A stretch of DNA of 64,000 bases, from contig NZ_WBVO01000001.1 of assembly GCF_008933115.1 (NCBI RefSeq), positions 682,001 through 746,000 of the forward strand. The letters run 5' to 3'. The notes under the pieces are model-generated. The model was not told where the DNA came from. It saw nothing but the letters and a program-made list of their open reading frames with translations, and did no database searches. This stretch comes from Phaeocystidibacter luteus. GTDB taxonomy: Bacteria; Bacteroidota; Bacteroidia; Flavobacteriales; Schleiferiaceae. How positions within the stretch are numbered: position 1 is the first letter of the stretch; every line of letters starts with the position of its first letter. The position numbers and the translations under genes are program-made. Shown in pieces: positions 1-64,000 of this stretch.

Positions 1-403
1 ATCTGGAAACGTGGTTTTCGACGGAGACGTGACAAATGAAGCTCTTGAGAAATCTATTACAGAGGTCACTGGGTTCGAAGTACCCGGGATGTTATTTGAG
101 GCTGATGAGTGGCTGGAACTTGTGGAAAAGGCTCCTTCCATATACGAGGAGGCAGGAACGGAAATCAAGAAGTATATCACGCTAACTCAGCACCAACCCA
201 CAGATGCACAGGTTAAGGTCGTAACGGAAAAACTAACAGAAGAGGAAACACTGACACACCATGGTCGAGCACTTTACCTCCATTACCCTTCTGAATTAAA
301 GAAGCCGTTTTTCACCAACACGGCCGTTGAAAAAGCGCTCGGACAGCGATGTACTACCCGAAACTGGAATACGCTTGTTGCGCTTAAAAAAATGGTGAGC
401 TGA
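1..403 (+). CDS. DUF1697 family protein, C-terminal part (cut by window start)
   Basis: The frame is open from base 2 and its first residues are SGNVVF, a hallmark of DUF1697 proteins that normally lies some 50 residues into the protein. The true start is therefore upstream of the window and about 134 residues are visible. The end carries the family's other conserved element, the TTRNWNT motif close to the C terminus. DUF1697 proteins are small, cytoplasmic and of unknown function. The stop codon (401-403) directly abuts the stop of menC on the other strand (404-406), leaving no room for a terminator. The family call is confident; no function can be given. Confidence 0.85.
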   Translation, partial: SGNVVFDGDVTNEALEKSITEVTGFEVPGMLFEADEWLELVEKAPSIYEEAGTEIKKYITLTQHQPTDAQVKVVTEKLTEEETLTHHGRALYLHYPSELKKPFFTNTAVEKALGQRCTTRNWNTLVALKKMVS

Positions 404-1444
404 TTATAGGTCAAACAACGACAAATCCCAGTCGCGCTGCACTTTCACCAAATGTCCTTTGTAGATGTAAAGCGGACCTTCAATGTTGTTTGTGTAAAGC
501 GAACCCGTTCCTAATCCTTGCGGCATTTCATTGCCCAGTGTACTTGTCCACTCTGCGATCGCGTTCAATCCTACGTTTGATTCTAATGCCGATGTGACCC
601 ACCATCCAATACCGGCTTTTTCAGCGCGAGTAATCCAATCTCTACTTCCAATCCATCCGCCGATAAAAGATGGCTTTAAAATGATGTATTGAGGATTGAT
701 AGCATCTAGCAATTCCTGTCGTTTCGCATAGTCATGCACGCCAATCAACTCCTCATCTAATGCGATCGGCACTGGCGTTGAAGCACACAGTTTTGCCATT
801 TCATCCCACTGGCCGGCCTTAATAGGCTGTTCGATACTATGAATATCAAGTTTCTTCAATTGATCGAGCATCGCTGGGGCTTGGTCTGACGTGAAAGCTC
901 CATTCGCATCCACCCGAAGTTCTAATTCGGATGAAGAATATCGGTCGCGGATAGATTTCAAAATTGCCCGCTCACTATCCCAATCAATGGCGCCAATCTT
1001 CATTTTCAAACAACGAAAACCGGCCTCAATTTTCTCTTCGACTTGCTTTCGCATGAAGTCTTCATCCCCCATCCAAATCAGGCCATTTATCGACTGCCCT
1101 TCCTCGCCCCTGCTGTAGAACGTGTCAAATAGAGAAAGAGGTTCAGCCGTAAAAACATCGCGCGTCGCCTGTTCCAATCCAAATTGAATGGATGGGAATT
1201 CAGCCAATCGGGGATACCAATACTTCATTCCTTTATTGATGTACTTGCAAACTTCATCGAGCTTTTCCTCATATTCTGGTACATCATCCGGACTAAGCCC
1301 CCTCAGCAAGCCACATTCACCAATGCCATACTTCCCTTCTTCACGAGCGATGATGAAATACGTCTCTTTGGTTTTGAGGACACCCCTACTCGTTCCAGCA
1401 GGTTGTTTGAATATCAATTCATGTTTTATCCAACGTGCTTTCAT
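404..1444 (-). CDS. menC: o-succinylbenzoate synthase (MenC)
   Basis: Enolase-superfamily enzyme that dehydrates SHCHC to o-succinylbenzoate in menaquinone synthesis. The 346-residue length is normal. The superfamily residues are visible: the KxK pair K147/K149, the metal ligands D179 (RVDANG), E205 (IEQP) and D230 (ALDEE), and the second catalytic lysine K257 (ILKPS). It is the last gene of the run menI-menF-menD-menA-menC and starts 10 bases after menA, so it is probably co-transcribed. A dipeptide epimerase is the main alternative within the superfamily, but the men context settles the call. Confidence 0.93.
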   Translation of the reverse strand: MKARWIKHELIFKQPAGTSRGVLKTKETYFIIAREEGKYGIGECGLLRGLSPDDVPEYEEKLDEVCKYINKGMKYWYPRLAEFPSIQFGLEQATRDVFTAEPLSLFDTFYSRGEEGQSINGLIWMGDEDFMRKQVEEKIEAGFRCLKMKIGAIDWDSERAILKSIRDRYSSSELELRVDANGAFTSDQAPAMLDQLKKLDIHSIEQPIKAGQWDEMAKLCASTPVPIALDEELIGVHDYAKRQELLDAINPQYIILKPSFIGGWIGSRDWITRAEKAGIGWWVTSALESNVGLNAIAEWTSTLGNEMPQGLGTGSLYTNNIEGPLYIYKGHLVKVQRDWDLSLFDL

Positions 1445-1454
1445 GTGGTGGGAT

Positions 1455-2360
1455 TTAAAGTAAATGGAAGTTCAGCGCAAGTCCGGAGATAAGTGCAAAC
1501 AGAAGTGTCGACAAGGCAAGCGGTTTCAACAGAGGATCAAATTCACGTGGCGTTTCAGCCTTCCTCGCTTTTCTCAATTGAATAAAAATGATGGGAGAAG
1601 TTGCCATAGCTAACCAGGCCCATCCACCCTGAGTCCCAAGCCATATATATAAAGCCATGGAGACAACCGCACCGATCAGAAGTACAGAATGATAAGTCTT
1701 TGCCTTAGCTCGTCCAATCTTCACCGGAACAGTCATCTTACCGTGGGTAACATCCGATTCCAAATCGCGCATGTTATTCAGGTTTAGTACTCCCATTGCG
1801 AGAAACCCAACGGAAGTAGCTGGAAGGAAGACGAGCAGATTCAATTCTTGAGTTTGCAAAAAATGGCTTCCAACAACTCCGACCCATCCAAAGAATATCA
1901 ATACGTAGACATCGCCATAGCCCTTGTAACCGTAGGCCGTTCCCCCCACAGTGTACCGAATGGCCGAAATCACCGCGCCCGTGTTCAAAATCAGAAAGGC
2001 ATAAAATATCCAGGATGGCAATGACTCTGTTCCTAAATAACTCAGCAAGGCGCCACTAATCCAAGCAAGAATGGCAAACAGAACAACGGCATTTCGCATC
2101 TGCTCCGGAGTAATCTCCCCAGCTGCAACTGCTCGTCTCTCACCTTGACGATCCGCATCGGTTCCTTTCACACCATCGCCATAATCGTTCGCATAATTGC
2201 TTAAAACTTGGTAGAAAAGGGTGGTAAGCAAAGAGAGTATGAGAATCTCGTAGGTAAAAGCACCTTGGCTAATCGCAATGAAATTTCCGAGAAGAATACA
2301 GGAAAACGCCAACGGTAACGTACGAAGTCTTGCCGCCGCAACCCATGATTTAATCGCCAT
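1455..2360 (-). CDS. menA: 1,4-dihydroxy-2-naphthoate polyprenyltransferase (MenA)
   Basis: Integral membrane UbiA-family prenyltransferase that attaches the isoprenoid tail to DHNA, giving demethylmenaquinone. At 301 residues it has the usual size and eight to nine hydrophobic segments. The aspartate-rich prenyl-diphosphate motif NYANDYGDGVKGTD lies near residue 55, and a second polar motif, NNMRDLESD, near residue 193, as expected for MenA. It follows menD after a 39-base gap that contains a possible -7 box, and precedes menC by 10 bases. The start ATG is preceded by an A/T-rich stretch with no clear Shine-Dalgarno site. Confidence 0.95.
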   Translation of the reverse strand: MAIKSWVAAARLRTLPLAFSCILLGNFIAISQGAFTYEILILSLLTTLFYQVLSNYANDYGDGVKGTDADRQGERRAVAAGEITPEQMRNAVVLFAILAWISGALLSYLGTESLPSWIFYAFLILNTGAVISAIRYTVGGTAYGYKGYGDVYVLIFFGWVGVVGSHFLQTQELNLLVFLPATSVGFLAMGVLNLNNMRDLESDVTHGKMTVPVKIGRAKAKTYHSVLLIGAVVSMALYIWLGTQGGWAWLAMATSPIIFIQLRKARKAETPREFDPLLKPLALSTLLFALISGLALNFHLL

Positions 2361-2381
2361 TTATCTTGAGATTTTCTGCTT

Positions 2382-2389
2382 CGAAAGTA
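2382..2389 (-). promoter_or_regulatory. possible -7 box (TACTTTCG) upstream of menA
   Basis: On the minus strand this reads TACTTTCG, one base off the Bacteroidota -7 consensus TAnnTTTG, and lies 21 bases before the menA start. It sits in the only real gap of the men operon, so menA-menC may have an internal promoter. No matching -33 TTTG was found. Confidence 0.35.
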
Positions 2390-2399
2390 CGAAGTTGAA

Positions 2400-4091
2400 T
2401 CAAGACTTCACCCCATTTCTGAGATGTGCGAAATACGACTGCAGTACCTCGGCATTAATCTCGCCCGGCGTGTGCACTTCGAGTAACCGCGGCCCATCAC
2501 CATCTGAAAGCAGCCATTCTAAGGCCGAAGACCAATCAGATTCATTCTCAGCTCGCTTATAATCAAGACCATAACTCATGGCTATGCCCTCCGCATTCGT
2601 ATCGTGTTGAGTCTCGAAGTACTCCTCTAAAGCTGGAGAACCAGATGGGCCTTTGATAATTCTAAAAATTCCACCACCTCCGTTATGAATCAGTAGGATT
2701 CGCATAGATGGCGGAACTACATGATTGAAAAACGCATTAGAATCGTAGAAGAAGCTCACATCTCCTGTAATTAAAAAGACAGGATCTTCACTCGCCCACG
2801 CCATACCTACCGCGGTGCTCGATGCGCCATCAATTCCAGCTGTTCCTCGATTGCTGAAATGAAGGTTTTCTCTACCTCCATCAAACAGCTGTACGTACCG
2901 AATTACGGATGAATTTGCTAGCTGCAGTTTCCAATGCTTTGGAAGAGCTTTAAGGGTGTCTCGATAGATAGTGAAGTCGCTAAAAGGCACACTGTTCTCA
3001 AACTCAGAATGAAGCTCGCGACGTCTTTGCGCGATGTCCATCCAATGTTTGCGATACCCACTTTTCGCTGGTTTGAGTTGAGGTAAGAAGTGGCTAAAGA
3101 ACTCCTCTGGCCTGGCAATGACGCCATGCGTAAGCGCCCTAAAAGTATCAGGTTGCGGCCACTTCACGTCTATGTGAATATGTGTTTTTGGAGGATGATT
3201 GCGCAAAAGCGCTTTTACCATCTTAGAGATGATTGCCCCTCCAAAAGTGAGCAACACATCCGGAACCAATTCTGCTTTTTGATCCTCTGTTATGGTATTG
3301 ATAACACGGTCAATATGTCCAATCGTTGCCTCCTCTGGAAGGTTAGTGGTAGACTCTGTCCAAATGAGGGTATTCTCATCCTTGGCCAGCTCTAAAATCG
3401 CCTTGCCCCATTGTGGTCCTGGAAGAACTTGCCCGACTAGGACCCATTTCTTGACGGGTTGATTCCAGATATTGATGACAGACTGCAACTCCTCCACACT
3501 CAACTGTGGTCTACCTCCCACTACCGAGATAGTTTTTGGAATCACCTTCTCTGTGGTAGTACCGTACAGCGGTTCTTCAAATGGCAGGTTTACATGAACG
3601 GGACCTTCTCGGAGCGCGGTCATCGACAATGCCTCATTGAGAATTCTGTCATTGTACGCATGATCGGCGACATTCTCCGAATCCACCAAGAGATTAGCCT
3701 CTGCCACAACGTGTTCTCGGTACAACCCTTCTTGTCTAATGGTTTGTCCTTCGCCTTGATCTACCCATTCTTTTGGACGGTCAGCTGTGAGTAAGACTAG
3801 AGGTAATCGTTGGTAGAATGCCTCGACGACAGCAGGAAGGTAATTCGCCGCTGCTGAACCAGATGTGCAACACACGGCAACGGGTTCTCTTCTTTCTTGA
3901 ATTACGCCCAAGGCAAAAAAAGCGGCACTTCTTTCGTCGGCGATAATGACTTTTTCAAATCGCTCGTCGGCTTGAAAGGCCAAAACTAATGGGGCATTTC
4001 TAGAACCTGGGGAAAATATTACCGTTCGAATGCCATGAAAGTAGGCTAGTTCGAGCAGTGCTTGTACGTTCCGTTTATCGGAGTAATTCAT
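2400..4091 (-). CDS. menD: SEPHCHC synthase (MenD), thiamine-diphosphate dependent
   Basis: Condenses isochorismate with 2-oxoglutarate, losing CO2, in the first committed step of menaquinone synthesis. The 563-residue length is typical. Visible family marks are the N-terminal SPGSRNAPL segment, the TSGSAAANYLPAVVEA segment with LLTADRP, and a C-terminal ThDP site with GTAGIDG, ITGDVSFFYD and NGGGGIF. The start overlaps the end of menF by four bases (ATGA arrangement), indicating translational coupling. No menH-like gene follows it, unlike in enterobacteria. Confidence 0.96.
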   Translation of the reverse strand: MNYSDKRNVQALLELAYFHGIRTVIFSPGSRNAPLVLAFQADERFEKVIIADERSAAFFALGVIQERREPVAVCCTSGSAAANYLPAVVEAFYQRLPLVLLTADRPKEWVDQGEGQTIRQEGLYREHVVAEANLLVDSENVADHAYNDRILNEALSMTALREGPVHVNLPFEEPLYGTTTEKVIPKTISVVGGRPQLSVEELQSVINIWNQPVKKWVLVGQVLPGPQWGKAILELAKDENTLIWTESTTNLPEEATIGHIDRVINTITEDQKAELVPDVLLTFGGAIISKMVKALLRNHPPKTHIHIDVKWPQPDTFRALTHGVIARPEEFFSHFLPQLKPAKSGYRKHWMDIAQRRRELHSEFENSVPFSDFTIYRDTLKALPKHWKLQLANSSVIRYVQLFDGGRENLHFSNRGTAGIDGASSTAVGMAWASEDPVFLITGDVSFFYDSNAFFNHVVPPSMRILLIHNGGGGIFRIIKGPSGSPALEEYFETQHDTNAEGIAMSYGLDYKRAENESDWSSALEWLLSDGDGPRLLEVHTPGEINAEVLQSYFAHLRNGVKS

Positions 4092-5098
4092 TCTGATGTT
4101 TTATCCGAAGAAATAACAGCCTTGAGGGTATGAAGTTTATTTACGGTTTCATCCCACTCTGACTCGGGGTCAGATTTCGCCGTGATTCCTCCTCCAGCGT
4201 ATAAAGCTACGCGCTTTTGACCAACCTGCATGCATCGCAGGTTGACGTAAAAGCCTGAGTTCTCATCCGAAACCCAACCGAAGTAACCTGCATATAGTGA
4301 ACGATTGAAGCCTTCGACCTCATCGATAATTCCTAACGCTTCTCCGCGTGGCATTCCGCAAACAGCCGGTGTTGGATGTAAGGCTGCAGCCCAATCTTGA
4401 GGATTTCCCGTACTGGGTTTAGAGGATTCTATTCGAGTTATCAAATGCTCCACCGGCCCCGCTTGAATAGCCTCCGGTCCTCTACACCCTACCTTACCCG
4501 CGCCGAGGTTTAAGAGTGTCTCACGAATTGACTCGGTCACCGCAGCCTGTTCATCGACTTCTTTTAAGCTAAATTCTGGTCCGTCTGGTTTTCTCGTTCC
4601 TGCGAGCGCCATGGTGTAGACCGCGTGTTCGTCAGTAGTTAAGAGTGTCTCAGGAGTAGCGCCCATCCAAAAACTATCTTTTGAACGATGTGCGTGGACG
4701 ACAGCATCCGGATAAGAATCGCAAAGCTGCTCGAACACCGTGAGGGGGTTGATATCTATTTCTAGAACCTCGCGCCTAGCAATTACCACCTTTCGGAGAT
4801 CTTTCGCCTTTATCTCATCAACCACTTGAGCTACATTTCTCAGATGTCGGTTCTTGTCTGCGCTTGAATGCACATCTAACTCCGATAACTCATTTTTATC
4901 GAGCCAACGCTTACAGGATTCGAAATCAAACGGTCCACTAGCTTGATACTCCTTTGGCTCACCTTTGAAAGGTGCCACTACGATACGTGGGTTGGAGTTC
5001 GAATCGCTTCCTGACAACTCCCATCCTTGGATAGGCATGCCCGGAATCCTCCAGATCAAATATTCTCTATGCTTATTGCTTGCTCGCACGTGGCACAA
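4088..5098 (-). CDS. menF: isochorismate synthase (MenF/EntC family)
   Basis: Chorismate-binding enzyme converting chorismate to isochorismate, the entry to menaquinone synthesis. At 336 residues it is on the short side for the family, as is usual in Bacteroidota. The C-terminal half carries the signatures KVVIARR, HRSKDSFWMGATPE, MALAGTRKP, HPTPAVCGMPR and YAGYFGW. The start used overlaps the end of menI by 26 bases; the N-terminal EYLIWRIPG resembles family N termini, which supports a start this far upstream. The men context excludes a siderophore or salicylate role as the first guess. Confidence 0.92.
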   Translation of the reverse strand: MCHVRASNKHREYLIWRIPGMPIQGWELSGSDSNSNPRIVVAPFKGEPKEYQASGPFDFESCKRWLDKNELSELDVHSSADKNRHLRNVAQVVDEIKAKDLRKVVIARREVLEIDINPLTVFEQLCDSYPDAVVHAHRSKDSFWMGATPETLLTTDEHAVYTMALAGTRKPDGPEFSLKEVDEQAAVTESIRETLLNLGAGKVGCRGPEAIQAGPVEHLITRIESSKPSTGNPQDWAAALHPTPAVCGMPRGEALGIIDEVEGFNRSLYAGYFGWVSDENSGFYVNLRCMQVGQKRVALYAGGGITAKSDPESEWDETVNKLHTLKAVISSDKTSE

Positions 5099-5501
5099 TC
5101 ATATTTGTCATTTTGCAGAATGAAATCAGCTTGCCTCTTTCATCCTCTACCTTCATTTCCCAAAGGTGTGTCGACCTTCCTTTGTGAATGAGTTTTCCGG
5201 TGCAGTATACCATGCCTTTGGTGATGCTTCGCACGTGGTTTGCCGAAATTTCGATTCCGACAGCCACATACTTCTCAGGATCATCAACAAAGAGCATTGA
5301 ACCTCCGCTACCGAGAGATTCACAGAGCGCAACGGTAGCACCTCCGTGAAGAAGTCCAACAGGTTGATGAACTCTGGGGTTCACAGGCATTGAAGCTTTC
5401 ACCCAATCCTCACCCAAATCGATGTATTCAATCTCAAGGGTGGTCATAAGTGTGTTCTCAGAAACCTTGTTGAGAACAGCGAGTTTATCGGCTTTAGTCA
5501 T
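5073..5501 (-). CDS. menI: hotdog-fold thioesterase, probable DHNA-CoA hydrolase (MenI)
   Basis: PaaI/YdiI-type acyl-CoA thioesterase of 142 residues. The motif HQPVGLLHGGATVALCES places the HGG at 52-54 and the catalytic glutamate at E61, as in DHNA-CoA hydrolases. It is the first gene of the menaquinone operon, with menF overlapping its end, so hydrolysis of 1,4-dihydroxy-2-naphthoyl-CoA is the obvious role; a general phenylacetyl-CoA thioesterase is the alternative. The start shown fits the family N-terminus (SENTLM segment), yet a perfect -7 box ends only five bases upstream, so the mRNA may be almost leaderless. Confidence 0.82.
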   Translation of the reverse strand: MTKADKLAVLNKVSENTLMTTLEIEYIDLGEDWVKASMPVNPRVHQPVGLLHGGATVALCESLGSGGSMLFVDDPEKYVAVGIEISANHVRSITKGMVYCTGKLIHKGRSTHLWEMKVEDERGKLISFCKMTNMIVPRASKQ

Positions 5502-5505
5502 GCCT

Positions 5506-5513
5506 CAAAGATA
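5506..5513 (-). promoter_or_regulatory. -7 promoter box (TATCTTTG) of the men operon
   Basis: Minus-strand TATCTTTG matches TAnnTTTG exactly. Its last base lies five bases from the menI start codon, so the transcript would begin at or within a few bases of the ATG. It is the only perfect box upstream of the operon. A -33 TTTG at the usual distance was not evident. Confidence 0.5.
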
Positions 5514-5596
5514 CAATGACTCCCTCGAAAGCAAAGTGAAAGATTCAAGACGAATCAGACGAATAGGCCTATAGTCGAAATTCAAACTTTACACCT

Positions 5597-5941
5597 ATGA
5601 TTGGCATCGTCGTTCTCATATTGGTCGGAAGAGGCTTCTATAATCTGGCCAAGCAGCACAACATCAATAATCCCTGGATTTACTTCATCGCTCCAATAGC
5701 TCTCTATTACGGTGTTTCGATATCCATTGGTGTTGCAGTAGGTGTGGTTTCGGCGATGTACTACCCCGACTTAATTGATGCCGAAGGCGAATTAAGTGGT
5801 GGCGCGTATGCTAGCGTTTTGGTAGGCTCGATTGCTGGAGGTGCAGCGGCGGTATATTTCCTGTACAATAGCTTGAAAAAGCGCTGGAGTCGTAGAGAAG
5901 TAAATGAAGATCTCTTGGACGAAAGCATAGTACGCTACTGA
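5597..5941 (+). CDS. small integral membrane protein, unknown function
   Basis: A 114-residue protein with three hydrophobic stretches (about 1-12, 26-55 and 77-95) and a charged C-terminal tail rich in K, R, D and E. No family was recognised. The first hydrophobic segment starts at the initiating methionine. It is transcribed divergently from the men operon and its last seven bases overlap the end of the convergent small membrane gene. The frame is well conserved in composition and probably real. Confidence 0.6.
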   Translation: MIGIVVLILVGRGFYNLAKQHNINNPWIYFIAPIALYYGVSISIGVAVGVVSAMYYPDLIDAEGELSGGAYASVLVGSIAGGAAAVYFLYNSLKKRWSRREVNEDLLDESIVRY

Positions 5942-6120
5942 GCTGCTCCCATAAACATTAAAGCATCATACACTAGAAAAGCCGGCCAAAGCAAGGCTTT
6001 TACGAAGCCCCACACACCGAACCAGAAGGTTGTGGCGTGACCGATGTAGTACACAGCAGCTCCAATAAACCCCAAGCCATAAACGGCTCCTCCTCCTCCA
6101 CTTTTTACTTTGTCTTTCAT
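5935..6120 (-). CDS. conserved small membrane protein (61 residues)
   Basis: The start chosen is the methionine at 6118-6120, giving a 61-residue protein with charged KDKVKSGGGG followed by AVYGLGFIGAAVYY and a WPAFLVYDAL segment. This resembles a widespread family of tiny two-helix membrane proteins of unknown role. A longer frame reaches 6234, but a near-consensus -7 box (TACCTTCG, 6146-6153) inside the extension argues for the short form. Its end overlaps the convergent gene by seven bases. Confidence 0.65.
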   Translation of the reverse strand: MKDKVKSGGGGAVYGLGFIGAAVYYIGHATTFWFGVWGFVKALLWPAFLVYDALMFMGAAQ

Positions 6121-6145
6121 GATTATTAAGGTGTTTGGTACTCCT

Positions 6146-6153
6146 CGAAGGTA
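6146..6153 (-). promoter_or_regulatory. possible -7 box (TACCTTCG) of the 61-residue membrane protein
   Basis: Reads TACCTTCG on the minus strand, 25 bases upstream of the chosen ATG. TTCG in place of TTTG recurs upstream of lpdA, the ECF sigma gene and others in this window, so it is probably a functional variant. Confidence 0.4.
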
Positions 6154-6200
6154 TTGAGTATCAATCCATAAAAACATGAGAAAGCTCAAGTTTGGAAAAC

Positions 6201-6222
6201 AAAAAACCCCACCGAAGTGGGG
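6201..6222 (-). terminator. intrinsic terminator of the DUF805 gene
   Basis: A perfect six-base stem CCCCAC/GTGGGG (6207-6212 and 6217-6222) with a CGAA loop is followed, reading the minus strand, by six T residues. It lies 24 bases past the stop of the DUF805 gene. Confidence 0.85.
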
Positions 6223-6245
6223 TATACTTTGCATGTGGAAATGAA

Positions 6246-6650
6246 TTAGAACTTGTTGTCAAGTATATTCTCATCCGACATGGCGAAGGAATTATCCAAT
6301 GCCTTGGGATCTGGTCCGTATTCATTCCGTCCAGTATCCCCTTCTGTAAGCATAAGTACGAGAAACCAAATTCCGCCAATTAAAGGAATGAAACGGATAA
6401 ACCACCATGCCCCACTTTTGCCTTGATCGTGTAGTCTACGGATATCAACTGCTATTAGAGGAATGAAGTGAACCAATGCTACCAAGGCTAATGGAATCAT
6501 AGCTTGTCTCTCGTTGAGAAACAGATTACCTAATAAACTTGTAACCAACATAATGGCAAATGTGATCAAGACGAAAATCCAGTAATCGCGACGTCTTAGT
6601 CGGCCATCGAACTCAGCGTACCGAGTCATAATGCGTACGTATACATTCAT
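6246..6650 (-). CDS. DUF805 family membrane protein
   Basis: A 134-residue inner-membrane protein. It opens with the family's charged aromatic segment (YAEFDGRLRRRDYW) and has three or four helices, then the DIRRLHDQGKSGAWW signature and the terminal GRNEYGPDP motif. DUF805 proteins are common and of unknown function. Methionine 8 is an alternative start. The gene stands alone between the small membrane gene and the divergent 559-residue lipoprotein, and ends in its own terminator. Confidence 0.88.
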   Translation of the reverse strand: MNVYVRIMTRYAEFDGRLRRRDYWIFVLITFAIMLVTSLLGNLFLNERQAMIPLALVALVHFIPLIAVDIRRLHDQGKSGAWWFIRFIPLIGGIWFLVLMLTEGDTGRNEYGPDPKALDNSFAMSDENILDNKF

Positions 6651-6769
6651 AAGAGAAAGAGTTTATCATTTTAGAGAGCGAAAAAAGTGATTTTGGATGT
6701 TCCTTTCTGTAGGAATTCAGTAGAAATTCGAAAAAACGTTGCAATTGAAAATATTTCGGAACAATCCTT

Positions 6770-6794
6770 GTTGATATTAAGGTAGACTATCAAC
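6770..6794 (+). repeat. inverted repeat GTTGATA/TATCAAC before the 559-residue lipoprotein gene
   Basis: Seven-base arms (6770-6776 and 6788-6794) separated by 11 bases, ending 12 bases before the start codon at 6807. It could be an operator or a 5'UTR hairpin that affects initiation. Nothing else explains it. Confidence 0.4.
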
Positions 6795-6806
6795 TCCTTC
6801 CTTACT

Positions 6807-8486
6807 ATGAAATATTTAGCTCTCTCCGCCGTGGCTGCTCTGGTGATTTCTTGCCAGAACGAAAGTCACACACCACCACCAGTACCCTCAACAACGCTAG
6901 CCTCCGTCCAGGTCGATGTGCCTGGCCCCATCTCGGAGATGCTCCCAGATCTTATCCCCACTGAACAAAATGTGAGTGCTGTTGAAGCCACTACCATTGA
7001 ACTCGAAAGTGGTGTGGTGATTTCGATTCCCGAACACTCCTTCGTTCATCAAGATGGAACGCCGGTGACGGAACATGTCGATTTACTGATTGAGGATATG
7101 ACAAGCCTCGGCGCTATCATGAAGTCTGGAATCCGAATGGACGCCAAGATGCCGAACGGCGAGTATGGTACGTTTCAAACGGCGGGAATGATTTCCATTA
7201 ACCCCGTACAAGATGTACGGATTGCACCGGGAAAATCAATCGGCATCAAGTTTCCAACGAAGAATACAGACGAGGACTTTGACTTTTGGAAATTAGATGA
7301 GCAAACGAACGAGTGGGTTCGAGTTAATAAAGGGTTAGAGGTAGACGACCCTTCTGCTCAGACCAGCCAAACGACCAATTTTACGCGCGTCAATACACAG
7401 GCTTCCGTCCTATTTTCCCCACCGTTTCTCTCGAAACATTACAACGCAACTATGTCACATTGGGTTCCTGCCTTCTCTAATCAGGAGAAATATGCGGAAA
7501 AGTTGCTGGACATGAGAATGGGATGGAAAGTACCTTTCCCTGTGGCGCTCAATCGAGGTAATCCCTATCAATCTTTACGAGCGTTTCGACACAGGAAGTT
7601 TCGCCCATTACCGGAGCTCTCGGCAGTTTCCCCGTTGTATTTCGTTGCTGTTGATAGTCTGAGTAAGTGGAACCTGGATCAAATTAAAATTCAGACTGCA
7701 AGTATGCTCCGCGGACACGGTGATTATTATGTGATATATGGAAACACCATGGAGACTGATAGTGCTGTTTCTGCGAAAGTGCGTTGGAGCTACACCCGCA
7801 TCCAAGGGATGAGGAGAAGGACCGCGTACAAGGCTTATACACTCACCCTCCGAAGGGCCGATTCTACGATGCTCGAAATGGTCGATCATATTCAAAGAGA
7901 GTTCGAAACAGGTGAATTTGATGATGATTTGTACTTGAAATTGAGAGAGCAATGCGAGTTGTACATTGGACGCACGCCCACAATTGAACAGAATGAAAGG
8001 TCACGATATCTCTATGCTCTACTTCAGCAAAGAGCCAATTTGGTGAGTAATTATCAAGAGTATGTATCTACACAAGAAGGGATAGATAAGATAGAAGAGG
8101 CACTTTCATCGAATAATTCATCCGCTTCGAGAAATGTCAACATCAACTCTTTTGGCACGTACAATTGCGACCGCTTCTGGATCGTCCCTGCAAATGACTT
8201 CGCGGTAAACTTCCATACCGATTCGGAAAGATCTTCCATGAGCATCTATCTTATTGATATAAACGATAGAGCGATTGTGAATTTAGGTCTGAGGTGGTCA
8301 GGCGAACCACAGAAAGTTCGCCTGCAAACAAAGCGAGACTTCGTGGTGATGGGTATCGACAATGGCAGCGTATTCGTCGGTAAACTCAACACGATTGACT
8401 TCACAAGTTCAGGAACAAATGAGGTCGAATTAATCAGCACGAAGAATGAAGCGGAATTGGAAAAAATTCTAAGTGATTTAGGATAA
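6807..8486 (+). CDS. large lipoprotein with a ZU5-like N-terminal region, unknown function
   Basis: A 559-residue exported protein. The signal peptide ends in a lipobox with the acylated cysteine at C16, and a proline-rich linker follows. Residues about 60-185 resemble the beta-rich ZU5-like modules of Bacteroidota envelope proteins (an IPEHSFVHQDGTPV strand and a later TAGMISINP strand). The middle is basic and predicted alpha/beta, and a final beta-rich part around 450-540 contains SSMSIYLIDINDRAIVNLG. No enzyme motif was seen. It is monocistronic, between divergent DUF805 and thrS. It is probably a periplasmic or surface structural protein. Confidence 0.75.
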   Translation: MKYLALSAVAALVISCQNESHTPPPVPSTTLASVQVDVPGPISEMLPDLIPTEQNVSAVEATTIELESGVVISIPEHSFVHQDGTPVTEHVDLLIEDMTSLGAIMKSGIRMDAKMPNGEYGTFQTAGMISINPVQDVRIAPGKSIGIKFPTKNTDEDFDFWKLDEQTNEWVRVNKGLEVDDPSAQTSQTTNFTRVNTQASVLFSPPFLSKHYNATMSHWVPAFSNQEKYAEKLLDMRMGWKVPFPVALNRGNPYQSLRAFRHRKFRPLPELSAVSPLYFVAVDSLSKWNLDQIKIQTASMLRGHGDYYVIYGNTMETDSAVSAKVRWSYTRIQGMRRRTAYKAYTLTLRRADSTMLEMVDHIQREFETGEFDDDLYLKLREQCELYIGRTPTIEQNERSRYLYALLQQRANLVSNYQEYVSTQEGIDKIEEALSSNNSSASRNVNINSFGTYNCDRFWIVPANDFAVNFHTDSERSSMSIYLIDINDRAIVNLGLRWSGEPQKVRLQTKRDFVVMGIDNGSVFVGKLNTIDFTSSGTNEVELISTKNEAELEKILSDLG

Positions 8487-8541
8487 TGACAGAATCTGCA
8501 TTTAGTCCATATTATCGCTTTCCCACCTCTACAGATACCAC

Positions 8542-8549
8542 TACCTTTG
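8542..8549 (+). promoter_or_regulatory. -7 promoter box (TACCTTTG) of thrS
   Basis: TACCTTTG matches the Bacteroidota consensus TAnnTTTG and lies 33 bases upstream of the thrS ATG, predicting a 5'UTR of about 30 bases. That is too short for a T-box or a ThrRS operator hairpin of the E. coli type. Confidence 0.65.
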
Positions 8550-8582
8550 CGTCTTAACCTTCACTCGTAACGAAGAATTAAG

Positions 8583-10526
8583 ATGATTAAAGTTACTCTA
8601 CCCGACGGGTCGGTTCGTGAAATGCCCGACGGAAGCAGCGCCATGGATGTGGCGAAAGACATTAGCCATGGTTTGGCTAGAAATGTACTCAGCGGAACTT
8701 ACAACGGCGAAACCATCGAGCTTGAGGACCCCCTCACCGAAGATGGCGCTCTCGAACTGTTCACCTGGGATAGCGAAGGAGGAAAAAGAGCATTTTGGCA
8801 CTCGTCTGCCCACGTACTCGCACAAACCCTTCTCCACTTCTATCCGAACATTAAGCTGACGATTGGACCTCCCATTGAGAATGGATTCTACTACGACGTA
8901 GACCTCAACGGAGAGTCTATTGGAGAGGCTGATTTTCCAAAGATTGAAAAGCAGATGCTCGAATTCGCTCGTCAAAAAGCGGAATTTAAGTTGCGGTCTG
9001 TTACAAAGGCAGAGGCCTTGGAATACTACAAGGACAATGAGTACAAAACTGAACTCATTCAAAACCTTGAAGACGGTACTATCACCTTCTGTGACCATAG
9101 CAACTTTACCGATTTGTGTAGAGGTGGACACATTCCCAACACCGGCTACATCAAGTCGGTAAAGGTGATGAACATCGCCGGTGCATACTGGAGAGGAAAC
9201 GAAAATAACCCACAGTTAACTCGTGTGTACGGGATTTCCTTCCCGAAAGCGAGCATGCTTACAGAGTACCTTGAATTGCTCGAGCAAGCAAAGCAACGTG
9301 ACCACAGAAAGTTGGGTAAGGAATTGGAACTCTTCACGTTCAGTCAGCGTGTTGGACAAGGTTTACCACTTTGGTTACCGAAAGGAGCTGCCCTTCGTGA
9401 AAGATTGGAGCAGTTCTTAAAGCGCGCTCAAAAGAAGGCTGGCTACCAGCAGGTGATCAGTCCACATATTGGTAACAAAGAATTATACGTGACTTCGGGT
9501 CACTATGCAAAGTATGGTAAGGACAGCTTCCAGCCAATCAATACCCCAGAAGAAGGCGAAGAGTACCTACTCAAGCCGATGAACTGTCCGCACCACTGCG
9601 AAATCTACAAGGCGACACCGCGCTCTTACCGTGACTTACCTGTTCGCTTTGCGGAATTTGGAACTGTGTATAGATACGAACAGAGTGGTGAGCTTCATGG
9701 GTTAACTCGTGTTCGCGGGTTCACTCAGGATGATGCGCACATTTTCTGTACGCCAGATCAGGTGAAAGATGAGTTTAAGAAGGTAATTGACCTTGTATTG
9801 TACATCTTCAAAACACTTGATTTCAATGATTTCACTGCTCAAGTTTCATTGAGGGACCCTGAGAATACTGAAAAGTATATCGGTTCGGATGAAAACTGGG
9901 AGAAATCTGAAAGTGCCATTATTGAGGCTGCAGAAGAGAAGGGATTGAAGACCGTTGTGGAATATGGCGAAGCTGCATTCTATGGTCCGAAGCTCGACTT
10001 CATGGTGAAAGATGCCCTGGGAAGAAGCTGGCAACTAGGAACCATTCAGGTAGATTACAACTTGCCAGAGCGCTTTGAGCTTGAGTACAAGGGTAGTGAC
10101 AACGATTTGCACCGTCCGGTTATGATCCATAGAGCGCCATTTGGATCTATGGAAAGATTTGTTGCAGTATTGCTTGAACATTGTGGGGGTAATTTCCCGT
10201 TATGGTTAATGCCGGAGCAAGTTGCCATCCTTCCGATTTCGGATAAGTATCAGGACTACAGCGTGAAAGTTTCGAAATTGCTTGAAAATTACGATATTCG
10301 CGCCCTCATTGACGACAGAAGTGAGAAGATAGGAAGGAAGATTCGCGACGCTGAAGTGAAGAAGATTCCATACATGTTGATTGTCGGTGAGAAGGAGATG
10401 GAGAGCGAGACTTGCTCGGTTCGCCGTCATGGAGAAGGAGACATTGGCTCGATGTCGGTGAAGGAATTTGCTGATCTCGTGACAAAAGAAGTTGAAGAAA
10501 AGTTAGCAGCATTTGACGCTAACTAA
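8583..10526 (+). CDS. thrS: threonine--tRNA ligase (ThrRS)
   Basis: Class II aminoacyl-tRNA synthetase charging tRNA-Thr. The 647-residue length and domain order are standard. The N-terminal TGS domain occupies 1-60. The editing domain carries HSSAHVLAQ near residue 73 and the CRGGH metal-binding segment. The class II core carries [10 protein letters not shown], the motif 2 region FRYE-like [19 protein letters not shown], and motif 3 [11 protein letters not shown]. The C-terminal anticodon domain is complete. It heads the thrS-infC-rpmI-rplT translation operon, 41 bases before infC. Confidence 0.98.
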
Positions 10527-10567
10527 TTGTATTATAAGAATTTGTGTTTAACTAAAACTACAGTACT

Positions 10568-11122
10568 CTGAGGAGACCAAGAAGAGCCCCGCAGCGCAGA
10601 GAGCGCCAAGAGGACCAGCACCTCATCAACGAAAAGATTCGCGTACCACGTGTGCGTGTCATTCAAGATGGAGCTGAGCCCGAGGTTTTGGCAACGCGTG
10701 ATGCATTGGCAAAAGCAAAAGAACAAGATTTGGATTTGGTAATGATTACAGACAAGGCGGATCCGCCGGTTGTGAGAATTATCGATTACAAGAAGTTCCT
10801 GTATGACCAGAAGAAAAAGCAGAAGGAAATTCAGCAGAAGGCTCAGAAGGTCACCGTTAAGGAAATTCGTTTTGGACCAAACACCGACGACCACGATTAT
10901 GAGTTTAAGCTAAAGCATGCTTATAAGTTCTTGGAAGATGGTGCAAAGCTCAAGGCGTTTGTATTCTTCAAGGGACGTACGATCGTTTACAAAGACAAAG
11001 GAGAAATCCTCTTGTTGCGATTGGCGCAGGACCTCGAGGAAGTAGGAAAAGTTGAGCAGATGCCGAAACTTGAGGGTAAGCGTATGATTATGTTCATCGG
11101 CCCGAAAAAGAAGGCGAAGTAA
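10568..11122 (+). CDS. infC: translation initiation factor IF-3, apparent CTG start
   Basis: IF-3 binds the 30S subunit and polices start-codon choice. The reading frame opens after a stop at 10553-10555, and the conserved N-terminal domain ([15 protein letters not shown]) runs upstream of the first GTG (10652), so initiation must lie between 10556 and about 10605. No ATG, GTG, TTG or ATT exists there in frame. CTG at 10568, followed by an RRPRR stretch typical of Bacteroidota IF-3, is the best candidate and gives 184 residues. Rare starts are a known feature of infC and allow IF-3 to repress its own synthesis. The rest ([20 protein letters not shown]) is a complete IF-3. Confidence 0.93.
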
Positions 11123-11159
11123 GATTATCACTGTAAGTCGAGCGTAAAACTGTAAGATT

Positions 11160-11357
11160 ATGCCGAAAATGAAAACCAAGTCTAGTGCTAAGAAGCGTTT
11201 CAAGCTTACTGGTACTGGCAAAATCAAGCGTAAGCACGCTTTCAAGAGTCACATCTTGACCAAGAAAGCGACTGACCGCAAACGTCGTCTAACTGATGCT
11301 ACTTTGGTAGACAAGGCAGACGAGAAGTCAATTAAGCAGCAGCTCACTATCGGTTAA
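11160..11357 (+). CDS. rpmI: 50S ribosomal protein L35
   Basis: A 65-residue, strongly basic protein beginning [20 protein letters not shown], the standard L35 N terminus, with a [12 protein letters not shown] segment. It lies in the invariant order infC-rpmI-rplT, 37 bases after infC. Codon use is that of a highly expressed gene. Confidence 0.98.
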
Positions 11358-11458
11358 TACCGGAGTTGCGCTGGTTAAATTCATTAAACCCTGTGTTGTC
11401 GCCCCATTAAAAAGTTTCCTGTTCGCCAGGAGCGCGCCTCACAAAAAATGATCAAATT

Positions 11459-11803
11459 ATGCCAAGAAGTGTAAATCACGTTGCATCAAGAGCCCGCAGA
11501 AAGCGCCTCATGCAACTTTCAAAAGGTTACTACGGACGTCGTAAGAACGTTTGGACAGTAGCAAAGAACGCGGTTGAGAAGGGTCTTCAGTACTCTTACC
11601 GTGACCGTAGAAACAAAAAACGCACATTCCGTGCATTGTGGATCGCGCGTATCAACGCCGGTGCACGCGCCAACGGTATGTCTTACAGCGTTTTCATGGG
11701 TAAAGTAAAAGCATCAGGTATTGAGCTAAACCGCAAGGTACTCGCTGACCTCGCAATGAACCACCCAGAGGCTTTCAAAGCAATCGTAGCGAAAGTTAAA
11801 TAA
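11459..11803 (+). CDS. rplT: 50S ribosomal protein L20
   Basis: A 114-residue basic protein with the L20 hallmarks [22 protein letters not shown] and [12 protein letters not shown]20 binds 23S rRNA early in assembly and in some bacteria represses its own operon; the 101-base gap before it is the longest in this operon, but I could not identify a pseudoknot in it by eye. It is the last gene, followed by a strong terminator. Confidence 0.98.
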
Positions 11804-11828
11804 GCAATAGTTCGACTTACAGTATAGG

Positions 11829-11867
11829 TCCCGTCTCACAGCAATGTGATGGCGGGATTTTTTTTTT
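11829..11867 (+). terminator. intrinsic terminator of the thrS-infC-rpmI-rplT operon
   Basis: Arms TCCCGTCTCACA and TGTGATGGCGGGA pair with one wobble and one bulged base around a GCAA tetraloop, followed by ten T residues. It lies 26 bases past the rplT stop. Confidence 0.93.
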
Positions 11868-11900
11868 GCTGGAATGTAGAACATCATCAAACCATTTACT

Positions 11901-11908
11901 TACTTTTG
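11901..11908 (+). promoter_or_regulatory. -7 promoter box (TACTTTTG) of the higBA pair
   Basis: A perfect TAnnTTTG box 25 bases before the higB start. The predicted transcription start falls inside the palindrome directly downstream, as expected for an autorepressed toxin-antitoxin operon. Confidence 0.6.
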
Positions 11909-11924
11909 ACGTTAGTAACGTTAC
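11909..11924 (+). promoter_or_regulatory. probable HigA operator (nested palindromes)
   Basis: Two overlapping inverted repeats: ACGTTA-G-TAACGT (11909-11921) and GTAACGTTAC (11915-11924). They follow the -7 box at once and precede higB. HigA-type antitoxins bind such palindromes to repress their own operon; that HigA binds here is inference. Confidence 0.55.
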
Positions 11925-11932
11925 ACGTTTGT

Positions 11933-12214
11933 ATGATAGCTTCATTTGGCTCTAAGGATACCATCCACATTTATGAAGGGCACAGAATCAAAAAGCCCCA
12001 ATTAGAAGTGCAGAACATCGCCCGTCGAAAATTGCGCATGCTTCACAACTCGAAGGACATAAATGATCTCAGAGTACCTCCTTCAAATAGGCTAGAGAAG
12101 TTATCAGGAAATTTGAGAGAATTCTACAGCATACGTGTGAACAAACAATGGCGTATAATATTTAAATGGAAAGATGGCCAAGCCCTTGACGTAGAACTAA
12201 TTGATTACCACTAA
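11933..12214 (+). CDS. higB: HigB/RelE-family toxin of a type II toxin-antitoxin pair
   Basis: A 93-residue protein of the HigB (plasmid maintenance killer) family. These toxins cleave mRNA on the ribosome. The central LRVPPSNRLEKLSGNLREFYSIRVNKQWRIIFKW segment, split here by eye into LEKLSGN and VNKQWRIIF motifs, and the terminal VELIDYH are typical. The frame extends upstream into the terminator, but the ATG at 11933 follows the promoter and gives the normal family start (MIASFGSK). The antitoxin gene begins 11 bases downstream. All key elements look intact. Confidence 0.88.
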   Translation: MIASFGSKDTIHIYEGHRIKKPQLEVQNIARRKLRMLHNSKDINDLRVPPSNRLEKLSGNLREFYSIRVNKQWRIIFKWKDGQALDVELIDYH

Positions 12215-12224
12215 GACCTAGAGT

Positions 12225-12527
12225 ATGAGTGAATTAAGAAACATACATCCCGGAGAAGTCCTGAAAGAGGAGTTCCTATTGCCTCTGCAGATTACGGCTT
12301 ATCGGTTGTCGAAGGATATCGCCATACCTCAAACCAGGATATCCGAAATCCTAAAAGGGAATCGAAGAATCACTGCGGATACAGCATTGAGATTGAGCAA
12401 ATACTTCGGCAACTCTGCTAAATTCTGGTTGGGCCTTCAAGATGATTTTGATATCGAAGAAGAAATGAGAACTAAGCGCCAAGAGCTCGAAAATATCAAG
12501 CACTTTGAGGAACGTGATGTGGCCTAG
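12225..12527 (+). CDS. higA: HigA-family antitoxin (XRE helix-turn-helix)
   Basis: A 100-residue antitoxin with the family opening RNIHPGEVLKEEFL, an XRE-type helix-turn-helix (AYRLSKDIAIPQTRISEILKG, here spanning residues about 25-45), and the closing FWLGLQDDFDIEEE segment. It follows the toxin gene, the usual order for higBA, and should neutralise HigB and repress the operon through the upstream palindromes. Its last 23 bases overlap an upstream extension of the hydrolase frame, but not the hydrolase start chosen here. Confidence 0.92.
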   Translation: MSELRNIHPGEVLKEEFLLPLQITAYRLSKDIAIPQTRISEILKGNRRITADTALRLSKYFGNSAKFWLGLQDDFDIEEEMRTKRQELENIKHFEERDVA

Positions 12528-12555
12528 GGATACTGTATTCTTCCAGAATTGGCGA

Positions 12556-13395
12556 ATGAATTGTACCCGACTGGCCATGGTTGTTATGATTGCACTTGCA
12601 CTCTCCTGCAATCAGAGCTCTTCCGAGCATTCAAACACAATCCAGACTTCCGATACTAGTATTAATTTCGACCAACGACTGATTGGAACCGGCACCCCAA
12701 CCATCATCTTCGAAGCCGGCCTTGGCGATGGAAATGAGCATTGGACCACGCTACAGGATAGCTTATCAAAATCATACACAACACTGAGTTACGACCGCCT
12801 TGGCGTCGGAGAATCTCCTTCTACTACCCTTCGACGAACTGTTGAGAATCAGGTAGAAGACCTCCATCAACTCATTACACAGAACTCAATCGACGGCCCA
12901 ATCATACTCGTCGGTCATTCCATGGGGAGCTATATCGTACGAAAGTATCAAAGCACATATCCAGATGACATAGCTGGCATTTTCCTCATCGACCCATCTC
13001 ATGAATACCAACACGATGAAATCCGTTCGAGGATGTCAATGCAAGAGGTCGATTCAATGAAGGCGGCCATGGAATCCTTTTTTTCTGAGCAACCGAAAGG
13101 TGTGTACAACGAATATTTAGAGTTCGAACCTACGTGGATAAAAATGCGAGAAGTGCCCTTCCCAAAAGACATCCCAGTGCATATCGTTGCTTCTTGGAGA
13201 GAAAACAGTTTCTTGACGCCAGAAAATATGGCAGCCAAAAAAAAGCTCTACAACAATTGGCTGATGGGTCATGAGAACATCACAATGACCAGCACAACCC
13301 AAAGTGGTCATTATATCCATCTCGATGAGCCAGGGCTTGTTTTGGAGTTGATTCGAGATTTCTTGTCAGATGTAGATTTAAGTCTCGCCCCCTAA
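12556..13395 (+). CDS. alpha/beta-hydrolase lipoprotein
   Basis: A 279-residue exported hydrolase. The start at 12556 gives a short signal peptide with the lipid cysteine at C18 (ALSC). A longer frame begins inside higA but would bury the signal. The fold elements are an FEAGLGDGN oxyanion strand, a nucleophile elbow GHSMG (serine about 122), the FLIDPSHE strand and a catalytic histidine in SGHYIHLDEP (about H252). The substrate is unknown; esterase, lipase and proline iminopeptidase-like relatives are possible. It lies 28 bases after higA and may be read through from the toxin-antitoxin promoter. Confidence 0.82.
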   Translation: MNCTRLAMVVMIALALSCNQSSSEHSNTIQTSDTSINFDQRLIGTGTPTIIFEAGLGDGNEHWTTLQDSLSKSYTTLSYDRLGVGESPSTTLRRTVENQVEDLHQLITQNSIDGPIILVGHSMGSYIVRKYQSTYPDDIAGIFLIDPSHEYQHDEIRSRMSMQEVDSMKAAMESFFSEQPKGVYNEYLEFEPTWIKMREVPFPKDIPVHIVASWRENSFLTPENMAAKKKLYNNWLMGHENITMTSTTQSGHYIHLDEPGLVLELIRDFLSDVDLSLAP

Positions 13396-13491
13396 GTCAA
13401 TTGACAGTCTAATAATCGACCTGTTCTAAGTGCCTCGACGCACAATGCTGCCTCAGATTCTATCATTTTATTCTACATCAATTAATTTCAA

Positions 13492-13731
13492 ATGAAGTTC
13501 CAATCCACCGAAATAAATTGATAAACTTATATCCAAATGGAGACAGTCCTCTGAAGGTGCAATCTTTCAGTGCTTCGTATACCTGAAGGAAAAGGATACC
13601 GTGTCTACTTTGTTGAAATAGATGACCTTGTACTCCTCTTATTACTTGGAGGAAACAAAGCCAGGCAATCCTCAGACATAAAAAAGGCAAAGAATATCTG
13701 GAATGAACTCAAAAAAGAAGATTACTTATAA
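13492..13731 (+). pseudogene. decayed Gp49/HigB-like toxin (addiction module killer) remnant
   Basis: Three frames together spell one toxin of the TIGR02683/Gp49-like type. The first frame gives MKFQSTEI (from 13492) and then meets stops. A shifted frame gives IDKLIS and then PNGDSPLKVQSFS. A third gives VLRIPEGKGYRVYF and LLLLLGGNKARQSSDIKKAK, and ends at 13731. Compared with the roughly 95-100 residue family, about 20 residues after the first strand are missing and at least two frameshifts are present, so no functional protein can be made. The 3' end overlaps the intact antitoxin by 29 bases, the normal arrangement for this pair. Confidence 0.8.
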
Positions 13732-14005
13732 ATCATTCGATGTTGCAGATCATCTCGAGGATAGAGAGGTAATCATCCAGTACCTCAATACTGTATTGGA
13801 AGAAGGAGATGCAGCTGATCTAGTTCTCGCATTATCGGATGTTTCTAGAGCCATAGGCATGTCGAAAATTGCAGAATCAACAGGTATGAGTCGTCCAAGT
13901 TTATACAAAGCACTCGCCCCCAACGCACGACCTCAATTCAATACCATTCTAAAAGTATTAAGAGCTATCGGAGGGAATTTGAGCATCGTTCCGTCAAAGC
14001 AATAG
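13703..14005 (+). CDS. addiction-module antidote protein (orphaned antitoxin)
   Basis: A 100-residue helix-turn-helix protein of the TIGR02684 antidote family. It has the family's YKSFDVADHLEDREVIIQYL-like opening (residues about 9-30), a central LSDVSRAIGMSKIAESTGMS helix-turn-helix, and the closing LYKALAPNARPQFNTILKVL-type segment, followed by a GGNLSIVP end. It is intact while its cognate toxin gene just upstream is broken. It could still act as a DNA-binding repressor or cross-neutralise another toxin. NmrA-like reductase follows 11 bases later. Confidence 0.88.
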   Translation: MNSKKKITYKSFDVADHLEDREVIIQYLNTVLEEGDAADLVLALSDVSRAIGMSKIAESTGMSRPSLYKALAPNARPQFNTILKVLRAIGGNLSIVPSKQ

Positions 14006-14016
14006 TCTTCCTTGTA

Positions 14017-14892
14017 ATGAAACAAAAACGCGCACTTATCACCGGAGCTACTGGAAATGTTGGTCAAGCGGTCATTGAATTTCTAAATGAGATTCATGAT
14101 ACAGAACTCCTGAGTATTCATGCAGGAGTACGATCTAAAGAAAAAGCGGCCGGAAAATTTCCCGACTCAGTTTCGCTAATAACTTTCGATTTTGAAGACC
14201 AGACCACGCATGAAGCGGCCTTTGAAGATGTGGATGTGCTGTTTCTATTGAGACCACCCCAGATTTCAGACGTGAAAGGTGTGTTTGCTCCTATGTTAAA
14301 CACAGCTGTGAAATGTGGCATTAATAAAGTGGTCTTCCTCTCTGTACAAGGTGTAGAGAGTAGCTCGGTAATTCCACACCATAAAATTGAAGCCATCATT
14401 CGCAAACTTCAATTCGAGTATGTTTTTCTTCGACCGAGTTACTTTATGCAAAATCTAACGACGACGTTGCTTCCCGAAATTAGAAACAAAAGGACTATAA
14501 CTCTCCCCTCTGCCAATGCCGTATTCAACTGGATTGATGTGAAAAACATTGGCGAAGTTGGAGCCTATGCGGTTAATGACTTTGAATCATTTCGGAATCG
14601 CGCAATAGAACTTACCGGAGAAGAAAACCTGAACTTTAAAGAAGTAGCGAACTTACTCTCGAAAACACTCGATCTCCAAATTACGTATCGCCCAGTCAGT
14701 CCATTCACCTTCTTCTTTCAAAAGGCCAAGAATTCCAGCCTGGGGTACGCGTTTGTGGTCACCATGTTACACTTTCTGCCTCGCGTTCAAAATGCTCCAA
14801 TCATCAATCATAACTTTCTAGAAATTTGCGGAAGCCCCCCAACACGCTTAGAAGATTTCATTACTCGGGAAAGAAAGCAGTTTACTCCCTAA
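14017..14892 (+). CDS. NmrA-like NAD(P)-binding protein (atypical SDR)
   Basis: A 291-residue atypical short-chain dehydrogenase. The N-terminal dinucleotide motif is TGATGNVG (about residues 9-16). A later VVFLSVQGVE strand and the absence of the YxxxK catalytic pair are typical of NmrA/YtfG relatives, which act as NADPH sensors or quinone reductases. The C-terminal half has an extra LTGEENLNFKEVANLLS segment, usual for the family's substrate lobe. It begins 11 bases after the orphan antitoxin and may be co-transcribed with it. The exact substrate is unknown. Confidence 0.82.
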   Translation: MKQKRALITGATGNVGQAVIEFLNEIHDTELLSIHAGVRSKEKAAGKFPDSVSLITFDFEDQTTHEAAFEDVDVLFLLRPPQISDVKGVFAPMLNTAVKCGINKVVFLSVQGVESSSVIPHHKIEAIIRKLQFEYVFLRPSYFMQNLTTTLLPEIRNKRTITLPSANAVFNWIDVKNIGEVGAYAVNDFESFRNRAIELTGEENLNFKEVANLLSKTLDLQITYRPVSPFTFFFQKAKNSSLGYAFVVTMLHFLPRVQNAPIINHNFLEICGSPPTRLEDFITRERKQFTP

Positions 14893-14963
14893 AAGTATTT
14901 ACCCATAATCCGAACGATTCCCTTCTTTCTGCTGTTATCTTGCTGAACTAAAACCAATCGTTC

Positions 14964-15686
14964 ATGAAACTTACCATACCCCTACTCGCTTTATCCGTTT
15001 TGTTTAGCACGCCGTTGCTAGCCCAAAATTCATGGCAAATAGAATTGAACAGCTATGGCGGTCAAGTACTTGGTGACTTTAGCGAGTCTGACCAAATAAA
15101 TACAACAAACGGGTTCTCCGAACACTCCTTTTCGAACGACCTCACTGTGAAGTACTACATCGGCGACCTCGGATTGGGAATTCGATTTAGTTCTGGATTG
15201 TATAGCCTCGACTATGAAGAGTACGAAGAGTCACTTGCCGAGTTCTTCAACGCCGAAAACAATGCATATCGCAATCGTCCGAACTTCGGCTACTTCTCCC
15301 TTAGCTCCATGTTTGGAATTTCCTATCGTGTAGGAATTGCCGAGAAGTGGAGCCTTGAACCAAGTTTCTTTTTCGGCGGAATGAGCCTAGTAGTTCCAGG
15401 TGATGACATGGTCTTTCAAAGAGGCGCTACTACGGAGAGATTTATCTCAGAGACTTCAGTCACCGAAGGCCTCGTCCTAGCTCCTGGAATTAGAGCAAAC
15501 TGGCAATTCCACAAAAACTTTGGCGCATCCGTAATGCTAGAGTATCAATATACCTCACTTGAAGAAGTAGAAATTGAAGGGGTCATTTACGACGTAAATG
15601 GAATCGCTGAATTTGAACTGGAAAAGCAACTCAGCCCTCAAGCGTTTCAACTTGGCATCGGCTTCTACTACAATTTTGGGTCATAG
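14964..15686 (+). CDS. outer-membrane beta-barrel protein (OmpW/porin-like), unknown function
   Basis: A 240-residue protein with a clear signal peptide ending LLAQ (about residue 21). Alternating aromatic and polar strands follow (LGIRFSSGLY, FGYFSLSSMFGISYRVG, WSLEPSFFFGG), and the last strand is LGIGFYYNFGS, as in small barrels. It is acidic and ends close to a terminal aromatic strand suited to the BAM machinery. It stands just upstream of the ECF sigma gene and could be a target of it. No specific family was recognised. Confidence 0.72.
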   Translation: MKLTIPLLALSVLFSTPLLAQNSWQIELNSYGGQVLGDFSESDQINTTNGFSEHSFSNDLTVKYYIGDLGLGIRFSSGLYSLDYEEYEESLAEFFNAENNAYRNRPNFGYFSLSSMFGISYRVGIAEKWSLEPSFFFGGMSLVVPGDDMVFQRGATTERFISETSVTEGLVLAPGIRANWQFHKNFGASVMLEYQYTSLEEVEIEGVIYDVNGIAEFELEKQLSPQAFQLGIGFYYNFGS

Positions 15687-15760
15687 CAAAAGGACCTGAC
15701 GGATTCTATCTATCATCGCCTCCATTGATATTTTAGATTCGTTAGCAACCTTTTCAATTC

Positions 15761-15768
15761 TACCTTCG
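15761..15768 (+). promoter_or_regulatory. possible -7 box (TACCTTCG) of the ECF sigma operon
   Basis: TACCTTCG, one base off consensus, lies 22 bases upstream of the GTG start. An out-of-frame ATG at 15775 opens an eight-codon frame ending at 15801 that overlaps the sigma start, and this may matter for initiation. Confidence 0.4.
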
Positions 15769-15790
15769 TATTAATGGCAAAAGCAACCGA

Positions 15791-16339
15791 GTGTCGTTGA
15801 ACTCACCATCAGAACTCATCCGCGTTATACAAGCGTGCCGCGACAATAACCGTCTAGCCCAGAAGGAGTTATACCAACACTTCTATGGCTATGGTATGAG
15901 TGTAGCCTTCCGATACGTAAATGATCGGGAAGACGCAGTGGAGATTCTGAATACCGCTTTTGTTAAAATATTTAAGAACCTCGATTCGTACGATATCGAA
16001 AAGCCGCTTAAGCCATGGATTCGCAGAATTATGGTGAATACGGCTATCGATTTTCTTCGAGTACGCAGGAGAATTGCCGATTCAGGTGACATTGAGTTGG
16101 CTCCAGAACCGGGCGTACAAGAAAGTGTGACAAGCAACTTGGCTTATGAGGAAATCCTCAAATTAATCCAGCAACTTAGTCCGTCGTACCGAACCGTATT
16201 TAACCTCTTCGTCATCGAAGGGTACAAACATGAAGAAATTGCCGACATGCTCGGAATATCCGTGGGCACGTCGAAATCAAACTTGTTTAAAGCCAAAGCA
16301 CATCTTCGTGTGGCTTTGGAAAAATTGGAGGCAGAATGA
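15791..16339 (+). CDS. ECF-type RNA polymerase sigma factor
   Basis: A 182-residue sigma-70 family protein. Region 2 spans about 25-95 (AFRYVNDREDAVEILNTAFVKIF, then WIRRIMVNTAIDFLR) and region 4 about 125-175 (LSPSYRTVFNLFVIEGYKHEEIADML, then GTSKSNLFKAK). It starts with GTG; no ATG is available in frame. The next gene overlaps by four bases (ATGA) and encodes a membrane protein that probably holds the sigma factor inactive. Likely targets are envelope genes such as the barrel gene upstream. The stimulus cannot be read from sequence. Confidence 0.93.
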   Translation: MSLNSPSELIRVIQACRDNNRLAQKELYQHFYGYGMSVAFRYVNDREDAVEILNTAFVKIFKNLDSYDIEKPLKPWIRRIMVNTAIDFLRVRRRIADSGDIELAPEPGVQESVTSNLAYEEILKLIQQLSPSYRTVFNLFVIEGYKHEEIADMLGISVGTSKSNLFKAKAHLRVALEKLEAE

Positions 16340-17622
16340 GTGAGCACGATCCAATGGAAGACCTCTTCCGCGATCGAGCGGAGAGTTATGAGTATCCTTT
16401 TAATGAAAAGGATTGGTCAGCCTTAGAAGCAAGGCTCGACCGTGAAATGCCTACACGCGGTGGAAACTTTTGGGGATATGCACTATCCACCCTTCTACTC
16501 GTGAGCATTCCTTGGTGGCCGTGGAATATCGAAAACCACCAATCCGCTCCATCAAATACTACAGAACAGACCATGCCTGCACCTGCTGCAGCGGATGAGT
16601 CTATATCCGTAGCACCTAATTCTACAAATTCAGTCAGTGAAGATGCGACCGATTTGGCTGCACAAACCGAGTCGTCAAACCTTTCTACATCAAGTCAATC
16701 ACAAACACCAACAAGCACCACAACCGAGGTCTCACCTCAAACCAATACCCAGAGTACCAATCTCACGACAAGCCCTTCAGGCCCATCTTCAAGCAACACT
16801 TCAGTCAGCTTTGCAGATGCCCAGTCAGACGGAGCATCAAGCGAAGATTCTCAAGCTGAATCTAAGCGGAAGGCGATTGAGCACTTGCACCTCAACTCCC
16901 TTTCTCTGAATCGGGATGGACTCGCCATGGAGCCTACCCTCATACCAAATGATGAATCTCCCAATACTATTGAAGAGTTAATCGACGCACCCCTTGCGGT
17001 TACATCCGACTCCGAAGATGGAGGAGAAATCGTATCATCAGAAAACGACAAAGGATGGCAAACATGGCGTCCATTTGTGCTCGTTGGCAGTGAATACGGA
17101 GGTACCCAAATGAATAACTCACCAAGTCTAGGCTTCCGGGCAGGTGCAGGTATCCGTTATCAACCGTTCGAGCAGTGGAGCGCTTCGATTGGAGTGAACT
17201 ATGCCAACATTGGCTACACAGCTTATGGTGAAGAATACAAGCTAGCTTATGAGCTTCCACAGTATCATAACCTCGACTGGACCGACGGACATTGTTACAT
17301 GTTTGAATTCCCTATTGAGGTAAGGTGGCATCCACTTGATTGGCTCAACATAGGAACAGGCTTGCGTTCGTACTATATTCAGCGTGAGACGTACGATCTA
17401 TACGTGAAGAACGACTATGGTCCAACAGAGAAACACGGAGTGGAATATGAAGTACCTCACTCTGCGTTAATGGCCCACTGGATTATCAGTGCGGGCTTCG
17501 CTGTACCAGTTGGTAAGGATTACGTGGAGATAAAGCCTTTCTATCAAGTACCGCTAAAAGGAGTGGGACACGGAAGTGTTTGGTGGAACAGTGCTGGCGT
17601 ATCTATGATGTACCTATTCTGA
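16336..17622 (+). CDS. probable membrane anti-sigma partner with a C-terminal barrel-like domain
   Basis: A 428-residue protein translationally coupled to the ECF sigma gene. An acidic cytoplasmic segment (1-45, with EDLFRDRAESYEYPFNEKDW) is typical of Bacteroidota sigma partners. One transmembrane helix spans about 47-62, a long S/T/Q/P-rich low-complexity linker runs from about 68 to 180, and a beta-rich domain from about 240 to the end (GFRAGAGIRYQPFEQW, WSASIGVNYANIGY) looks like an outer-membrane barrel. An inner-membrane anchor joined to a barrel through a periplasm-length linker is unusual. The anti-sigma role is inferred from position and the N-terminal segment. Confidence 0.65.
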   Translation: MSEHDPMEDLFRDRAESYEYPFNEKDWSALEARLDREMPTRGGNFWGYALSTLLLVSIPWWPWNIENHQSAPSNTTEQTMPAPAAADESISVAPNSTNSVSEDATDLAAQTESSNLSTSSQSQTPTSTTTEVSPQTNTQSTNLTTSPSGPSSSNTSVSFADAQSDGASSEDSQAESKRKAIEHLHLNSLSLNRDGLAMEPTLIPNDESPNTIEELIDAPLAVTSDSEDGGEIVSSENDKGWQTWRPFVLVGSEYGGTQMNNSPSLGFRAGAGIRYQPFEQWSASIGVNYANIGYTAYGEEYKLAYELPQYHNLDWTDGHCYMFEFPIEVRWHPLDWLNIGTGLRSYYIQRETYDLYVKNDYGPTEKHGVEYEVPHSALMAHWIISAGFAVPVGKDYVEIKPFYQVPLKGVGHGSVWWNSAGVSMMYLF

Positions 17623-18537
17623 TACTACAATCAACTTTCCGTCGATTTCGATTTCTATCCAATTGGCACCTGGCATAGGTAGTTTTCGTTGGACCGTATA
17701 CTTGGCCTTCACATTGCTGAGCACAACCTCGTTTGGGCGAAACCATACCTTTTTGTCAAGCACCACTTTATCCAAGGGATGATTGAAGAATGCATTATTC
17801 TGCTCCACGGATAAAACAGATATCAATCCGAAGAGCCTAGCGGTTTCAAGGTTCTTGGGATTGCGGAATATCTCCTCTGATGTGCCGCTTTCAATAATTT
17901 GTCCGTCTTGAAAGACTACAATTTGATCCGCAATTCTCAAGGCGTCAACCGGGTCGTGCATGACTGAAATAGTGGTCATCTTCTCTTTAGCGAATAATTC
18001 TCTCAGAGCCGGAATGAAGTCATGCTTGTGAACCGGATCAAGATTCGAAAAGGGTTCATCCATCAGTAGAACTTCGGGTTCTGCCAAAAGCGTTTGCGCT
18101 AAGGCTACCCGTTGAAGCTGTCCCCCACTCAAATGCTTTGCTTTCCGTTGCTCTAGATTGCTGATTTCAAGCTCGTTCAGCCATTTCTTGATTCTATCGG
18201 CCCGCGCGTCATCATCGTGAGAAAGAATGTACTTCCTCAAGTTTTCCACAACTTTCATGTGTGGATCTTGACCAAAGTCTTGTCGAACCAGCTTAATCTT
18301 GTCGTTACCAGGAACAAGCCTCTCCTCTGCTCCTTTCACTCGTTCATCCCGCCACAAGATCTCTCCTTCTCCAGGCTGTAGAAGTCCCGCCAAGCATTTG
18401 AGGAAAGTCGTTTTGCCACTTCCAGAACGTCCCACTATGGCGACTCTAGCACCTTCAGAACAGCTCCATGAAGGCACGTCTAATGCGAACTCGGTCTCAT
18501 CTGAATACTGATATTGAAGGTTTCGTACTTCGAGCAT
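17614..18537 (-). CDS. ABC transporter ATP-binding protein without a linked permease
   Basis: A 307-residue ABC ATPase. Walker A GRSGSGKT is at 36-43, the signature LSGGQLQR near 137, Walker B EVLLMDEP near 160, and the switch histidine in SVMHDP near 197. A C-terminal extension of about 80 residues has TOBE-like strands (KVWFRPNEVVLSN). This size and extension resemble FbpC/PotA-type importers of iron, polyamine or sulphate. No permease or binding protein lies nearby, so the partner must be encoded elsewhere. Its end overlaps the convergent anti-sigma gene by nine bases. Confidence 0.85.
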   Translation of the reverse strand: MLEVRNLQYQYSDETEFALDVPSWSCSEGARVAIVGRSGSGKTTFLKCLAGLLQPGEGEILWRDERVKGAEERLVPGNDKIKLVRQDFGQDPHMKVVENLRKYILSHDDDARADRIKKWLNELEISNLEQRKAKHLSGGQLQRVALAQTLLAEPEVLLMDEPFSNLDPVHKHDFIPALRELFAKEKMTTISVMHDPVDALRIADQIVVFQDGQIIESGTSEEIFRNPKNLETARLFGLISVLSVEQNNAFFNHPLDKVVLDKKVWFRPNEVVLSNVKAKYTVQRKLPMPGANWIEIEIDGKLIVVSE

Positions 18538-18564
18538 AGCGCGAAAGTGATAATTGAATGTTCG

Positions 18565-20817
18565 TTAAAGTCCTAGAAGGTAATTGACCTCATCGATGGT
18601 CTTCCCAATGCGTTCCGATTGTGCGCTGTTGAAAATGAACTCTTTCTCGCGTTCTGTCAAGTGCCAACTCAAGGCAATGTCTGTTTCATTTTCAGTCATT
18701 AACTGGAACGAGATTATTTCCATCGGAAAATCTACCCAAGAAGATGCAAAGCTCAAGTGTTCTGATGCCGAAAACCCTTGCAAATTGGCGAATGAATTAA
18801 CTACGCCCCCTATGGGCTTAATTAACGCATCAAATCTTGACTGATAGGGCGACCCGGCGATCTCGTCGCTCGGCGGTTCATTCGCCATCAATTGAACGAA
18901 TACAACTCCGCTGGTGTTCTCTTCAATCCAATCTCTGCACTGATAAATCACTCGCAGGGACAACTCAAATCCATTGTTATCTCTAGCTCCAGCGTCAATC
19001 ACCTCCATTCGTGGTTCTGAGGGCATGGACGCTAGCGGTGTAATGTATGGGAACGTTGCACTAAGTCTTAACGCCGAGGTAGTTCTAAGCGAGTCACTTC
19101 GCTGATTTTTGAAAAACCTGAAAAAGTCCACACCGTCTATTTCGAGGGAGGTTACATCGGAAAACTCGTTTGTATTTCTCATCAAGTACGACACTCCGAT
19201 ATTGGAAATCATGAGGCGACGGCCTTCGTTAATCACCGTAGGCGATAGAATCATCCAGGGAATTTGTGCTGAGCGCTCCAGACCTTCATACTTCGACCAT
19301 CGAGTCGGGAAAACGTGATTGGTATTCGCATCGAGCTGGCGTTCAAAAGCCCAACCTCTGTCGTAGTTGTATGTACTTCCCGCATCCTGAAACTTCTTCA
19401 ATGACCAAAACAAATCATTGGAAATCAGCGAGAAACCAATCGGATTAAGGATATCCTTCCCGAGGTTTACGTAGGCTTGTTTATCGAACTCGCCAATTGC
19501 AGAGGCGCTTACCCCTCGGTGTTCTAGTTCTCGGAAATAAGCGGTTCCCACCATTCCTCCGGACGAACCAGTGATGAGAAAGCAGTTGTCCCAAAACTTG
19601 CCGTTGGTTTCACTGTCAAGCCTTTGCAACATCGAGAAGCTCCACAACGAACTTCTCAGGCCTCCGCCAGAAGAGTTCAACAGAATCAGCTTGGGTTTGC
19701 TTTCGCCTGTTTTTGCTTTCCACTTTTCCAGTGTGCTTATCAGCAGTGCTTTATCGCGCTCCATTTCTTGTGGACCGCACAGCTTTTCAAGCTCAGAAAT
19801 GGTGTAAACGGCAGGATCGGTTTCGTATTCCAACCCAAAGGCATAGTGATCCTTTTGAAAATATGGAGTTCCAGAAAGGTAATTGATGATCAAGACTCCC
19901 CCCATCAAAATGCCAAATGTCCAGCTCTTGAATCGCGAATAAATAGCACCAACAATCATTAAATAGAAGGTCAACAAAAGAACGATGCTCGCTCCGGCTG
20001 GAATCATCAGAATGGGCTGATCTGCGAAATAGCCCAGGCTGAGCATAACAACGGTTACAATCAACAAAAACAGCGCTGCATTTGAGTGGTGTTGTTGGAG
20101 TATCTGGAGTAGGTCGCTCTTTGCATAGTGACTCGTATCCCTCGCCCAGCGTACACTATGAAAATTCTTCAGATAAGTCACTACGCGATGGTGTCCTTCT
20201 AAATCAAGTTTGTCGGCCGACTTCTCCTCTACGATGACTAGGCGAAGTGTCTTATCTAGCCGCTCGCCTATCTTTTCAAACACACGAGATCGAATGGTGC
20301 TGAAAAACCAACTAAAAGAAACGGTAAGGCTCGTGACCACCCCTCCAAACATTCCGCCAATATTGGCGAGAATCCACGGCCAGTGCATCCCATCGGCATT
20401 GAGCTCCTGAAAAATCTGGTAGGCATAGAAGAAAAAGAAGGCTACAGGGATGATGCTGTTATTAAAACTGAAGCGATAGAGAGGCCTTGACAGTGTTGCC
20501 AAAAACGGAAACCTGTGAGAATAAAAGATGTAGGATGAAATGTGAAATGCCATCGTGAACAGGCCAAGGACGACCCCAACGATGAAGTAAGAAAGAGGAT
20601 TTACCTTTTCTAGGTATTCAGGTGTACTGAACAGGTATGGAATTCCGAGCGTTTTGAAGAATGAACCACTGGCCATGCCAAATAGTAGCACCCAGAAAGC
20701 CAGAAACAACCAGCTTCGTTTTAGGTGATGTGCTAATAATTGGATGGGGAAAAATCGGGCAAGCGCAAGTGCGTATAGCTTTACTTGCAGCCATATTTTT
20801 CTTTGTGATTCGGTCAT
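18565..20817 (-). CDS. membrane-anchored patatin-like phospholipase
   Basis: A 750-residue protein. The first half has about eight hydrophobic segments in two groups (about 30-165 and 245-315). The second half is a patatin-type lipase: the oxyanion-hole segment SSGGGLRSS near residue 385, the nucleophile motif GSSGG near 423, and a DAGARDNNG segment near 615 carrying the catalytic aspartate. Patatins use a Ser-Asp dyad to release acyl chains from phospholipids. The membrane half suggests action at the inner membrane. The start overlaps the upstream DUF1569 gene by four bases. Domain assignment is by motif only. Confidence 0.75.
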   Translation of the reverse strand: MTESQRKIWLQVKLYALALARFFPIQLLAHHLKRSWLFLAFWVLLFGMASGSFFKTLGIPYLFSTPEYLEKVNPLSYFIVGVVLGLFTMAFHISSYIFYSHRFPFLATLSRPLYRFSFNNSIIPVAFFFFYAYQIFQELNADGMHWPWILANIGGMFGGVVTSLTVSFSWFFSTIRSRVFEKIGERLDKTLRLVIVEEKSADKLDLEGHHRVVTYLKNFHSVRWARDTSHYAKSDLLQILQQHHSNAALFLLIVTVVMLSLGYFADQPILMIPAGASIVLLLTFYLMIVGAIYSRFKSWTFGILMGGVLIINYLSGTPYFQKDHYAFGLEYETDPAVYTISELEKLCGPQEMERDKALLISTLEKWKAKTGESKPKLILLNSSGGGLRSSLWSFSMLQRLDSETNGKFWDNCFLITGSSGGMVGTAYFRELEHRGVSASAIGEFDKQAYVNLGKDILNPIGFSLISNDLFWSLKKFQDAGSTYNYDRGWAFERQLDANTNHVFPTRWSKYEGLERSAQIPWMILSPTVINEGRRLMISNIGVSYLMRNTNEFSDVTSLEIDGVDFFRFFKNQRSDSLRTTSALRLSATFPYITPLASMPSEPRMEVIDAGARDNNGFELSLRVIYQCRDWIEENTSGVVFVQLMANEPPSDEIAGSPYQSRFDALIKPIGGVVNSFANLQGFSASEHLSFASSWVDFPMEIISFQLMTENETDIALSWHLTEREKEFIFNSAQSERIGKTIDEVNYLLGL

Positions 20818-21269
20818 CTTTCCATCAATCCAAATTGTGCGAGGTGGTGCCTTATATGCTTGCGATTCAGCATTAGCGCCTCTTCTCCATTTAGAACACC
20901 AAAATCAGGATGAACCATACGATAGTTGGGCTGACTTACAGCGCGCATCAAACTTGGCACTTCATTGAGGAAACGCTCGATGGCCGCATTCAGGTTCGGA
21001 GAAGAATCCACTTCTGTTTCAATAAAACCGACAGGCTTATCTGCAGATCTTGGAAAAGGCTTTGGGCCCATGAGAAACTGTTTGAGTGCAGGCAGTTTTT
21101 CTACCGGTTGTCTCAGTGGCCAGTCCTCACGGTTTTGTCCTAACAACAACGCATGATAAAGGTGATCTACCATCTGAACAGGAGTCATTTCTCCCCAAAG
21201 AGGTTTTACATCGTCATTCAAACGGCGCATGGCCACGGGAACTTCTTCGAGCAAAAAGGTATCAGTCAT
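20814..21269 (-). CDS. DUF1569 / DinB-like protein
   Basis: A 151-residue protein of the DUF1569 branch of the DinB four-helix superfamily. It shows the PLWGEMTPVQMVDHLYHALLLG segment with a conserved histidine, and closing HPDFGVLNGEEALMLNRKHIRHHLAQF with further histidines that probably bind a metal. The start at methionine 7 of the longer frame matches family N termini. It precedes and overlaps the patatin gene, so the two are translationally coupled. Substrate unknown; thiol-transferase-like roles are known for relatives. Confidence 0.82.
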   Translation of the reverse strand: MTDTFLLEEVPVAMRRLNDDVKPLWGEMTPVQMVDHLYHALLLGQNREDWPLRQPVEKLPALKQFLMGPKPFPRSADKPVGFIETEVDSSPNLNAAIERFLNEVPSLMRAVSQPNYRMVHPDFGVLNGEEALMLNRKHIRHHLAQFGLMER

Positions 21270-21313
21270 GACACTAAGATAAGCCACAGCTTTGCTCTTT
21301 GCTCCATGTTCAA

Positions 21314-22006
21314 TTAAAAAGGTTGAAACGGATCCATGACTTCCTTATCTGATTCAGGAGGATCGCAAAAGATGTAACCAAAGCTCAAACTGAAGCTTGA
21401 AGTTGGACCGCCATACGGATAGAATTTCCGAAAAGTATCCACAGATCCTTTCCCTACTTGTGGATTGGCATATCGGTAATTTGCGCCAATGGTAATCTGA
21501 TCCGAACCCCATTGGAAGGAATAGAACAATCCAGCCTGCAAGTGCCAGGTTGAGCTTGAGCCCTTCATGAATCGGTCTTGTCGCACTTGTCCCCCGCTCG
21601 TATATTCTCCACTAAAAGTTCCAGTGCCAACACCCCATCCAGCATTGAAATCACCGCCTATTGGACCGTATATCAAACGTCTATAACCGAGTGACATGGA
21701 TACGGTGTGCCAATAGAACGTCACGTCATACAGTCGATCGGTTTCGCTGTTGAAATGAATCGCGGTCGAATCTAAGTTTCGTGCACCTGTTAAGTTGTAT
21801 CCGAAATCTAAGTAGAGGTTGTACTTCTCAGTCTTGTAGAAGTAATGCATGGCATTAATTCCCATTCCTGGTGCGGGATTCCCGTCAATAGGATTCGAAT
21901 AGTTCAAATGGAGTTGTACTTGATTGAAGTACATATCCATGAATGACCGTTGTCCAAAGGAGAATGTAGATACGCAGAGTGCGAGTGAAAGGAGAGCGAG
22001 TTTCAT
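21314..22006 (-). CDS. outer-membrane beta-barrel-like protein, unknown function
   Basis: A 230-residue exported protein. The start at 22006 gives a good signal peptide (MKLALLSLALCVSTFSFGQ); a longer frame would add an implausible leader that runs through the hairpin at 22021-22048. The mature part is rich in aromatic alternating strands (YNLYLDFGYNL, ITIGANYRYANP), and FSLSFGYIFCDPP lies near the end. No family was recognised. It lies between the DUF1569 gene and lpdA on the same strand. Confidence 0.68.
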   Translation of the reverse strand: MKLALLSLALCVSTFSFGQRSFMDMYFNQVQLHLNYSNPIDGNPAPGMGINAMHYFYKTEKYNLYLDFGYNLTGARNLDSTAIHFNSETDRLYDVTFYWHTVSMSLGYRRLIYGPIGGDFNAGWGVGTGTFSGEYTSGGQVRQDRFMKGSSSTWHLQAGLFYSFQWGSDQITIGANYRYANPQVGKGSVDTFRKFYPYGGPTSSFSLSFGYIFCDPPESDKEVMDPFQPF

Positions 22007-22020
22007 AGTCTCTAAAATAA

Positions 22021-22048
22021 GAAAAGCCCCGCTAATGCGGAGCTTTTC
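22021..22048 (-). terminator. intrinsic terminator of lpdA
   Basis: Arms AAAAGC-C-CCGC and GCGG-A-GCTTTT pair around a TAAT loop with one mismatch, and the minus strand continues TTTTCTTATTTT. It lies 18 bases past the lpdA stop, and may work in both directions. Confidence 0.8.
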
Positions 22049-22065
22049 CAGTATCAATAGTACTT

Positions 22066-23454
22066 CTACAAGTGAATCACTTCACCGTAGGCAGCTGCTG
22101 TTGCTTCCATCACGGCTTCCGACATAGTCGGGTGAGGGTGAACAGCCTTCAAAATCTCATGTCCGGTTGTTTCGAGCTTACGAGCAGCTACGATTTCTGC
22201 AATCATCTCGGTTACATTGGCACCAATCATGTGTGCGCCGAGAAGCTCGCCGTACTTCGCATCGTAAATCATCTTCACAAATCCACCTGGAGCTCCGGCA
22301 GCTTTTGCTTTACCAGATGCTGAGAATGGGAATTTACCAACCTTCAATTCGTAACCAGCTTCCTTAGCGGCAGCCTCTGTATAACCAACAGAGCTGATTT
22401 CAGGTGAGCAGTACGTACATCCTGGGATGTTGTTGTAATCGAGTGGCTCAGGATTCTCTCCAGCAATCTTCTCAACACAAATAATTCCCTCGGCAGAGGC
22501 AACGTGTGCAAGAGCCTGACCTGGGGCTACATCACCAATTGCGTAGTATCCATCCACATTCGTGCGGTAGAATTCGTCAACAGCAATCTTGCCCTTTTCA
22601 GTTTTGATGCCAGTTCCTTCCAAACCAATGTTTTCGATGTTTGCTTGAACACCTACAGCGCTCAATACGACATCAGCTTCGATGGTTTGCTCGCCCTTCT
22701 TGTCTTTGTAAGTAACAACACAACCGCTACCTGAAGTATCTACTTTAGTCACTTCAGCTCCGGTCTTCACATCAATCTTAGCTTTCTTGAAGGTACGCTC
22801 TAGTTCTTTTGAAACCTCTTCGTCTTCAACAGGAACGATGCGTGGCATGTATTCAACGATGGTCACTTTAGTTCCCATTGCGTTGTACACGTAAGCGAAC
22901 TCAACACCAATTGCACCTGAACCTACGATAACCATGCTCTTTGGCTGGTCTTTCAAAGTCATTGCCTCGCGGTAACCGATGATCTTTTTGCCATCTTGAG
23001 GAAGGCTTGGAAGCTCACGTGAACGGCCACCGGTTGCGATAATGATGTTCTTGGCAGAAACAGTTTTCTTTCCGCCCTTCTCGTCGGTCACCTCGATTTT
23101 CTTACCTGGCTTTACTACACCAGTACCGAAGATCACTTCGATTTTATTCTTCTTCATCAAGAATTCGATACCCTTGCTCATTCCTTCTGCTACGTTGCGG
23201 CTACGTGCTACAACCTTGCTGAAGTCATGTGAGGCATCTTTTACAGACAAACCGTAGTCTTCGGCGTGCTGCATATATTCGAATACTTGGGCGCTCTTAA
23301 TGAGGGCTTTTGTAGGGATACATCCCCAGTTCAAGCAAATGCCACCCAAATTCTCCTTTTCAATGATAGCGGTTTTCATACCTAGTTGTGCAGCGCGGAT
23401 TGCAGCTACATATCCACCGGGACCACTACCGAGAACGATCAAATCAAAATCCAT
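22066..23454 (-). CDS. lpdA: dihydrolipoyl dehydrogenase (E3)
   Basis: FAD-dependent pyridine-nucleotide disulphide oxidoreductase that reoxidises the lipoyl groups of 2-oxoacid dehydrogenase complexes. At 462 residues the length is typical. The FAD motif GSGPGGYVAAIRAAQLG is at 9-25, the redox disulphide C40/C45 sits in GGICLNWGCIPTK, the NAD motif GSGAIGVEFA lies near 178, AIGDV near 310, and the C-terminal catalytic HPHPTMSEAV near 442. It is monocistronic here, apart from its E1/E2 partners, and ends in a terminator. Confidence 0.97.
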   Translation of the reverse strand: MDFDLIVLGSGPGGYVAAIRAAQLGMKTAIIEKENLGGICLNWGCIPTKALIKSAQVFEYMQHAEDYGLSVKDASHDFSKVVARSRNVAEGMSKGIEFLMKKNKIEVIFGTGVVKPGKKIEVTDEKGGKKTVSAKNIIIATGGRSRELPSLPQDGKKIIGYREAMTLKDQPKSMVIVGSGAIGVEFAYVYNAMGTKVTIVEYMPRIVPVEDEEVSKELERTFKKAKIDVKTGAEVTKVDTSGSGCVVTYKDKKGEQTIEADVVLSAVGVQANIENIGLEGTGIKTEKGKIAVDEFYRTNVDGYYAIGDVAPGQALAHVASAEGIICVEKIAGENPEPLDYNNIPGCTYCSPEISSVGYTEAAAKEAGYELKVGKFPFSASGKAKAAGAPGGFVKMIYDAKYGELLGAHMIGANVTEMIAEIVAARKLETTGHEILKAVHPHPTMSEAVMEATAAAYGEVIHL

Positions 23455-23478
23455 GGGAGTCAGTTTTATTACGGTATG

Positions 23479-23486
23479 CGAAGGTA
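23479..23486 (-). promoter_or_regulatory. possible -7 box (TACCTTCG) of lpdA
   Basis: Minus-strand TACCTTCG, the recurring one-base variant of TAnnTTTG, 24 bases before the lpdA start. Confidence 0.45.
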
Positions 23487-23577
23487 AGTTATATGGCTTG
23501 AATTTCCTTCCTTCCAGAGAGCTTTGAGAATTTCATCTGAGAAGTCTATTTTCGGAAACTCAAATTTTACTTCTCTC

Positions 23578-24012
23578 ATGAATACGCTCGACGACGATTT
23601 AATTACTCCGGAAGACAATTATATGCTCAATGAAGAGCTGCGCGGAAATGTTTCAGTTTTCATAAGATGGGCACAAATCGTGGCTATATCCGTCATGGTC
23701 ATCGCCGGTCTTTTCATGCTCATTCTCATTACTGATTACCTTCTAAACTCGGTTTCAAGCACGAGCAAAAGCATGGGTGAGCACATCGGCAGTTTCATCA
23801 CGGTTGTGGTCATGAGTGTGGTCATCTATACATCGACCATTCTCTTGAAGGCCGTTGGTTCAAGTCGTGAGGCATTAAAACGAAGCAGTGGCGTCGAGGC
23901 AAAATACGCAATAGAGTACCTCGGTAAAGTTTTCAGAAACTGGGGAATCCTGCTTATGATTATCGCCTCCTTGTTCTTGCTTGGATTTATCTTTGGCTTG
24001 ATTATGAACTAA
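23578..24012 (+). CDS. membrane protein with four hydrophobic segments, unknown function (DUF5362-like)
   Basis: A 144-residue protein. I use the ATG at 23578, because the earlier TTG at 23524 would precede a TATTTTCG promoter-like box and adds a polar leader. Hydrophobic segments lie at about 28-52, 72-90 and 117-140, and the acidic N terminus is cytoplasmic. The overall pattern resembles Bacteroidota DUF5362 proteins, but I am not certain. It is divergent from lpdA and convergent with ridA, separated by five bases. Confidence 0.6.
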   Translation: MNTLDDDLITPEDNYMLNEELRGNVSVFIRWAQIVAISVMVIAGLFMLILITDYLLNSVSSTSKSMGEHIGSFITVVVMSVVIYTSTILLKAVGSSREALKRSSGVEAKYAIEYLGKVFRNWGILLMIIASLFLLGFIFGLIMN

Positions 24013-24017
24013 TCAAA

Positions 24018-24398
24018 CTATCGAACGGCAATACAGCTGATTTCCACATTGACATTCTTCGGAAGAACCGCAACCTGAACAGTTTCCCGTGCGGGAGCCG
24101 ACGGTCCATCGAAATACTTTGCGTATACCTCGTTGATATTCGCAAACTGTCCCATGTCTGAAATAAAGATGCTGCACTTCACAACATCGGAATAATCGAA
24201 ACCCGCTGCAGATAGCACGGCACCCAAGTTCTTCAAGACCATTTCAGTTTCAGTTTCAATGGAATCCATAACCATTTCTCCAGTTTTTGGGTCAATGGCT
24301 ATTTGGCCTGATACGTAAAGGGTATTCTCAAATTGAATCGCTTGGTTATACGGACCGATTGGCGCCGGTGCATCCTGCGTTTGAATGACTTTCTTCAT
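24018..24398 (-). CDS. ridA: RidA family enamine/imine deaminase
   Basis: A 126-residue Rid protein that hydrolyses reactive 2-aminoacrylate and similar enamines to ketoacids and ammonia. The family marks are APAPIGPYNQAI at the N terminus, LYVSGQIAIDPKTG, and the substrate-binding arginine in SAPARETVQVA. A start two codons earlier (24404) is possible, but MKKVIQT is the usual family opening and follows a perfect -7 box (24415-24422). It shares a very short divergent region with pabA. Confidence 0.93.
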   Translation of the reverse strand: MKKVIQTQDAPAPIGPYNQAIQFENTLYVSGQIAIDPKTGEMVMDSIETETEMVLKNLGAVLSAAGFDYSDVVKCSIFISDMGQFANINEVYAKYFDGPSAPARETVQVAVLPKNVNVEISCIAVR

Positions 24399-24414
24399 GA
24401 GCATTGAGTTTGCT

Positions 24415-24422
24415 CAAACTTA
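24415..24422 (-). promoter_or_regulatory. -7 promoter box (TAAGTTTG) of ridA
   Basis: An exact TAnnTTTG match on the minus strand, 16 bases before the ridA ATG, predicting a leader of about a dozen bases. Confidence 0.5.
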
Positions 24423-24424
24423 GG

Positions 24425-24432
24425 TATTTTCG
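24425..24432 (+). promoter_or_regulatory. possible -7 box (TATTTTCG) of pabA
   Basis: TATTTTCG lies two bases from the oppositely directed ridA box, and its last base is six bases before the pabA ATG, so a leaderless or near-leaderless pabA mRNA is predicted. The two boxes lie back to back. Confidence 0.4.
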
Positions 24433-24438
24433 CCTTCC

Positions 24439-25011
24439 ATGAAGATTCTCATTATCGATAATTACGATAGTTTCACGTACAATCTCGTACACGACCTTGA
24501 GCGCATACCTGAGGTTCAGGTAGATGTGGTTCGTAATGATCAAATCGACTTTGAGAACCTCGGCGCTTATGATCGATTCGTCATTTCACCTGGACCAGGT
24601 CTTCCTCATGAATCTGGCGATTTGTTGAAGTTCATCGAAGAGGTGGAATTCTCATCCAAACCTATTCTTGGCGTTTGCCTTGGACTTCAAGCCATGGTAA
24701 AGCACGAAGGAGGCGAACTGTATAATTTGGGAAATGTACGACATGGCACGTCCATGAAAATGAACATCCTTACCAACGCTGCAGAATATACCGGACTTCC
24801 AACTCAACAATCTGTTGGGCTTTACCACAGCTGGGCAGCGCTCGGCTCCGCATTACCGTCTTGCTTTGAGATTACCGCAGAATCAGAAGATGGCGTAATC
24901 ATGTCGGTAGCCCATAAAACCAAACCGTGGACGGCTTGGCAATATCATCCTGAAAGTGTGCTGAGTGAATTCGGAAGAGAGATCCTTCGAAATTGGGTAG
25001 AGCAGTTCTAA
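24439..25011 (+). CDS. pabA: glutamine amidotransferase subunit of aminodeoxychorismate/anthranilate synthase
   Basis: A class I glutaminase subunit of 190 residues that feeds ammonia to a chorismate-using partner (PabB for folate, TrpE for tryptophan). It begins ILIIDNYDSFTYNLV and has the SPGPG motif at 50-54, the nucleophile C80 in GVCLGLQA, and the triad partners H170/E172 in YHPES. The usual GVCLGHQ motif has leucine where histidine is common; this residue is not catalytic. No partner subunit lies in the window, so PabA and TrpG cannot be told apart with certainty. Confidence 0.85.
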   Translation: MKILIIDNYDSFTYNLVHDLERIPEVQVDVVRNDQIDFENLGAYDRFVISPGPGLPHESGDLLKFIEEVEFSSKPILGVCLGLQAMVKHEGGELYNLGNVRHGTSMKMNILTNAAEYTGLPTQQSVGLYHSWAALGSALPSCFEITAESEDGVIMSVAHKTKPWTAWQYHPESVLSEFGREILRNWVEQF

Positions 25012-27578
25012 AGCTGACCTTGACGTCTGGCCTGCTCGTACTTCAAGTCGTTGAACATAGAAGCCTTTGCTCTAATGGCAAACGTATAGCTGCGAAGCGT
25101 TCCGAACGGTACCCATTGAACGCTGAGTTCCCAACAATGCAAATCACGCTTTAAATCAATGGTCGTGTACGTCAATCCGCCATTCACCAAATCGTAGCCC
25201 GAACTAAAGCCCAATCGCCAATTTGGTGTAGGTTCAATTGAGCCGGTAACATTGAGTGTTTGCGTAGTATTCGTCTCCAATGCCACTACTCTAGTTTGAT
25301 ACGAGTAGGAGAAATTGAGCGTCCACAACGCAGTCACATTCATGTAATCGTAAATCTGATAGTAGTTCGGACTGTTCGCCATCAAGCCAAGAGGTCCGGT
25401 CGACTGCGCTGTTGGTCCGCGCTTTCCTCCATTCAATCTCAAATCGAAGCTGAAGGTGTTTTGAGTATTGCGAAGCAGTTTTCCATTCTGCTCCCACGCC
25501 GTAACATCAACACGTGTTCCGGTAGAATCAATACCGTACACATCAAAAGTACCTTGATAGTTTACCCCAAACTTACCGTTGAAGAAGGTATTGTTGGCCG
25601 CGACCTGAATCGGTTGCCAATTGAATCTATCAGCGGCAAGGTTATAAGCGGTGCTAAAGTTCAAACGCTCCAAAATCTTAAACTTCGTCTCGCCAACACT
25701 ATCGTTGCTTGAGCGCCACTTCCCATCCAAATTATTCTGTAAATCAAAGGTAATTGACCCGCCACCTTGTCCTGGTGTTTGCGCATACAACAACCCTTGA
25801 TAAACGAACCTATCCTCCGTGTTTCCGAGTGAATCTACTTGAACCGTCTCGTAGTAGTTCCAGTAATCGGTTGTGAAATCTGGAGTGTATGAGATTCCGA
25901 CACGAGGTGTCATAATGTGACGAAGGGCTGAGAATTTACCATTGAAGTTGAAGAGACCGTAAATCTTGGTGGTTGTGCTCGCACTGATGGATCCTCTTTG
26001 CAATAGGTTGAAACCGGCGATGGTATCCGTATCGACAACCTGATTCACTGAATCCCAAGAATACGTATAGCGTTGAGGCAGGAATGCGGCTCCGTAGGTG
26101 ATGGATGGAGTTAAGGTTGCAAACTTCAAAATCTTAGTGTTCCAAGTAAGACCGATTCGGTTGTTCGCACCGTATTGCATCCGGTTGTTTTCGAGGAGGC
26201 GACTTGGATCTTCATACGCCAGCAAGCTGTCGCGTATCTCGAGTTTAGAATCCAAGTTGTACACTAATCCGATTCGTTCGTACCATCTCTCCTCGCCTAC
26301 TCCATCTCTTTCGAATGGCTGAATTCGGTTCATCGCAAAAGCAACTTCGGGAAGATCTGCACTAAAGGTCTGCTGACCGTTATTTTGCTGATGTCGGATG
26401 GCGGCGTTCAAGGTAAACGGTGTCCCTTGCCAAGTTTTGGCGAGGTTGACCGAGCTTCGGAAGCTGTTTTGAAGGATGTCCTCTGGATTTCGAGAGTTGT
26501 TTCGGTAGTAAGAACTTGTAGCGAAGTTCACATCGGCATTTAGACGCAGATCAGGACGAGCCTTGGCATCCTGTCGGTGGGTCCATCTAAATCGGAAATC
26601 CCGTGTTTCACTAAACTGACCAGCCTCTGCGTACCGTGGGTCTCCCGTGCGGAGACGGGAAAAACCAGCGGACAAGTTACCCTGGAATCGGTAGCGAACA
26701 TTATAGTTTGATGCGACGTTGAGCGCATAAGTTCCTTTTGTGTAGATATCCCCGGTGAATATCAAATCCATGTAGTCATTCACCGCCCAGTAATAACCGC
26801 CACCAAGTAGACCAAAGCCACGGTCCAGCTGATCCGTATAACTAGGAATAATGATTCCACTTGCTCGACGCTCTTGCATTGGAAAGAAACCAAAAGGAAC
26901 AAAAAGTGGGGTCCAAACGTCAGCTATTCGAAGAAAAGCGGGACCAGTAACTACCTTTTCCCCTGCGACAATTTTTGCCTTCCTAGCGACAATATCGAAG
27001 TGAGGATGCCCAAGATTACAGGTTGTGAAGCGTACGTTCTCGATGTAGAACGTCTTTTGATCCACCATTTTCACTCGACTCCCGTGGATGTATCCTTCGC
27101 CCTCTTGGGTGGTAATCGTTTGAATGCGTGCTCGTCGTGAATTGAAGTTATACCGAATGGTATCGCTGGCATACTGCTTTCCCTTTTCGGTAAAAATGGG
27201 CTTCTGGGTTATGTTCCCGGTACTGTCTACAATCCCTGAAGCGGTAACGACTCCAGCTTCGAAGTTTATGGCAATATAGCCGGCTTCAAGTTGAATGTCG
27301 CCGTAATCGACATGCGCCTTGTTATAGAGATAGGCCGTACCGCGCTGCACGTCGTAAGAAATGGAATCTTGCGCATCGTAATTGACCTTATCTTTGAGGG
27401 CTTGAGATCCCGATTGCGGCACGGTATCTGTATTCAAGGTCAGCGTGTCACCAGGCAACGCATTCGTATCCGAGACTGCGACGGATATTGAATCATCTGG
27501 TGAAACGACTTGAGCTGACAATGGAAAGCCAACAAGCAGCGTTAATAACTTAAATATGAGGGCCTGTGCGCTCCGCAA
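25008..27578 (-). CDS. lptD: LPS-assembly outer-membrane protein (LptD/OstA family)
   Basis: Inserts lipopolysaccharide into the outer leaflet. With the TTG start at 27578 it has 856 residues and a signal peptide ending LSAQ. A TTG at 27629 extends it by 17 residues, but that lies upstream of the likely transcription start. An OstA-like beta-jellyroll follows (about 60-200, with GDIQLEAGYIAINFE), then the conserved ADVWTPLFVPFGFFP segment and a long barrel of aromatic strands to the end. This layout matches Bacteroidota LptD proteins. It faces the amidase gene across a shared promoter region, and its stop interlocks with that of pabA by four bases. Confidence 0.88.
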   Translation of the reverse strand: MRSAQALIFKLLTLLVGFPLSAQVVSPDDSISVAVSDTNALPGDTLTLNTDTVPQSGSQALKDKVNYDAQDSISYDVQRGTAYLYNKAHVDYGDIQLEAGYIAINFEAGVVTASGIVDSTGNITQKPIFTEKGKQYASDTIRYNFNSRRARIQTITTQEGEGYIHGSRVKMVDQKTFYIENVRFTTCNLGHPHFDIVARKAKIVAGEKVVTGPAFLRIADVWTPLFVPFGFFPMQERRASGIIIPSYTDQLDRGFGLLGGGYYWAVNDYMDLIFTGDIYTKGTYALNVASNYNVRYRFQGNLSAGFSRLRTGDPRYAEAGQFSETRDFRFRWTHRQDAKARPDLRLNADVNFATSSYYRNNSRNPEDILQNSFRSSVNLAKTWQGTPFTLNAAIRHQQNNGQQTFSADLPEVAFAMNRIQPFERDGVGEERWYERIGLVYNLDSKLEIRDSLLAYEDPSRLLENNRMQYGANNRIGLTWNTKILKFATLTPSITYGAAFLPQRYTYSWDSVNQVVDTDTIAGFNLLQRGSISASTTTKIYGLFNFNGKFSALRHIMTPRVGISYTPDFTTDYWNYYETVQVDSLGNTEDRFVYQGLLYAQTPGQGGGSITFDLQNNLDGKWRSSNDSVGETKFKILERLNFSTAYNLAADRFNWQPIQVAANNTFFNGKFGVNYQGTFDVYGIDSTGTRVDVTAWEQNGKLLRNTQNTFSFDLRLNGGKRGPTAQSTGPLGLMANSPNYYQIYDYMNVTALWTLNFSYSYQTRVVALETNTTQTLNVTGSIEPTPNWRLGFSSGYDLVNGGLTYTTIDLKRDLHCWELSVQWVPFGTLRSYTFAIRAKASMFNDLKYEQARRQGQL

Positions 27579-27587
27579 GGGAAGTTT

Positions 27588-27595
27588 TACTTTTG
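27588..27595 (+). promoter_or_regulatory. -7 promoter box (TACTTTTG) of the amidase-mlaD operon
   Basis: A perfect box on the plus strand, located inside the upstream extension of the lptD frame. Transcription would begin near 27600, upstream of the amidase GTG at 27643. Confidence 0.55.
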
Positions 27596-27616
27596 TAAGA
27601 CCGAATAAAAACGGGT

Positions 27617-27624
27617 CAAAACTA
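27617..27624 (-). promoter_or_regulatory. -7 promoter box (TAGTTTTG) of lptD
   Basis: A perfect TAnnTTTG match on the minus strand. It predicts a start near 27612, downstream of the TTG at 27629 and upstream of the TTG at 27578, and supports the shorter LptD. It faces the amidase box 21 bases away. Confidence 0.5.
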
Positions 27625-27642
27625 GTCAAAATCTACGCCAAA

Positions 27643-28803
27643 GTGTCGAAACAAACTGACGCTATTTACAGACCACAAACGAAACGATGGACACTCCTCG
27701 TATTACTCGGACTAATTTTACCGAGTTTAGGCTTTGAACACAAGCGTGTTGAGGCCGACGATAAAGTGAACGTAGTTGTTATTGACGCAGGTCACGGAGG
27801 CAAGGATCCGGGCAATGTGGGAACGGGTCGATACCGCAAAAAAGAGAAGGATGTTTCTCTGAATGTTGCTCTCCTACTCGGAAAGTATATTGAGGAAAAC
27901 CTTCCCGACGTCAAGGTCATCTACACAAGAGACGACGATACGTTCCTAGAACTTCACGAAAGGTGTAACATTGCGAATGAAGCAGGTGCTGACCTCTTCA
28001 TTTCGATTCACTGTAATGCCGCTACGGCCAGAAGTGCATATGGCACGGAGACCTACGTAATGGGACTCACACGTGAGGAGGCGAACCTTGAAGTTTCACG
28101 GAAAGAGAACTCCGTAATTTTCTTGGAGGACAATTATGAAGAGAACTACGAAGGGTTCGATCCGAATTCGCCTCTTAGCACCATATTTGGGAGACTCTCG
28201 CAAAGCGCTCACCTCGATCAATCGGTGGAATACGCTTCTTTGGTTCAAGATCAGTTTAGAGAGCGAGTACAAAGAAGAGATCGCGGGGTGAAGCAAAGTG
28301 TACTTTATGTGTTAGACTACACGGCCATGCCTTCAGTTCTCATTGAGCTGGGCTTCCTTACAAATAGAAATGAGGAAGACTTCTTGCTTTCGGAGAGAGG
28401 CCAAGAATTGATGGCTTCTGGAATTTACAGAGCTTTTAAGGACTACAAGTTGCATATGGATGCGATTGCGGATGGCCTTGTGATTCAGGAGCGTCCGGAT
28501 TCAGCCCTCGTAGAAAATCAGCCAGAAATTGAAGCTCCAGCACCACCACATTTTGCCGTTCAGATTATGGTTTCCTCCAACCTGGTTGAACAAAACCCCG
28601 AGAACTTTGGGGGATTAGAAGGTGTTTCATTCTATAAAGAAGGACGGCTTTACAAGTACATCTTGGACGGGTATTCTTCGAAAGCTGATGCGTTGGAAGC
28701 ACAGGCGCGCGCTAAGGCCGCGGGTTTCAACGATGCGTATCTCGTTGCTTTCCACAGAGGTGAGAAGATTTCCGTTGGAGAGGCTGAGCGTCTCCTTCAA
28801 TAG
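27643..28803 (+). CDS. N-acetylmuramoyl-L-alanine amidase with C-terminal SPOR-like domain
   Basis: Zinc amidase (Amidase_3) that cuts the bond between MurNAc and the stem peptide. The GTG start at 27643 gives 386 residues with a basic N terminus and a signal helix (about 15-30). Zinc ligands are H51 in IDAGHGG, a glutamate in the TETYVMG region near 125, and a histidine in SIHCNA; the catalytic glutamate lies in VLIELGFLTN. A terminal domain (about 300-386, HFAVQIMVSS and YKYILDGYSS) resembles SPOR modules that bind denuded septal glycan. mlaD follows 39 bases later. A longer frame from 27556 is unlikely, as it starts before the promoter. Confidence 0.92.
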   Translation: MSKQTDAIYRPQTKRWTLLVLLGLILPSLGFEHKRVEADDKVNVVVIDAGHGGKDPGNVGTGRYRKKEKDVSLNVALLLGKYIEENLPDVKVIYTRDDDTFLELHERCNIANEAGADLFISIHCNAATARSAYGTETYVMGLTREEANLEVSRKENSVIFLEDNYEENYEGFDPNSPLSTIFGRLSQSAHLDQSVEYASLVQDQFRERVQRRDRGVKQSVLYVLDYTAMPSVLIELGFLTNRNEEDFLLSERGQELMASGIYRAFKDYKLHMDAIADGLVIQERPDSALVENQPEIEAPAPPHFAVQIMVSSNLVEQNPENFGGLEGVSFYKEGRLYKYILDGYSSKADALEAQARAKAAGFNDAYLVAFHRGEKISVGEAERLLQ

Positions 28804-28842
28804 TCGTATTATTGTGGATATAATCCCAGTATTTTCAGCGCT

Positions 28843-29859
28843 TTGAAGATATCCAGAGAATTTAAGGTAGGAGTGATTTTCGTCTTTTGTGCTCTCGCAC
28901 TTTATTGGGGCGTTAACTTCTTGATGGGCAGCGATGTATTCGCATCCCAAAAAATGGTTTATGGTGTTTATGACAACACCCAAGGGCTCGATCCGGGCCG
29001 ACCAGTAAACATCAATGGCAACCGCGTAGGAATCGTCTCGAGCATCGATTTTGCTCCAGATTACTCCGGAAACCTAATCGTCACTTTCGAACTTACCAAA
29101 GAATACCCTATTCCGACCAATTCAATGGCGGTAATTGCTGGTGACGTACTTGGCAATAAGCGGGTAGACATCATATTGGGTGATGGCACCGAAATCATTG
29201 AGCCAGGTGACACCATTCCAACGGGAGTTCAACCTGGACTTACCGAAGCGGTGAATGAGCAACTCGCTCCGCTAAAGGCAAAGACAGAAAAGCTACTCGG
29301 ATCACTTGATACTGCCCTGGCTGTATTCCAAGGATTCCTGACAAAAGAAACTCGTGAAGACTTCAAGTCCTCCTTCCACAATTTGAACAAGAGTTTTGAG
29401 AATCTGGAGAGCATTACTCGACAGATTAACACAGCCATGCCTCAGGTTCAAGAAATTACGGAGAATCTGGCGGGCTTAACCAAAACGCTGAATGACAATA
29501 GCGGCAAGCTAGATACCATCTTCTCTAACTTCGCTTCCCTATCGGATACGCTGGCCAAAGCTCAGGTGGGTGAAACCATTCGTCAGCTTTCGGAAACGAC
29601 CGCAAGAGCGAATGAGATTCTCACCAAAGTGAATAATGGTGAAGGCACACTTGGTCAACTGATGAACGACCGTGAACTCTACGACAACCTAACGAAGGCT
29701 ACTCAGAGTTTAGATCGACTCCTACTCGACATTCGATACAATCCGAACCGCTACATCGAATTCAGTGTCTTCGGCACTAATCCGGCGTATTCTCCGGAAG
29801 AAATCGACCAATTAGAGAAGGAAAGAGAACAGCAAAATTCGGGTAATTCCGATAACTGA
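28843..29859 (+). CDS. mlaD: MCE-domain (MlaD-like) lipid-transport protein
   Basis: A 338-residue protein with an N-terminal anchor helix (about 9-28) and an MCE domain (about 37-115; QGLDPGRPVNINGNRVGIV with the typical V-x-G-x-x-V-G pattern). A long helical tail follows, suited to hexameric MCE rings that carry phospholipids between membranes. It begins with TTG; no ATG is in frame nearby. It lies directly after the amidase and 10 bases before the iron-sulphur gene. No MlaE/MlaF permease genes are present here. Confidence 0.88.
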   Translation: MKISREFKVGVIFVFCALALYWGVNFLMGSDVFASQKMVYGVYDNTQGLDPGRPVNINGNRVGIVSSIDFAPDYSGNLIVTFELTKEYPIPTNSMAVIAGDVLGNKRVDIILGDGTEIIEPGDTIPTGVQPGLTEAVNEQLAPLKAKTEKLLGSLDTALAVFQGFLTKETREDFKSSFHNLNKSFENLESITRQINTAMPQVQEITENLAGLTKTLNDNSGKLDTIFSNFASLSDTLAKAQVGETIRQLSETTARANEILTKVNNGEGTLGQLMNDRELYDNLTKATQSLDRLLLDIRYNPNRYIEFSVFGTNPAYSPEEIDQLEKEREQQNSGNSDN

Positions 29860-29869
29860 TATCCAACCT

Positions 29870-31183
29870 ATGCAGTACGTAGACAATATTGTGTTTGTTG
29901 CCGTTCTGGCACTCGCCATTCTTTGGTTTTCAAAGCAAGTTGGCAAGATTCGCAGAAACATCAATCTTGGTAGAGACATCGATCGTACCGATAACAAATC
30001 GGCCAGATGGCAAACGATGTTGCGTGTAGCCTTTGGGCAAAGTAAGATGCAAGCCAGACCCATCCCTGGAATTCTGCACTTCATTGTATATGCCGGCTTC
30101 ATCCTTATCAATATTGAAGTTCTCGAGATTGTACTCGACGGTGTATTGGGAACGCATCGACTGTTCGCCGAACCACTCGGTGGCTTATACGATGTGGTGA
30201 TTAACTTCTTCGAGATCCTCGCCGTGCTTGTCATCACAGCATGCGTTGTCTTCCTCATCCGCAGAAACGTTATCAAAGTCCCTCGATTCACCAAACCAGA
30301 GATGAAAGGATGGGCTACTAGAGATGGGAACAACATTCTGTACATCGAGATTATCTTGATGCTTGCCTTGCTAACGATGAATGCCACCGAAGCAAACTTC
30401 GAACATGCAGTGGCAGGACCATTCCTCATTTCGCAATACCTCGCCCCTATCTTCTCGGGAATGTCGCAAGATACGCTTCACATCGTTGAGCGCTTCGCTT
30501 GGTGGTTCCACATCATCGGAATTCTCGCATTCTTGAACTATCTCCCGATTTCAAAACACTTCCACATTATTCTTGCTTTCCCGAACACATGGTACAGCAA
30601 CTTAAAGGCAAAGGGAAGCTTCCCAAATATGGAAGCAGTTACCAAGGAGGTGAAGATGATGCTAGATCCAACTGCAGACCCTTTTGCGGCTCCTTCAGCT
30701 GACGATTCAGGTGCTGCACCCGAGCGATTCGGTGCTAAAGACGTGACCGATTTGAATTGGGTCAATTTGATGAACGCGTATTCGTGTACAGAATGTGGAC
30801 GTTGCACATCGGAATGTCCAGCGAATATGACAGGTAAAAAATTGTCACCTCGAAAGGTGATGATGGATACGCGCGACCGACTTGAAGAAGTAGGAAAGAA
30901 CATTGACTTAAACGGCGAATTTAAGGATGATGGCAAGTCCCTCCTCGACGACTACATTTCGCGCGAAGAGCTCTGGGCATGCACAAGCTGCAATGCCTGT
31001 GTTCAAGCATGTCCAGTGAATATCGATCCTCTTTCAATCATTGTTCAAATGCGCAACTTCCTTGTTATGGAAGAATCTGCAGCACCACAAGAGCTCAATT
31101 TGATGATGACAAATGTTGAGAATAACGGGGCTCCTTGGCAATTCGCTCAGGCTGACCGACTCAACTGGAAAGACGAAGCATAA
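29870..31183 (+). CDS. membrane 4Fe-4S protein (HdrC/HdrE-like redox subunit)
   Basis: A 437-residue protein. About five membrane helices in the first 240 residues resemble the haem-binding NarI/HdrE-type domain. A cytoplasmic domain follows with two [4Fe-4S] motifs, CTECGRCTSECP near 305 and CTSCNACVQACP near 375. A short soluble partner with CCG domains lies two genes on, so the pair looks like a quinone-linked electron-transfer complex related to heterodisulphide reductase. The electron donor and acceptor are unknown. Its TAA overlaps the next ATG by one base. Confidence 0.85.
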   Translation: MQYVDNIVFVAVLALAILWFSKQVGKIRRNINLGRDIDRTDNKSARWQTMLRVAFGQSKMQARPIPGILHFIVYAGFILINIEVLEIVLDGVLGTHRLFAEPLGGLYDVVINFFEILAVLVITACVVFLIRRNVIKVPRFTKPEMKGWATRDGNNILYIEIILMLALLTMNATEANFEHAVAGPFLISQYLAPIFSGMSQDTLHIVERFAWWFHIIGILAFLNYLPISKHFHIILAFPNTWYSNLKAKGSFPNMEAVTKEVKMMLDPTADPFAAPSADDSGAAPERFGAKDVTDLNWVNLMNAYSCTECGRCTSECPANMTGKKLSPRKVMMDTRDRLEEVGKNIDLNGEFKDDGKSLLDDYISREELWACTSCNACVQACPVNIDPLSIIVQMRNFLVMEESAAPQELNLMMTNVENNGAPWQFAQADRLNWKDEA

Positions 31184-31620
31184 TGAGCATACCAAAGAAC
31201 CTGAAGTTAGAAGAGAAGATTGTTGATGGTCAGCATGTAAGTCCACTCCTTCCTGAGGACGTGAAGAACTACTTGATTGACATCGACGGTACCATTTGCG
31301 ATGACATTCCCAATGAGGAGCCTGAGCGTATGGCTACTGCACGCGTATATCCCGATGCGTTGGAAACCTTAAACCGTTGGTACGACCAAGGTCATATCAT
31401 CACGTTTTTCACCTCTCGTGTCGAGGAGAATCGGGAAGTAACTGAAGCGTGGTTAGCCGAGCACGGTTTTAAGTATCACGGATTACTGATGGGGAAACCT
31501 CGCGGTGGGAACTACCACTGGATTGATAACCATTTGGTGAGAGCTACCCGATATAAGGGAACCTTCAGTGATTTGGTAGATAAAGAAGTTACTATTCAAG
31601 TTTTTAAAGACGGCGAATAA
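31183..31620 (+). CDS. HAD-superfamily phosphatase-like protein
   Basis: A 145-residue small HAD protein. Motif I is DIDGTICDD (about residues 33-41) with both aspartates, motif II is the FTSR strand near 76, and a lysine (MGKPRGG) and an aspartate (WIDNHL) provide motifs III and IV. Homologues in Flavobacteria are often labelled phosphoheptose isomerase, but no SIS domain is present and I regard that name as wrong. It is inserted between the two iron-sulphur genes, coupled by one base to the upstream gene. Substrate unknown. Confidence 0.78.
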   Translation: MSIPKNLKLEEKIVDGQHVSPLLPEDVKNYLIDIDGTICDDIPNEEPERMATARVYPDALETLNRWYDQGHIITFFTSRVEENREVTEAWLAEHGFKYHGLLMGKPRGGNYHWIDNHLVRATRYKGTFSDLVDKEVTIQVFKDGE

Positions 31621-31622
31621 TT

Positions 31623-32411
31623 ATGAGTGAAGCGATGAAAGTGCCTACTATGGCCGAAATGATGGCGGCAGGTCAAAAGCCAGAAGTTCTCTTTTGGGTT
31701 GGCTGTGCTGGAAGCTTCGACGATCGTGCGAAGAAAATAACCCGCGCATTCGTTCAACTCCTCAATAAAGCAGGTGTATCATTCGCCGTACTAGGCACAG
31801 AAGAGTCTTGTACTGGCGATCCGGCTAAACGCGCTGGGAATGAGTTCCTCTTCCAAATGCAGGCGATGATGAACATTGAAGTCCTCAATGGATACGAAGT
31901 TCAAAGCATCGTGACTACTTGTCCTCACTGCTTCAACACGCTTAAAAATGAGTATCCAGAGCTAGGTGGCAAATACGAAGTAATGCACCACACCCAGTTC
32001 CTCAAGAAGCTACTCAACGATGGCCGATTGAAAGTAGAAGGAGGATCGTATAAAGGAAAGCGAATCACCTTCCACGACCCGTGCTACTTGGGACGTGCGA
32101 ATGACGAATATGAAGCGCCGAGAGAAGTGCTTTCTAAACTTGAAGCCGACCTCAGCGAAATGAAAAGCTGCAAGCAACGTGGTTTGTGTTGCGGTGCAGG
32201 AGGAGCTCAAATGTTCAAGGAGGCCGAAAAAGGCGACAAGGAGGTAAACATTGAAAGAACGGAGCAAGCACTTGAAACTCAGCCAGACGTTATCGCTACG
32301 GGCTGCCCTTTCTGTAACACTATGATGACTGATGGTGTTAAAATCAAGGAGCAATCAACTAAAGTAAAGGTATACGACGTTGCTGAGTTACTGGCAGATG
32401 CCCAGGCCTAA
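31623..32411 (+). CDS. CCG-domain iron-sulphur protein (HdrB-like)
   Basis: A 262-residue cytoplasmic protein with two cysteine-rich CCG domains: an N-terminal VGCAGS with TEESCTGDPAKR and TTCPHCFNTLKNEYP, and a C-terminal HDPCYLGR with GLCCGAGGAQMF and ATGCPFCNTM. Such domains bind non-cubane [4Fe-4S] clusters and are catalytic in HdrB, LutA and succinate:quinone reductase E. With the 29870 gene it should form a two-subunit redox complex. It starts two bases after the HAD gene. Confidence 0.88.
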   Translation: MSEAMKVPTMAEMMAAGQKPEVLFWVGCAGSFDDRAKKITRAFVQLLNKAGVSFAVLGTEESCTGDPAKRAGNEFLFQMQAMMNIEVLNGYEVQSIVTTCPHCFNTLKNEYPELGGKYEVMHHTQFLKKLLNDGRLKVEGGSYKGKRITFHDPCYLGRANDEYEAPREVLSKLEADLSEMKSCKQRGLCCGAGGAQMFKEAEKGDKEVNIERTEQALETQPDVIATGCPFCNTMMTDGVKIKEQSTKVKVYDVAELLADAQA

Positions 32412-32436
32412 ATGAACAGCAAAAACACACTATAAA

Positions 32437-32937
32437 ATGAATGTAGCTCTTAACGAATTACCTGATCATTGCAGGATTTGGATCTATCAAGCGCCTCGCG
32501 CATTGACGGTTGAAGAAAGAGAGGTTATATCAGCCGAGCTCGAAAACTTCACCTCTGATTGGCAAGCCCACGGTAAAGATCTTTATGCTGGATACGGCCT
32601 TTTCTACCGCCGATTTATCATCCTTGCCGTAGATGAAACCGTTCAGGAAGCTACGGGATGCAGCGTCGACGATAGCGTTACCCTCATTCAAAATCTCCAA
32701 AAGTCGCTCAACCTCGATTTGATGGACCGACTTCAGGTTGCTTTCAGGTCAGAGAACGACTTGGTGGTTAGCGTAAAGCTCGATGAGTTCAAAGGCTTAG
32801 TAGAAGCTGGTGATGTGAATGAAACGACGATTGTATTTAACAACCTCGTATCCAACCTCGGAGAATTCAGAACAAATTGGGAAGTTCCGGCTGCCAAATC
32901 TTGGCATTCACGCTACTTCGAAAGCGTACAGAACTAA
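32437..32937 (+). CDS. conserved Bacteroidota protein, unknown function (often mislabelled ABC ATPase)
   Basis: A 166-residue soluble protein. It has the segments CRIWIYQAPRALTVEE, a QAHGKDLYAGYGLFYRRFIILAVDE core and SGCSVDDS-like TGCSVDDSVTL, which are conserved in Flavobacteria next to these iron-sulphur genes. Homologues often carry the label ABC transporter ATPase, yet no Walker A, signature or Walker B motif exists here. It is the last gene of the mlaD/Fe-S run and its stop interlocks by four bases with that of the convergent mnmD-NUDIX gene. Confidence 0.8.
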   Translation: MNVALNELPDHCRIWIYQAPRALTVEEREVISAELENFTSDWQAHGKDLYAGYGLFYRRFIILAVDETVQEATGCSVDDSVTLIQNLQKSLNLDLMDRLQVAFRSENDLVVSVKLDEFKGLVEAGDVNETTIVFNNLVSNLGEFRTNWEVPAAKSWHSRYFESVQN

Positions 32938-34046
32938 GACCTCAACTTCACCAAACGGCGCCAAGCGGCGCGCTCTGTGGTGAAAGTGAACATATTTTCA
33001 GAGAGTCTTTCTAGTGGATACCATTGGAAAGACTCTTTTTTGTTTTGAGGCATCGTGCCAAGCTCATCAACGTTTAATGTGCTCAATTCAGATTCATCTA
33101 CCGGATGTACCAAGTAGTAAATGCTGATGACTTGAATGTCTTGATCAAATGTGGAAGCCGTGAAGAAATCAGTCGTGTATAGGTGATCCACTACTTCAAC
33201 CTCTAGGTTCAACTCTTCAACAAATTCACGTTTCAACGCATCAATTGCGCCTTCCCCCTCTTCCATTCCGCCTCCAGGAAATTTGAACATGCGTACTCCC
33301 TTGTACAGTTCACGACTAACCAAAAGACAATTGTCTTTTTCAAGAATCCCATAGACACGGACAGTGTACGAAGGTTTTTCAGAAGGATTATTCGGTTTGC
33401 GTGCCCGAGTCATTTCGCGCTTTCCCGGTGGGCCAGGCAAGCGTTCCACTTCAAAGCCCGCCTCTTTCATGTTGCGTTTTACTTGACCTTGCGCGCAATA
33501 GGTCACCAAAATTCCGTTCGGCTTCAGGGCTCTGCGACATTTCTGGAAGATCTCTACGGACCACAATTCGGGCTGTGTTGATGGTGCGAAAGCATCAAAA
33601 TATATGATGTCGTACGCATTGCGTTTCGGCTCCCAAGCGAGGATATCTGCATTCTCTTTACGCAGTATGAAATCCTTGTCAATCTCCGTTGGGGACGTCC
33701 AGCTTGAATTGTGAATGCGGTCGAAAACCTCCAATTCGCGAGGCGTTGTGCCTACCTGTAGCTGGCTCCACTCCTCTTTGGCTAACGGAAAAGCCTCGAG
33801 GGTATGAAACTGAATCGATTGAACTGCGCCTCTGGATTCACGCCAAGTGAGGAACACATTGATACCGGTTCCCATTCCCATTTCGAGAATGGATACACTT
33901 TTAGAATCAAGTGTTTTGAGGCCATGCAAAAGAAAAACGTGCATGGATTCATTAAATGCTCCATGCACGCTGTGGTAGTGCTGGTCCCACTTCTCCGAAT
34001 ACAGAGTTGGAGAACCATCAGACGTTACTTTTAACTCACGCTTCAT
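32934..34046 (-). CDS. MnmD-like tRNA methyltransferase fused to a NUDIX hydrolase
   Basis: A 370-residue protein in two parts. Residues 1 to about 230 match the MnmC N-terminal/MnmD (DUF752) SAM-dependent methyltransferase that completes mnm5(s2)U34 in tRNA: MKRELKVTSDGSPTL, HYHSVHGAFNESMHVF, the SAM loop LEMGMGTGIN near 55, and DAFAPSTQPELW near 151. Residues 240-370 are a NUDIX domain with box GGMEEGE...REFVEEL at about 258-282, in which the usual glycine before the last hydrophobic residue is asparagine (EELNL). The start at 34046 matches MnmD N termini. Free-standing MnmD is the norm, so the fusion is noteworthy. Confidence 0.85.
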   Translation of the reverse strand: MKRELKVTSDGSPTLYSEKWDQHYHSVHGAFNESMHVFLLHGLKTLDSKSVSILEMGMGTGINVFLTWRESRGAVQSIQFHTLEAFPLAKEEWSQLQVGTTPRELEVFDRIHNSSWTSPTEIDKDFILRKENADILAWEPKRNAYDIIYFDAFAPSTQPELWSVEIFQKCRRALKPNGILVTYCAQGQVKRNMKEAGFEVERLPGPPGKREMTRARKPNNPSEKPSYTVRVYGILEKDNCLLVSRELYKGVRMFKFPGGGMEEGEGAIDALKREFVEELNLEVEVVDHLYTTDFFTASTFDQDIQVISIYYLVHPVDESELSTLNVDELGTMPQNKKESFQWYPLERLSENMFTFTTERAAWRRLVKLRS

Positions 34047-34527
34047 CCGGGGTAGGAATTCGAAGCTTCTTGATTCTTGCAATTGGACCTTGACAAGAAA
34101 CAGACTGGTGGCAAGCGATGCAAGTATTCACCATGTTGTTGAACAACTTCACTTCTTCGCCCTCAGGAGCGTCAACTACAGCTTTCATCGACTGCAGGTA
34201 TGAATCTCCCATCGCATGATATACGGCCGTGATTTTCTCAGGTTCCGTGGCATCCGCAGTATGAAGATTGTAATACTCTTCCGGGAAGCTCTCTGGAGCT
34301 CCGCCTCCGTTCATGATTTGCTCTTTCATGGCCATGTTCTCGTCGAACATCTTACGCATGAGAAGAGCAAGTTCAGAAGGGTCAGGCATGATGATCTCAG
34401 AAGAAGCTTCCGTAGCAGCTTCCTCTTCAACCGGTTCTTCCGCGTTCGTTTCGCCAGAATTGCACGCTACAGCTACCGAAATAAAGGCGGCCATAGCGGA
34501 CAATATCAGGTACTTTTGAAATCGCAT
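34036..34527 (-). CDS. c-type haem lipoprotein
   Basis: A 163-residue lipoprotein with acylated C22 (VAVAC) and an acidic linker, then a mostly helical domain. The haem-attachment motif CIACH is near the C terminus (136-140), the position seen in cytochrome c'-type four-helix proteins rather than in class I cytochromes. No obvious sixth ligand was identified. It is placed 2 bases after the DUF4920 lipoprotein gene and overlaps the mnmD-NUDIX start by 11 bases. Likely an envelope electron carrier or sensor. Confidence 0.8.
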   Translation of the reverse strand: MRFQKYLILSAMAAFISVAVACNSGETNAEEPVEEEAATEASSEIIMPDPSELALLMRKMFDENMAMKEQIMNGGGAPESFPEEYYNLHTADATEPEKITAVYHAMGDSYLQSMKAVVDAPEGEEVKLFNNMVNTCIACHQSVSCQGPIARIKKLRIPTPDEA

Positions 34528-34529
34528 GA

Positions 34530-35060
34530 TTACGACTTAATAGTTACGCCAGTAGCGAGGAAGCTGAGCTTCGTTTCAGGCTCTGTGATCGCATCGATCT
34601 CCTCTTGAGATTTTCCTGCATCCTCTGCAAGGTGACGCAAATGGTCTACTCCAATGGTAGATTTCTTCACCTTACCTTCAATCACAACCTCTTTACCTTC
34701 GATACCTCCTGTAGGAAGAAGGAAAACGTAGTCGAAAGAAACGTGCATACTCTCCTCATCAGAAAGTGGCATGCTCATCCAGCATCCTTTCTTCTGACAA
34801 ACAGCGAGGATTTCGCCTTTTACTTTTACTTCAGCAGAATCTTTCTCTGCAAGAACGGCTAGCATTTCGTCGGTTGACATTGCACCTTCGAATGCTACGG
34901 TATCACCAAAGTGAAGAAGCTCTCCACCGGCCATTGCCATTTCATCTCCTGTATTCTCAACCATCGTTGAGTCCGACGTATTCTCGTCGTTGTTTGTTCC
35001 CTCTCCTGAGTTACAAGCAATCATTCCCACAACCGCAGGAATCATCATCCACTTTTTCAT
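34530..35060 (-). CDS. DUF4920 family lipoprotein
   Basis: A 176-residue lipoprotein. The signal peptide ends at C16 (GMIAC) and a low-complexity acidic linker follows. The DUF4920 domain occupies about 45-175, with its conserved CQKKGCWM near residue 93, an HVSFDYVFLLP strand and the closing ATGV. The two cysteines and neighbouring residues suggest metal or redox binding, but no function is known. It heads a three-gene run with the haem lipoprotein and mnmD-NUDIX genes. Confidence 0.85.
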   Translation of the reverse strand: MKKWMMIPAVVGMIACNSGEGTNNDENTSDSTMVENTGDEMAMAGGELLHFGDTVAFEGAMSTDEMLAVLAEKDSAEVKVKGEILAVCQKKGCWMSMPLSDEESMHVSFDYVFLLPTGGIEGKEVVIEGKVKKSTIGVDHLRHLAEDAGKSQEEIDAITEPETKLSFLATGVTIKS

Positions 35061-35086
35061 AGTTCAGTATTAATTTGTGCGGATGC

Positions 35087-35094
35087 CAAAGATA
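35087..35094 (-). promoter_or_regulatory. -7 promoter box (TATCTTTG) of the DUF4920 operon
   Basis: Exact TAnnTTTG match, 26 bases before the start codon on the minus strand. Confidence 0.6.
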
Positions 35095-35143
35095 AGATTT
35101 TGAACGGTGTTAGTGACACACCAGAACTTCCGTTTCAAATGCT

Positions 35144-35151
35144 TACTTTTG
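35144..35151 (+). promoter_or_regulatory. -7 promoter box (TACTTTTG) of ilvE
   Basis: Exact TAnnTTTG match, 17 bases upstream of the ilvE ATG at 35169. It falls inside the longer upstream frame and so supports the downstream start. Confidence 0.6.
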
Positions 35152-35168
35152 CCGCAAATTGTAGGCTC

Positions 35169-36215
35169 ATGAAGATCACCCTTGCACAGCAATCGAACCT
35201 CGAAAACATTGATTACGACAACCTTCCATTCGGTGTGAATTTCACCGACCACATGTTGGTTTGTCATTTTGAGAACGGGGCTTGGCAAGAACCAGAGATT
35301 CGTCCTTTTGGCAATCTTAACGCAACTTTTGCACTTCATGCGCTTCATTACGGACAAGCCGCATTCGAGGGAATGAAGGCTTACCGAAACCAAGAAGGTG
35401 AGGTTGCTCTCTTTCGTCCGGAACGCAACTGGGAGCGACTGAACAAGTCGGCTGAACGCCTTCTCATGCCTCAGGTACCTCACGAGGTATTTATCGACGG
35501 CTTGAAGAAGCTCATCGAAATTGACCAGGCTTGGGTTCCACAAGACGAGGTTAAGTCACTCTACATCCGACCTTACCTTTTCTCAAGCAGTGAATTTATC
35601 GCGGCACGTCCAAGTGAGCGCTATACATTCGCTATCATTTGTTCTCCGGTTGGACCTTATTATGCTGGAGCTGTTAAAGTGAAAATTGAGGACGTATTCA
35701 CACGTGCAGCCTCAGGCGGAATCGGCTTCACAAAAGCTGCCGGCAATTACGGTGGTGCATTCTACCCTACTGCAAAGGCCATTGAGGAAGGTTACAACCA
35801 GGTTATTTGGACAGATCATGCCAACCACGAGCTAATCGAGGAGAGTGGCACGATGAACATCATGCTTCGCATTGGCGATAAGATGATCACTCCTCCGCTT
35901 ACCGACAGAATTTTGGCTGGAATCACTCGCGATTCAATCGTGACGTTGTTACGCGAGTGGGGCCACGACGTGGAAGAGCGCCCAATCAAAGTTGCAGAAG
36001 TTGTTGAAGCCGCGCGTAATGGCGAGCTCAAGGAAGCCTTCGGAATGGGTACTGCAGCCGTTGTGAGCGTAATCCAACAAATCGGTTTCAAGGGTGAGCG
36101 ATTCGATATCCCAACGCCGGAAGATGGAATTGCGAGTAAGATTCGCAAGGGTCTCAACGACATCCGCCTCGGACGAGTTGAAGACACACACAACTGGATG
36201 GTGAAGGTGAAATAA
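35169..36215 (+). CDS. ilvE: branched-chain amino-acid aminotransferase
   Basis: PLP fold-type IV transaminase interconverting Leu, Ile and Val with their 2-oxoacids. The start at 35169 gives 348 residues. Visible marks are the ALHYGQAAFEGMKAYR segment, YIRPYLFSS, the PLP lysine in GFTKAAGNYGG near residue 196, and the downstream EESGTMN and GITRDS loops. The length matches the type II (larger) BCAT group. It is monocistronic, divergent from the DUF4920 gene, and its stop abuts that of the convergent gene directly. Confidence 0.94.
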   Translation: MKITLAQQSNLENIDYDNLPFGVNFTDHMLVCHFENGAWQEPEIRPFGNLNATFALHALHYGQAAFEGMKAYRNQEGEVALFRPERNWERLNKSAERLLMPQVPHEVFIDGLKKLIEIDQAWVPQDEVKSLYIRPYLFSSSEFIAARPSERYTFAIICSPVGPYYAGAVKVKIEDVFTRAASGGIGFTKAAGNYGGAFYPTAKAIEEGYNQVIWTDHANHELIEESGTMNIMLRIGDKMITPPLTDRILAGITRDSIVTLLREWGHDVEERPIKVAEVVEAARNGELKEAFGMGTAAVVSVIQQIGFKGERFDIPTPEDGIASKIRKGLNDIRLGRVEDTHNWMVKVK

Positions 36216-36827
36216 TTACACCTCGAGCCTGCGCTCTGCCAATTTTTTAATCTGATCAAAGAGTTTTCTAGGAGATTTCGTTCTCCATGAAATGTCATTC
36301 ATTTGACCTCCGAAGAGGAAGTACTGGTCGATACCATAATCAGCCAACTCCTTGAGGATATGTTCTCGTGCGTTTAAGAATACAATCCATCCATCTGGAA
36401 TCTCCTCGAGCCACTCGTCGTAGTAATCGGTGCTGTCCGCATGAAAATTTAGGACGTTTTCTGCGATGAGGATGAACTTGTCGATCCCTTGATCCATCAT
36501 CAAGTCGAGCACCTCGTGCTTCAAAGTCATGATGTCGTTGGTCAACACGTCATTCCACTCCCCCAGCAGTTCGATAATCGCATAGCCTTCGTCATATTCG
36601 GCGAACAACACTTTGATAAAGAGTGTCTCACTTCCAATGTTATCCCACTGTGGGTGAATGACAAAATCATAGATAGAGTCCGTGTAGTACACCTCGGAAT
36701 TAAAGTGACCGTACATAGGTGAACGGTCGTCTTCACTCGCGACGTACAAGTGCCTCCAATTGTAATGCGGTTCTAAATCGTGCATGTAGAAAAGAACAAA
36801 CTTTTGATGCGTATGTTTGAATTCCAA
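36216..36827 (-). CDS. conserved hypothetical protein, 203 residues
   Basis: A soluble, acidic and aromatic-rich protein with no signal peptide. It contains FVLFYMHDLEPHYNWRHLYV near the N terminus, HPQWDNIGS, a FILIAENVLNFHADS strand and a GQMNDISWR segment. I know no family with an assigned function; related sequences occur in other Flavobacteriales. The start is clear, with a 22-base divergent gap to the TIGR01777 epimerase gene. Its stop abuts that of ilvE. Confidence 0.7.
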   Translation of the reverse strand: MEFKHTHQKFVLFYMHDLEPHYNWRHLYVASEDDRSPMYGHFNSEVYYTDSIYDFVIHPQWDNIGSETLFIKVLFAEYDEGYAIIELLGEWNDVLTNDIMTLKHEVLDLMMDQGIDKFILIAENVLNFHADSTDYYDEWLEEIPDGWIVFLNAREHILKELADYGIDQYFLFGGQMNDISWRTKSPRKLFDQIKKLAERRLEV

Positions 36828-36849
36828 AGGCTAGTATAACTCCGAACTT

Positions 36850-37755
36850 ATGAAGAAAGTATTGATTTCTGGTGGATCTGGATTGGTGGGTAAAACACTC
36901 ACCGAATTACTGAAAAAGCAAGGGGTTGAAGTCCATTGGCTTAGCACGAGAAAAGGAGCGTCAGCCGAAGGTGTTACTGTCCATTTCTGGAATCCTAAGT
37001 CCCTCGAAATCGAAAAGGGCGCACTCCAGGGAATTGATACCATTTTTCACTTGGCGGGTGCGAATGTTGCACAGCGATGGACGGAGAAAAACAAGCGTGA
37101 CATCATGGACAGTCGCGTGATGGGCACCCAAACCCTGTACAAGGCAATCGCTGAGTCTGACCAGAAACCATCGCGCTTTATTTCAGCCAGTGCGGTCGGA
37201 TACTATCCTAGCGACTATGAGAAATTTTATACTGAGGACGCCTCGCCTGCAACCGATTTCCTAGGAAGTGTGGTAACAGAATGGGAACGTGAGGTCGACA
37301 GAATCTCTAGCTTGGGTAGTCGCGTGGTTAAACTCCGAATTGGAATTGTACTCGATAAATCAGGTGGTGCGTTGGGACAAATGATTCCAGCTTTCAAGTT
37401 TGGCGTTGGATCTCCACTTGGCAGTGGGAAACAATGGATGCCGTGGATTCACATGGAAGATTTAGCACGGATGTTCATTCATGCCGCAAAAACAGACGAG
37501 ATGACCGGGGCGTACAATGCTGCGGCAGAAAATCAAGTGCGCAACCGCGAATTTGGAAGATGCCTTGCTGTCGCCATGAGGAAGCCCTACTTCTTCCCTG
37601 CTGTCCCTGCATTTGCTCTGAAGCTATTACTTGGACAAATGGCTCAAATTGCACTCATGAGTACCCACATCTCGGTAGATCGAATGAAGGAAGCCGGATT
37701 TGAGTGGAAACATCCAGAACTCATCGCAGCGTTGAAAGACGTCTTGGGTAAATAA
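36850..37755 (+). CDS. TIGR01777 family epimerase (SDR39U1-like)
   Basis: A 301-residue extended SDR. The NAD(P) motif GGSGLVG lies at 8-14 and the family marks LAGANVAQRW, SASAVGYY and WEREVDR follow. The C-terminal domain (DUF1731) ends with IALMSTHISVDRMKEAGFEWKHPEL-type residues. YfcH-type relatives have unknown substrates; a division or cell-envelope link has been suggested for some. It is a single gene, convergent with yceI, whose terminator begins at its stop codon. Confidence 0.93.
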   Translation: MKKVLISGGSGLVGKTLTELLKKQGVEVHWLSTRKGASAEGVTVHFWNPKSLEIEKGALQGIDTIFHLAGANVAQRWTEKNKRDIMDSRVMGTQTLYKAIAESDQKPSRFISASAVGYYPSDYEKFYTEDASPATDFLGSVVTEWEREVDRISSLGSRVVKLRIGIVLDKSGGALGQMIPAFKFGVGSPLGSGKQWMPWIHMEDLARMFIHAAKTDEMTGAYNAAAENQVRNREFGRCLAVAMRKPYFFPAVPAFALKLLLGQMAQIALMSTHISVDRMKEAGFEWKHPELIAALKDVLGK

Positions 37756-37791
37756 AAAAGGCCGCGCATGGAACTAACACCACACGCAGCC
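37753..37791 (-). terminator. intrinsic terminator of the yceI gene
   Basis: On the minus strand a 12-pair stem (three G-U wobbles) with an eight-base loop (arms 37760-37771 and 37780-37791) is followed by TTTTTTATTT. It lies 20 bases past the yceI stop. The T-run overlaps the stop codon of the convergent epimerase. Confidence 0.82.
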
Positions 37792-37811
37792 AGAATTCAC
37801 TGAACCTGAAC

Positions 37812-38474
37812 TTAATTCTTCGCAGTCAAGTCTACTGAAAGGAGGATGTAATCGTCGATCAATTGATCTTTAGTTACACCTTCTACGCCTGTAGAAGCGT
37901 ACATAACTCCCCATTTTTTGCGGTCAATAGAGAACTGTGGAGTATCGAATGATACCATACCATCAACTACCTCTACGTTCGCTGGGATAGTGATGTTGTT
38001 CGTCTTGTCCTTCATGGTAAGGTTACCCTTCACGATGTGAGAAGTCTCTCCATCCGTGTTCGCCATTACGTCAGTAATTTCAAATTTAGCAGTTGGGTAA
38101 GTACCTACTGAGAAGAAGTCGTCGCTTGAAAGGTGGCCGATGAGCTTACCGTAGTCTTCGCTGTCTTTCTCGTAATCCGTAGCGTGAATAGTGTTCATGT
38201 CGATCACAAAAGAACCGCCTACGAGCTCTCCGTTCTCTACTTGAAACTCACCTTCGGTGATTTGGATAGTTCCATCATGACCCCAATCTACATTGGTTTT
38301 GAAACCTCTCCAGTTGATTTGTGCGCTCTCTGGAGCTACAGCGTAAACTGCTGCTGCCTCGGTTTGAGCTACTTCCTGTGCTGATGTAGTTTCAGCTTCT
38401 GATTCTGATGCGTTGTTACATGCTACCATCGATGTGGCCATGGCTGCAATCGCAAGTGCTTTAAGTGCTTTCAT
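37812..38474 (-). CDS. YceI-family lipoprotein
   Basis: A 220-residue lipoprotein with C19 acylated (MVACN) and an acidic linker. The YceI lipocalin-like domain occupies about 45-220: a SAQINWRGFKTNVDWGHDG strand and ending DDYILLSVDLTAKN. Family members bind polyisoprenoids in an extended barrel; the ligand here is unknown. It has its own promoter and terminator. Confidence 0.9.
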   Translation of the reverse strand: MKALKALAIAAMATSMVACNNASESEAETTSAQEVAQTEAAAVYAVAPESAQINWRGFKTNVDWGHDGTIQITEGEFQVENGELVGGSFVIDMNTIHATDYEKDSEDYGKLIGHLSSDDFFSVGTYPTAKFEITDVMANTDGETSHIVKGNLTMKDKTNNITIPANVEVVDGMVSFDTPQFSIDRKKWGVMYASTGVEGVTKDQLIDDYILLSVDLTAKN

Positions 38475-38511
38475 TGTTCTAATGGTTCAAAATTGAATTG
38501 TTTTGACAGTC

Positions 38512-38519
38512 CAAATATA
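38512..38519 (-). promoter_or_regulatory. -7 promoter box (TATATTTG) of the yceI gene
   Basis: Exact TAnnTTTG match on the minus strand, 37 bases before the yceI start. Confidence 0.6.
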
Positions 38520-38621
38520 GAATAGATTTCACAATTAATGTTACAACATCATTATTATTTGTTAGAACATTGATGTTTAGACAATTAGAAAACTTGCGGG
38601 TGTCGAATATTCTATTTATAT

Positions 38622-38652
38622 TGATATCATAATCATATCATTATAAAATAAT
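38622..38652 (+). promoter_or_regulatory. tandem inverted repeats upstream of the SPFH unit (possible operator)
   Basis: TGATAT/ATATCA (38622-38627, 38635-38640) and ATTAT/ATAAT (38640-38644, 38648-38652) lie back to back, ending one base before the SPFH start codon. The surrounding DNA is very A/T rich, so chance is possible. The Arc-like protein encoded by the third gene is a natural candidate to bind here (inference). Confidence 0.4.
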
Positions 38653-38653
38653 C

Positions 38654-39502
38654 ATGGAAAAAACACGCAATTCAAGCACCGCCATAGGCTGGTTAATGGT
38701 TCTCATAGAAGTCTGCCTCATCGGGGCATTCATTTACATGGGAGTGAATCGTCAGTTCTGGTTTTTGGCATTCATCCCTGTATGGCTCGTATTCCTATTT
38801 GGTTTCGTTGTATTGAATCCAAATGAATCAGCCGTCTTAACATTTTTCGGTGCTTACAAAGGCACCATCAAAGCCAACGGTCTGTTTTGGGTCAACCCAC
38901 TCATGGTCAAAAAGAAGGTATCACTTAGAGCTCGTAACCTCGACAGTGAGCCAATCAAGGTGAATGACAAGCTCGGTAATCCCATTATGATTGGGGTTGT
39001 ACTTGTGTGGCGTGTTCGCGATACGTTCAAAGCGAGTTTTGAAGTAAACGACTTTGTCGAGTTTGTGTACGTTCAAACGGATGCAGCCATCCGCAAACTA
39101 GCTACCTCCTACCCTTATGACAATTTCGACGATGAAGAGTCGGAAATTTGTCTGCGTAGCGATATTGAAGAGGTAAACGATGTTCTCGAGACCGAGATCA
39201 CCGAACGTCTCGCCATCGCCGGGATTGAGGTAATGGAGGCGCGAATCTCGCACCTAGCCTATGCTTCAGAAATTGCTGGAGCGATGCTTCAACGCCAGCA
39301 GGCCACAGCGGTAGTGGCCGCACGCCGCCGAATTGTGGAAGGCGCGGTAGGCATGGTCGAACTTGCTCTAGAGGAGCTTGGTCAGAAAGAAATTGTGGAG
39401 CTAGACGATGAGCGAAAAGCCGCCATGGTAAGCAACTTAATGGTTGTACTCTGCGCCGAAAAGTCAGCATCACCCGTTGTAAATACTGGATCTCTTTATT
39501 AA
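38654..39502 (+). CDS. SPFH/Band-7 domain membrane protein
   Basis: A 282-residue protein with two N-terminal hydrophobic segments (about 12-30 and 36-54). The SPFH domain follows (about 58-225, starting VLNPNESAVLTFFGAYKG and containing the VSLRARNLDSEPIKV strand), then the helical segment LQRQQATAVVAARR typical of flotillin-like proteins. SPFH proteins form membrane-bound rings or scaffolds that control proteases and lipid order. The DNA is richer in G+C than its flanks in the second half. The next gene starts within its stop (TAATG). Confidence 0.9.
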   Translation: MEKTRNSSTAIGWLMVLIEVCLIGAFIYMGVNRQFWFLAFIPVWLVFLFGFVVLNPNESAVLTFFGAYKGTIKANGLFWVNPLMVKKKVSLRARNLDSEPIKVNDKLGNPIMIGVVLVWRVRDTFKASFEVNDFVEFVYVQTDAAIRKLATSYPYDNFDDEESEICLRSDIEEVNDVLETEITERLAIAGIEVMEARISHLAYASEIAGAMLQRQQATAVVAARRRIVEGAVGMVELALEELGQKEIVELDDERKAAMVSNLMVVLCAEKSASPVVNTGSLY

Positions 39503-40032
39503 TGACAACCTACTCATCCGTACAAAGGCCACCTTCATGGGTGGCCATCCTAATCGTAACCACGTTCCTGGTTTCGATTCTCACCATAGTGGGGACCTCC
39601 CATGAGGCCATCGGTCAATATCTTTCTGGAGACGGAGAGTTTTATCGCGAAGGTCAAGAGGCCTTTTGGGCCCTCATCGGTGTAGGGTTGCTGGAAATAG
39701 GTTTGTACTTTTTATTCCTTCGGTCTCCCCTTCATCTTCGCATGAATCCTGAAGGCATCCATTATAAACTCTTCCCATTTGTAGTATCTGAAAAGACTAT
39801 CCCTTGGGGAGAAGTAGAAAAAGTGGTTTTCAGAAAAATTCATCCCTTGACGGATTTCGGAGGATGGGGATATCGCCGTAGTTTCTCTGGAAAAAGAGGA
39901 TACATTATGAAAGAAGGCCCAGCTATGGAAATTCATTTCAAAGCAAGAAGCTACCAACTTGTGCTCACGCTCAACGATGCCGCGAAAGCCAAAAGTGTAG
40001 CAGATAAATTCGCAACCACAGCAACTCCTTAA
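39502..40032 (+). CDS. two-helix membrane protein with a PH-like domain, SPFH partner
   Basis: A 176-residue protein with two transmembrane segments (about 13-32 and 53-72). A beta-rich soluble domain (about 77-170) follows, starting LHLRMNPEGIHYKLFPF and containing IPWGEVEKVVFRK, similar in pattern to bacterial PH domains of the YdbT/YcxE type. It is coupled by one base to the SPFH gene. No function is known; a role as the SPFH protein's accessory subunit is inference from position. Confidence 0.65.
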   Translation: MTTYSSVQRPPSWVAILIVTTFLVSILTIVGTSHEAIGQYLSGDGEFYREGQEAFWALIGVGLLEIGLYFLFLRSPLHLRMNPEGIHYKLFPFVVSEKTIPWGEVEKVVFRKIHPLTDFGGWGYRRSFSGKRGYIMKEGPAMEIHFKARSYQLVLTLNDAAKAKSVADKFATTATP

Positions 40033-40035
40033 GCT

Positions 40036-40191
40036 ATGGCTAAGAAGAAAGCATTTGCCCTTCGTCTCGATCCCGACGTCCACGCTGCCCTAGAAAAATG
40101 GGCCGCGGACGAATTCAGAAGTGCTAATGGTCAAATCGAATACCTCCTTCATAAAGCCCTTAAAGAAGCGGGGCGATTGCCTGGGAAATAG
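40036..40191 (+). CDS. Arc-like ribbon-helix-helix protein (51 residues)
   Basis: A very short gene that begins three bases after the PH-like gene. Its product MAKKKAFALRLDPDVHAALEKW continues (residues 1-51) with DEFRSANGQIEYLLHKALKEAGR, the Arc/MetJ ribbon-helix-helix pattern: one basic strand, then two helices with NGQIE in the turn. Similar short proteins follow SPFH genes in many bacteria, to my recollection. It could regulate the operon or bind DNA elsewhere. No toxin gene lies next to it, so an antitoxin role has no support here. Confidence 0.8.
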   Translation: MAKKKAFALRLDPDVHAALEKWAADEFRSANGQIEYLLHKALKEAGRLPGK

Positions 40192-40204
40192 AACTGTAGC
40201 ATCC

Positions 40205-40251
40205 GTAGGTTGTTTTGTACCTTTCTATCGTATTAAGTTAACACAACCTAC
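40205..40251 (+). repeat. inverted repeat GTAGGTTGT/ACAACCTAC around a promoter-like box
   Basis: Perfect nine-base arms (40205-40213 and 40243-40251), with 29 bases between them that include TACCTTTC (40218-40225), close to the -7 consensus. The right arm ends two bases before the start codon at 40254. It may be an operator or a 5'UTR hairpin of the Asp-box protein gene. Confidence 0.45.
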
Positions 40252-40253
40252 TC

Positions 40254-43200
40254 ATGCGGAAGCTACTAACCGGCGTGCTCGCTCTGTGCGCGCCCTTTTT
40301 ACTCTCTGCCCAAAGCACAGAAGATCTTCAAATAGATCGCCTTGGCCAAATGGAATGGCGAAACATTGGTCCCTTTAGAGGCGGCCGTTCCTGCGCCGTA
40401 ACTGGGGTTCCCAACGAACCTCAACACTTTTATTTTGGCTCTACCGGAGGTGGAGTGTGGGAAACCACAGATGGAGGTGGATCTTGGGAAAATATTTCAG
40501 ACGACTTCTTCGGAGGATCCGTAGGAGCGATAGCCGTCTCATCATCAGACCACAACATTATATATGTGGGAATGGGTGAAGAAACCGTTCGCGGCAACGT
40601 GAGCAGCGGTGATGGAATTTGGAAGAGTACCGATGCCGGACAAACGTGGACGTTCGCCGGACTTCCCGCCACCAAGCACATCGGAAGAATTCGCATCCAC
40701 CCTACCGATCCAAATACGGTATTTGTCGCAGCCATGGGTGATTTGTACAAGGACACTCAAGAGCGTGGCGTTTACAAGTCTACCGATGGCGGAACAACTT
40801 GGAAGAAGGTTCTTTTTTCCGATGCCGGATCAGGTGCTGTAGATATAGCTTTCGACCCCTTTAATCCTAGACATCTTTATGCCACTACTTGGACGATCCG
40901 ACGCAATCCTTGGTCGCTTTCGAGCGGCGGAGCCGGTTCTGCTCTTTGGAAAAGTACAGATGGAGGCGAGTCCTGGGAAAGCATTTCCGACAACAATGGT
41001 TTCGCGAAGCAAATGCTCGGCATTATTGGCATTGCGCCAAGTCCAGCGCAGAGAGGACGACTCTATGCCATGGTGGAAGCACGGGACGGAGGGCTCTTCC
41101 GAAGTGACGATGGCGGTGAAAACTGGACCAAGGTTAACGACGACCGCAACCTACGTCAGCGTGCCTGGTATTACACCAGAATTTATGCTGATCCGCATTT
41201 AGCCGATCGCGTATATGTCATGAATGTAGGTTTCCATGTTTCTAACGACGGCGGAAACTCCTTTGCAAGAAAAGGTACACCACACGGCGATCACCACGAC
41301 TTATGGATTGCGCCGGATGACAATAATAGACTCATCGTGGGAGACGACGGCGGCGCTCAAGTGAGTTACGATGCGGCAGAGAACTGGTCTACCTACATGA
41401 ACCAACCTACCGCCCAATTCTACAGAGTAACCACAGACGATCACTTCCCTTTCAGAATTTATGGCGCCCAACAAGACAATTCAACTGTCCGAATTGCACA
41501 TCGCAGCACGGGTTGGGTGATTTCTGAAGATGATTGGGAATCGACCGCCGGTGGTGAAAGTGCACACATCGCTGTTAAACCTGATGACAACGACGTAGTT
41601 GTGGGAGGCTCGTACGGAGGGTTCCTTACGCGAATGAATCACAGAACGGAGGCCATGCAAACCATCCACGTGTGGCCGCTCAACCCGCTTGGACATGGTG
41701 TAGAAGACATGAAGTACCGATTCCAATGGAATTTCCCGGTATTCTACAGCCCACATGACCCAAATGTACTTTATGCCGCATCTCAACACTTGCACAGAAG
41801 CACCGATGGAGGCCGTTCTTGGGAAGTAATTTCACCAGACCTTTCCACAAACGACAGCGCAAAGCAAGTATCAAGTGGAGGTCCAATTACGAAAGACAAC
41901 ACAGGCGTAGAATACTACTGTACCATTTTCGCTGCCGTGGAATCTCCTGCCGTAAAGGGTCTTCTTTGGGCGGGAAGTGATGATGGCTTAATCCACGTTT
42001 CTCGCGATAACGGTGAAAATTGGGAAAACGTTACTCCTTCTGGGATGCCCGAGTGGATGCGCATCAATAGTATTGAAGTTGATCCGTTCAACGAAGGGGG
42101 ACTTTATGTTGCAGGGACACGATATCAACTCGGTGATTATCAACCATACCTGTACTATACTTCAGATTATGGTCAGAGTTGGAAACGAATAGACAATGGA
42201 ATCGACCGAGGACATTTCACTCGTGTGGTGAGAGCTGATGCTGACAGAGAAGGCCTGCTCTACGCAGGAACAGAAAACGGTCTCTACCTCAGCGTTGACA
42301 ATGGAAAGAGTTGGAAAGCTTGGCAGTTGAATCTACCGATTGTTCCTATCACCGATTTAACGCTTAAAGACAAGCATCTTATTGCCGCAACTCAGGGAAG
42401 AAGCTTTTGGGTTCTCGATGATTTGAGTCCGCTTCATCAATGGTCAGAAGATGCTCAATCAAACAATTTCACTGTATACACGCCAAATAGAAGTTGGTTG
42501 ATGGAAGGTGGTAGAGCTCAACCGCAGCGCACAGTTGGTCAGAATCCATATCCAGGTGTGGTCATTCCGTATTTCTTGAACAAGATTGATACGGGTGATG
42601 CGGTTTACTCTGTAAAAATCATGGACAGTGATGGAGTACTCGTTCGAGAATACAGCAGTGATGCAGAAAAGAATGAGAACAAATGGAGTCCGAAAGAAGG
42701 TGCAGCACAGTTCCAATGGGACCTCACCTACGAGGGTGCTAAGCGAATTCCAGGAATGATCCTCTGGTGGAGTTTCTTGGATGGCCCTACGGCTATTCCT
42801 GATACCTACACATTCCGATTCAATATGAATGGAGATTCCGTAGATGTTCAAGCGGTGGTCGAGGCCGATCCTCGCTGGGAGGCTAATCGAGATGACCTAA
42901 AGGCTCAATTCGAATTCCTACTCGAGATTCGCGATCAAATGACGTTGATGCATCAGACCATTGAGGATATCAGAACTTTGAGAAGCCAGATGGATCTGGT
43001 TCTTCAGAATATTGAAGACGAAGAATTGAGCGCAAGTGGAGAATCCATTAAGGAAGAATTGACTTCCATTGAGGAAACCTTCTATCAAACTAAAAATAGA
43101 AGTGCACAAGACCCGTTGAATTATCCAATCCGCTTAAATAATCAGTGGGGGCACCTAGGAAGCCTCGCTTCGATGGGCTTGCAGCGTCCAACCCAACCTA

Positions 43201-43337
43201 TGTACGATGTAAAAGCTGAACTCCGAGCGCAGATCGACGAGCAGATGGAGATTTACCATCGTATCATTGAGACTGACATCCCGGAGTTCAACAGAAGTCT
43301 GCGTGAAGCAGAGGTTGAATACCTTCACGTAGATTAG
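40254..43337 (+). CDS. VPS10/sortilin-like Asp-box (BNR) repeat exported protein
   Basis: A 1027-residue secreted protein with a signal peptide ending LSAQ (residue 20). At least nine Asp-box repeats of the pattern S/T-x-D-x-G-x-x-W lie between about 65 and 690 (for example STDAGQTW, STDGGTTW, SDDGGENW, TSDYGQSW), giving one or two beta-propellers. A helical tail follows from about 860. Proteins of this kind are common in Bacteroidota and are annotated as glycosyl hydrolases, but no catalytic residues can be pointed to. No T9SS tail was seen, so it may stay in the periplasm. Its stop interlocks with that of the convergent gene. Confidence 0.85.
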   Translation: MRKLLTGVLALCAPFLLSAQSTEDLQIDRLGQMEWRNIGPFRGGRSCAVTGVPNEPQHFYFGSTGGGVWETTDGGGSWENISDDFFGGSVGAIAVSSSDHNIIYVGMGEETVRGNVSSGDGIWKSTDAGQTWTFAGLPATKHIGRIRIHPTDPNTVFVAAMGDLYKDTQERGVYKSTDGGTTWKKVLFSDAGSGAVDIAFDPFNPRHLYATTWTIRRNPWSLSSGGAGSALWKSTDGGESWESISDNNGFAKQMLGIIGIAPSPAQRGRLYAMVEARDGGLFRSDDGGENWTKVNDDRNLRQRAWYYTRIYADPHLADRVYVMNVGFHVSNDGGNSFARKGTPHGDHHDLWIAPDDNNRLIVGDDGGAQVSYDAAENWSTYMNQPTAQFYRVTTDDHFPFRIYGAQQDNSTVRIAHRSTGWVISEDDWESTAGGESAHIAVKPDDNDVVVGGSYGGFLTRMNHRTEAMQTIHVWPLNPLGHGVEDMKYRFQWNFPVFYSPHDPNVLYAASQHLHRSTDGGRSWEVISPDLSTNDSAKQVSSGGPITKDNTGVEYYCTIFAAVESPAVKGLLWAGSDDGLIHVSRDNGENWENVTPSGMPEWMRINSIEVDPFNEGGLYVAGTRYQLGDYQPYLYYTSDYGQSWKRIDNGIDRGHFTRVVRADADREGLLYAGTENGLYLSVDNGKSWKAWQLNLPIVPITDLTLKDKHLIAATQGRSFWVLDDLSPLHQWSEDAQSNNFTVYTPNRSWLMEGGRAQPQRTVGQNPYPGVVIPYFLNKIDTGDAVYSVKIMDSDGVLVREYSSDAEKNENKWSPKEGAAQFQWDLTYEGAKRIPGMILWWSFLDGPTAIPDTYTFRFNMNGDSVDVQAVVEADPRWEANRDDLKAQFEFLLEIRDQMTLMHQTIEDIRTLRSQMDLVLQNIEDEELSASGESIKEELTSIEETFYQTKNRSAQDPLNYPIRLNNQWGHLGSLASMGLQRPTQPMYDVKAELRAQIDEQMEIYHRIIETDIPEFNRSLREAEVEYLHVD

Positions 43338-43870
43338 AACACGACTCTAAGTCCGACAGTAGAATTGAATCCTCCAGCAATGGAGGGTTCATCTGCTGCG
43401 ACTTCCATCCCTCCTATACCTCCGAGTTCGATGAAGTAGCTCACGGGTGATTGTCCAGATACGTGCGTATTGAATTCGAACCCAAATCCACCACTGCCAC
43501 TAATGGCACCTGTTTCCCAATCTTCGGGTCCCCATGCTAGGTAGCTCAAACGTCCGAAGCCATAAAGGTGAAACCAGTCCGTAATTTGACCTCCCTTAGA
43601 GCGTACACCAAGTTGAAGGATTCCATAAGGTTCCCACGGATTGGATACATCTACGAAGTTTGAACGAAACTGTTGTTGGTAGGTCAGATCTACGCTCAGG
43701 AAGCTGAAATACTCAGGCGAATTGAGGGTGAACCCAAATCCGAAGTCGTTGCCCCATTCGGTAAGTTGGAAGCCAAAACCCCAGCCATTTCTGGGCTTTT
43801 CTTGCATTTGGGCGTTTGATGTCACTTGAATCCCCAACATGAGGATGAGTAGAATAGTTAGCTTTTTCAT
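43334..43870 (-). CDS. small outer-membrane protein, unknown function
   Basis: A 178-residue exported protein with a signal peptide ending SNAQ (residue 21). Glycine- and aromatic-rich strands (GWGFGFQLTEWGNDFGFGF, then WFHLYGFGRLSYLAWG) and the terminal strand STVGLRVVF suit a small barrel. It is the third gene of an operon with a membrane protein and a winged-helix regulator, overlapping the regulator gene by four bases. Confidence 0.68.
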   Translation of the reverse strand: MKKLTILLILMLGIQVTSNAQMQEKPRNGWGFGFQLTEWGNDFGFGFTLNSPEYFSFLSVDLTYQQQFRSNFVDVSNPWEPYGILQLGVRSKGGQITDWFHLYGFGRLSYLAWGPEDWETGAISGSGGFGFEFNTHVSGQSPVSYFIELGGIGGMEVAADEPSIAGGFNSTVGLRVVF

Positions 43871-44160
43871 TTTTGTTGATGTTTGATGTATTTCGTGATG
43901 GCCGCAACGTACTTTTCGAAGGCCTCCCGACCTTTCTTCGTGATCTTGCAGGTAGTGAGCGGGTAATTGTTCTTAAAACCCTTCTCTACCGTGAGATACT
44001 CGGCGTCTTTTAGTTTGTTGATTTGCACGCTTAGGTTACCTCTCGTGGCTCCCGTGTTCTCGAGCAACCAGTTGAAGTCAGCATCCTCTACACCGGCCAA
44101 TAGTGTTACAATTTGGAGGCGCAGTTGAGTGTGCAAAAGTGGATCTAAATCAGGCAGCAT
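43867..44160 (-). CDS. winged-helix transcriptional regulator (HTH_34 type)
   Basis: A 97-residue DNA-binding protein: LDPLLHTQLRLQIVTLL opens helix 1, FNWLLENTGATRGNLSVQINKL forms the recognition helix region, and a wing ends with CKITKKGREAFEKYV. This small type usually regulates its own operon. The gene overlaps the membrane-protein gene upstream by 11 bases and the outer-membrane gene downstream by four. A palindrome at the operon promoter is a likely binding site. Confidence 0.88.
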   Translation of the reverse strand: MLPDLDPLLHTQLRLQIVTLLAGVEDADFNWLLENTGATRGNLSVQINKLKDAEYLTVEKGFKNNYPLTTCKITKKGREAFEKYVAAITKYIKHQQK

Positions 44161-44752
44161 TGTTCTTGGCTTCTGAATTCTTCAAGGCGTATCCAGGAAT
44201 GAGGTATCCGACAGCAAGGCTGATCATGAGCATGATGAGCATCGTTGGGAAATGTAGAAACTCCGAACTCCAAAGAATACATACAGCTGAAATAATCCAG
44301 CATGCAACGCCACCGTAGATAAGCGGACGAAACTTTAGAATCCCTCCAGAAATGAAGGTTCCCATACCATATAGGGCAATGATGAGCACATATGCTAGGC
44401 TCCAATTCTGCGTAGCTCCCATCAATATGGCCAGCACCATCATGGCCCCGAAGGCCATCCAGACGATTTTCATGGCAGACTCAATAAATGAAGTGTGTCC
44501 TTGTCGAGCATGCGCCTTTCTCGAATACACCGCACTTGCAATTCCTCCAAGTACGCCCATAACCGGCCAAACAATCGGATGCCAATCAGATTTCATGTAA
44601 GTGAGAAGGAAGTATTCCACTCCAGCGGCACCTAGCGCTAACCAGCCCCACATCAGATAATAGAACGATCCTTCCTGAAGGTTTCGTTTCGTTTTTGATA
44701 CCATCTCAGCAATTACCGATAGGCTATCTTCTGGTTTTAATGTCTTTTCCAT
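44150..44752 (-). CDS. polytopic membrane protein, unknown function
   Basis: A 200-residue protein with an acidic N terminus (about 1-30) and six hydrophobic segments. The first gene of the operon that includes the winged-helix regulator; the arrangement membrane protein plus HTH_34 regulator is common in Bacteroidota. No transport motif was seen. It has a good -7 box 27 bases upstream. Confidence 0.72.
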   Translation of the reverse strand: MEKTLKPEDSLSVIAEMVSKTKRNLQEGSFYYLMWGWLALGAAGVEYFLLTYMKSDWHPIVWPVMGVLGGIASAVYSRKAHARQGHTSFIESAMKIVWMAFGAMMVLAILMGATQNWSLAYVLIIALYGMGTFISGGILKFRPLIYGGVACWIISAVCILWSSEFLHFPTMLIMLMISLAVGYLIPGYALKNSEAKNNAA

Positions 44753-44778
44753 TTTGGTTGTATTGTTTGATTACAATG

Positions 44779-44786
44779 CAAATATA
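44779..44786 (-). promoter_or_regulatory. -7 promoter box (TATATTTG) of the membrane-protein/regulator operon
   Basis: Exact TAnnTTTG match on the minus strand, 27 bases before the start. The palindrome directly upstream shares its last base. Confidence 0.6.
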
Positions 44787-44817
44787 TAAACTAGTTTATG
44801 TTATAAACAAGTCTACG
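44785..44817 (-). promoter_or_regulatory. palindromic operator with a degenerate second copy
   Basis: A perfect 14-base palindrome ATAAACTAGTTTAT (44786-44799), followed 17 bases on by a related half-conserved copy: the plus strand reads TATAAACTAGTTTATG then TATAAACAAGTCTACG. They lie just upstream of the -7 box, where a repressor would block RNA polymerase. The winged-helix regulator of the same operon is the likely ligand. Confidence 0.6.
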
Positions 44818-44822
44818 AATAA

Positions 44823-44850
44823 AAAAGTGCCTTGATAATCAGGCACTTTT
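44823..44850 (-). terminator. intrinsic terminator of the truA-ABC exporter operon
   Basis: Arms AAAAGTGCCT and AGGCACTTTT with an eight-base loop; reading the minus strand the second T-run is TTTTTT. It lies 17 bases past the exporter stop and could work in both directions. Confidence 0.88.
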
Positions 44851-44866
44851 GGTATTTAGCTAGTAT

Positions 44867-46699
44867 TTACGAGGCTTCGCGCTCCTTAAATTGCATTTCA
44901 TAAAGTCGGGCGTAATACCCTCCTTTTGCCAAGAGCTCATCGTGTTTACCTTCTTCTACCACCTTGCCTTTGTCCATCACGAGTATCTTATCCGCGTTTT
45001 GGATTGTCGCCAATCGGTGGGCAATCACTATGCTCGTTCTACCTTCTGTGATCAGGTCGGTGGCATTCTGAATCAACTGCTCGGTATGGCTGTCGATACT
45101 TGACGTAGCCTCATCAAGAATAAGAATAGGAGGATTGGTTACATAGGCTCTAAGGAAGGATAAAAGCTGACGTTGACCCGCGCTAATCATTTGTCCGCGC
45201 TCTTTCACATTGTACTCGTATTCCTCTGGAAGCTGACGAACGAACTCGTCCACGCCGATCTTCTTCGCGGCATCCACTATATGCTCCATTGGGATATCTT
45301 CCCTCAAGGTAATGTTGTTATAAATGCTGTCGCTGAACAAGAATACATCTTGGAGAACAAGCGCAAAGTGAGATCTGAGGTTTTCCAGCTTTAGGTCGGT
45401 AATCTCTGTACCATCAAGGGATACACTTCCTTTTTGGTATGGATAGAATCCCATCAACAGACTGATGATTGTAGATTTACCAGCTCCTGTGGCGCCTACA
45501 ATGGCCAGTGTTTCCCCTGGCTCTACGCTAAAGCTTACTCCGCGCAACACTGGTTCATCCGGAACATACGCGAAATGGACGTCTTTAAACTCTATTCGGC
45601 CATTTACCTCGTGAACTTCAGATTTCCCTTCGGGCTCTAGAGCTTCTTCTCTATCCAAAAGCTTCAACACGCGCTCACTCGCCACCATACCCATTTGCAG
45701 GGTGTTGAATCGATCGGCAAGCTGACGAAGCGGACGGTAGAGGGCGTTGATGAACATGATGAACGCGAGCAACGTACCAATCGTAATCGAATCGTTGAAT
45801 TGTGACGTATCCCACCCCATCATCTTGTAGAAGCCTTGTTGAAGTGTCCATGAGTCAATGCTGTTGATTGCAGCCCAGCCGCCGTAGCCCATTGCCAAAC
45901 CGATGCTAATGGCCGACAAAATTTCGATGAGCGGAAGGAAAATGGAGAAATACCAAATGGAGCGAATATTCGCTTTGCGGTGACGGTTATTGATAACCTT
46001 GAACTTATCCATTTCGGCCTTCTCGCGGTTAAACATCTGCACGACGTTCATACCAGATATATGCTCTTGTACGAAAGCGTTCAGCGCAGCTACTTCGTTT
46101 CTGACATCGGAGAAGGTCTTTTTAATTGCCTTTTGGAACCAACGAGTAGCGATGTACAGCACGGGAACTACCGATAGGGATATCAATACCAACTTCACAT
46201 CGAAGAACCAGAACATGGCGAACACCATGACGATAATCTTGAACAAATCGCCAAAGATGACGAGCACACCTTCAGCGAAGATGCTGGCAATGGTTTCAAT
46301 ATCACTTACTGCGCGCGTTACAAGCGTGCCTATTGGCGTCTTATCGAAGAAACCGAGCTTGAAGCGTGTAATGCGATCGAAGAGTTGCATTCGGATATCG
46401 CGGATAATGGATTGTCCGAGATAATTCGCCGCATAGGTAAATAGGAACTGGAAAATTGATTCAGCAACAAGTACTGCAAAAATCAAAAGGGTGATGTTGA
46501 GCAAACCGACCTCATCGCCTTCAAGAATGTAATTATCGATTGCCCTTTGCGTAAGAATCGGGCGTGTGGTACTCAAGGCACCGAGTAGTAGCGTGATGCT
46601 AAATGCTCCCCAGAAAATCTTCTTGTATGGAGCCACGTACGTGAGTACGCGTCGGAATAATTTAAGGTCAAACGCCTTGCCGCTTACTTTATCAGCCAT
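44867..46699 (-). CDS. MsbA-like ABC exporter (fused permease and ATPase)
   Basis: A 610-residue half-transporter: six membrane helices in residues 20-330 and an ATPase domain with Walker A VGATGAGKST, signature ISAGQRQ (alanine replaces the usual glycine), Walker B ILILDEATSSID and the switch histidine in IVIAHR. Exporters of this type move lipids or drugs from the inner leaflet as homodimers. It overlaps the 3' end of truA by eight bases. Substrate unknown; MsbA-type lipid A flipping is one possibility. Confidence 0.92.
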   Translation of the reverse strand: MADKVSGKAFDLKLFRRVLTYVAPYKKIFWGAFSITLLLGALSTTRPILTQRAIDNYILEGDEVGLLNITLLIFAVLVAESIFQFLFTYAANYLGQSIIRDIRMQLFDRITRFKLGFFDKTPIGTLVTRAVSDIETIASIFAEGVLVIFGDLFKIIVMVFAMFWFFDVKLVLISLSVVPVLYIATRWFQKAIKKTFSDVRNEVAALNAFVQEHISGMNVVQMFNREKAEMDKFKVINNRHRKANIRSIWYFSIFLPLIEILSAISIGLAMGYGGWAAINSIDSWTLQQGFYKMMGWDTSQFNDSITIGTLLAFIMFINALYRPLRQLADRFNTLQMGMVASERVLKLLDREEALEPEGKSEVHEVNGRIEFKDVHFAYVPDEPVLRGVSFSVEPGETLAIVGATGAGKSTIISLLMGFYPYQKGSVSLDGTEITDLKLENLRSHFALVLQDVFLFSDSIYNNITLREDIPMEHIVDAAKKIGVDEFVRQLPEEYEYNVKERGQMISAGQRQLLSFLRAYVTNPPILILDEATSSIDSHTEQLIQNATDLITEGRTSIVIAHRLATIQNADKILVMDKGKVVEEGKHDELLAKGGYYARLYEMQFKEREAS

Positions 46700-47483
46700 G
46701 AATTATGTTATCCGTAATTGAATCGGGATATATGACCTCAGAAAGGTACAACCCTTCTGCGGGAGCAGACACACCTGCTTCATTTCTATTTCCCGATTCC
46801 AATATTTCTTTAAACTGTTGAAGGGTATGCTTCCCCTCTCCTACTTCTACGAGCGTGCCTACAATGGCACGTACCATGTTCCTCAGGAATCTATCCGCCC
46901 GAATGTGAAAAACCCATTCGTCGCCTACTTGTTCCCAATAAGCCGCACGAACATCACATAAGGTAGTCTTAACATCGGCATCAGCCTTACAAAAACAGGC
47001 AAAATCGCTGTATTCAAGCAACATAGCCGCAGCTTCTTTCATTGCTGATAAATTGAGGTCTCTCTGAAACGACCAGGCTTGTCCAACCGAGAAGGGATTC
47101 TTCACCCTGGCAATTCGATAGACATAGGCTCGTTCGGTTGCCGAAAATCGAGTATGAGCTTCCAAGTTGACTTCGTACAAGCGTTTCAAGGCAATCTCTG
47201 TAGTGAGGAAGCGATTCAACTTGTACAGCGCATCTTCCGTAGATTCAATTCGAGCGTCTAGTTCGAAGTGCGCCACCATGTGCGTCGCGTGAACTCCCGT
47301 ATCTGTCCGTCCCGCTCCAATGACGTACACCTCTTCTCGGAAGAATTTCGAAAATACCTCAATCAATTCTCCCTGAACTGTGCGGTCTTTCGGCTGTACT
47401 TGCCACCCCTTGAAGTTTGATCCGTCGAACGAAAGTTCTACGAAGTACCTGTGCGCCTTTGGTTTGTTTGTAGTTTCGGACAT
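46692..47483 (-). CDS. truA: tRNA pseudouridine(38-40) synthase TruA
   Basis: Isomerises U38-U40 in the tRNA anticodon stem. At 263 residues the length is normal. The catalytic aspartate is D61 in GAGRTDTGVHA; FDGSNFKGWQVQ and FLRNMVRAIVGTLVEVG are also typical. The first gene of a two-gene operon with the ABC exporter. A perfect -7 box ends six bases before its ATG, so its mRNA may have almost no leader. Confidence 0.96.
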   Translation of the reverse strand: MSETTNKPKAHRYFVELSFDGSNFKGWQVQPKDRTVQGELIEVFSKFFREEVYVIGAGRTDTGVHATHMVAHFELDARIESTEDALYKLNRFLTTEIALKRLYEVNLEAHTRFSATERAYVYRIARVKNPFSVGQAWSFQRDLNLSAMKEAAAMLLEYSDFACFCKADADVKTTLCDVRAAYWEQVGDEWVFHIRADRFLRNMVRAIVGTLVEVGEGKHTLQQFKEILESGNRNEAGVSAPAEGLYLSEVIYPDSITDNIIHG

Positions 47484-47488
47484 TCGTG

Positions 47489-47496
47489 CAAAAGTA
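47489..47496 (-). promoter_or_regulatory. -7 promoter box (TACTTTTG) of truA
   Basis: Exact TAnnTTTG match on the minus strand, its last base six bases before the truA ATG. Confidence 0.55.
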
Positions 47497-47509
47497 CATA
47501 AAGCCCGAC

Positions 47510-48016
47510 GTGAAACGCATACTACTTCTTTCGGATACGCACAGTTACCTCGACGAGCGCATTCTTCACCATGCCAGTAAGGCTGATGAAGTGTGGCATG
47601 CTGGGGATATTGGCGACTTGAGAGTTACCGACGACCTCAAAGAAGTGTCAAAAGTAAGGGCGGTGTATGGAAACATTGACAACCAGAAGGCGCGTGCAGA
47701 ATGGCCATTGCACAATGAGTTCGAGGTAGAGGGACTCAAGGTATGGATAACGCATATCGGAGGATATCCCGGAAGATATGCTCCAGGCATTACTGAACTG
47801 ATGTCGGTGAAGAAGCCCGGATTATTCATCACAGGGCACAGCCATATTCTGAAGGTTCAAATGGACAAGCGATTTAATCTTCTCCACATGAACCCTGGAG
47901 CCGCGGGCATTCATGGATTTCACAAAATGCGCACGATGCTTCGCTTCACTGTTGAGAACGGCAAAGTAGATAACCTGGAGGTTATCGAATTAGGACCAAG
48001 GGGAAAAATCGATTAA
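47510..48016 (+). CDS. YfcE/MJ0936-type metallophosphoesterase
   Basis: A calcineurin-like phosphodiesterase of 168 residues from the GTG at 47510 (MKRILLLSDTHSYLDE). A GTG at 47486 would add eight residues but overlaps the truA promoter. Metal and catalytic motifs: DTH (about 9-11), HAGDIGD, GNID, ITHIGGYPGRY and TGHSH. Members act on phosphodiesters or nucleotides; the natural substrate is unknown. It is divergent from truA, and its stop interlocks with that of DUF4293 by four bases. Confidence 0.9.
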   Translation: MKRILLLSDTHSYLDERILHHASKADEVWHAGDIGDLRVTDDLKEVSKVRAVYGNIDNQKARAEWPLHNEFEVEGLKVWITHIGGYPGRYAPGITELMSVKKPGLFITGHSHILKVQMDKRFNLLHMNPGAAGIHGFHKMRTMLRFTVENGKVDNLEVIELGPRGKID

Positions 48017-48417
48017 CGAAGTCGATCTGCGGAGCGAACAAGAAGTTCATCCTTCTGGATACCGCGATTGGCGAGTACAATTAGGATAACGTTGATCAAC
48101 GGCATAGCCATGCCCAGCTTTCCAGTTACAACTACATCTTCAGGTTGACCGATCCAATCCCACATGAGAAGCCCAAAAAGGACGAAGGAGAGGATGATAG
48201 CTATTCTATTGAGAACGACTTGAAGTCTTCTATTCTTAAAATTGAATACGTTGGCAATGCTGATGCCGGCGCATAGTCCAGACATCATGAGAAGCAGCCC
48301 GTCTTCCTTGAGGTAGACAGACGTTTCATTCACGAGATAAACAGGTAGAAAGTACATGCCGGCCGACATAGCGAGGGCCGAGAGTAGCATATAAACGGAT
48401 TGAATACGTTGTAGCAT
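48013..48417 (-). CDS. DUF4293 family membrane protein
   Basis: A 134-residue four-helix membrane protein restricted to Bacteroidota. It shows the family's MLQRIQSVYMLLSALAM opening and the closing VRSADRLR motif. Function unknown, although it commonly stands next to rho in this phylum. The start is the ATG at 48415-48417. Confidence 0.92.
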   Translation of the reverse strand: MLQRIQSVYMLLSALAMSAGMYFLPVYLVNETSVYLKEDGLLLMMSGLCAGISIANVFNFKNRRLQVVLNRIAIILSFVLFGLLMWDWIGQPEDVVVTGKLGMAMPLINVILIVLANRGIQKDELLVRSADRLR

Positions 48418-48500
48418 TTCTCAGATTTCTATTTGATGGCAAAGTTGTCAAAAAATCGTTCGCCAATAACCAATAAGACTGATTTTATCGTATAATTGCA

Positions 48501-48520
48501 AGGTGTCCCTGTCGACACAC
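48501..48520 (+). other. rho leader with a small hairpin
   Basis: Between DUF4293 and rho the 214-base gap holds a hairpin GTGTC/GACAC (48503-48507 and 48514-48518) and A/T-rich DNA, but no clear -7 box or terminator. A long leader fits autoregulation of rho by premature termination, known in other bacteria. A TATAAT sequence near 48491 was seen and not accepted as a promoter in this phylum. Confidence 0.35.
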
Positions 48521-48630
48521 CATTCCACAAATTAAATTTACTCCCCCTTCTCCGTGCATTCTGCATCATTCGTAAGAAGGTTGAGTCCATTGATATCCCA
48601 TCACATTTTTTCGTTTTACAACGAGTGCAC

Positions 48631-50265
48631 ATGTACACAAAAGCTGATTTAGCAGAAAAGAAACTTCCTGAACTCAAGGAAATTGGCATCGCATTGAATA
48701 TTCCTAAGGCGCGCTACATGCGTAAGCCAGAGCTCATTGAAGCCATTGTAGGAGGCGATAAACCAGCGGGCGAGGCTGCCCCTAAGTCTGATTCAACCCC
48801 AAGTGAGTCAACCCCTGAAGCTCCTCGTGAAAACTCACGCGAACGCCGACCAAGAAAGCAAGCTCCATCATCTGAAGAAGGCGAGAACAAGGAGAATAGC
48901 GATAATAGCGACCAAGGCGGCCAGCAAAACAACGACCGCCGACAGCAACGCCAACGTCGCGACAACCAGAACAACAACGATAACAACGACCGTAACCGTC
49001 AGAACGATCGCCGCGATCGCAACGACAACCGCAACGAAAATCGGAACGATAATCGGAATCAAAACCGAAACCGAAATCAAGATCAAAACCAGAACAGAAA
49101 TCAAAATCGCAATCAGAACGATCGCAAACCAAAGCGTCCTGAATACGAGTTTGATGGAATCATTGTAACTGAAGGCGTACTAGAAATTATGCCTGACGGA
49201 TATGGATTCCTTCGTTCTTCCGACTACAATTACCTCAACTCACCAGACGACGTTTACGTTTCACAAAGCCAAATCAAATTGTTTGGCTTGAAAACTGGTG
49301 ATACCGTACGAGGTCAGGTTCGTCCACCTAAAGAAGGCGAAAAGTATTTCCCCCTTACTCAAATCGCCAAGATCAATGGCCGTGAGCCAGATTACGTGCG
49401 AGATCGCGTAGCTTTCGAACACCTCACTCCTCTCTTCCCGAATGAGAAGTTCGATATTACAGCGAGAAAGGGAACCTTGAGCACGAGAGTTATCGACCTC
49501 TTCTCCCCAATCGGAAAAGGACAACGTGGACTTATCGTTTCTCAACCTAAAACAGGTAAGACCACTCTACTCAAAGAAGTTGCAAACGCCATTGCAGCCA
49601 ATCACCCTGAGGCTTACATGATTATTCTTCTCATCGACGAACGTCCGGAGGAAGTTACCGACATGGCCAGAAGTGTGAATGCCGAAGTAGTGGCATCAAC
49701 CTTTGATGAACCGGCAGACCGACACGTTCGTGTAGCCAATATCGTTCTTGAGAAAGCTAAGCGAATGGTGGAATGTGGACATGATGTGATCATTCTTCTC
49801 GACTCCATTACTCGTCTAGCTCGAGCGTACAATACCGTTTCCCCAGCATCAGGAAAAGTACTTTCGGGTGGTGTGGATGCCAATGCATTGCACAAGCCTA
49901 AGCGCTTCTTTGGTGCAGCTCGTAATATTGAAGACGGTGGTTCACTTACCATTCTTGCTACGGCTCTAATTGATACCGGCTCTAAGATGGATGAGGTGAT
50001 CTTCGAAGAATTCAAGGGTACGGGTAACATGGAAATGCAGCTCGACCGTAAGATTTCTAACCGTCGTATTTACCCTGCCATCGACCTCATGTCGTCTGGC
50101 ACACGTAAAGAAGATATGTTGCTGAATCCTGACGTCCTTGGTCGCATGTACATCTTACGTCGCCACTTGGCCGACATGACTCCAGTGGAGGCAATGGAAT
50201 TCATGCACGATCGAATGTCAAAGACTCAAAACAACGAAGAGTTCCTCATCAGTATGAACGGATAA
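48631..50265 (+). CDS. rho: transcription termination factor Rho with a disordered N-terminal insert
   Basis: Hexameric RNA helicase that ends transcription. The ATG at 48631 ([19 protein letters not shown]) gives 544 residues; an earlier TTG at 48496 is not plausible. Order: Rho N helix bundle (1-45), then an insert of about 125 residues rich in N, Q, R and D (about 50-170), the OB fold ([16 protein letters not shown]), Walker [12 protein letters not shown], Walker [15 protein letters not shown] and the closing [17 protein letters not shown]. Such inserts are known in Bacteroides Rho, where they drive condensation. About 214 bases separate it from DUF4293. Confidence 0.97.
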
Positions 50266-50363
50266 TTGTCTCAAAATTGAGCGCTTAGTTTTGAACATGA
50301 AGTGCAGTTGTACGTTACCTTTATAACAGCATTTAGCAGTTTCAAAACCTAAGTTCACACAAT

Positions 50364-50891
50364 ATGAGACGTTACGTAATTTCATCAATTAGCATTCTAG
50401 CAATCAGCGCCTTAGCTGTATCATGCGGCGGCGATGGAGACTCGAAAGAAACTACTCCACCACCACCTCCACCGACAGAAGAAACTCCAGACACTCCGGC
50501 GGAAACAACCTCCGAGGTGCTTGAAGTGACCATCGAAGGAAATGACCAAATGCAGTTCAACATGGACCTCATCGAGGCCTCTGCTGGTCAGACCGTTCGC
50601 TTGACACTCAAAAATGTTGGAGAGTTGCCGGTTGAGCAAATGGGCCACAACTGGACGTTGTTCGCAAAGGGCGTTGACGCTAATGCATACGCATCAGAAG
50701 CCTTGAATCACAAGGACAATGGATACCAGGTACCAGGTAAGGAAAGCGATGTAATTGCATTCACTTCGATTATCGGTCCTGGAGAATCTGAAACCATCGA
50801 ATTCAAAGCTCCAAGTGCCGGGATCTACAAGTTCGCTTGCACATTCCCTGGTCACGTAGGAATTATGAATGGTAAGATGATAGTGAAGTAA
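50364..50891 (+). CDS. azurin-like cupredoxin lipoprotein
   Basis: A 175-residue lipoprotein with the acylated cysteine at C21 (AVSCG) and a proline/glutamate-rich linker. A cupredoxin domain occupies about 50-175. Copper ligands match azurin: histidine in QMGHNW, then the FACTFPGHVGIMNGKM segment supplying cysteine, histidine and methionine. A type 1 copper electron carrier in the periplasm is likely; partner enzymes are not encoded nearby. Monocistronic with a good terminator. Confidence 0.93.
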   Translation: MRRYVISSISILAISALAVSCGGDGDSKETTPPPPPPTEETPDTPAETTSEVLEVTIEGNDQMQFNMDLIEASAGQTVRLTLKNVGELPVEQMGHNWTLFAKGVDANAYASEALNHKDNGYQVPGKESDVIAFTSIIGPGESETIEFKAPSAGIYKFACTFPGHVGIMNGKMIVK

Positions 50892-50912
50892 ATCTTCGCT
50901 TCAAGCAAAATC

Positions 50913-50947
50913 AAAAGCCGCGCTACTCAGCGTGGCTTTTTTCTTTT
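50913..50947 (+). terminator. intrinsic terminator of the cupredoxin gene
   Basis: Arms AAAAGCCGCGCT and AGCGTGGCTTTT with an ACTC loop and a T-rich tail. The loop contains the reversed stop codon of the MFS gene (50923-50925), so the hairpin also covers the end of that gene. Confidence 0.88.
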
Positions 50948-52119
50948 ACACCACTGAGGAAGAAGAACGTAGCGAGCGCGATAAATGCCATAGTGATTCC
51001 ACCTGACACAAAAGGAGTTTGATAGTGAATCTCGTAAAGGAGTCCTCCTACAAAAGGTCCAACCACTCGCGCAAGTGATGATACTCCTTGATTCACGCTC
51101 AAGATTGTTCCTTGTTCAGAACTACTTGATAAAGTAGAGAGCAAAGAACTCATGGTTGGTGTGAAGAAGGCCATTCCGAGAGACATACAAATGATGAAGA
51201 AGAACTCGTACGGAATGAAATATTCTTCTGGAACGAGGCTCAGGCCAGAGAGACCTACACCTACGAGTATGATACCGTAAACCAAGAGTCTCTTATCGGA
51301 CAAACGCTTCTGAAACCAGCCTATAAAGCCTCCTTGAATGATGAAGGCCACACTACCGATGAAGGCGAACATATACCCGACCTCTTTCTCTGTCAGATTG
51401 TAGATATTTTCCCAAAGCAATGCCGCCATGGCTTGCATCATGGCAAACGCTGACATGAAGACGAAGGTAATGAGCATCAAACCGCCAATGGCGCGTGTTC
51501 TTGAAGCGCGAATGATCTCCATTATAGGGTTCTTGAAAAGCGGCCTATTCACATCTCTCTTCACATTTTCAGGCTCTTTCAGGAATCTCCAAGCCAAAAG
51601 AACATTGGCAAATGAAATTCCGGCAGCGATGTATCCCACCCATGAGAATCCGAGCGACTCGTAAATAACTCCACCCAAGAAAGGCCCAATAACAAAGCCT
51701 AATCCGAATGCGGCACCGATGTATGCAAAGGCTCGCTTTCTGTTCTCTGGCGCAACCACATCACTGATATACGCTTGTGCAACACCGATGTTTGCACCGC
51801 CAATACCGCCCAGGCCTCGTGCTACTAGTAATAAAAGTAAGGTAGTAGCTTGGCTAAAGACCAAGTAACTAATTCCGGTGATCGTAGCGGTAATCACAAT
51901 CACGGGACGTCGACCTATGCGATCGCTAAGTCCACCAAGTAAAGGCGCAAACAAGAATTGCATGAGGGAAAAAATCCCGATGATAATTCCGATGAGGCTC
52001 TCAGAAAGTTCAAGCTGGTTTTCGGCATAGACAGGAAGAATGGGGATTATGAGTCCAACACCAATCAGGTCTACAAAGACCGTCAGAATGATAATTAGGA
52101 TTCCCTTGTTCTTAAACAA
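50923..52119 (-). CDS. MFS exporter, TetA/DHA1-like
   Basis: A 398-residue, 12-helix drug:proton antiporter family protein. Motif A is GGLSDRIGRRPV (about 61-72) and motif C is in the GFVIGPFLGG region of helix 5. Tetracycline and bicyclomycin exporters share this pattern, but the substrate cannot be told. It overlaps the end of rnz by eight bases, an odd but common operon partner. Confidence 0.88.
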   Translation of the reverse strand: MFKNKGILIIILTVFVDLIGVGLIIPILPVYAENQLELSESLIGIIIGIFSLMQFLFAPLLGGLSDRIGRRPVIVITATITGISYLVFSQATTLLLLLVARGLGGIGGANIGVAQAYISDVVAPENRKRAFAYIGAAFGLGFVIGPFLGGVIYESLGFSWVGYIAAGISFANVLLAWRFLKEPENVKRDVNRPLFKNPIMEIIRASRTRAIGGLMLITFVFMSAFAMMQAMAALLWENIYNLTEKEVGYMFAFIGSVAFIIQGGFIGWFQKRLSDKRLLVYGIILVGVGLSGLSLVPEEYFIPYEFFFIICMSLGMAFFTPTMSSLLSTLSSSSEQGTILSVNQGVSSLARVVGPFVGGLLYEIHYQTPFVSGGITMAFIALATFFFLSGVKEKSHAE

Positions 52120-53047
52120 CTTCTATGCTTTGGTGGTCCGCGCGAATGCGCATGTTATCGTGTCCAGCAATGACGTTTTGGAAGTATTGCTTCGACTCCG
52201 CCAAATGTACATCACGATTTGGATATCTCGAGGAATAATGACCTAGAATCAGGCAGCGTACCTGTGCTGCATGGGCGATTTGTGCGGCATCGCCAGCTGT
52301 GCTGTGCTTGGTTTGAGTAGCGAGATCTCTCTCAGCCTGAGTAAATGTAGCCTCGTGATAAAGCACATCAACTTCCGAAATCTCTTCTACCTTATCAGGG
52401 TTATAGCAGGTATCCGACCAGAATGCATACGAAAGAGGTCTCGGTGGATCCACAGTCAGTTTCGCATTGGGGATGACCTCCCCTTGTTCATTCTCCCAGT
52501 CCATGCCGCGCTGAACAGCAGCCCTTTCATGCTTAGGAACTCCGTATTTCTCAACCGCATCTCTATCTATACTCCTCGGGTTGTGCTTTTCTATAAACTT
52601 GAACCCAGTAGTGGCAATTCCGTGGATGAGCGGAATGGAGTACACTTCAACTTTATTCGTTTCCGCTACCAATTCTGCTTTATCTGGATTGGTAACATGA
52701 AACACAAGAGGATATGTCAACCATGTTTTTGATGCCTTCAGCTGAACATGAATAATTTCTTCTAGAGGTTTTGGGCCATAAATATGGAGCTCTTTCTTTC
52801 TGCGTTGCAGGTGAAAGCTAGAGATTAATCCAACCAGTCCGAAGTAATGATCCCCATGGAGGTGACTAATGAAGATGTGATTGATCCGGCCCGTTTTAAC
52901 TCTATGCCTACGAAGCTGCTGTTGAACTCCCTCACCGCAATCAATCAAAAAAAGCTGCTCACGCATGGTGAGCAGCTGACTTGTTGTATACTGTTCTGAA
53001 GTAGGTGTGGCTGAGGCGCAGCCGAGAATGATTAACTCAAAGGCCAT
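52112..53047 (-). CDS. rnz: ribonuclease Z
   Basis: tRNA 3' endonuclease of the metallo-beta-lactamase fold. At 311 residues the length is normal. Zinc ligands are in HLHGDH (62-67), with later histidines in LIHGIATTGF, EATF and GHYSSRY and the aspartate in FWSDT. It overlaps the T9SS gene upstream by 11 bases and the MFS gene downstream by eight, so three genes form one operon. Confidence 0.96.
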   Translation of the reverse strand: MAFELIILGCASATPTSEQYTTSQLLTMREQLFLIDCGEGVQQQLRRHRVKTGRINHIFISHLHGDHYFGLVGLISSFHLQRRKKELHIYGPKPLEEIIHVQLKASKTWLTYPLVFHVTNPDKAELVAETNKVEVYSIPLIHGIATTGFKFIEKHNPRSIDRDAVEKYGVPKHERAAVQRGMDWENEQGEVIPNAKLTVDPPRPLSYAFWSDTCYNPDKVEEISEVDVLYHEATFTQAERDLATQTKHSTAGDAAQIAHAAQVRCLILGHYSSRYPNRDVHLAESKQYFQNVIAGHDNMRIRADHQSIEVV

Positions 53048-53804
53048 CTCTTACAATCAAACGGCCGGTATGCACCTTTCCGTTTACACTGAATCTGTAG
53101 AGATACATGCCTTCTGGCCAATTTTCGCGGTTGATTTGAACGTTGTTTGTTCCTGCAGTTGACATACCTGTTTTACGCGTAACTACGCGACCTGTGATAT
53201 CCATCAACTCGAACTTCCACTGACGTGCAGTAGTCGTTTCAAACTTCACACGCACATGACTTTGTGCAGGGTTTGGTCCTACAACTGGCTCGGTGATAAG
53301 GTTTTCGATCAAGCTCACGCTGGCATCAACGGTGAGTTCAATGTACACAGAGAAGGTGTCTGAAATTGAGCCAAACTGACCGAGGTTAGCGAAGGCTTCA
53401 ATATCAGCCTCCATGAGCACTGTGCTTGTTGCGCTTGGTGACGTACCTGAGAAGATGAAACATCCGTCGGCACCACCTGGCCAAGAGCAATTGCCATTGT
53501 CACAGGCGTAGTTTAACCAAGAGGGCATGTTGCGAACGCCTAAAACGCGCATGGAATCAATATCTGCCGTAATAGTACCGCCTCCAAAGGCAATCGTGGT
53601 ATCACTTGGTACAACGATATGTAGGGTGTGTGAATAGCTTCTGTTGAAATTCACGGAAGGAAGCACATAAATCGTGTCGTTCTTCACAGAACCTCCGGCA
53701 GAAGGATAAATACCTGGGGAAGTGGTTGGTGGGTTTGGAGTACACTGCGCATAGGATGCGAGTGTTATTCCGAGTGCAAAGAGAGTGGTGTAGAGTTTTT
53801 TCAT
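53037..53804 (-). CDS. secreted protein with a T9SS C-terminal sorting domain
   Basis: A 255-residue protein with a signal peptide ending SYAQ (residue 19), a beta-rich middle (about 40-165) with cysteine pairs (NYACDNGNCSW) and a type A T9SS sorting domain (about 178-255): the VGPNPAQ opener, the W-x-x-G-x-Y segment (WPEGMYLYRF) and the terminal GRLIVRDG. Such proteins are exported across the outer membrane by the Bacteroidota-specific type IX system and fixed to the surface or released. Ligand unknown. It heads an operon with rnz and an MFS gene. Confidence 0.88.
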   Translation of the reverse strand: MKKLYTTLFALGITLASYAQCTPNPPTTSPGIYPSAGGSVKNDTIYVLPSVNFNRSYSHTLHIVVPSDTTIAFGGGTITADIDSMRVLGVRNMPSWLNYACDNGNCSWPGGADGCFIFSGTSPSATSTVLMEADIEAFANLGQFGSISDTFSVYIELTVDASVSLIENLITEPVVGPNPAQSHVRVKFETTTARQWKFELMDITGRVVTRKTGMSTAGTNNVQINRENWPEGMYLYRFSVNGKVHTGRLIVRDGL

Positions 53805-53822
53805 AAAGCGATCTTAACTAAT

Positions 53823-53830
53823 CAAATGTA
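53823..53830 (-). promoter_or_regulatory. -7 promoter box (TACATTTG) of the T9SS cargo-rnz operon
   Basis: Exact TAnnTTTG match on the minus strand, 18 bases before the start codon. Confidence 0.6.
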
Positions 53831-53843
53831 CGTATTAAATACG
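53831..53843 (-). repeat. perfect palindrome CGTATT-A-AATACG, possible operator
   Basis: Six-base arms around a single base, touching the -7 box on its upstream side. A repressor bound here would block the promoter. No regulator candidate is adjacent. Confidence 0.4.
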
Positions 53844-53888
53844 CGCTGAAGTGACGGTCAAATCCGCTTTTGCCAAACTTTATGAAAA

Positions 53889-54206
53889 TTATTCCTCGTT
53901 TTCTGAAAGCCAATCGAGGGCTTCTTGATGAGATTCCACCATTATGCATTCTTCACTGAATAGAAAATGGTGTGCACCTCGCATGATGAAAACCATGGCG
54001 TGTCCCTCTTCAAACCATTCATCTTGAACAGCCTCGAGTTCTTCGGGGTCTTCAATTACCTCGGGAGTTTTGAGGTTGATAAAGCAATTCTGAGGTTCTT
54101 GCTTCTTGAGAAGCGCGCGGAGTTGGTCTACATCAGATGCTCCAAACTCGTCGCCCCCAAAACGGAAGACGAGAATAGAATCCTTGATTTCGAACTTGAA
54201 AGACAT
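53889..54206 (-). CDS. STAS-like small protein, unknown function
   Basis: A 105-residue acidic protein with the alternating strand/helix pattern of STAS or anti-sigma-antagonist folds (MSFKFEIKDSILVFRFGGDEFG, then a CFINLKTPEVIEDPEEL segment). Homologues are often labelled ribonuclease Z in Flavobacteria, but no metal motif exists; the true rnz is at 52112. It starts eight bases after pyrB and is probably the last gene of that operon. No conserved phosphorylatable serine was identified. Confidence 0.7.
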   Translation of the reverse strand: MSFKFEIKDSILVFRFGGDEFGASDVDQLRALLKKQEPQNCFINLKTPEVIEDPEELEAVQDEWFEEGHAMVFIMRGAHHFLFSEECIMVESHQEALDWLSENEE

Positions 54207-54214
54207 ATTGAGCG

Positions 54215-55168
54215 TCAGCTAGATTGTTCTTCTGAGGAACGTACTCCTCTATTAGCCAATAAATATAATACGGCCATTCGAATTGCCACACCGTTTTCTA
54301 CTTGTTGTAGAATAAGTGCTTGTTCTGAGTCAGCAACTTCAGAAGTAATTTCAACTCCTCGGTTAATCGGCCCAGGGTGCATGATCGTGATAGGCTTCTC
54401 TAGGCGCTTTAGTCGCTCCATGTTTACCCCATATTGCATCGTATACTCGCGAATGCTCGGGAAATACTTGATGTCCATTCTTTCGTGCTGAACTCGAAGC
54501 ATGTTCGCCACATCGCACCATGCAAGGGCTTTGTCTAGATCCGTTTCCACCTTCACGCCCAGCGTGTGAATGTACTTCGGTAGAAGTGTGGACGGTCCGC
54601 ATACCATCACTTCGGCTCCCAACTTCTGAAGGCAGAAAATGTTGGAAAGTGCTACTCTTGAGTGAAGGATGTCTCCCACAATTACGACTTTCTTGCCATT
54701 GACATCTCCTAGACGTTCGCGGATAGAATAGGCGTCGAGCAATGCTTGCGTGGGATGTTCGTGTGTTCCGTCGCCTGCATTCACAATGGCTGCGTCGATA
54801 TGTTTACTGAGAAACTGTGCAGCACCAGGGTTAGGGTGACGCATAACCACCATATCGACTTTCATCGAAAGGATGTTATTTACGGTATCAATCAGTGTCT
54901 CTCCTTTTGAAACAGAGGACGATGATGCAGAAAAATTCACAACATCTGCGGAAAGCCTCTTCTCGGCGAGTTCAAAGCTTAATCGTGTCCTGGTACTATT
55001 CTCAAAGAACAGATTGGCAATGGTAATATCTCTGAGGGAAGGAACCTTCTTAATAGGGCGATTAATCACCTCTTTGAACTGGTCGGCCGTTTTAAAAATG
55101 AGTTGGATGTCGTCGGCAGTGACGTCCTTAATTCCCAGTAAATGGCTTACGCTCAGCTCACTCATCAT
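54215..55168 (-). CDS. pyrB: aspartate carbamoyltransferase catalytic subunit
   Basis: Joins carbamoyl phosphate and aspartate, the committed step of pyrimidine synthesis. 317 residues. The carbamoyl-phosphate loop FENSTRTRLSFE (about 54-65), HPTQALLDAY, and MHPGPINRGVEI are family marks. No regulatory pyrI subunit lies nearby. The first codon may be either of two adjacent methionines. It overlaps the end of pyrR by 11 bases and is followed by the STAS-like gene. Confidence 0.97.
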   Translation of the reverse strand: MMSELSVSHLLGIKDVTADDIQLIFKTADQFKEVINRPIKKVPSLRDITIANLFFENSTRTRLSFELAEKRLSADVVNFSASSSSVSKGETLIDTVNNILSMKVDMVVMRHPNPGAAQFLSKHIDAAIVNAGDGTHEHPTQALLDAYSIRERLGDVNGKKVVIVGDILHSRVALSNIFCLQKLGAEVMVCGPSTLLPKYIHTLGVKVETDLDKALAWCDVANMLRVQHERMDIKYFPSIREYTMQYGVNMERLKRLEKPITIMHPGPINRGVEITSEVADSEQALILQQVENGVAIRMAVLYLLANRGVRSSEEQSS

Positions 55169-55709
55169 TTCTACTTTGAACGATAGAAACTCGGTTCATT
55201 TCATCTGTATCATCCCATTCTACAAGTACTCGCTCAGAGGCGATGGAGTCGACTTGTCGACCCACATAATCGGGTTGAATAGGAAGTTCTCTGCTAAATC
55301 TTCGGTCTACAAGAACGAGAAGTTCGATTTCGGAAGGGCGTCCGAAAGAAAGCACTGCATCCAATGCTGCTCGGATAGATCTTCCGGTAAAGAGCACATC
55401 ATCCACAAAAACCACACGCTTGCCTTCGATGAGGAAGTCGATTCTTGTTTGGTTTGCCTTTAAGGGAGAATCTCTTCGACGAAAATCGTCGCGATAAAAA
55501 GTGGTATCCAGTCTGCCAGTAGGAATATCTGAAATGCCGTACTGTGACTTGAGGATATCTGAAAGTCTGGAGAGTAGTGGTAAACCGCGCGGTTGAAGGC
55601 TAATAAGAACGGTATTCTCGAAATCGGAATGGTTCTCAACGAGTTGGCAGGCCAGCCTGTTGAGGATGACGTCAATTTCCTTAGGGCCTATTAGATTCTT
55701 CGTAATCAT
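55158..55709 (-). CDS. pyrR: PyrR-type uracil phosphoribosyltransferase/regulator
   Basis: A 183-residue PRT-fold protein. The start at 55709 is chosen because residues upstream in the longer frame are not family-like and a -7 box (55721-55728) lies inside that extension. The PRPP motif VVFVDDVLFTGRSIRAAL lies near residue 97, and the SLQPRGLPLLSRLSD segment is typical. In Bacillus PyrR binds leader RNA and attenuates pyr operons; here the predicted leader is only about eight bases, so attenuation at this site is unlikely. Confidence 0.93.
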   Translation of the reverse strand: MITKNLIGPKEIDVILNRLACQLVENHSDFENTVLISLQPRGLPLLSRLSDILKSQYGISDIPTGRLDTTFYRDDFRRRDSPLKANQTRIDFLIEGKRVVFVDDVLFTGRSIRAALDAVLSFGRPSEIELLVLVDRRFSRELPIQPDYVGRQVDSIASERVLVEWDDTDEMNRVSIVQSRNDE

Positions 55710-55720
55710 AGTTCCGCTGG

Positions 55721-55728
55721 CGAAGATA
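55721..55728 (-). promoter_or_regulatory. possible -7 box (TATCTTCG) of the pyrR-pyrB operon
   Basis: Minus-strand TATCTTCG, the frequent one-base variant in this window, 11 bases before the chosen pyrR ATG. Confidence 0.45.
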
Positions 55729-55896
55729 GAAATAAATGTATCCGCAATTTGAAATTTATCTACTAGGGTTGAGATGGGATAATGAAAAACAGGTGGTTTC
55801 AAAAAAGAAAAAATACTGGAGACCGCTGTCGGAGAAATCAAACTTTACAAGTAAAAGTGTAGCTTTGAGGAGATGAACTCTTATATCTTTTCACAC

Positions 55897-56238
55897 ATGA
55901 AAAAAACGTGGTTGGCAATTTTTGCCGTAGCGGGAATGCTCGTAGCTTGTAACAATGCAGGTTCAGAAGGAGGAGAAGAAACGACTCCAGAAACTGAAAT
56001 GCAGGCTGAAAACGAAGGAACTGAAATGGAAGCTGATCATGCAGATCACGCAGATCACGCGGATCACGCTGACCATGCTGACGATGCTGAAGACATGTCT
56101 TCTGAAGAGCCAGCAAACGAAGTTGAAGAAACAATGGAAGAAGTTGAGAAGGCTGTTGAAAAAGGACAGGACAACTCTGAAGCCATGCAAACTGAAGTTC
56201 GCGAAGTACAAAGCGGTGAAGGTCTATCCAAGCGATAG
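55897..56238 (+). CDS. small lipoprotein with His-Ala-Asp repeats
   Basis: A 113-residue lipoprotein from the ATG at 55897 (a longer frame from 55873 adds eight residues). The acylated cysteine is C18 (LVACN). The mature protein is mostly acidic and low in complexity, with a central run of Asp-His-Ala triplets (about residues 47-64) and a helical EEVEKAVEKG region. The repeated histidines suggest metal binding (zinc, copper or nickel), but this is inference. Terminator follows. Confidence 0.8.
   Translation: MKKTWLAIFAVAGMLVACNNAGSEGGEETTPETEMQAENEGTEMEADHADHADHADHADHADDAEDMSSEEPANEVEETMEEVEKAVEKGQDNSEAMQTEVREVQSGEGLSKR
56035..56088 (+). repeat. nine-base tandem repeat coding Asp-His-Ala
   Basis: Five copies of GAY-CAY-GCN (56035-56079) and one degenerate copy (GAC-GAT-GCT to 56088). 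All repeat units are multiples of three and stay in frame, so copy number can change without breaking the gene. Confidence 0.85.
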
Positions 56239-56261
56239 AAAAACGGCTCTGAACAGATTGG

Positions 56262-56290
56262 AAGTCGCCCATTGTGGCGACTTTTTTATT
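56262..56290 (+). terminator. intrinsic terminator of the His-Ala-Asp repeat lipoprotein
   Basis: Perfect eight-base arms AAGTCGCC/GGCGACTT around a six-base loop, followed by a T-rich tract. Confidence 0.88.
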
Positions 56291-56318
56291 TGGTCATATT
56301 TTTGGAGTGTTATCTTCG
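56289..56318 (+). promoter_or_regulatory. promoter of the 182-residue outer-membrane gene (-33 TTTG, -7 TATCTTCG)
   Basis: TTTG at 56289-56292 and TATCTTCG at 56311-56318 are spaced 18 bases apart, near the expected 19. The box follows the preceding terminator immediately and predicts a leader of about 24 bases before the ATG at 56346. It is the best two-part match in the window to the Bacteroidota promoter. Confidence 0.6.
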
Positions 56319-56345
56319 TTTCAAATAAGACACAAACCACAACAT

Positions 56346-56891
56346 ATGCGATTTCTATTCACTCTATTGCTCTCCTCTGCTTCACTCCTATCCTTCGCTC
56401 AAGGCTTGAATTACTCTCCAGCCCGCCAGCTTGTTCGCTTAGATTTGGGAATGACCATCTTCAGCGATATCGATAAGGTCGGTGGCTACGCTGGTGCAGC
56501 ATATGAATACTCCTTTATGAATCACTTTGGGGCCGACGTTCATTTGAACACTTCACTTCATCACCCTACGGATTACATTGGAAACCACGCATCGCGTTGG
56601 GGAGTTGGACTCAATCTCATCGGTCGATTGTACGGATTGAAATCGCCATATGACGTTAAATTCACCGCTGGAGCACGATATGGATCTCACTTTTACACGG
56701 AGTTAGAAGAGCAGAACGGCGTTATTGTAGCAGTAGATGGTGAGCGTAGATCTGGATTCTACCCCGTTCTCGGAGCGGGTTACGAACAAAGACTAGGCGA
56801 TTGGTTACTCACTCTAGAATTCAATGTCGCTTTCGAAAGTAACGTGCAAACCTTCACCTCCCTTGCCATTGGAACAGGTTACCGCTTCTAA
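56346..56891 (+). CDS. outer-membrane beta-barrel protein, unknown function
   Basis: A 181-residue exported protein. The start at 56346 gives a typical signal peptide (MRFLFTLLLSSASLLSFAQ); the longer frame from 56274 begins in the terminator. The mature part has eight alternating strands (AAYEYSFMNHFGADVHL, LGAGYEQRLGDWLLTLEF) and ends in the aromatic strand LAIGTGYRF, as an eight-stranded OmpX/OmpW-like barrel would. No family was recognised. Confidence 0.72.
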   Translation: MRFLFTLLLSSASLLSFAQGLNYSPARQLVRLDLGMTIFSDIDKVGGYAGAAYEYSFMNHFGADVHLNTSLHHPTDYIGNHASRWGVGLNLIGRLYGLKSPYDVKFTAGARYGSHFYTELEEQNGVIVAVDGERRSGFYPVLGAGYEQRLGDWLLTLEFNVAFESNVQTFTSLAIGTGYRF

Positions 56892-56975
56892 CATTTTTTG
56901 TCAGAAAATATTTACGAGAAAGGGTTGTGAGGAAATGAATGCGTAAATTCAGTGTTAGACTCACGACAACCTAAC

Positions 56976-59582
56976 ATGAGACCTGCCGGAAAAACCGCTC
57001 TGATAACATTTGCCTTCGGGATTATTTGGATTTGGGGTAGTGACTTTTTGCTGTATATCCAATCGGATGAGCCGCACTTTCATTACGACGCTGCCTTTAA
57101 GGGCACTCTTTTCGTAATGATCATTGCTGTCATCATCTACCTACTAGTCCGCAACTACCAATACAAACTCCTGACTTCCGAGAAGAGCTATCGCAAGCTT
57201 TTTAACGACAGCCCGGAACCCATCATCATTATTCGACTTCAAGATGGCGTGATTCTAGACCTGAACCCAGCCGCCGTCACGTTTTATGAATATCCCAAAA
57301 ATGAGCTAGTTGGAGGCTCGATTGATGCCGTAAGAATTTCTGAAAAAGATCTTAGTGCAGGTACCGACCGACATGTTGCCCAAAGCGGTAGGAAGTATAC
57401 GGTAGATTTAAAAATCAATGAGCTCGTTTACCAAGGTGAGGATGCCTTGATTATCTCAATTCATGACGTCACTGAGCGCGAAGAACTCAAAAATGCGCTG
57501 CAACAACGGGAACGATTGTACAACGCACTAGTGAAGAGTGACCGTGCATATCTGATCCGCGTGAATATGGATGGGATCTACGAATTCGTCAACGAATCCT
57601 ACCAAAACGCCTTCAAACACATCAATAAGAACTTCGTAGGAATGTCCTACACCGAAACGGTTCACCCCGATGATATTCAAAAGTGTATTGAAGTAGGCCA
57701 GCAATGCATGGCTTCACCAAGCCGGATGGTTCCTGCCTCACTTCGCAAGCACGACGGAAAAGGTGGTTTTGTACGTACAACCTGGGAATACATAGCCATT
57801 CTTGATGAAGACGGAAAGGTCAAAGGGCTTCAAGGCCTCGGACGAGACGAAGCTGAACTCGATGCGGTTAAGTCAGCATTCCAAAAGAATGAAACCCGAA
57901 TAAATGTAATCTTGAACAGCATCAAGGATGGTTTCTTCATCCTTGATAAAGAGCTGAATGTCGAACTCGTAAACAACGCTTTTGCTGAACTCTTGAAAGC
58001 AAGTCCGGATGAACTCATTGGAAAACCTATTTCCGAGGTAATACCGAACTGGCAGAGCACAGTCTCCTCCATCGAGATTCCAAAGGCGCTTGCTGACAAT
58101 CAACTCCGACAATACGAGGCGTATAATCCGTTCTTCGACATGTGGCTAGAGATTAGCGCAGTACCGTTTGATGATGGAATGGCCGTGCTGTATCGAGATG
58201 TTTCAAAGAATAAAGAAAGCAAGTTGGCTATCGAGAAAAATGAAGCCAATCTCCAATCACTCATTAACAACACTCGTGATTTCATTTGGTCAATCGATAC
58301 AAATTATATCATTCTAACAAGCAACAAGTCAATACGCGATGCTGGCGAGAAAATTGGCGGCGGCGATCTTTCTCCAGGAAACACCGTACTCACAGAGCAA
58401 GGGGATGAAAATCTTTATCACCTATTCAAGAGTTCGTACGATAGAATGCTAAGAGGAGAACATGTTCAAGGAACCTATGATGTAAGTATTTTAGGCCTAG
58501 GTGTAGACTTGGTGACCTTTAATGGATCCCCCATCCGCGATAGCGATAATAACATTATTGGTGCAGCATGTTTCGCTCAAGATGTGACCGAACAGGAGGC
58601 TCAAAAAATTGCGCTCGATAAAGAGATTGAGAGATATAATATTATCGCCGCAGTTACCAAAGATGCCATTTGGGATTATGTGGTAAATAGCGATAAGCTG
58701 ACTTGGAGCACAGGATTAAAATCCTCCTACGGTTACGATCTCACTGAAACAGACCTGGATTGGTGGGGCGAAAGGGTTCACCCAGCAGATCAGCAAAAGG
58801 CTGTTGAAACCTTCGACAAAGCTCTTTCCTCGAGTTCTAATAGCTGGTCAAGTCAGTATCGTTTCAGAAAATCCAATGGCGAGTATGTTTGGGTGAACGA
58901 CCGTGGTCTGTTCATTCGTGACGAAGAGGATAATGCCGTCAGGGCTGTAGGCTCAATTCAAGATATTGACGAACTAGTGAAATCAAGAAAGGAGAATGAA
59001 ACACTTTCTCTTGCGGTAAGTCGTTCTTCAGTAGGCTTGATTATCACTGACCCAGAAGGAAAGATTGAATGGGTGAATAAGGCATTTGAAGAACTTACTG
59101 GTTATGAACTACCAGAACTTGTTGGACACAAGCCCGGGCAAATTCTCCAGGGTGAAAACTCAAGTCCAAAAGCCATAGAAGCAATGTCTAATGCCGTAAA
59201 GAATGGCGAAGACGTCACCACCGAAATCTTGAACTACCGAAAGGATAAAAGCACGTATTGGGTGCGTATGAGCATAAGCCCAATCCGAGAAAACGGTGAA
59301 ATTACGAGGTTCATGGCTCTGGCTACGGATATCACTATGGAGCGCGCCATCAATGCGAGGCTTATTCAGCAGAATGAAAACCTCAAGAAGATTGCGTTCA
59401 TCCTTTCGCATGAACTCAGAAAGCCGGTCAGCTCTATTCTTGGATTATTAGAGCTATTCGACGCAAAAGACACCGCAAACCCAATGAATGCAGATATCAT
59501 CAAATACATGCACAAGGCTACAAGTGAGCTAGATGAAATGGTTCACGAAATCATCCGTCAGTCTGCGTTGGTAGAAGAGTAA
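56976..59582 (+). CDS. multi-PAS protein with a lone C-terminal HisKA (DHp) domain
   Basis: An 868-residue protein. Two N-terminal membrane helices (about 8-26 and 40-58) are followed by about six PAS domains (roughly 75-195, 200-305, 315-430, 435-545, 555-675 and 680-800; recognisable YEYPKNELVGGS, ESYQNAFKHINKNFVG, GYELPELVGHKPGQIL). A HisKA-like helix carries SHELRKPVSSILGLLELF with the phosphorylatable histidine near 812. The protein ends about 57 residues later, and no HATPase domain exists in any frame before the next gene. The GTG at 56952 is an alternative start. It may dimerise with, or receive phosphate from, another kinase. Confidence 0.82.
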   Translation: MRPAGKTALITFAFGIIWIWGSDFLLYIQSDEPHFHYDAAFKGTLFVMIIAVIIYLLVRNYQYKLLTSEKSYRKLFNDSPEPIIIIRLQDGVILDLNPAAVTFYEYPKNELVGGSIDAVRISEKDLSAGTDRHVAQSGRKYTVDLKINELVYQGEDALIISIHDVTEREELKNALQQRERLYNALVKSDRAYLIRVNMDGIYEFVNESYQNAFKHINKNFVGMSYTETVHPDDIQKCIEVGQQCMASPSRMVPASLRKHDGKGGFVRTTWEYIAILDEDGKVKGLQGLGRDEAELDAVKSAFQKNETRINVILNSIKDGFFILDKELNVELVNNAFAELLKASPDELIGKPISEVIPNWQSTVSSIEIPKALADNQLRQYEAYNPFFDMWLEISAVPFDDGMAVLYRDVSKNKESKLAIEKNEANLQSLINNTRDFIWSIDTNYIILTSNKSIRDAGEKIGGGDLSPGNTVLTEQGDENLYHLFKSSYDRMLRGEHVQGTYDVSILGLGVDLVTFNGSPIRDSDNNIIGAACFAQDVTEQEAQKIALDKEIERYNIIAAVTKDAIWDYVVNSDKLTWSTGLKSSYGYDLTETDLDWWGERVHPADQQKAVETFDKALSSSSNSWSSQYRFRKSNGEYVWVNDRGLFIRDEEDNAVRAVGSIQDIDELVKSRKENETLSLAVSRSSVGLIITDPEGKIEWVNKAFEELTGYELPELVGHKPGQILQGENSSPKAIEAMSNAVKNGEDVTTEILNYRKDKSTYWVRMSISPIRENGEITRFMALATDITMERAINARLIQQNENLKKIAFILSHELRKPVSSILGLLELFDAKDTANPMNADIIKYMHKATSELDEMVHEIIRQSALVEE

Positions 59583-59585
59583 TTG

Positions 59586-59603
59586 TGTGGATTCACACTT
59601 TTA
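59586..59603 (+). terminator. weak hairpin terminator after the PAS gene
   Basis: GTGTG/CACAC arms with a GATT loop followed by four T residues, three bases past the stop. Short, but well placed. Confidence 0.4.
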
Positions 59604-59661
59604 ACATGCATTTGACACACTCAACTCATTGGAAGTGAGCGGAATTCTTTAAACTTGTTAC

Positions 59662-59958
59662 ATGCTTCTCAAAACCGCTATGAAACTGACTCTTGCTAGT
59701 ACCCTCATCATTGGGGCACTGCTGAGTTGGAATTCAGTAGGTAACCAATGTGAATCTCAAATCCAGTCGCCCGACTGTAATGTGATCAAAGAAGCACCTG
59801 CCGCTGAGCGCGACTCGCGCCCTACTCCACAGTCCGATTTAGAACTTCATCAATTCGACTATCCAGAGGTTATTCCAAACGCTCAATACAACGAGAAGCA
59901 ACAACTCGTGTTGAACGAAGGAATAATAATTAGCACAGAAGCGCCAATTGTCGTTTAG
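59662..59958 (+). CDS. small exported protein, unknown function
   Basis: A 98-residue protein with an N-terminal signal helix (about 5-25; methionine 7 is an alternative start at 59680). The mature part has two cysteines (C30, C39) and a low-complexity polar sequence with no recognised motif. No lipobox was seen. It is nine bases upstream of the promoter region of the DUF3347 gene, and its frame is complete. Confidence 0.5.
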   Translation: MLLKTAMKLTLASTLIIGALLSWNSVGNQCESQIQSPDCNVIKEAPAAERDSRPTPQSDLELHQFDYPEVIPNAQYNEKQQLVLNEGIIISTEAPIVV

Positions 59959-59974
59959 ATTGAAGCTTGCGCAC

Positions 59975-59982
59975 TACCTTTG
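59975..59982 (+). promoter_or_regulatory. -7 promoter box (TACCTTTG) of the DUF3347 gene
   Basis: Exact TAnnTTTG match, 17 bases upstream of the ATG at 60000, supporting that start over the longer frame. Confidence 0.55.
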
Positions 59983-59999
59983 AGCAAAAGACAAAACGC

Positions 60000-60521
60000 A
60001 TGAAACTATTCCTACCACTCGCTTTTCTAGCCTTCTTCATGGCCTCCTGTAATTCTAAACCAGAATCGAAAGACACTCAGCAGGAAACACAAGCCACGGC
60101 TGAAAAGGAGCCTGTAGTAGACAATCACGCAACTTCGGCCGCAGTAACTGCGTATATGGAACTCAAAAATGCACTGGTTGAATCTGACGTTGAAAAGAGT
60201 GCACAGGCAGCTACCTCACTAAGCTCGCAAATCGTAGAGCTTTCAGAATCAGACTCACTACTCGGCGTAATTCGCATCGCTTCCGACTCTCTAAGTATGA
60301 CATCAAACCTGGATGTGCAGCGTTCAGCATTCGAAGTGATTTCAGACAACTTCTATATCTACTTAAAGAAGGAAGGACACGGACGTCCAATCTACAGACA
60401 ATACTGCCCGATGGCCTTCAACAATGATGGCGCATACTGGCTTGCGGAAGAGGAAGACATCCTCAATCCATATTTCGGCGACATGATGCTTAAATGCGGT
60501 CGTGTTGACGAAGAACTATAA
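60000..60521 (+). CDS. DUF3347 lipoprotein (metal-efflux associated family)
   Basis: A 173-residue lipoprotein with acylated C17 (FMASCN) and a long polar linker. A DUF3347 domain occupies about 45-170, with the family's signature YRQYCPMAFNNDGAYWLAEE and NPYFGDMMLKCG, whose cysteines and histidine suggest copper or similar metal binding. DUF3347 is usually attached to CusB-type membrane-fusion proteins; here it is free and its efflux partners are absent from the window. The thioredoxin-like gene follows nine bases on. Confidence 0.82.
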   Translation: MKLFLPLAFLAFFMASCNSKPESKDTQQETQATAEKEPVVDNHATSAAVTAYMELKNALVESDVEKSAQAATSLSSQIVELSESDSLLGVIRIASDSLSMTSNLDVQRSAFEVISDNFYIYLKKEGHGRPIYRQYCPMAFNNDGAYWLAEEEDILNPYFGDMMLKCGRVDEEL

Positions 60522-60530
60522 TCCACTATC

Positions 60531-61664
60531 ATGAAAAAGATACTTGCACTCGCATTGTTCATCCCCCTCTTCGGAATGGCTCAAGAGGTGAACTTTACCA
60601 GTAATTGGGAAGAGGCCGTAACACAAGCTAAAGCAGAACAAAAACCACTCTTTATCGACTTCTATACAGATTGGTGTGTGTGGTGCAAGGTTCAGGATAG
60701 TACAAACTTTGTCGATCCGACAATCTCAGCTTTCATCAATGAGAATTACGTGCCTGTGAAGCTCAACGCAGAAAGCGCTGGAGCCGAAGTTGCATTAAGA
60801 TTCCGTCCCATGGGTTATCCAACCGTAGTGGTTTACGACCCTAATGCAGAATCCCCTAAGGAAATTCGCTACATGGGATACACTAAAGACAAGGAAGAAT
60901 ATCTCAATAAGCTTCAAGAAGATCTAAAGGAAGGCTGGGAAACGCTTGGATACGACCCACTTCAAGGCTCACCAGTGTTCCCAGATTTCATCCGTTCACG
61001 CTACCGTCTAGCGCAAGTGGGCTTTCCTCAAAAGGAAGATCTAACGGCTTGGTTTGACGAGCATGGCAACATGACCGATGAAGTTGCATGGTCTGTTGTT
61101 CAACGCGGTATTTATTACATGGATGACGCTATGATGGCCCGCATTGAACCGCATTTTGAAAAATATGAGATGCTTTACGGTGAAAGCAACGTAACCCGAT
61201 TAAAGGAAAGCATCTTATACGCGAAGATTCGAGGAGCGGAAACGGAAGAATCACTCTTTGCAGCGCTAGAATGGGCAGAATCGAATGTCCCTAACGCGAA
61301 TGAAAATCGACTCGCCTACATGGTGGACTGGTACGGAAAGCAAAAGATGTGGAACGAGTTCATAGAAACCTTAGCCACCCTAGTGGAAGAGCAAGAAGTG
61401 AGCGACGAGTATATCAATAGCACACTTTGGACCCTTGTAGAGGAAGAGTGCCAAGATCGTGAATCATGCAAGACAGCTACCGAGATTATGGCTGCCGTCG
61501 TTGAAGGTGATAATGTAGACCCTAACCACATTGACACTTTTGCATGGCTTCTATATCGCGCTGGTGAAACTGAAGAGGCCAAGGAACAAGCTCAACGTGC
61601 CATTGCTGAAAACGGGGGTGAAATGAAATCCTCAGAAGAGCTGCTCACGCTTATGGCTGAGTAA
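60531..61664 (+). CDS. thioredoxin-fold exported protein with a TPR-like tail
   Basis: A 377-residue exported protein with signal peptide to about residue 18. A thioredoxin-like domain occupies about 22-130 with redox motif C49-V-W-C52 (DWCVWCK), cis-proline region GYPTVVVYDP and the DsbD-gamma-like pattern. The helical remainder (about 150-375) resembles TPR or SEL1 repeats (LLYRAGETEEAKEQAQRAIA). It follows the DUF3347 gene and might reduce disulphides of envelope proteins. Terminator follows. Confidence 0.85.
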   Translation: MKKILALALFIPLFGMAQEVNFTSNWEEAVTQAKAEQKPLFIDFYTDWCVWCKVQDSTNFVDPTISAFINENYVPVKLNAESAGAEVALRFRPMGYPTVVVYDPNAESPKEIRYMGYTKDKEEYLNKLQEDLKEGWETLGYDPLQGSPVFPDFIRSRYRLAQVGFPQKEDLTAWFDEHGNMTDEVAWSVVQRGIYYMDDAMMARIEPHFEKYEMLYGESNVTRLKESILYAKIRGAETEESLFAALEWAESNVPNANENRLAYMVDWYGKQKMWNEFIETLATLVEEQEVSDEYINSTLWTLVEEECQDRESCKTATEIMAAVVEGDNVDPNHIDTFAWLLYRAGETEEAKEQAQRAIAENGGEMKSSEELLTLMAE

Positions 61665-61684
61665 TTCTAATGCAAAACACTCTG

Positions 61685-61712
61685 AAGGTCGGCCAATGTG
61701 CCGGCCTTTTTT
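61685..61712 (+). terminator. intrinsic terminator of the DUF3347-thioredoxin run
   Basis: Nine-base arms AAGGTCGGC/GCCGGCCTT (one wobble) around a six-base loop, followed by a T-run. The T-run also covers the stop codon of mpl on the other strand. Confidence 0.88.
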
Positions 61713-63066
61713 ATTTCAATTGATCGGCCCAATCCTTCAGGTCCGCTCCGTCGAAATTACCCGAACTCATAATCAAGTATACGGTAGATTCCGCCTTCTC
61801 AGACTTCAAGCGATCAAGTACTGCATCAGACTGCGTCAAGACTTGGATGTCGCTTCTTCCAAATGCTGTCGATACAATCTCTTCGTCAAGTGGTGGAAGC
61901 TTTTTGTGCTCCACAGCTTTTGGATTGAAATACACGAATGCTTCATCAGCATTATCCATGCTCCCAGCGTAGCCTGGAAGAAAATCCGGATTCAAACTTG
62001 AGAAGGTATGTAGCTCCAAGCACGCCACAACCTTGCTATCAGGATAGGTTTCTGCAACTGCCGAAACGGTTGCCTTTACTTTACTAGGAGCGTGTGCGAA
62101 GTCTTTGAAAACGCGTACGTTGGAGGACTCAGCCAAGGGCTCAAGTCGCTTGCTTGCACCGGTAAACGAGGCGATAGCCTCATAAAATTCATCCTCTTGA
62201 ATACCCATCTCCAAGCAAATCCAACGCGCACCTTCAAGGTTCAACAAGTTGTGCTCGCCAATGATTTGTAACTGAACATCCCCAAAAGGTGTTTCCAAAA
62301 TGCAGCTACCACCCTCCACTCGATAAGATGGCTTGTGGTATGCAAACTTCTTGATCTCGGTCTTATCTTCTTCTACCAATTTCTTCACAACGGGGTCGTC
62401 TGCATTGTAAACAAGGGCACCGCCGCGCTCCATCGTAGTCAGGAATATTCTAAACTGATCGAGATAATCGTCGAACGTAGGAAACACATTGATGTGATCC
62501 CAAGCTATGCCGCTTAGTAGCGCAATGTTGGGATGGTATAAATGAAACTTTGGACGTCTATCAATGGGTGAGCTCAGGTATTCATCGCCTTCGAGAACGG
62601 CGAAATCAGTATCGGCCTCAAGTGAAACCATGGTATCGAACCCCTCCAATTGGGCACCAACCATATAGTCTTCATGCCTGTCGTGATAGTGAAGTACATG
62701 CAAGATCATACTGGTGATCGTAGTCTTACCGTGACTTCCTGCAATCACTACGCGTGTCTTGTCCTTTGTGCGTTCAAACAGATACTCCGGATAGGAATAA
62801 ATTGGGATGTTGAGTTCCTTGGCTTTAAGGAGTTCGGGATTGTCTTCTCGCGCGTGCATACCCAAAATCACTGCCTCTAGATCCGAGGTAATTCTCTCCG
62901 CATCCCATCCCATTTTTTCTGGAAGTAGTCCTGCTTTCTGAAGTCGAGATTTACTTGGCTCGAAGATTTCATCGTCGGAGCCGGTTACAACATCTCCTCT
63001 TTCATTGAGAGCTAGAGCTAGGTTGTGCATGGCACTTCCTCCGATGGCAATAAAATGTACGCGCAT
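61711..63066 (-). CDS. mpl: UDP-MurNAc:L-Ala-D-Glu-mDAP ligase (Mpl), Mur ligase family
   Basis: Recycles the murein tripeptide onto UDP-MurNAc. 451 residues. The N-terminal Rossmann motif HFIAIGGSAM (4-13), the ATP P-loop GSHGKT at 110-115, and the LEGDEYLSSP and ARWICLEMG segments match Mpl rather than MurC (which has a CTAGTHGKT-type loop elsewhere in the sequence). In Bacteroidota it is often labelled peptidoglycan synthetase. Monocistronic between the thioredoxin gene and the peroxidase. Confidence 0.88.
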   Translation of the reverse strand: MRVHFIAIGGSAMHNLALALNERGDVVTGSDDEIFEPSKSRLQKAGLLPEKMGWDAERITSDLEAVILGMHAREDNPELLKAKELNIPIYSYPEYLFERTKDKTRVVIAGSHGKTTITSMILHVLHYHDRHEDYMVGAQLEGFDTMVSLEADTDFAVLEGDEYLSSPIDRRPKFHLYHPNIALLSGIAWDHINVFPTFDDYLDQFRIFLTTMERGGALVYNADDPVVKKLVEEDKTEIKKFAYHKPSYRVEGGSCILETPFGDVQLQIIGEHNLLNLEGARWICLEMGIQEDEFYEAIASFTGASKRLEPLAESSNVRVFKDFAHAPSKVKATVSAVAETYPDSKVVACLELHTFSSLNPDFLPGYAGSMDNADEAFVYFNPKAVEHKKLPPLDEEIVSTAFGRSDIQVLTQSDAVLDRLKSEKAESTVYLIMSSGNFDGADLKDWADQLK

Positions 63067-63104
63067 GTGGAAAAGATTTCTCCTGCGAAGATAAGGTGAT
63101 GGGC

Positions 63105-64000
63105 TTAATTTCCCGAGAGATTCAGCTTTCTTGCTTCTTCTCCGGTGAGTGAGGTTAAAAATGCCATCAACGCTTCCCTTTCTCGGTCATTTAGCTCGAA
63201 GCTCACCCTCAAGCTATTCGTTTCTCTAGGCCCTCCTCCCGCCTCGTAAAAACGAATGACGCTATCCAATGTTGGAATAGAACCGTCGTGCATGTACGGG
63301 CCGGTGAGTTCAACGTTCCGGAGTGAGGGAGTTGGGAAGTGAAAAAAGTCCTCCGGGTTGTGCGTAAGCCTGCCTCGTCCGTAATCTGGGCCTCCTTCGA
63401 TGACGGTATCAGTCGGAAGGCCTAGGTCGTGGTACAGTGTGTCTCGTTGAAGCGGACCAGCGTGGCAGCGACTACAATCTAACCGATCTGACTCGAACAA
63501 CTCCTTACCCGCTAGCCATAGTGAGTCGGGAGTTTCGACATTCATCATGATGCGGTCGTACTTTGAATCGGTACTCCGCAACGTGAACTGATACGCGACC
63601 AATGCGCGAACCACGTGAGCATAGTCGTAATCCTCCCCAAAAACCTCAACAAAATTTGAATGGAGCGTCTCGTTTGAAGCAATTCGGCTCATCAATTCTG
63701 GAGCCTGCAAGCTCATTTCGAAATTGGTGAGCATAGGTGCTAAAGTCGCACGTTCGAGTCCCTCTACCCCGCCTTCTGCAAAGAAGTGCTTCTTATAAGC
63801 TACGTTGAAAAGCGATGGCGAATTGCGGAAGCCTGCTTGCGCATGAACTCCTGAGCTCACTCGTGCAGAATCTGCAAAAGCAAACTGTGGAATGTGACAA
63901 CTAGAACAGGATATAGTGGAATCTAGACTGAGCATAGGTGAAGAGAATAGAAACTCTCCAATTTGCGCAGCTTCGTCTAAATCAGCCTTTACATCAATCG
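63105..64000 (-). CDS. di-haem cytochrome c peroxidase / MauG family (cut by window end)
   Basis: The gene continues past the end of the window; the first 21 visible codons before the methionine at 63935 (QIGEFLFSSPMLS and so on) match the usual EFLFFDPRLS segment. About 298 residues are visible. Two haem-binding sites are CSSCH near the N terminus and CSRCH in the middle. FRNSPSLFN, GLPTDTV and TPSLRNVELTGPYMHDGS are family marks. It reduces hydrogen peroxide or oxidises proteins in the periplasm. The signal peptide is outside the window. Confidence 0.9.
   Translation of the reverse strand, partial: IDVKADLDEAAQIGEFLFSSPMLSLDSTISCSSCHIPQFAFADSARVSSGVHAQAGFRNSPSLFNVAYKKHFFAEGGVEGLERATLAPMLTNFEMSLQAPELMSRIASNETLHSNFVEVFGEDYDYAHVVRALVAYQFTLRSTDSKYDRIMMNVETPDSLWLAGKELFESDRLDCSRCHAGPLQRDTLYHDLGLPTDTVIEGGPDYGRGRLTHNPEDFFHFPTPSLRNVELTGPYMHDGSIPTLDSVIRFYEAGGGPRETNSLRVSFELNDREREALMAFLTSLTGEEARKLNLSGN

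Follow-up and report, generated by a model that had tools for sequence, protein, structure and literature searches.

In the 64,000-nucleotide stretch of Phaeocystidibacter luteus DNA analyzed here (the window), one gene on the minus strand joins a predicted MnmD (MnmC2) tRNA methyltransferase to a predicted NUDIX pyrophosphohydrolase, and this joining looks genuine but rare. The encoded protein is probably bifunctional, the product of an in-frame joining of neighboring genes that would have been translationally coupled, and its two putative activities are likely to be largely independent of each other.

Organization of the fused gene

The fused gene (32934..34046, minus strand; G000:C1:714937-716046 in the host genome, G000) runs from an ATG at 34046 to a stop codon ending at 32934 as an uninterrupted frame of 370 codons for a protein of 370 amino acids; a TTG at 34082, as an alternative start, would lengthen it by 12 codons. 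Its methyltransferase part (residues 1-218; 33393..34046, minus strand) was assigned from the NCBIfam model NF033855 (residues 15-217, 199 bits against a cut-off of 136, 8.3e-59), the invariant residues D151 and F153 and a fold match to MnmC, and it is also matched by PF05430 of Pfam (residues 133-217, 81.4 bits against a cut-off of 22, 6.6e-23). A linker of residues 219-226 (33369..33392, minus strand), located at the place of the mnmD stop codon and NUDIX start codon of relatives, leads into the NUDIX domain (residues 227-370; 32937..33368, minus strand), which was assigned from PF00293 (residues 228-351, 54.9 bits against a cut-off of 21.1, 1.2e-14; Pfam) and from profile matches to MutT-type PDB chains. 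With NF033855 and PF00293 both above their cut-offs in one 370-codon frame, these results bear out the preliminary description of the gene as MnmD and NUDIX in a single frame. Elsewhere in the host genome, the fused protein has no second full match and is matched only weakly by a single other NUDIX gene.

A structure model built from 5 sequences is of moderate quality (mean pLDDT 72.8, pTM 0.57), and the relative placing of its domains was disregarded. Residues 31-223 of this model match MnmC (3awi; Z 21.4, rmsd 2.3 over 188 residues) and residues 225-368 match MutT (3a6s; Z 15.3, rmsd 2.2 over 123 residues), with pLDDT below 50 at residues 221-225 in the linker.

The methyltransferase part

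Judged from its family, the N-terminal part is a predicted MnmD/MnmC2 enzyme that would catalyze SAM-dependent methylation of 5-aminomethyl-uridine at the tRNA wobble position. D151 and F153 are invariant in 92 of 92 methyltransferase rows, and the DGF motif of E. coli MnmC, which we take to be Asp-178 to Phe-180, aligns with D151-A152-F153 of the fused protein. Asp-178 and Phe-180 are active-site residues of E. coli MnmC according to PMC3648344. Another residue of that enzyme, Asp-26, falls into a weakly aligned stretch (10.5 bits) where the fused protein has Q22 and where E and Q are found in 69 and 15 of the 92 rows, respectively.

Among the closest parallels are the bifunctional MnmC proteins (E. 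coli 3ps9/3awi and Y. pestis 3sgl; Z about 21), in which MnmC2 likewise forms the N-terminal half of a two-domain protein, but their C-terminal partner is the FAD oxidase of the preceding reaction (as stated in PMC3648344), whereas here it is a NUDIX domain. This FAD oxidase domain, MnmC1, is absent from the fused chain, whose C-terminus is NUDIX. Stand-alone MnmC2 of Aquifex aeolicus (3vyw; Z 19.1, rmsd 2.7 over 191 residues) belongs to the same family and also has no oxidase domain, but unlike the fused protein it comes without a NUDIX domain.

The host genome encodes MnmG (834.9 bits, cut-off 524.85), and no MnmC oxidase (TIGR03197) was found in it above the cut-off (best 52.9 against 174.2) by a search whose control gave matches in 14 of 14 genomes, above the cut-off in 2. 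This combination is in line with a report on Bacteroides (PMC9976899), which describes mnmC(o) as absent there. Two matches below the cut-off of 174.2, L098 (G000:C21:90120-90989, 52.9 bits) and L099 (G000:C1:240734-241372, 48.7 bits), are likely other FAD oxidases, though either might provide an MnmC(o)-like activity.

The NUDIX domain

The C-terminal part appears to belong to the MutT-like NUDIX pyrophosphohydrolases; its metal-binding box is intact, and its substrate is presumably a nucleoside polyphosphate or a similar compound. The Nudix box (residues 259-281; 33204..33272, minus strand) reads G259-x5-E265-x7-R273-E274-x2-E277-E278-x-N280, and none of the residues G258-G260, E265, R273, E274, E277 and E278 varies among the 51 NUDIX sequences. 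The preliminary description had correctly seen an N in place of the usual G in the last element (N280), but its suggestion that this may alter the activity finds no support: position 280 is most commonly N (20 of the 51 sequences, compared with 9 for G and 22 for other residues), and the catalytic R, E, E and E are invariant. As far as these alignments indicate, a G in this element is a lax and not a decisive feature of the subfamily. Further residues invariant among the 51 sequences are R230, Y232, E246, K255, S298 and W342.

Searched against the PDB, the subfamily profile first matches the MutT/NUDIX entry 3id9 (3.5e-13), followed by Nudix hydrolase 1 and MutT-type chains. The domain shares fold and box with MutT-type NUDIX hydrolases (MutT 3a6s, Bacteroides fragilis 3gwy, Nudix hydrolase 1 and NUDT15) but differs from them in scoring far below the listed equivalog cut-offs and in four of its own invariant residues (R230, Y232, S298 and W342). 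None of the listed NCBIfam equivalog cut-offs was reached by the domain, and the MutT 8-oxo-dGTPase equivalog (TIGR00586) was rejected with scores of 25.6 for the whole protein and 28.1 for the domain against a cut-off of 97.9. We know of no assay for the NUDIX subfamily to which the fused protein belongs.

The junction of the two domains

At the junction, the methyltransferase end KREMTRARKP reads on into NNPSEKPSYTVRVYG, and neither an mnmD stop nor a NUDIX start codon is present. No in-frame ATG, GTG or TTG exists between M212 and L242, and the only off-frame start codons in codons 205-232 lie in frame +1 at 230.3 and 232.3, within the NUDIX domain. Two stop codons in frame +2, TAA at 219.7 and TGA at 222.7, may be relics of an old stop.

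The genes are separate in relatives of the same genus, as would be expected if the fused frame were a sequencing or assembly error spanning two genes. We simulated a wrong base count at 51 junction sites in two frames each, and only 1 of the 102 combinations leaves a start open, a TTG at codon 198 at the very edge, while an ATG is left open in none. A one-base error at the junction does not give two normal genes, and no stop was found between residues 225 and 245, where the preliminary description had allowed for a missed stop or frameshift. It had also allowed for a fusion missing from related genomes, but an identical architecture is present in two of them (G013 and G027). Because no one-base error provides an ATG for a separate NUDIX gene and because two further genomes share the architecture, we regard an artefact as very improbable, all the more with a host genome of 99.9% completeness and 0.04% contamination.

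It is also quite unlikely, though less so than an error, that the fused frame is translated and a second start at M212 yields a free NUDIX protein, so that both forms would occur in the cell. M212 is an in-frame ATG located 15 codons ahead of the NUDIX domain, but it is part of the methyltransferase KREM motif, with M in 89 of 92 rows, and is therefore present for a reason other than starting NUDIX.

Frequency and origin of the fusion

Profile searches gave MnmD matches in 71 of the 88 family genomes (E up to 1e-5) and 145 of the 198 class genomes (E up to 1e-20), which together amount to 215 distinct genomes with G000 as the only family member in both searches. Only 3 of these 215 carry the fused gene, and they represent two genera of one family: G000 itself as well as G013 and G027 of another genus, which have the same fusion with a different linker. 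A fusion of MnmD to NUDIX is thus confirmed to be the exception in this group. These counts rest on stop-to-stop frames and on frame lengths from the profile search and take no fusions from the order survey, with most genomes of the class judged on frame length alone (including G476 and G505, whose MnmD frames of 313 and 322 are too short for both domains). In 9 of the 215 genomes the MnmD matches are or include fragments and are partly unjudgeable (G069, G070 and G110 in the family; G473, G385, G396, G390, G508 and G523 in the class).

Long open frames resembling fusions in G005, G018, G012, G132, G054, G159, G301, G313 and G345 were rejected, as stop-to-stop frames resolve each of them into two separate ORFs. 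In G301 (L064, G301:C7) the MnmD frame is 388 codons long between its stops, 167 codons precede the methyltransferase match, and the NUDIX ORF is separate; this extension is possibly a mere long open stretch.

A FastTree phylogeny of joined methyltransferase and NUDIX rows from 33 loci, chosen from 49 with both, groups fused G000 with unfused G002 (support 0.991), then with unfused G001 (0.987) and G008 (0.905). The closest partner of the two fused g12 genomes, which sit on a long branch, is unfused G012 (0.910). Two separate fusion events would be the simplest reading of this tree, though its long branches leave doubt.

Outside the class, 10 of 61 genomes of the phylum gave matches at 1e-10, all of them to the MnmD part only (families f83 and f85). 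Of 101 plasmid records with a match, none covers more than 80% of the query, and no paper in the literature searched describes this fusion, as judged from titles and the beginnings of abstracts.

The gene pair in relatives

Among the 66 family genomes with both genes, NUDIX is adjacent to or fused with mnmD in 51 (fused in 3 of these), as counted by eye from the search rows like all family tallies given here. In the 71 family genomes with an MnmD match, NUDIX lies 2-4 kb away on the same strand in 8 and elsewhere, far apart or on another contig, in 7, and 5 have no NUDIX match at 1e-8, two of them (G034 and G095) with mnmD at a contig edge. Conversely, 13 of the 88 family genomes have NUDIX without an MnmD match (5 of the 13 are less than 90% complete), and 4 have neither. 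Eleven of these 13 are small genomes of genus g11, some of them incomplete, a pattern that suggests loss of mnmD. In G035, which has no MnmD match in its genome by profile search, the NUDIX gene (L095, G035:C43:1000-4000, at 1368-1889) comes after a DUF4920-like and a cytochrome-like gene, and mnmD is absent from this locus.

Where unfused and adjacent, the two genes often overlap. In the genus of the host, G002 has separate genes with an ATGA stop/start (overlap 4) and G001 has separate genes with the NUDIX ATG 8 bases inside the mnmD end. Across the fetched loci, the NUDIX ATG lies inside the mnmD end in 23 of 46 unfused pairs, and no ATG was found in 2.

Outside the order, the class survey found 58 genomes with two or more matches or with one match spanning both parts, and mnmD and NUDIX are adjacent on one strand in at least 14 of them (among the matches listed: G313, G345, G301, G311, G343, G356, G362, G316, G379, G381, G348, G354, G297 and G384, the last with a gap of 322 bases between the genes). 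Such adjacency would be far above chance expectation and hints at a functional tie. In the order survey, 38 of the 39 f3 genomes with a match show, among the matches listed, a single match at 1e-12 with E-values typical of the MnmD part. The fusion had been called unusual beforehand, and it is indeed rare; yet because the two genes are already recurrent neighbors in the class, joining them is probably a small step and not an unexpected recruitment.

The gene neighborhood

Immediately upstream of the fused gene and overlapping it by 11 bases, the window encodes a small lipoprotein-like protein with a CxxCH motif (34036..34527, minus strand; group D) that is cytochrome-c-like by eye and has no Pfam match, preceded by a DUF4920 protein (34530..35060, minus strand; PF16267, 96.5 bits; group E). 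Both likely share an operon with the fused gene. In the comparison of the window with 26 fetched stretches, DUF4920 and cytochrome-like genes stand ahead of mnmD in 9 of 10 family stretches (the window counted among them), all but L131.

Both mnmD and NUDIX are visible in 11 of the 14 stretches from outside the order; the flanks are mostly different, but groups S, R, O, F and N recur in some. Gene picking affects this comparison, as long antisense frames masked mnmD and NUDIX alike in L115 and L116, and one or the other in L123, L136 and L137. In L124 (G348, from another order) the pair comes after relatives of the window genes at 27.5-32.9 kb (groups I, G, H, J and M), so part of the neighborhood is old too, and this weakens the argument that only the mnmD-NUDIX pair is kept.

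The window also encodes at 29870-32411 a 437-amino-acid protein in which two cysteine motifs look 4Fe-4S-like by eye, a 145-amino-acid protein and a CCG-domain protein (PF02754), likely an operon. Relatives of the 437-amino-acid and CCG-domain proteins are found beside the pair in several genomes and adjoin it in L124.

Origin and meaning of the fused protein

The ancestral state would have been a pair of translationally coupled mnmD and NUDIX genes, from which small changes may have removed the stop codon of mnmD and the start codon of NUDIX to leave one chain with a short, loose linker. Such a linker would let each domain act on its own, and the gain from the fusion would most likely be only the equal production of both domains. 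That the activities are probably independent follows from relatives that keep NUDIX without mnmD and mnmD without NUDIX. NUDIX domains are likewise tied to biosynthetic enzymes in Tnr3/Nudix of thiamin metabolism (PMC4921024, in whose main text the word MnmC does not occur) and in a nicotinamide-nucleotide adenylyltransferase-Nudix protein known by its NCBIfam name.

Alternatively, the NUDIX domain could serve the same pathway, by clearing a nucleotide by-product or a damaged donor of wobble-uridine modification or by controlling MnmD, and the fusion would then fix this partnership. We consider this rather unlikely, even though its best argument is that the pair recurs in several families beyond the order, where the flanks are mostly different, and the overlapping starts in half of the unfused pairs of the fetched loci and the two fusions read from the tree point the same way. 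The 13 family genomes with NUDIX but no MnmD match count against strict dependence, and so do, against a partnership, the 5 with MnmD but no NUDIX match (two of these at a contig end), the 7 with the genes far apart or on different contigs and the single MnmD-type matches of the f3 genomes. It seems doubtful to us that the NUDIX enzyme is a true partner in wobble-uridine modification, or guards it, and that the recurrent fusions mark an unnoticed link.

The fused gene draws attention to a recurrent pairing of mnmD with an uncharacterized NUDIX gene; the two are neighbors in several families of the class and, by the tree, were fused twice. If the NUDIX enzyme acts in the pathway, it would be an added step in wobble-uridine modification for bacteria without MnmC oxidase; if it acts outside the pathway, the pair would be a clear case of gene fusion eased by overlapping genes.
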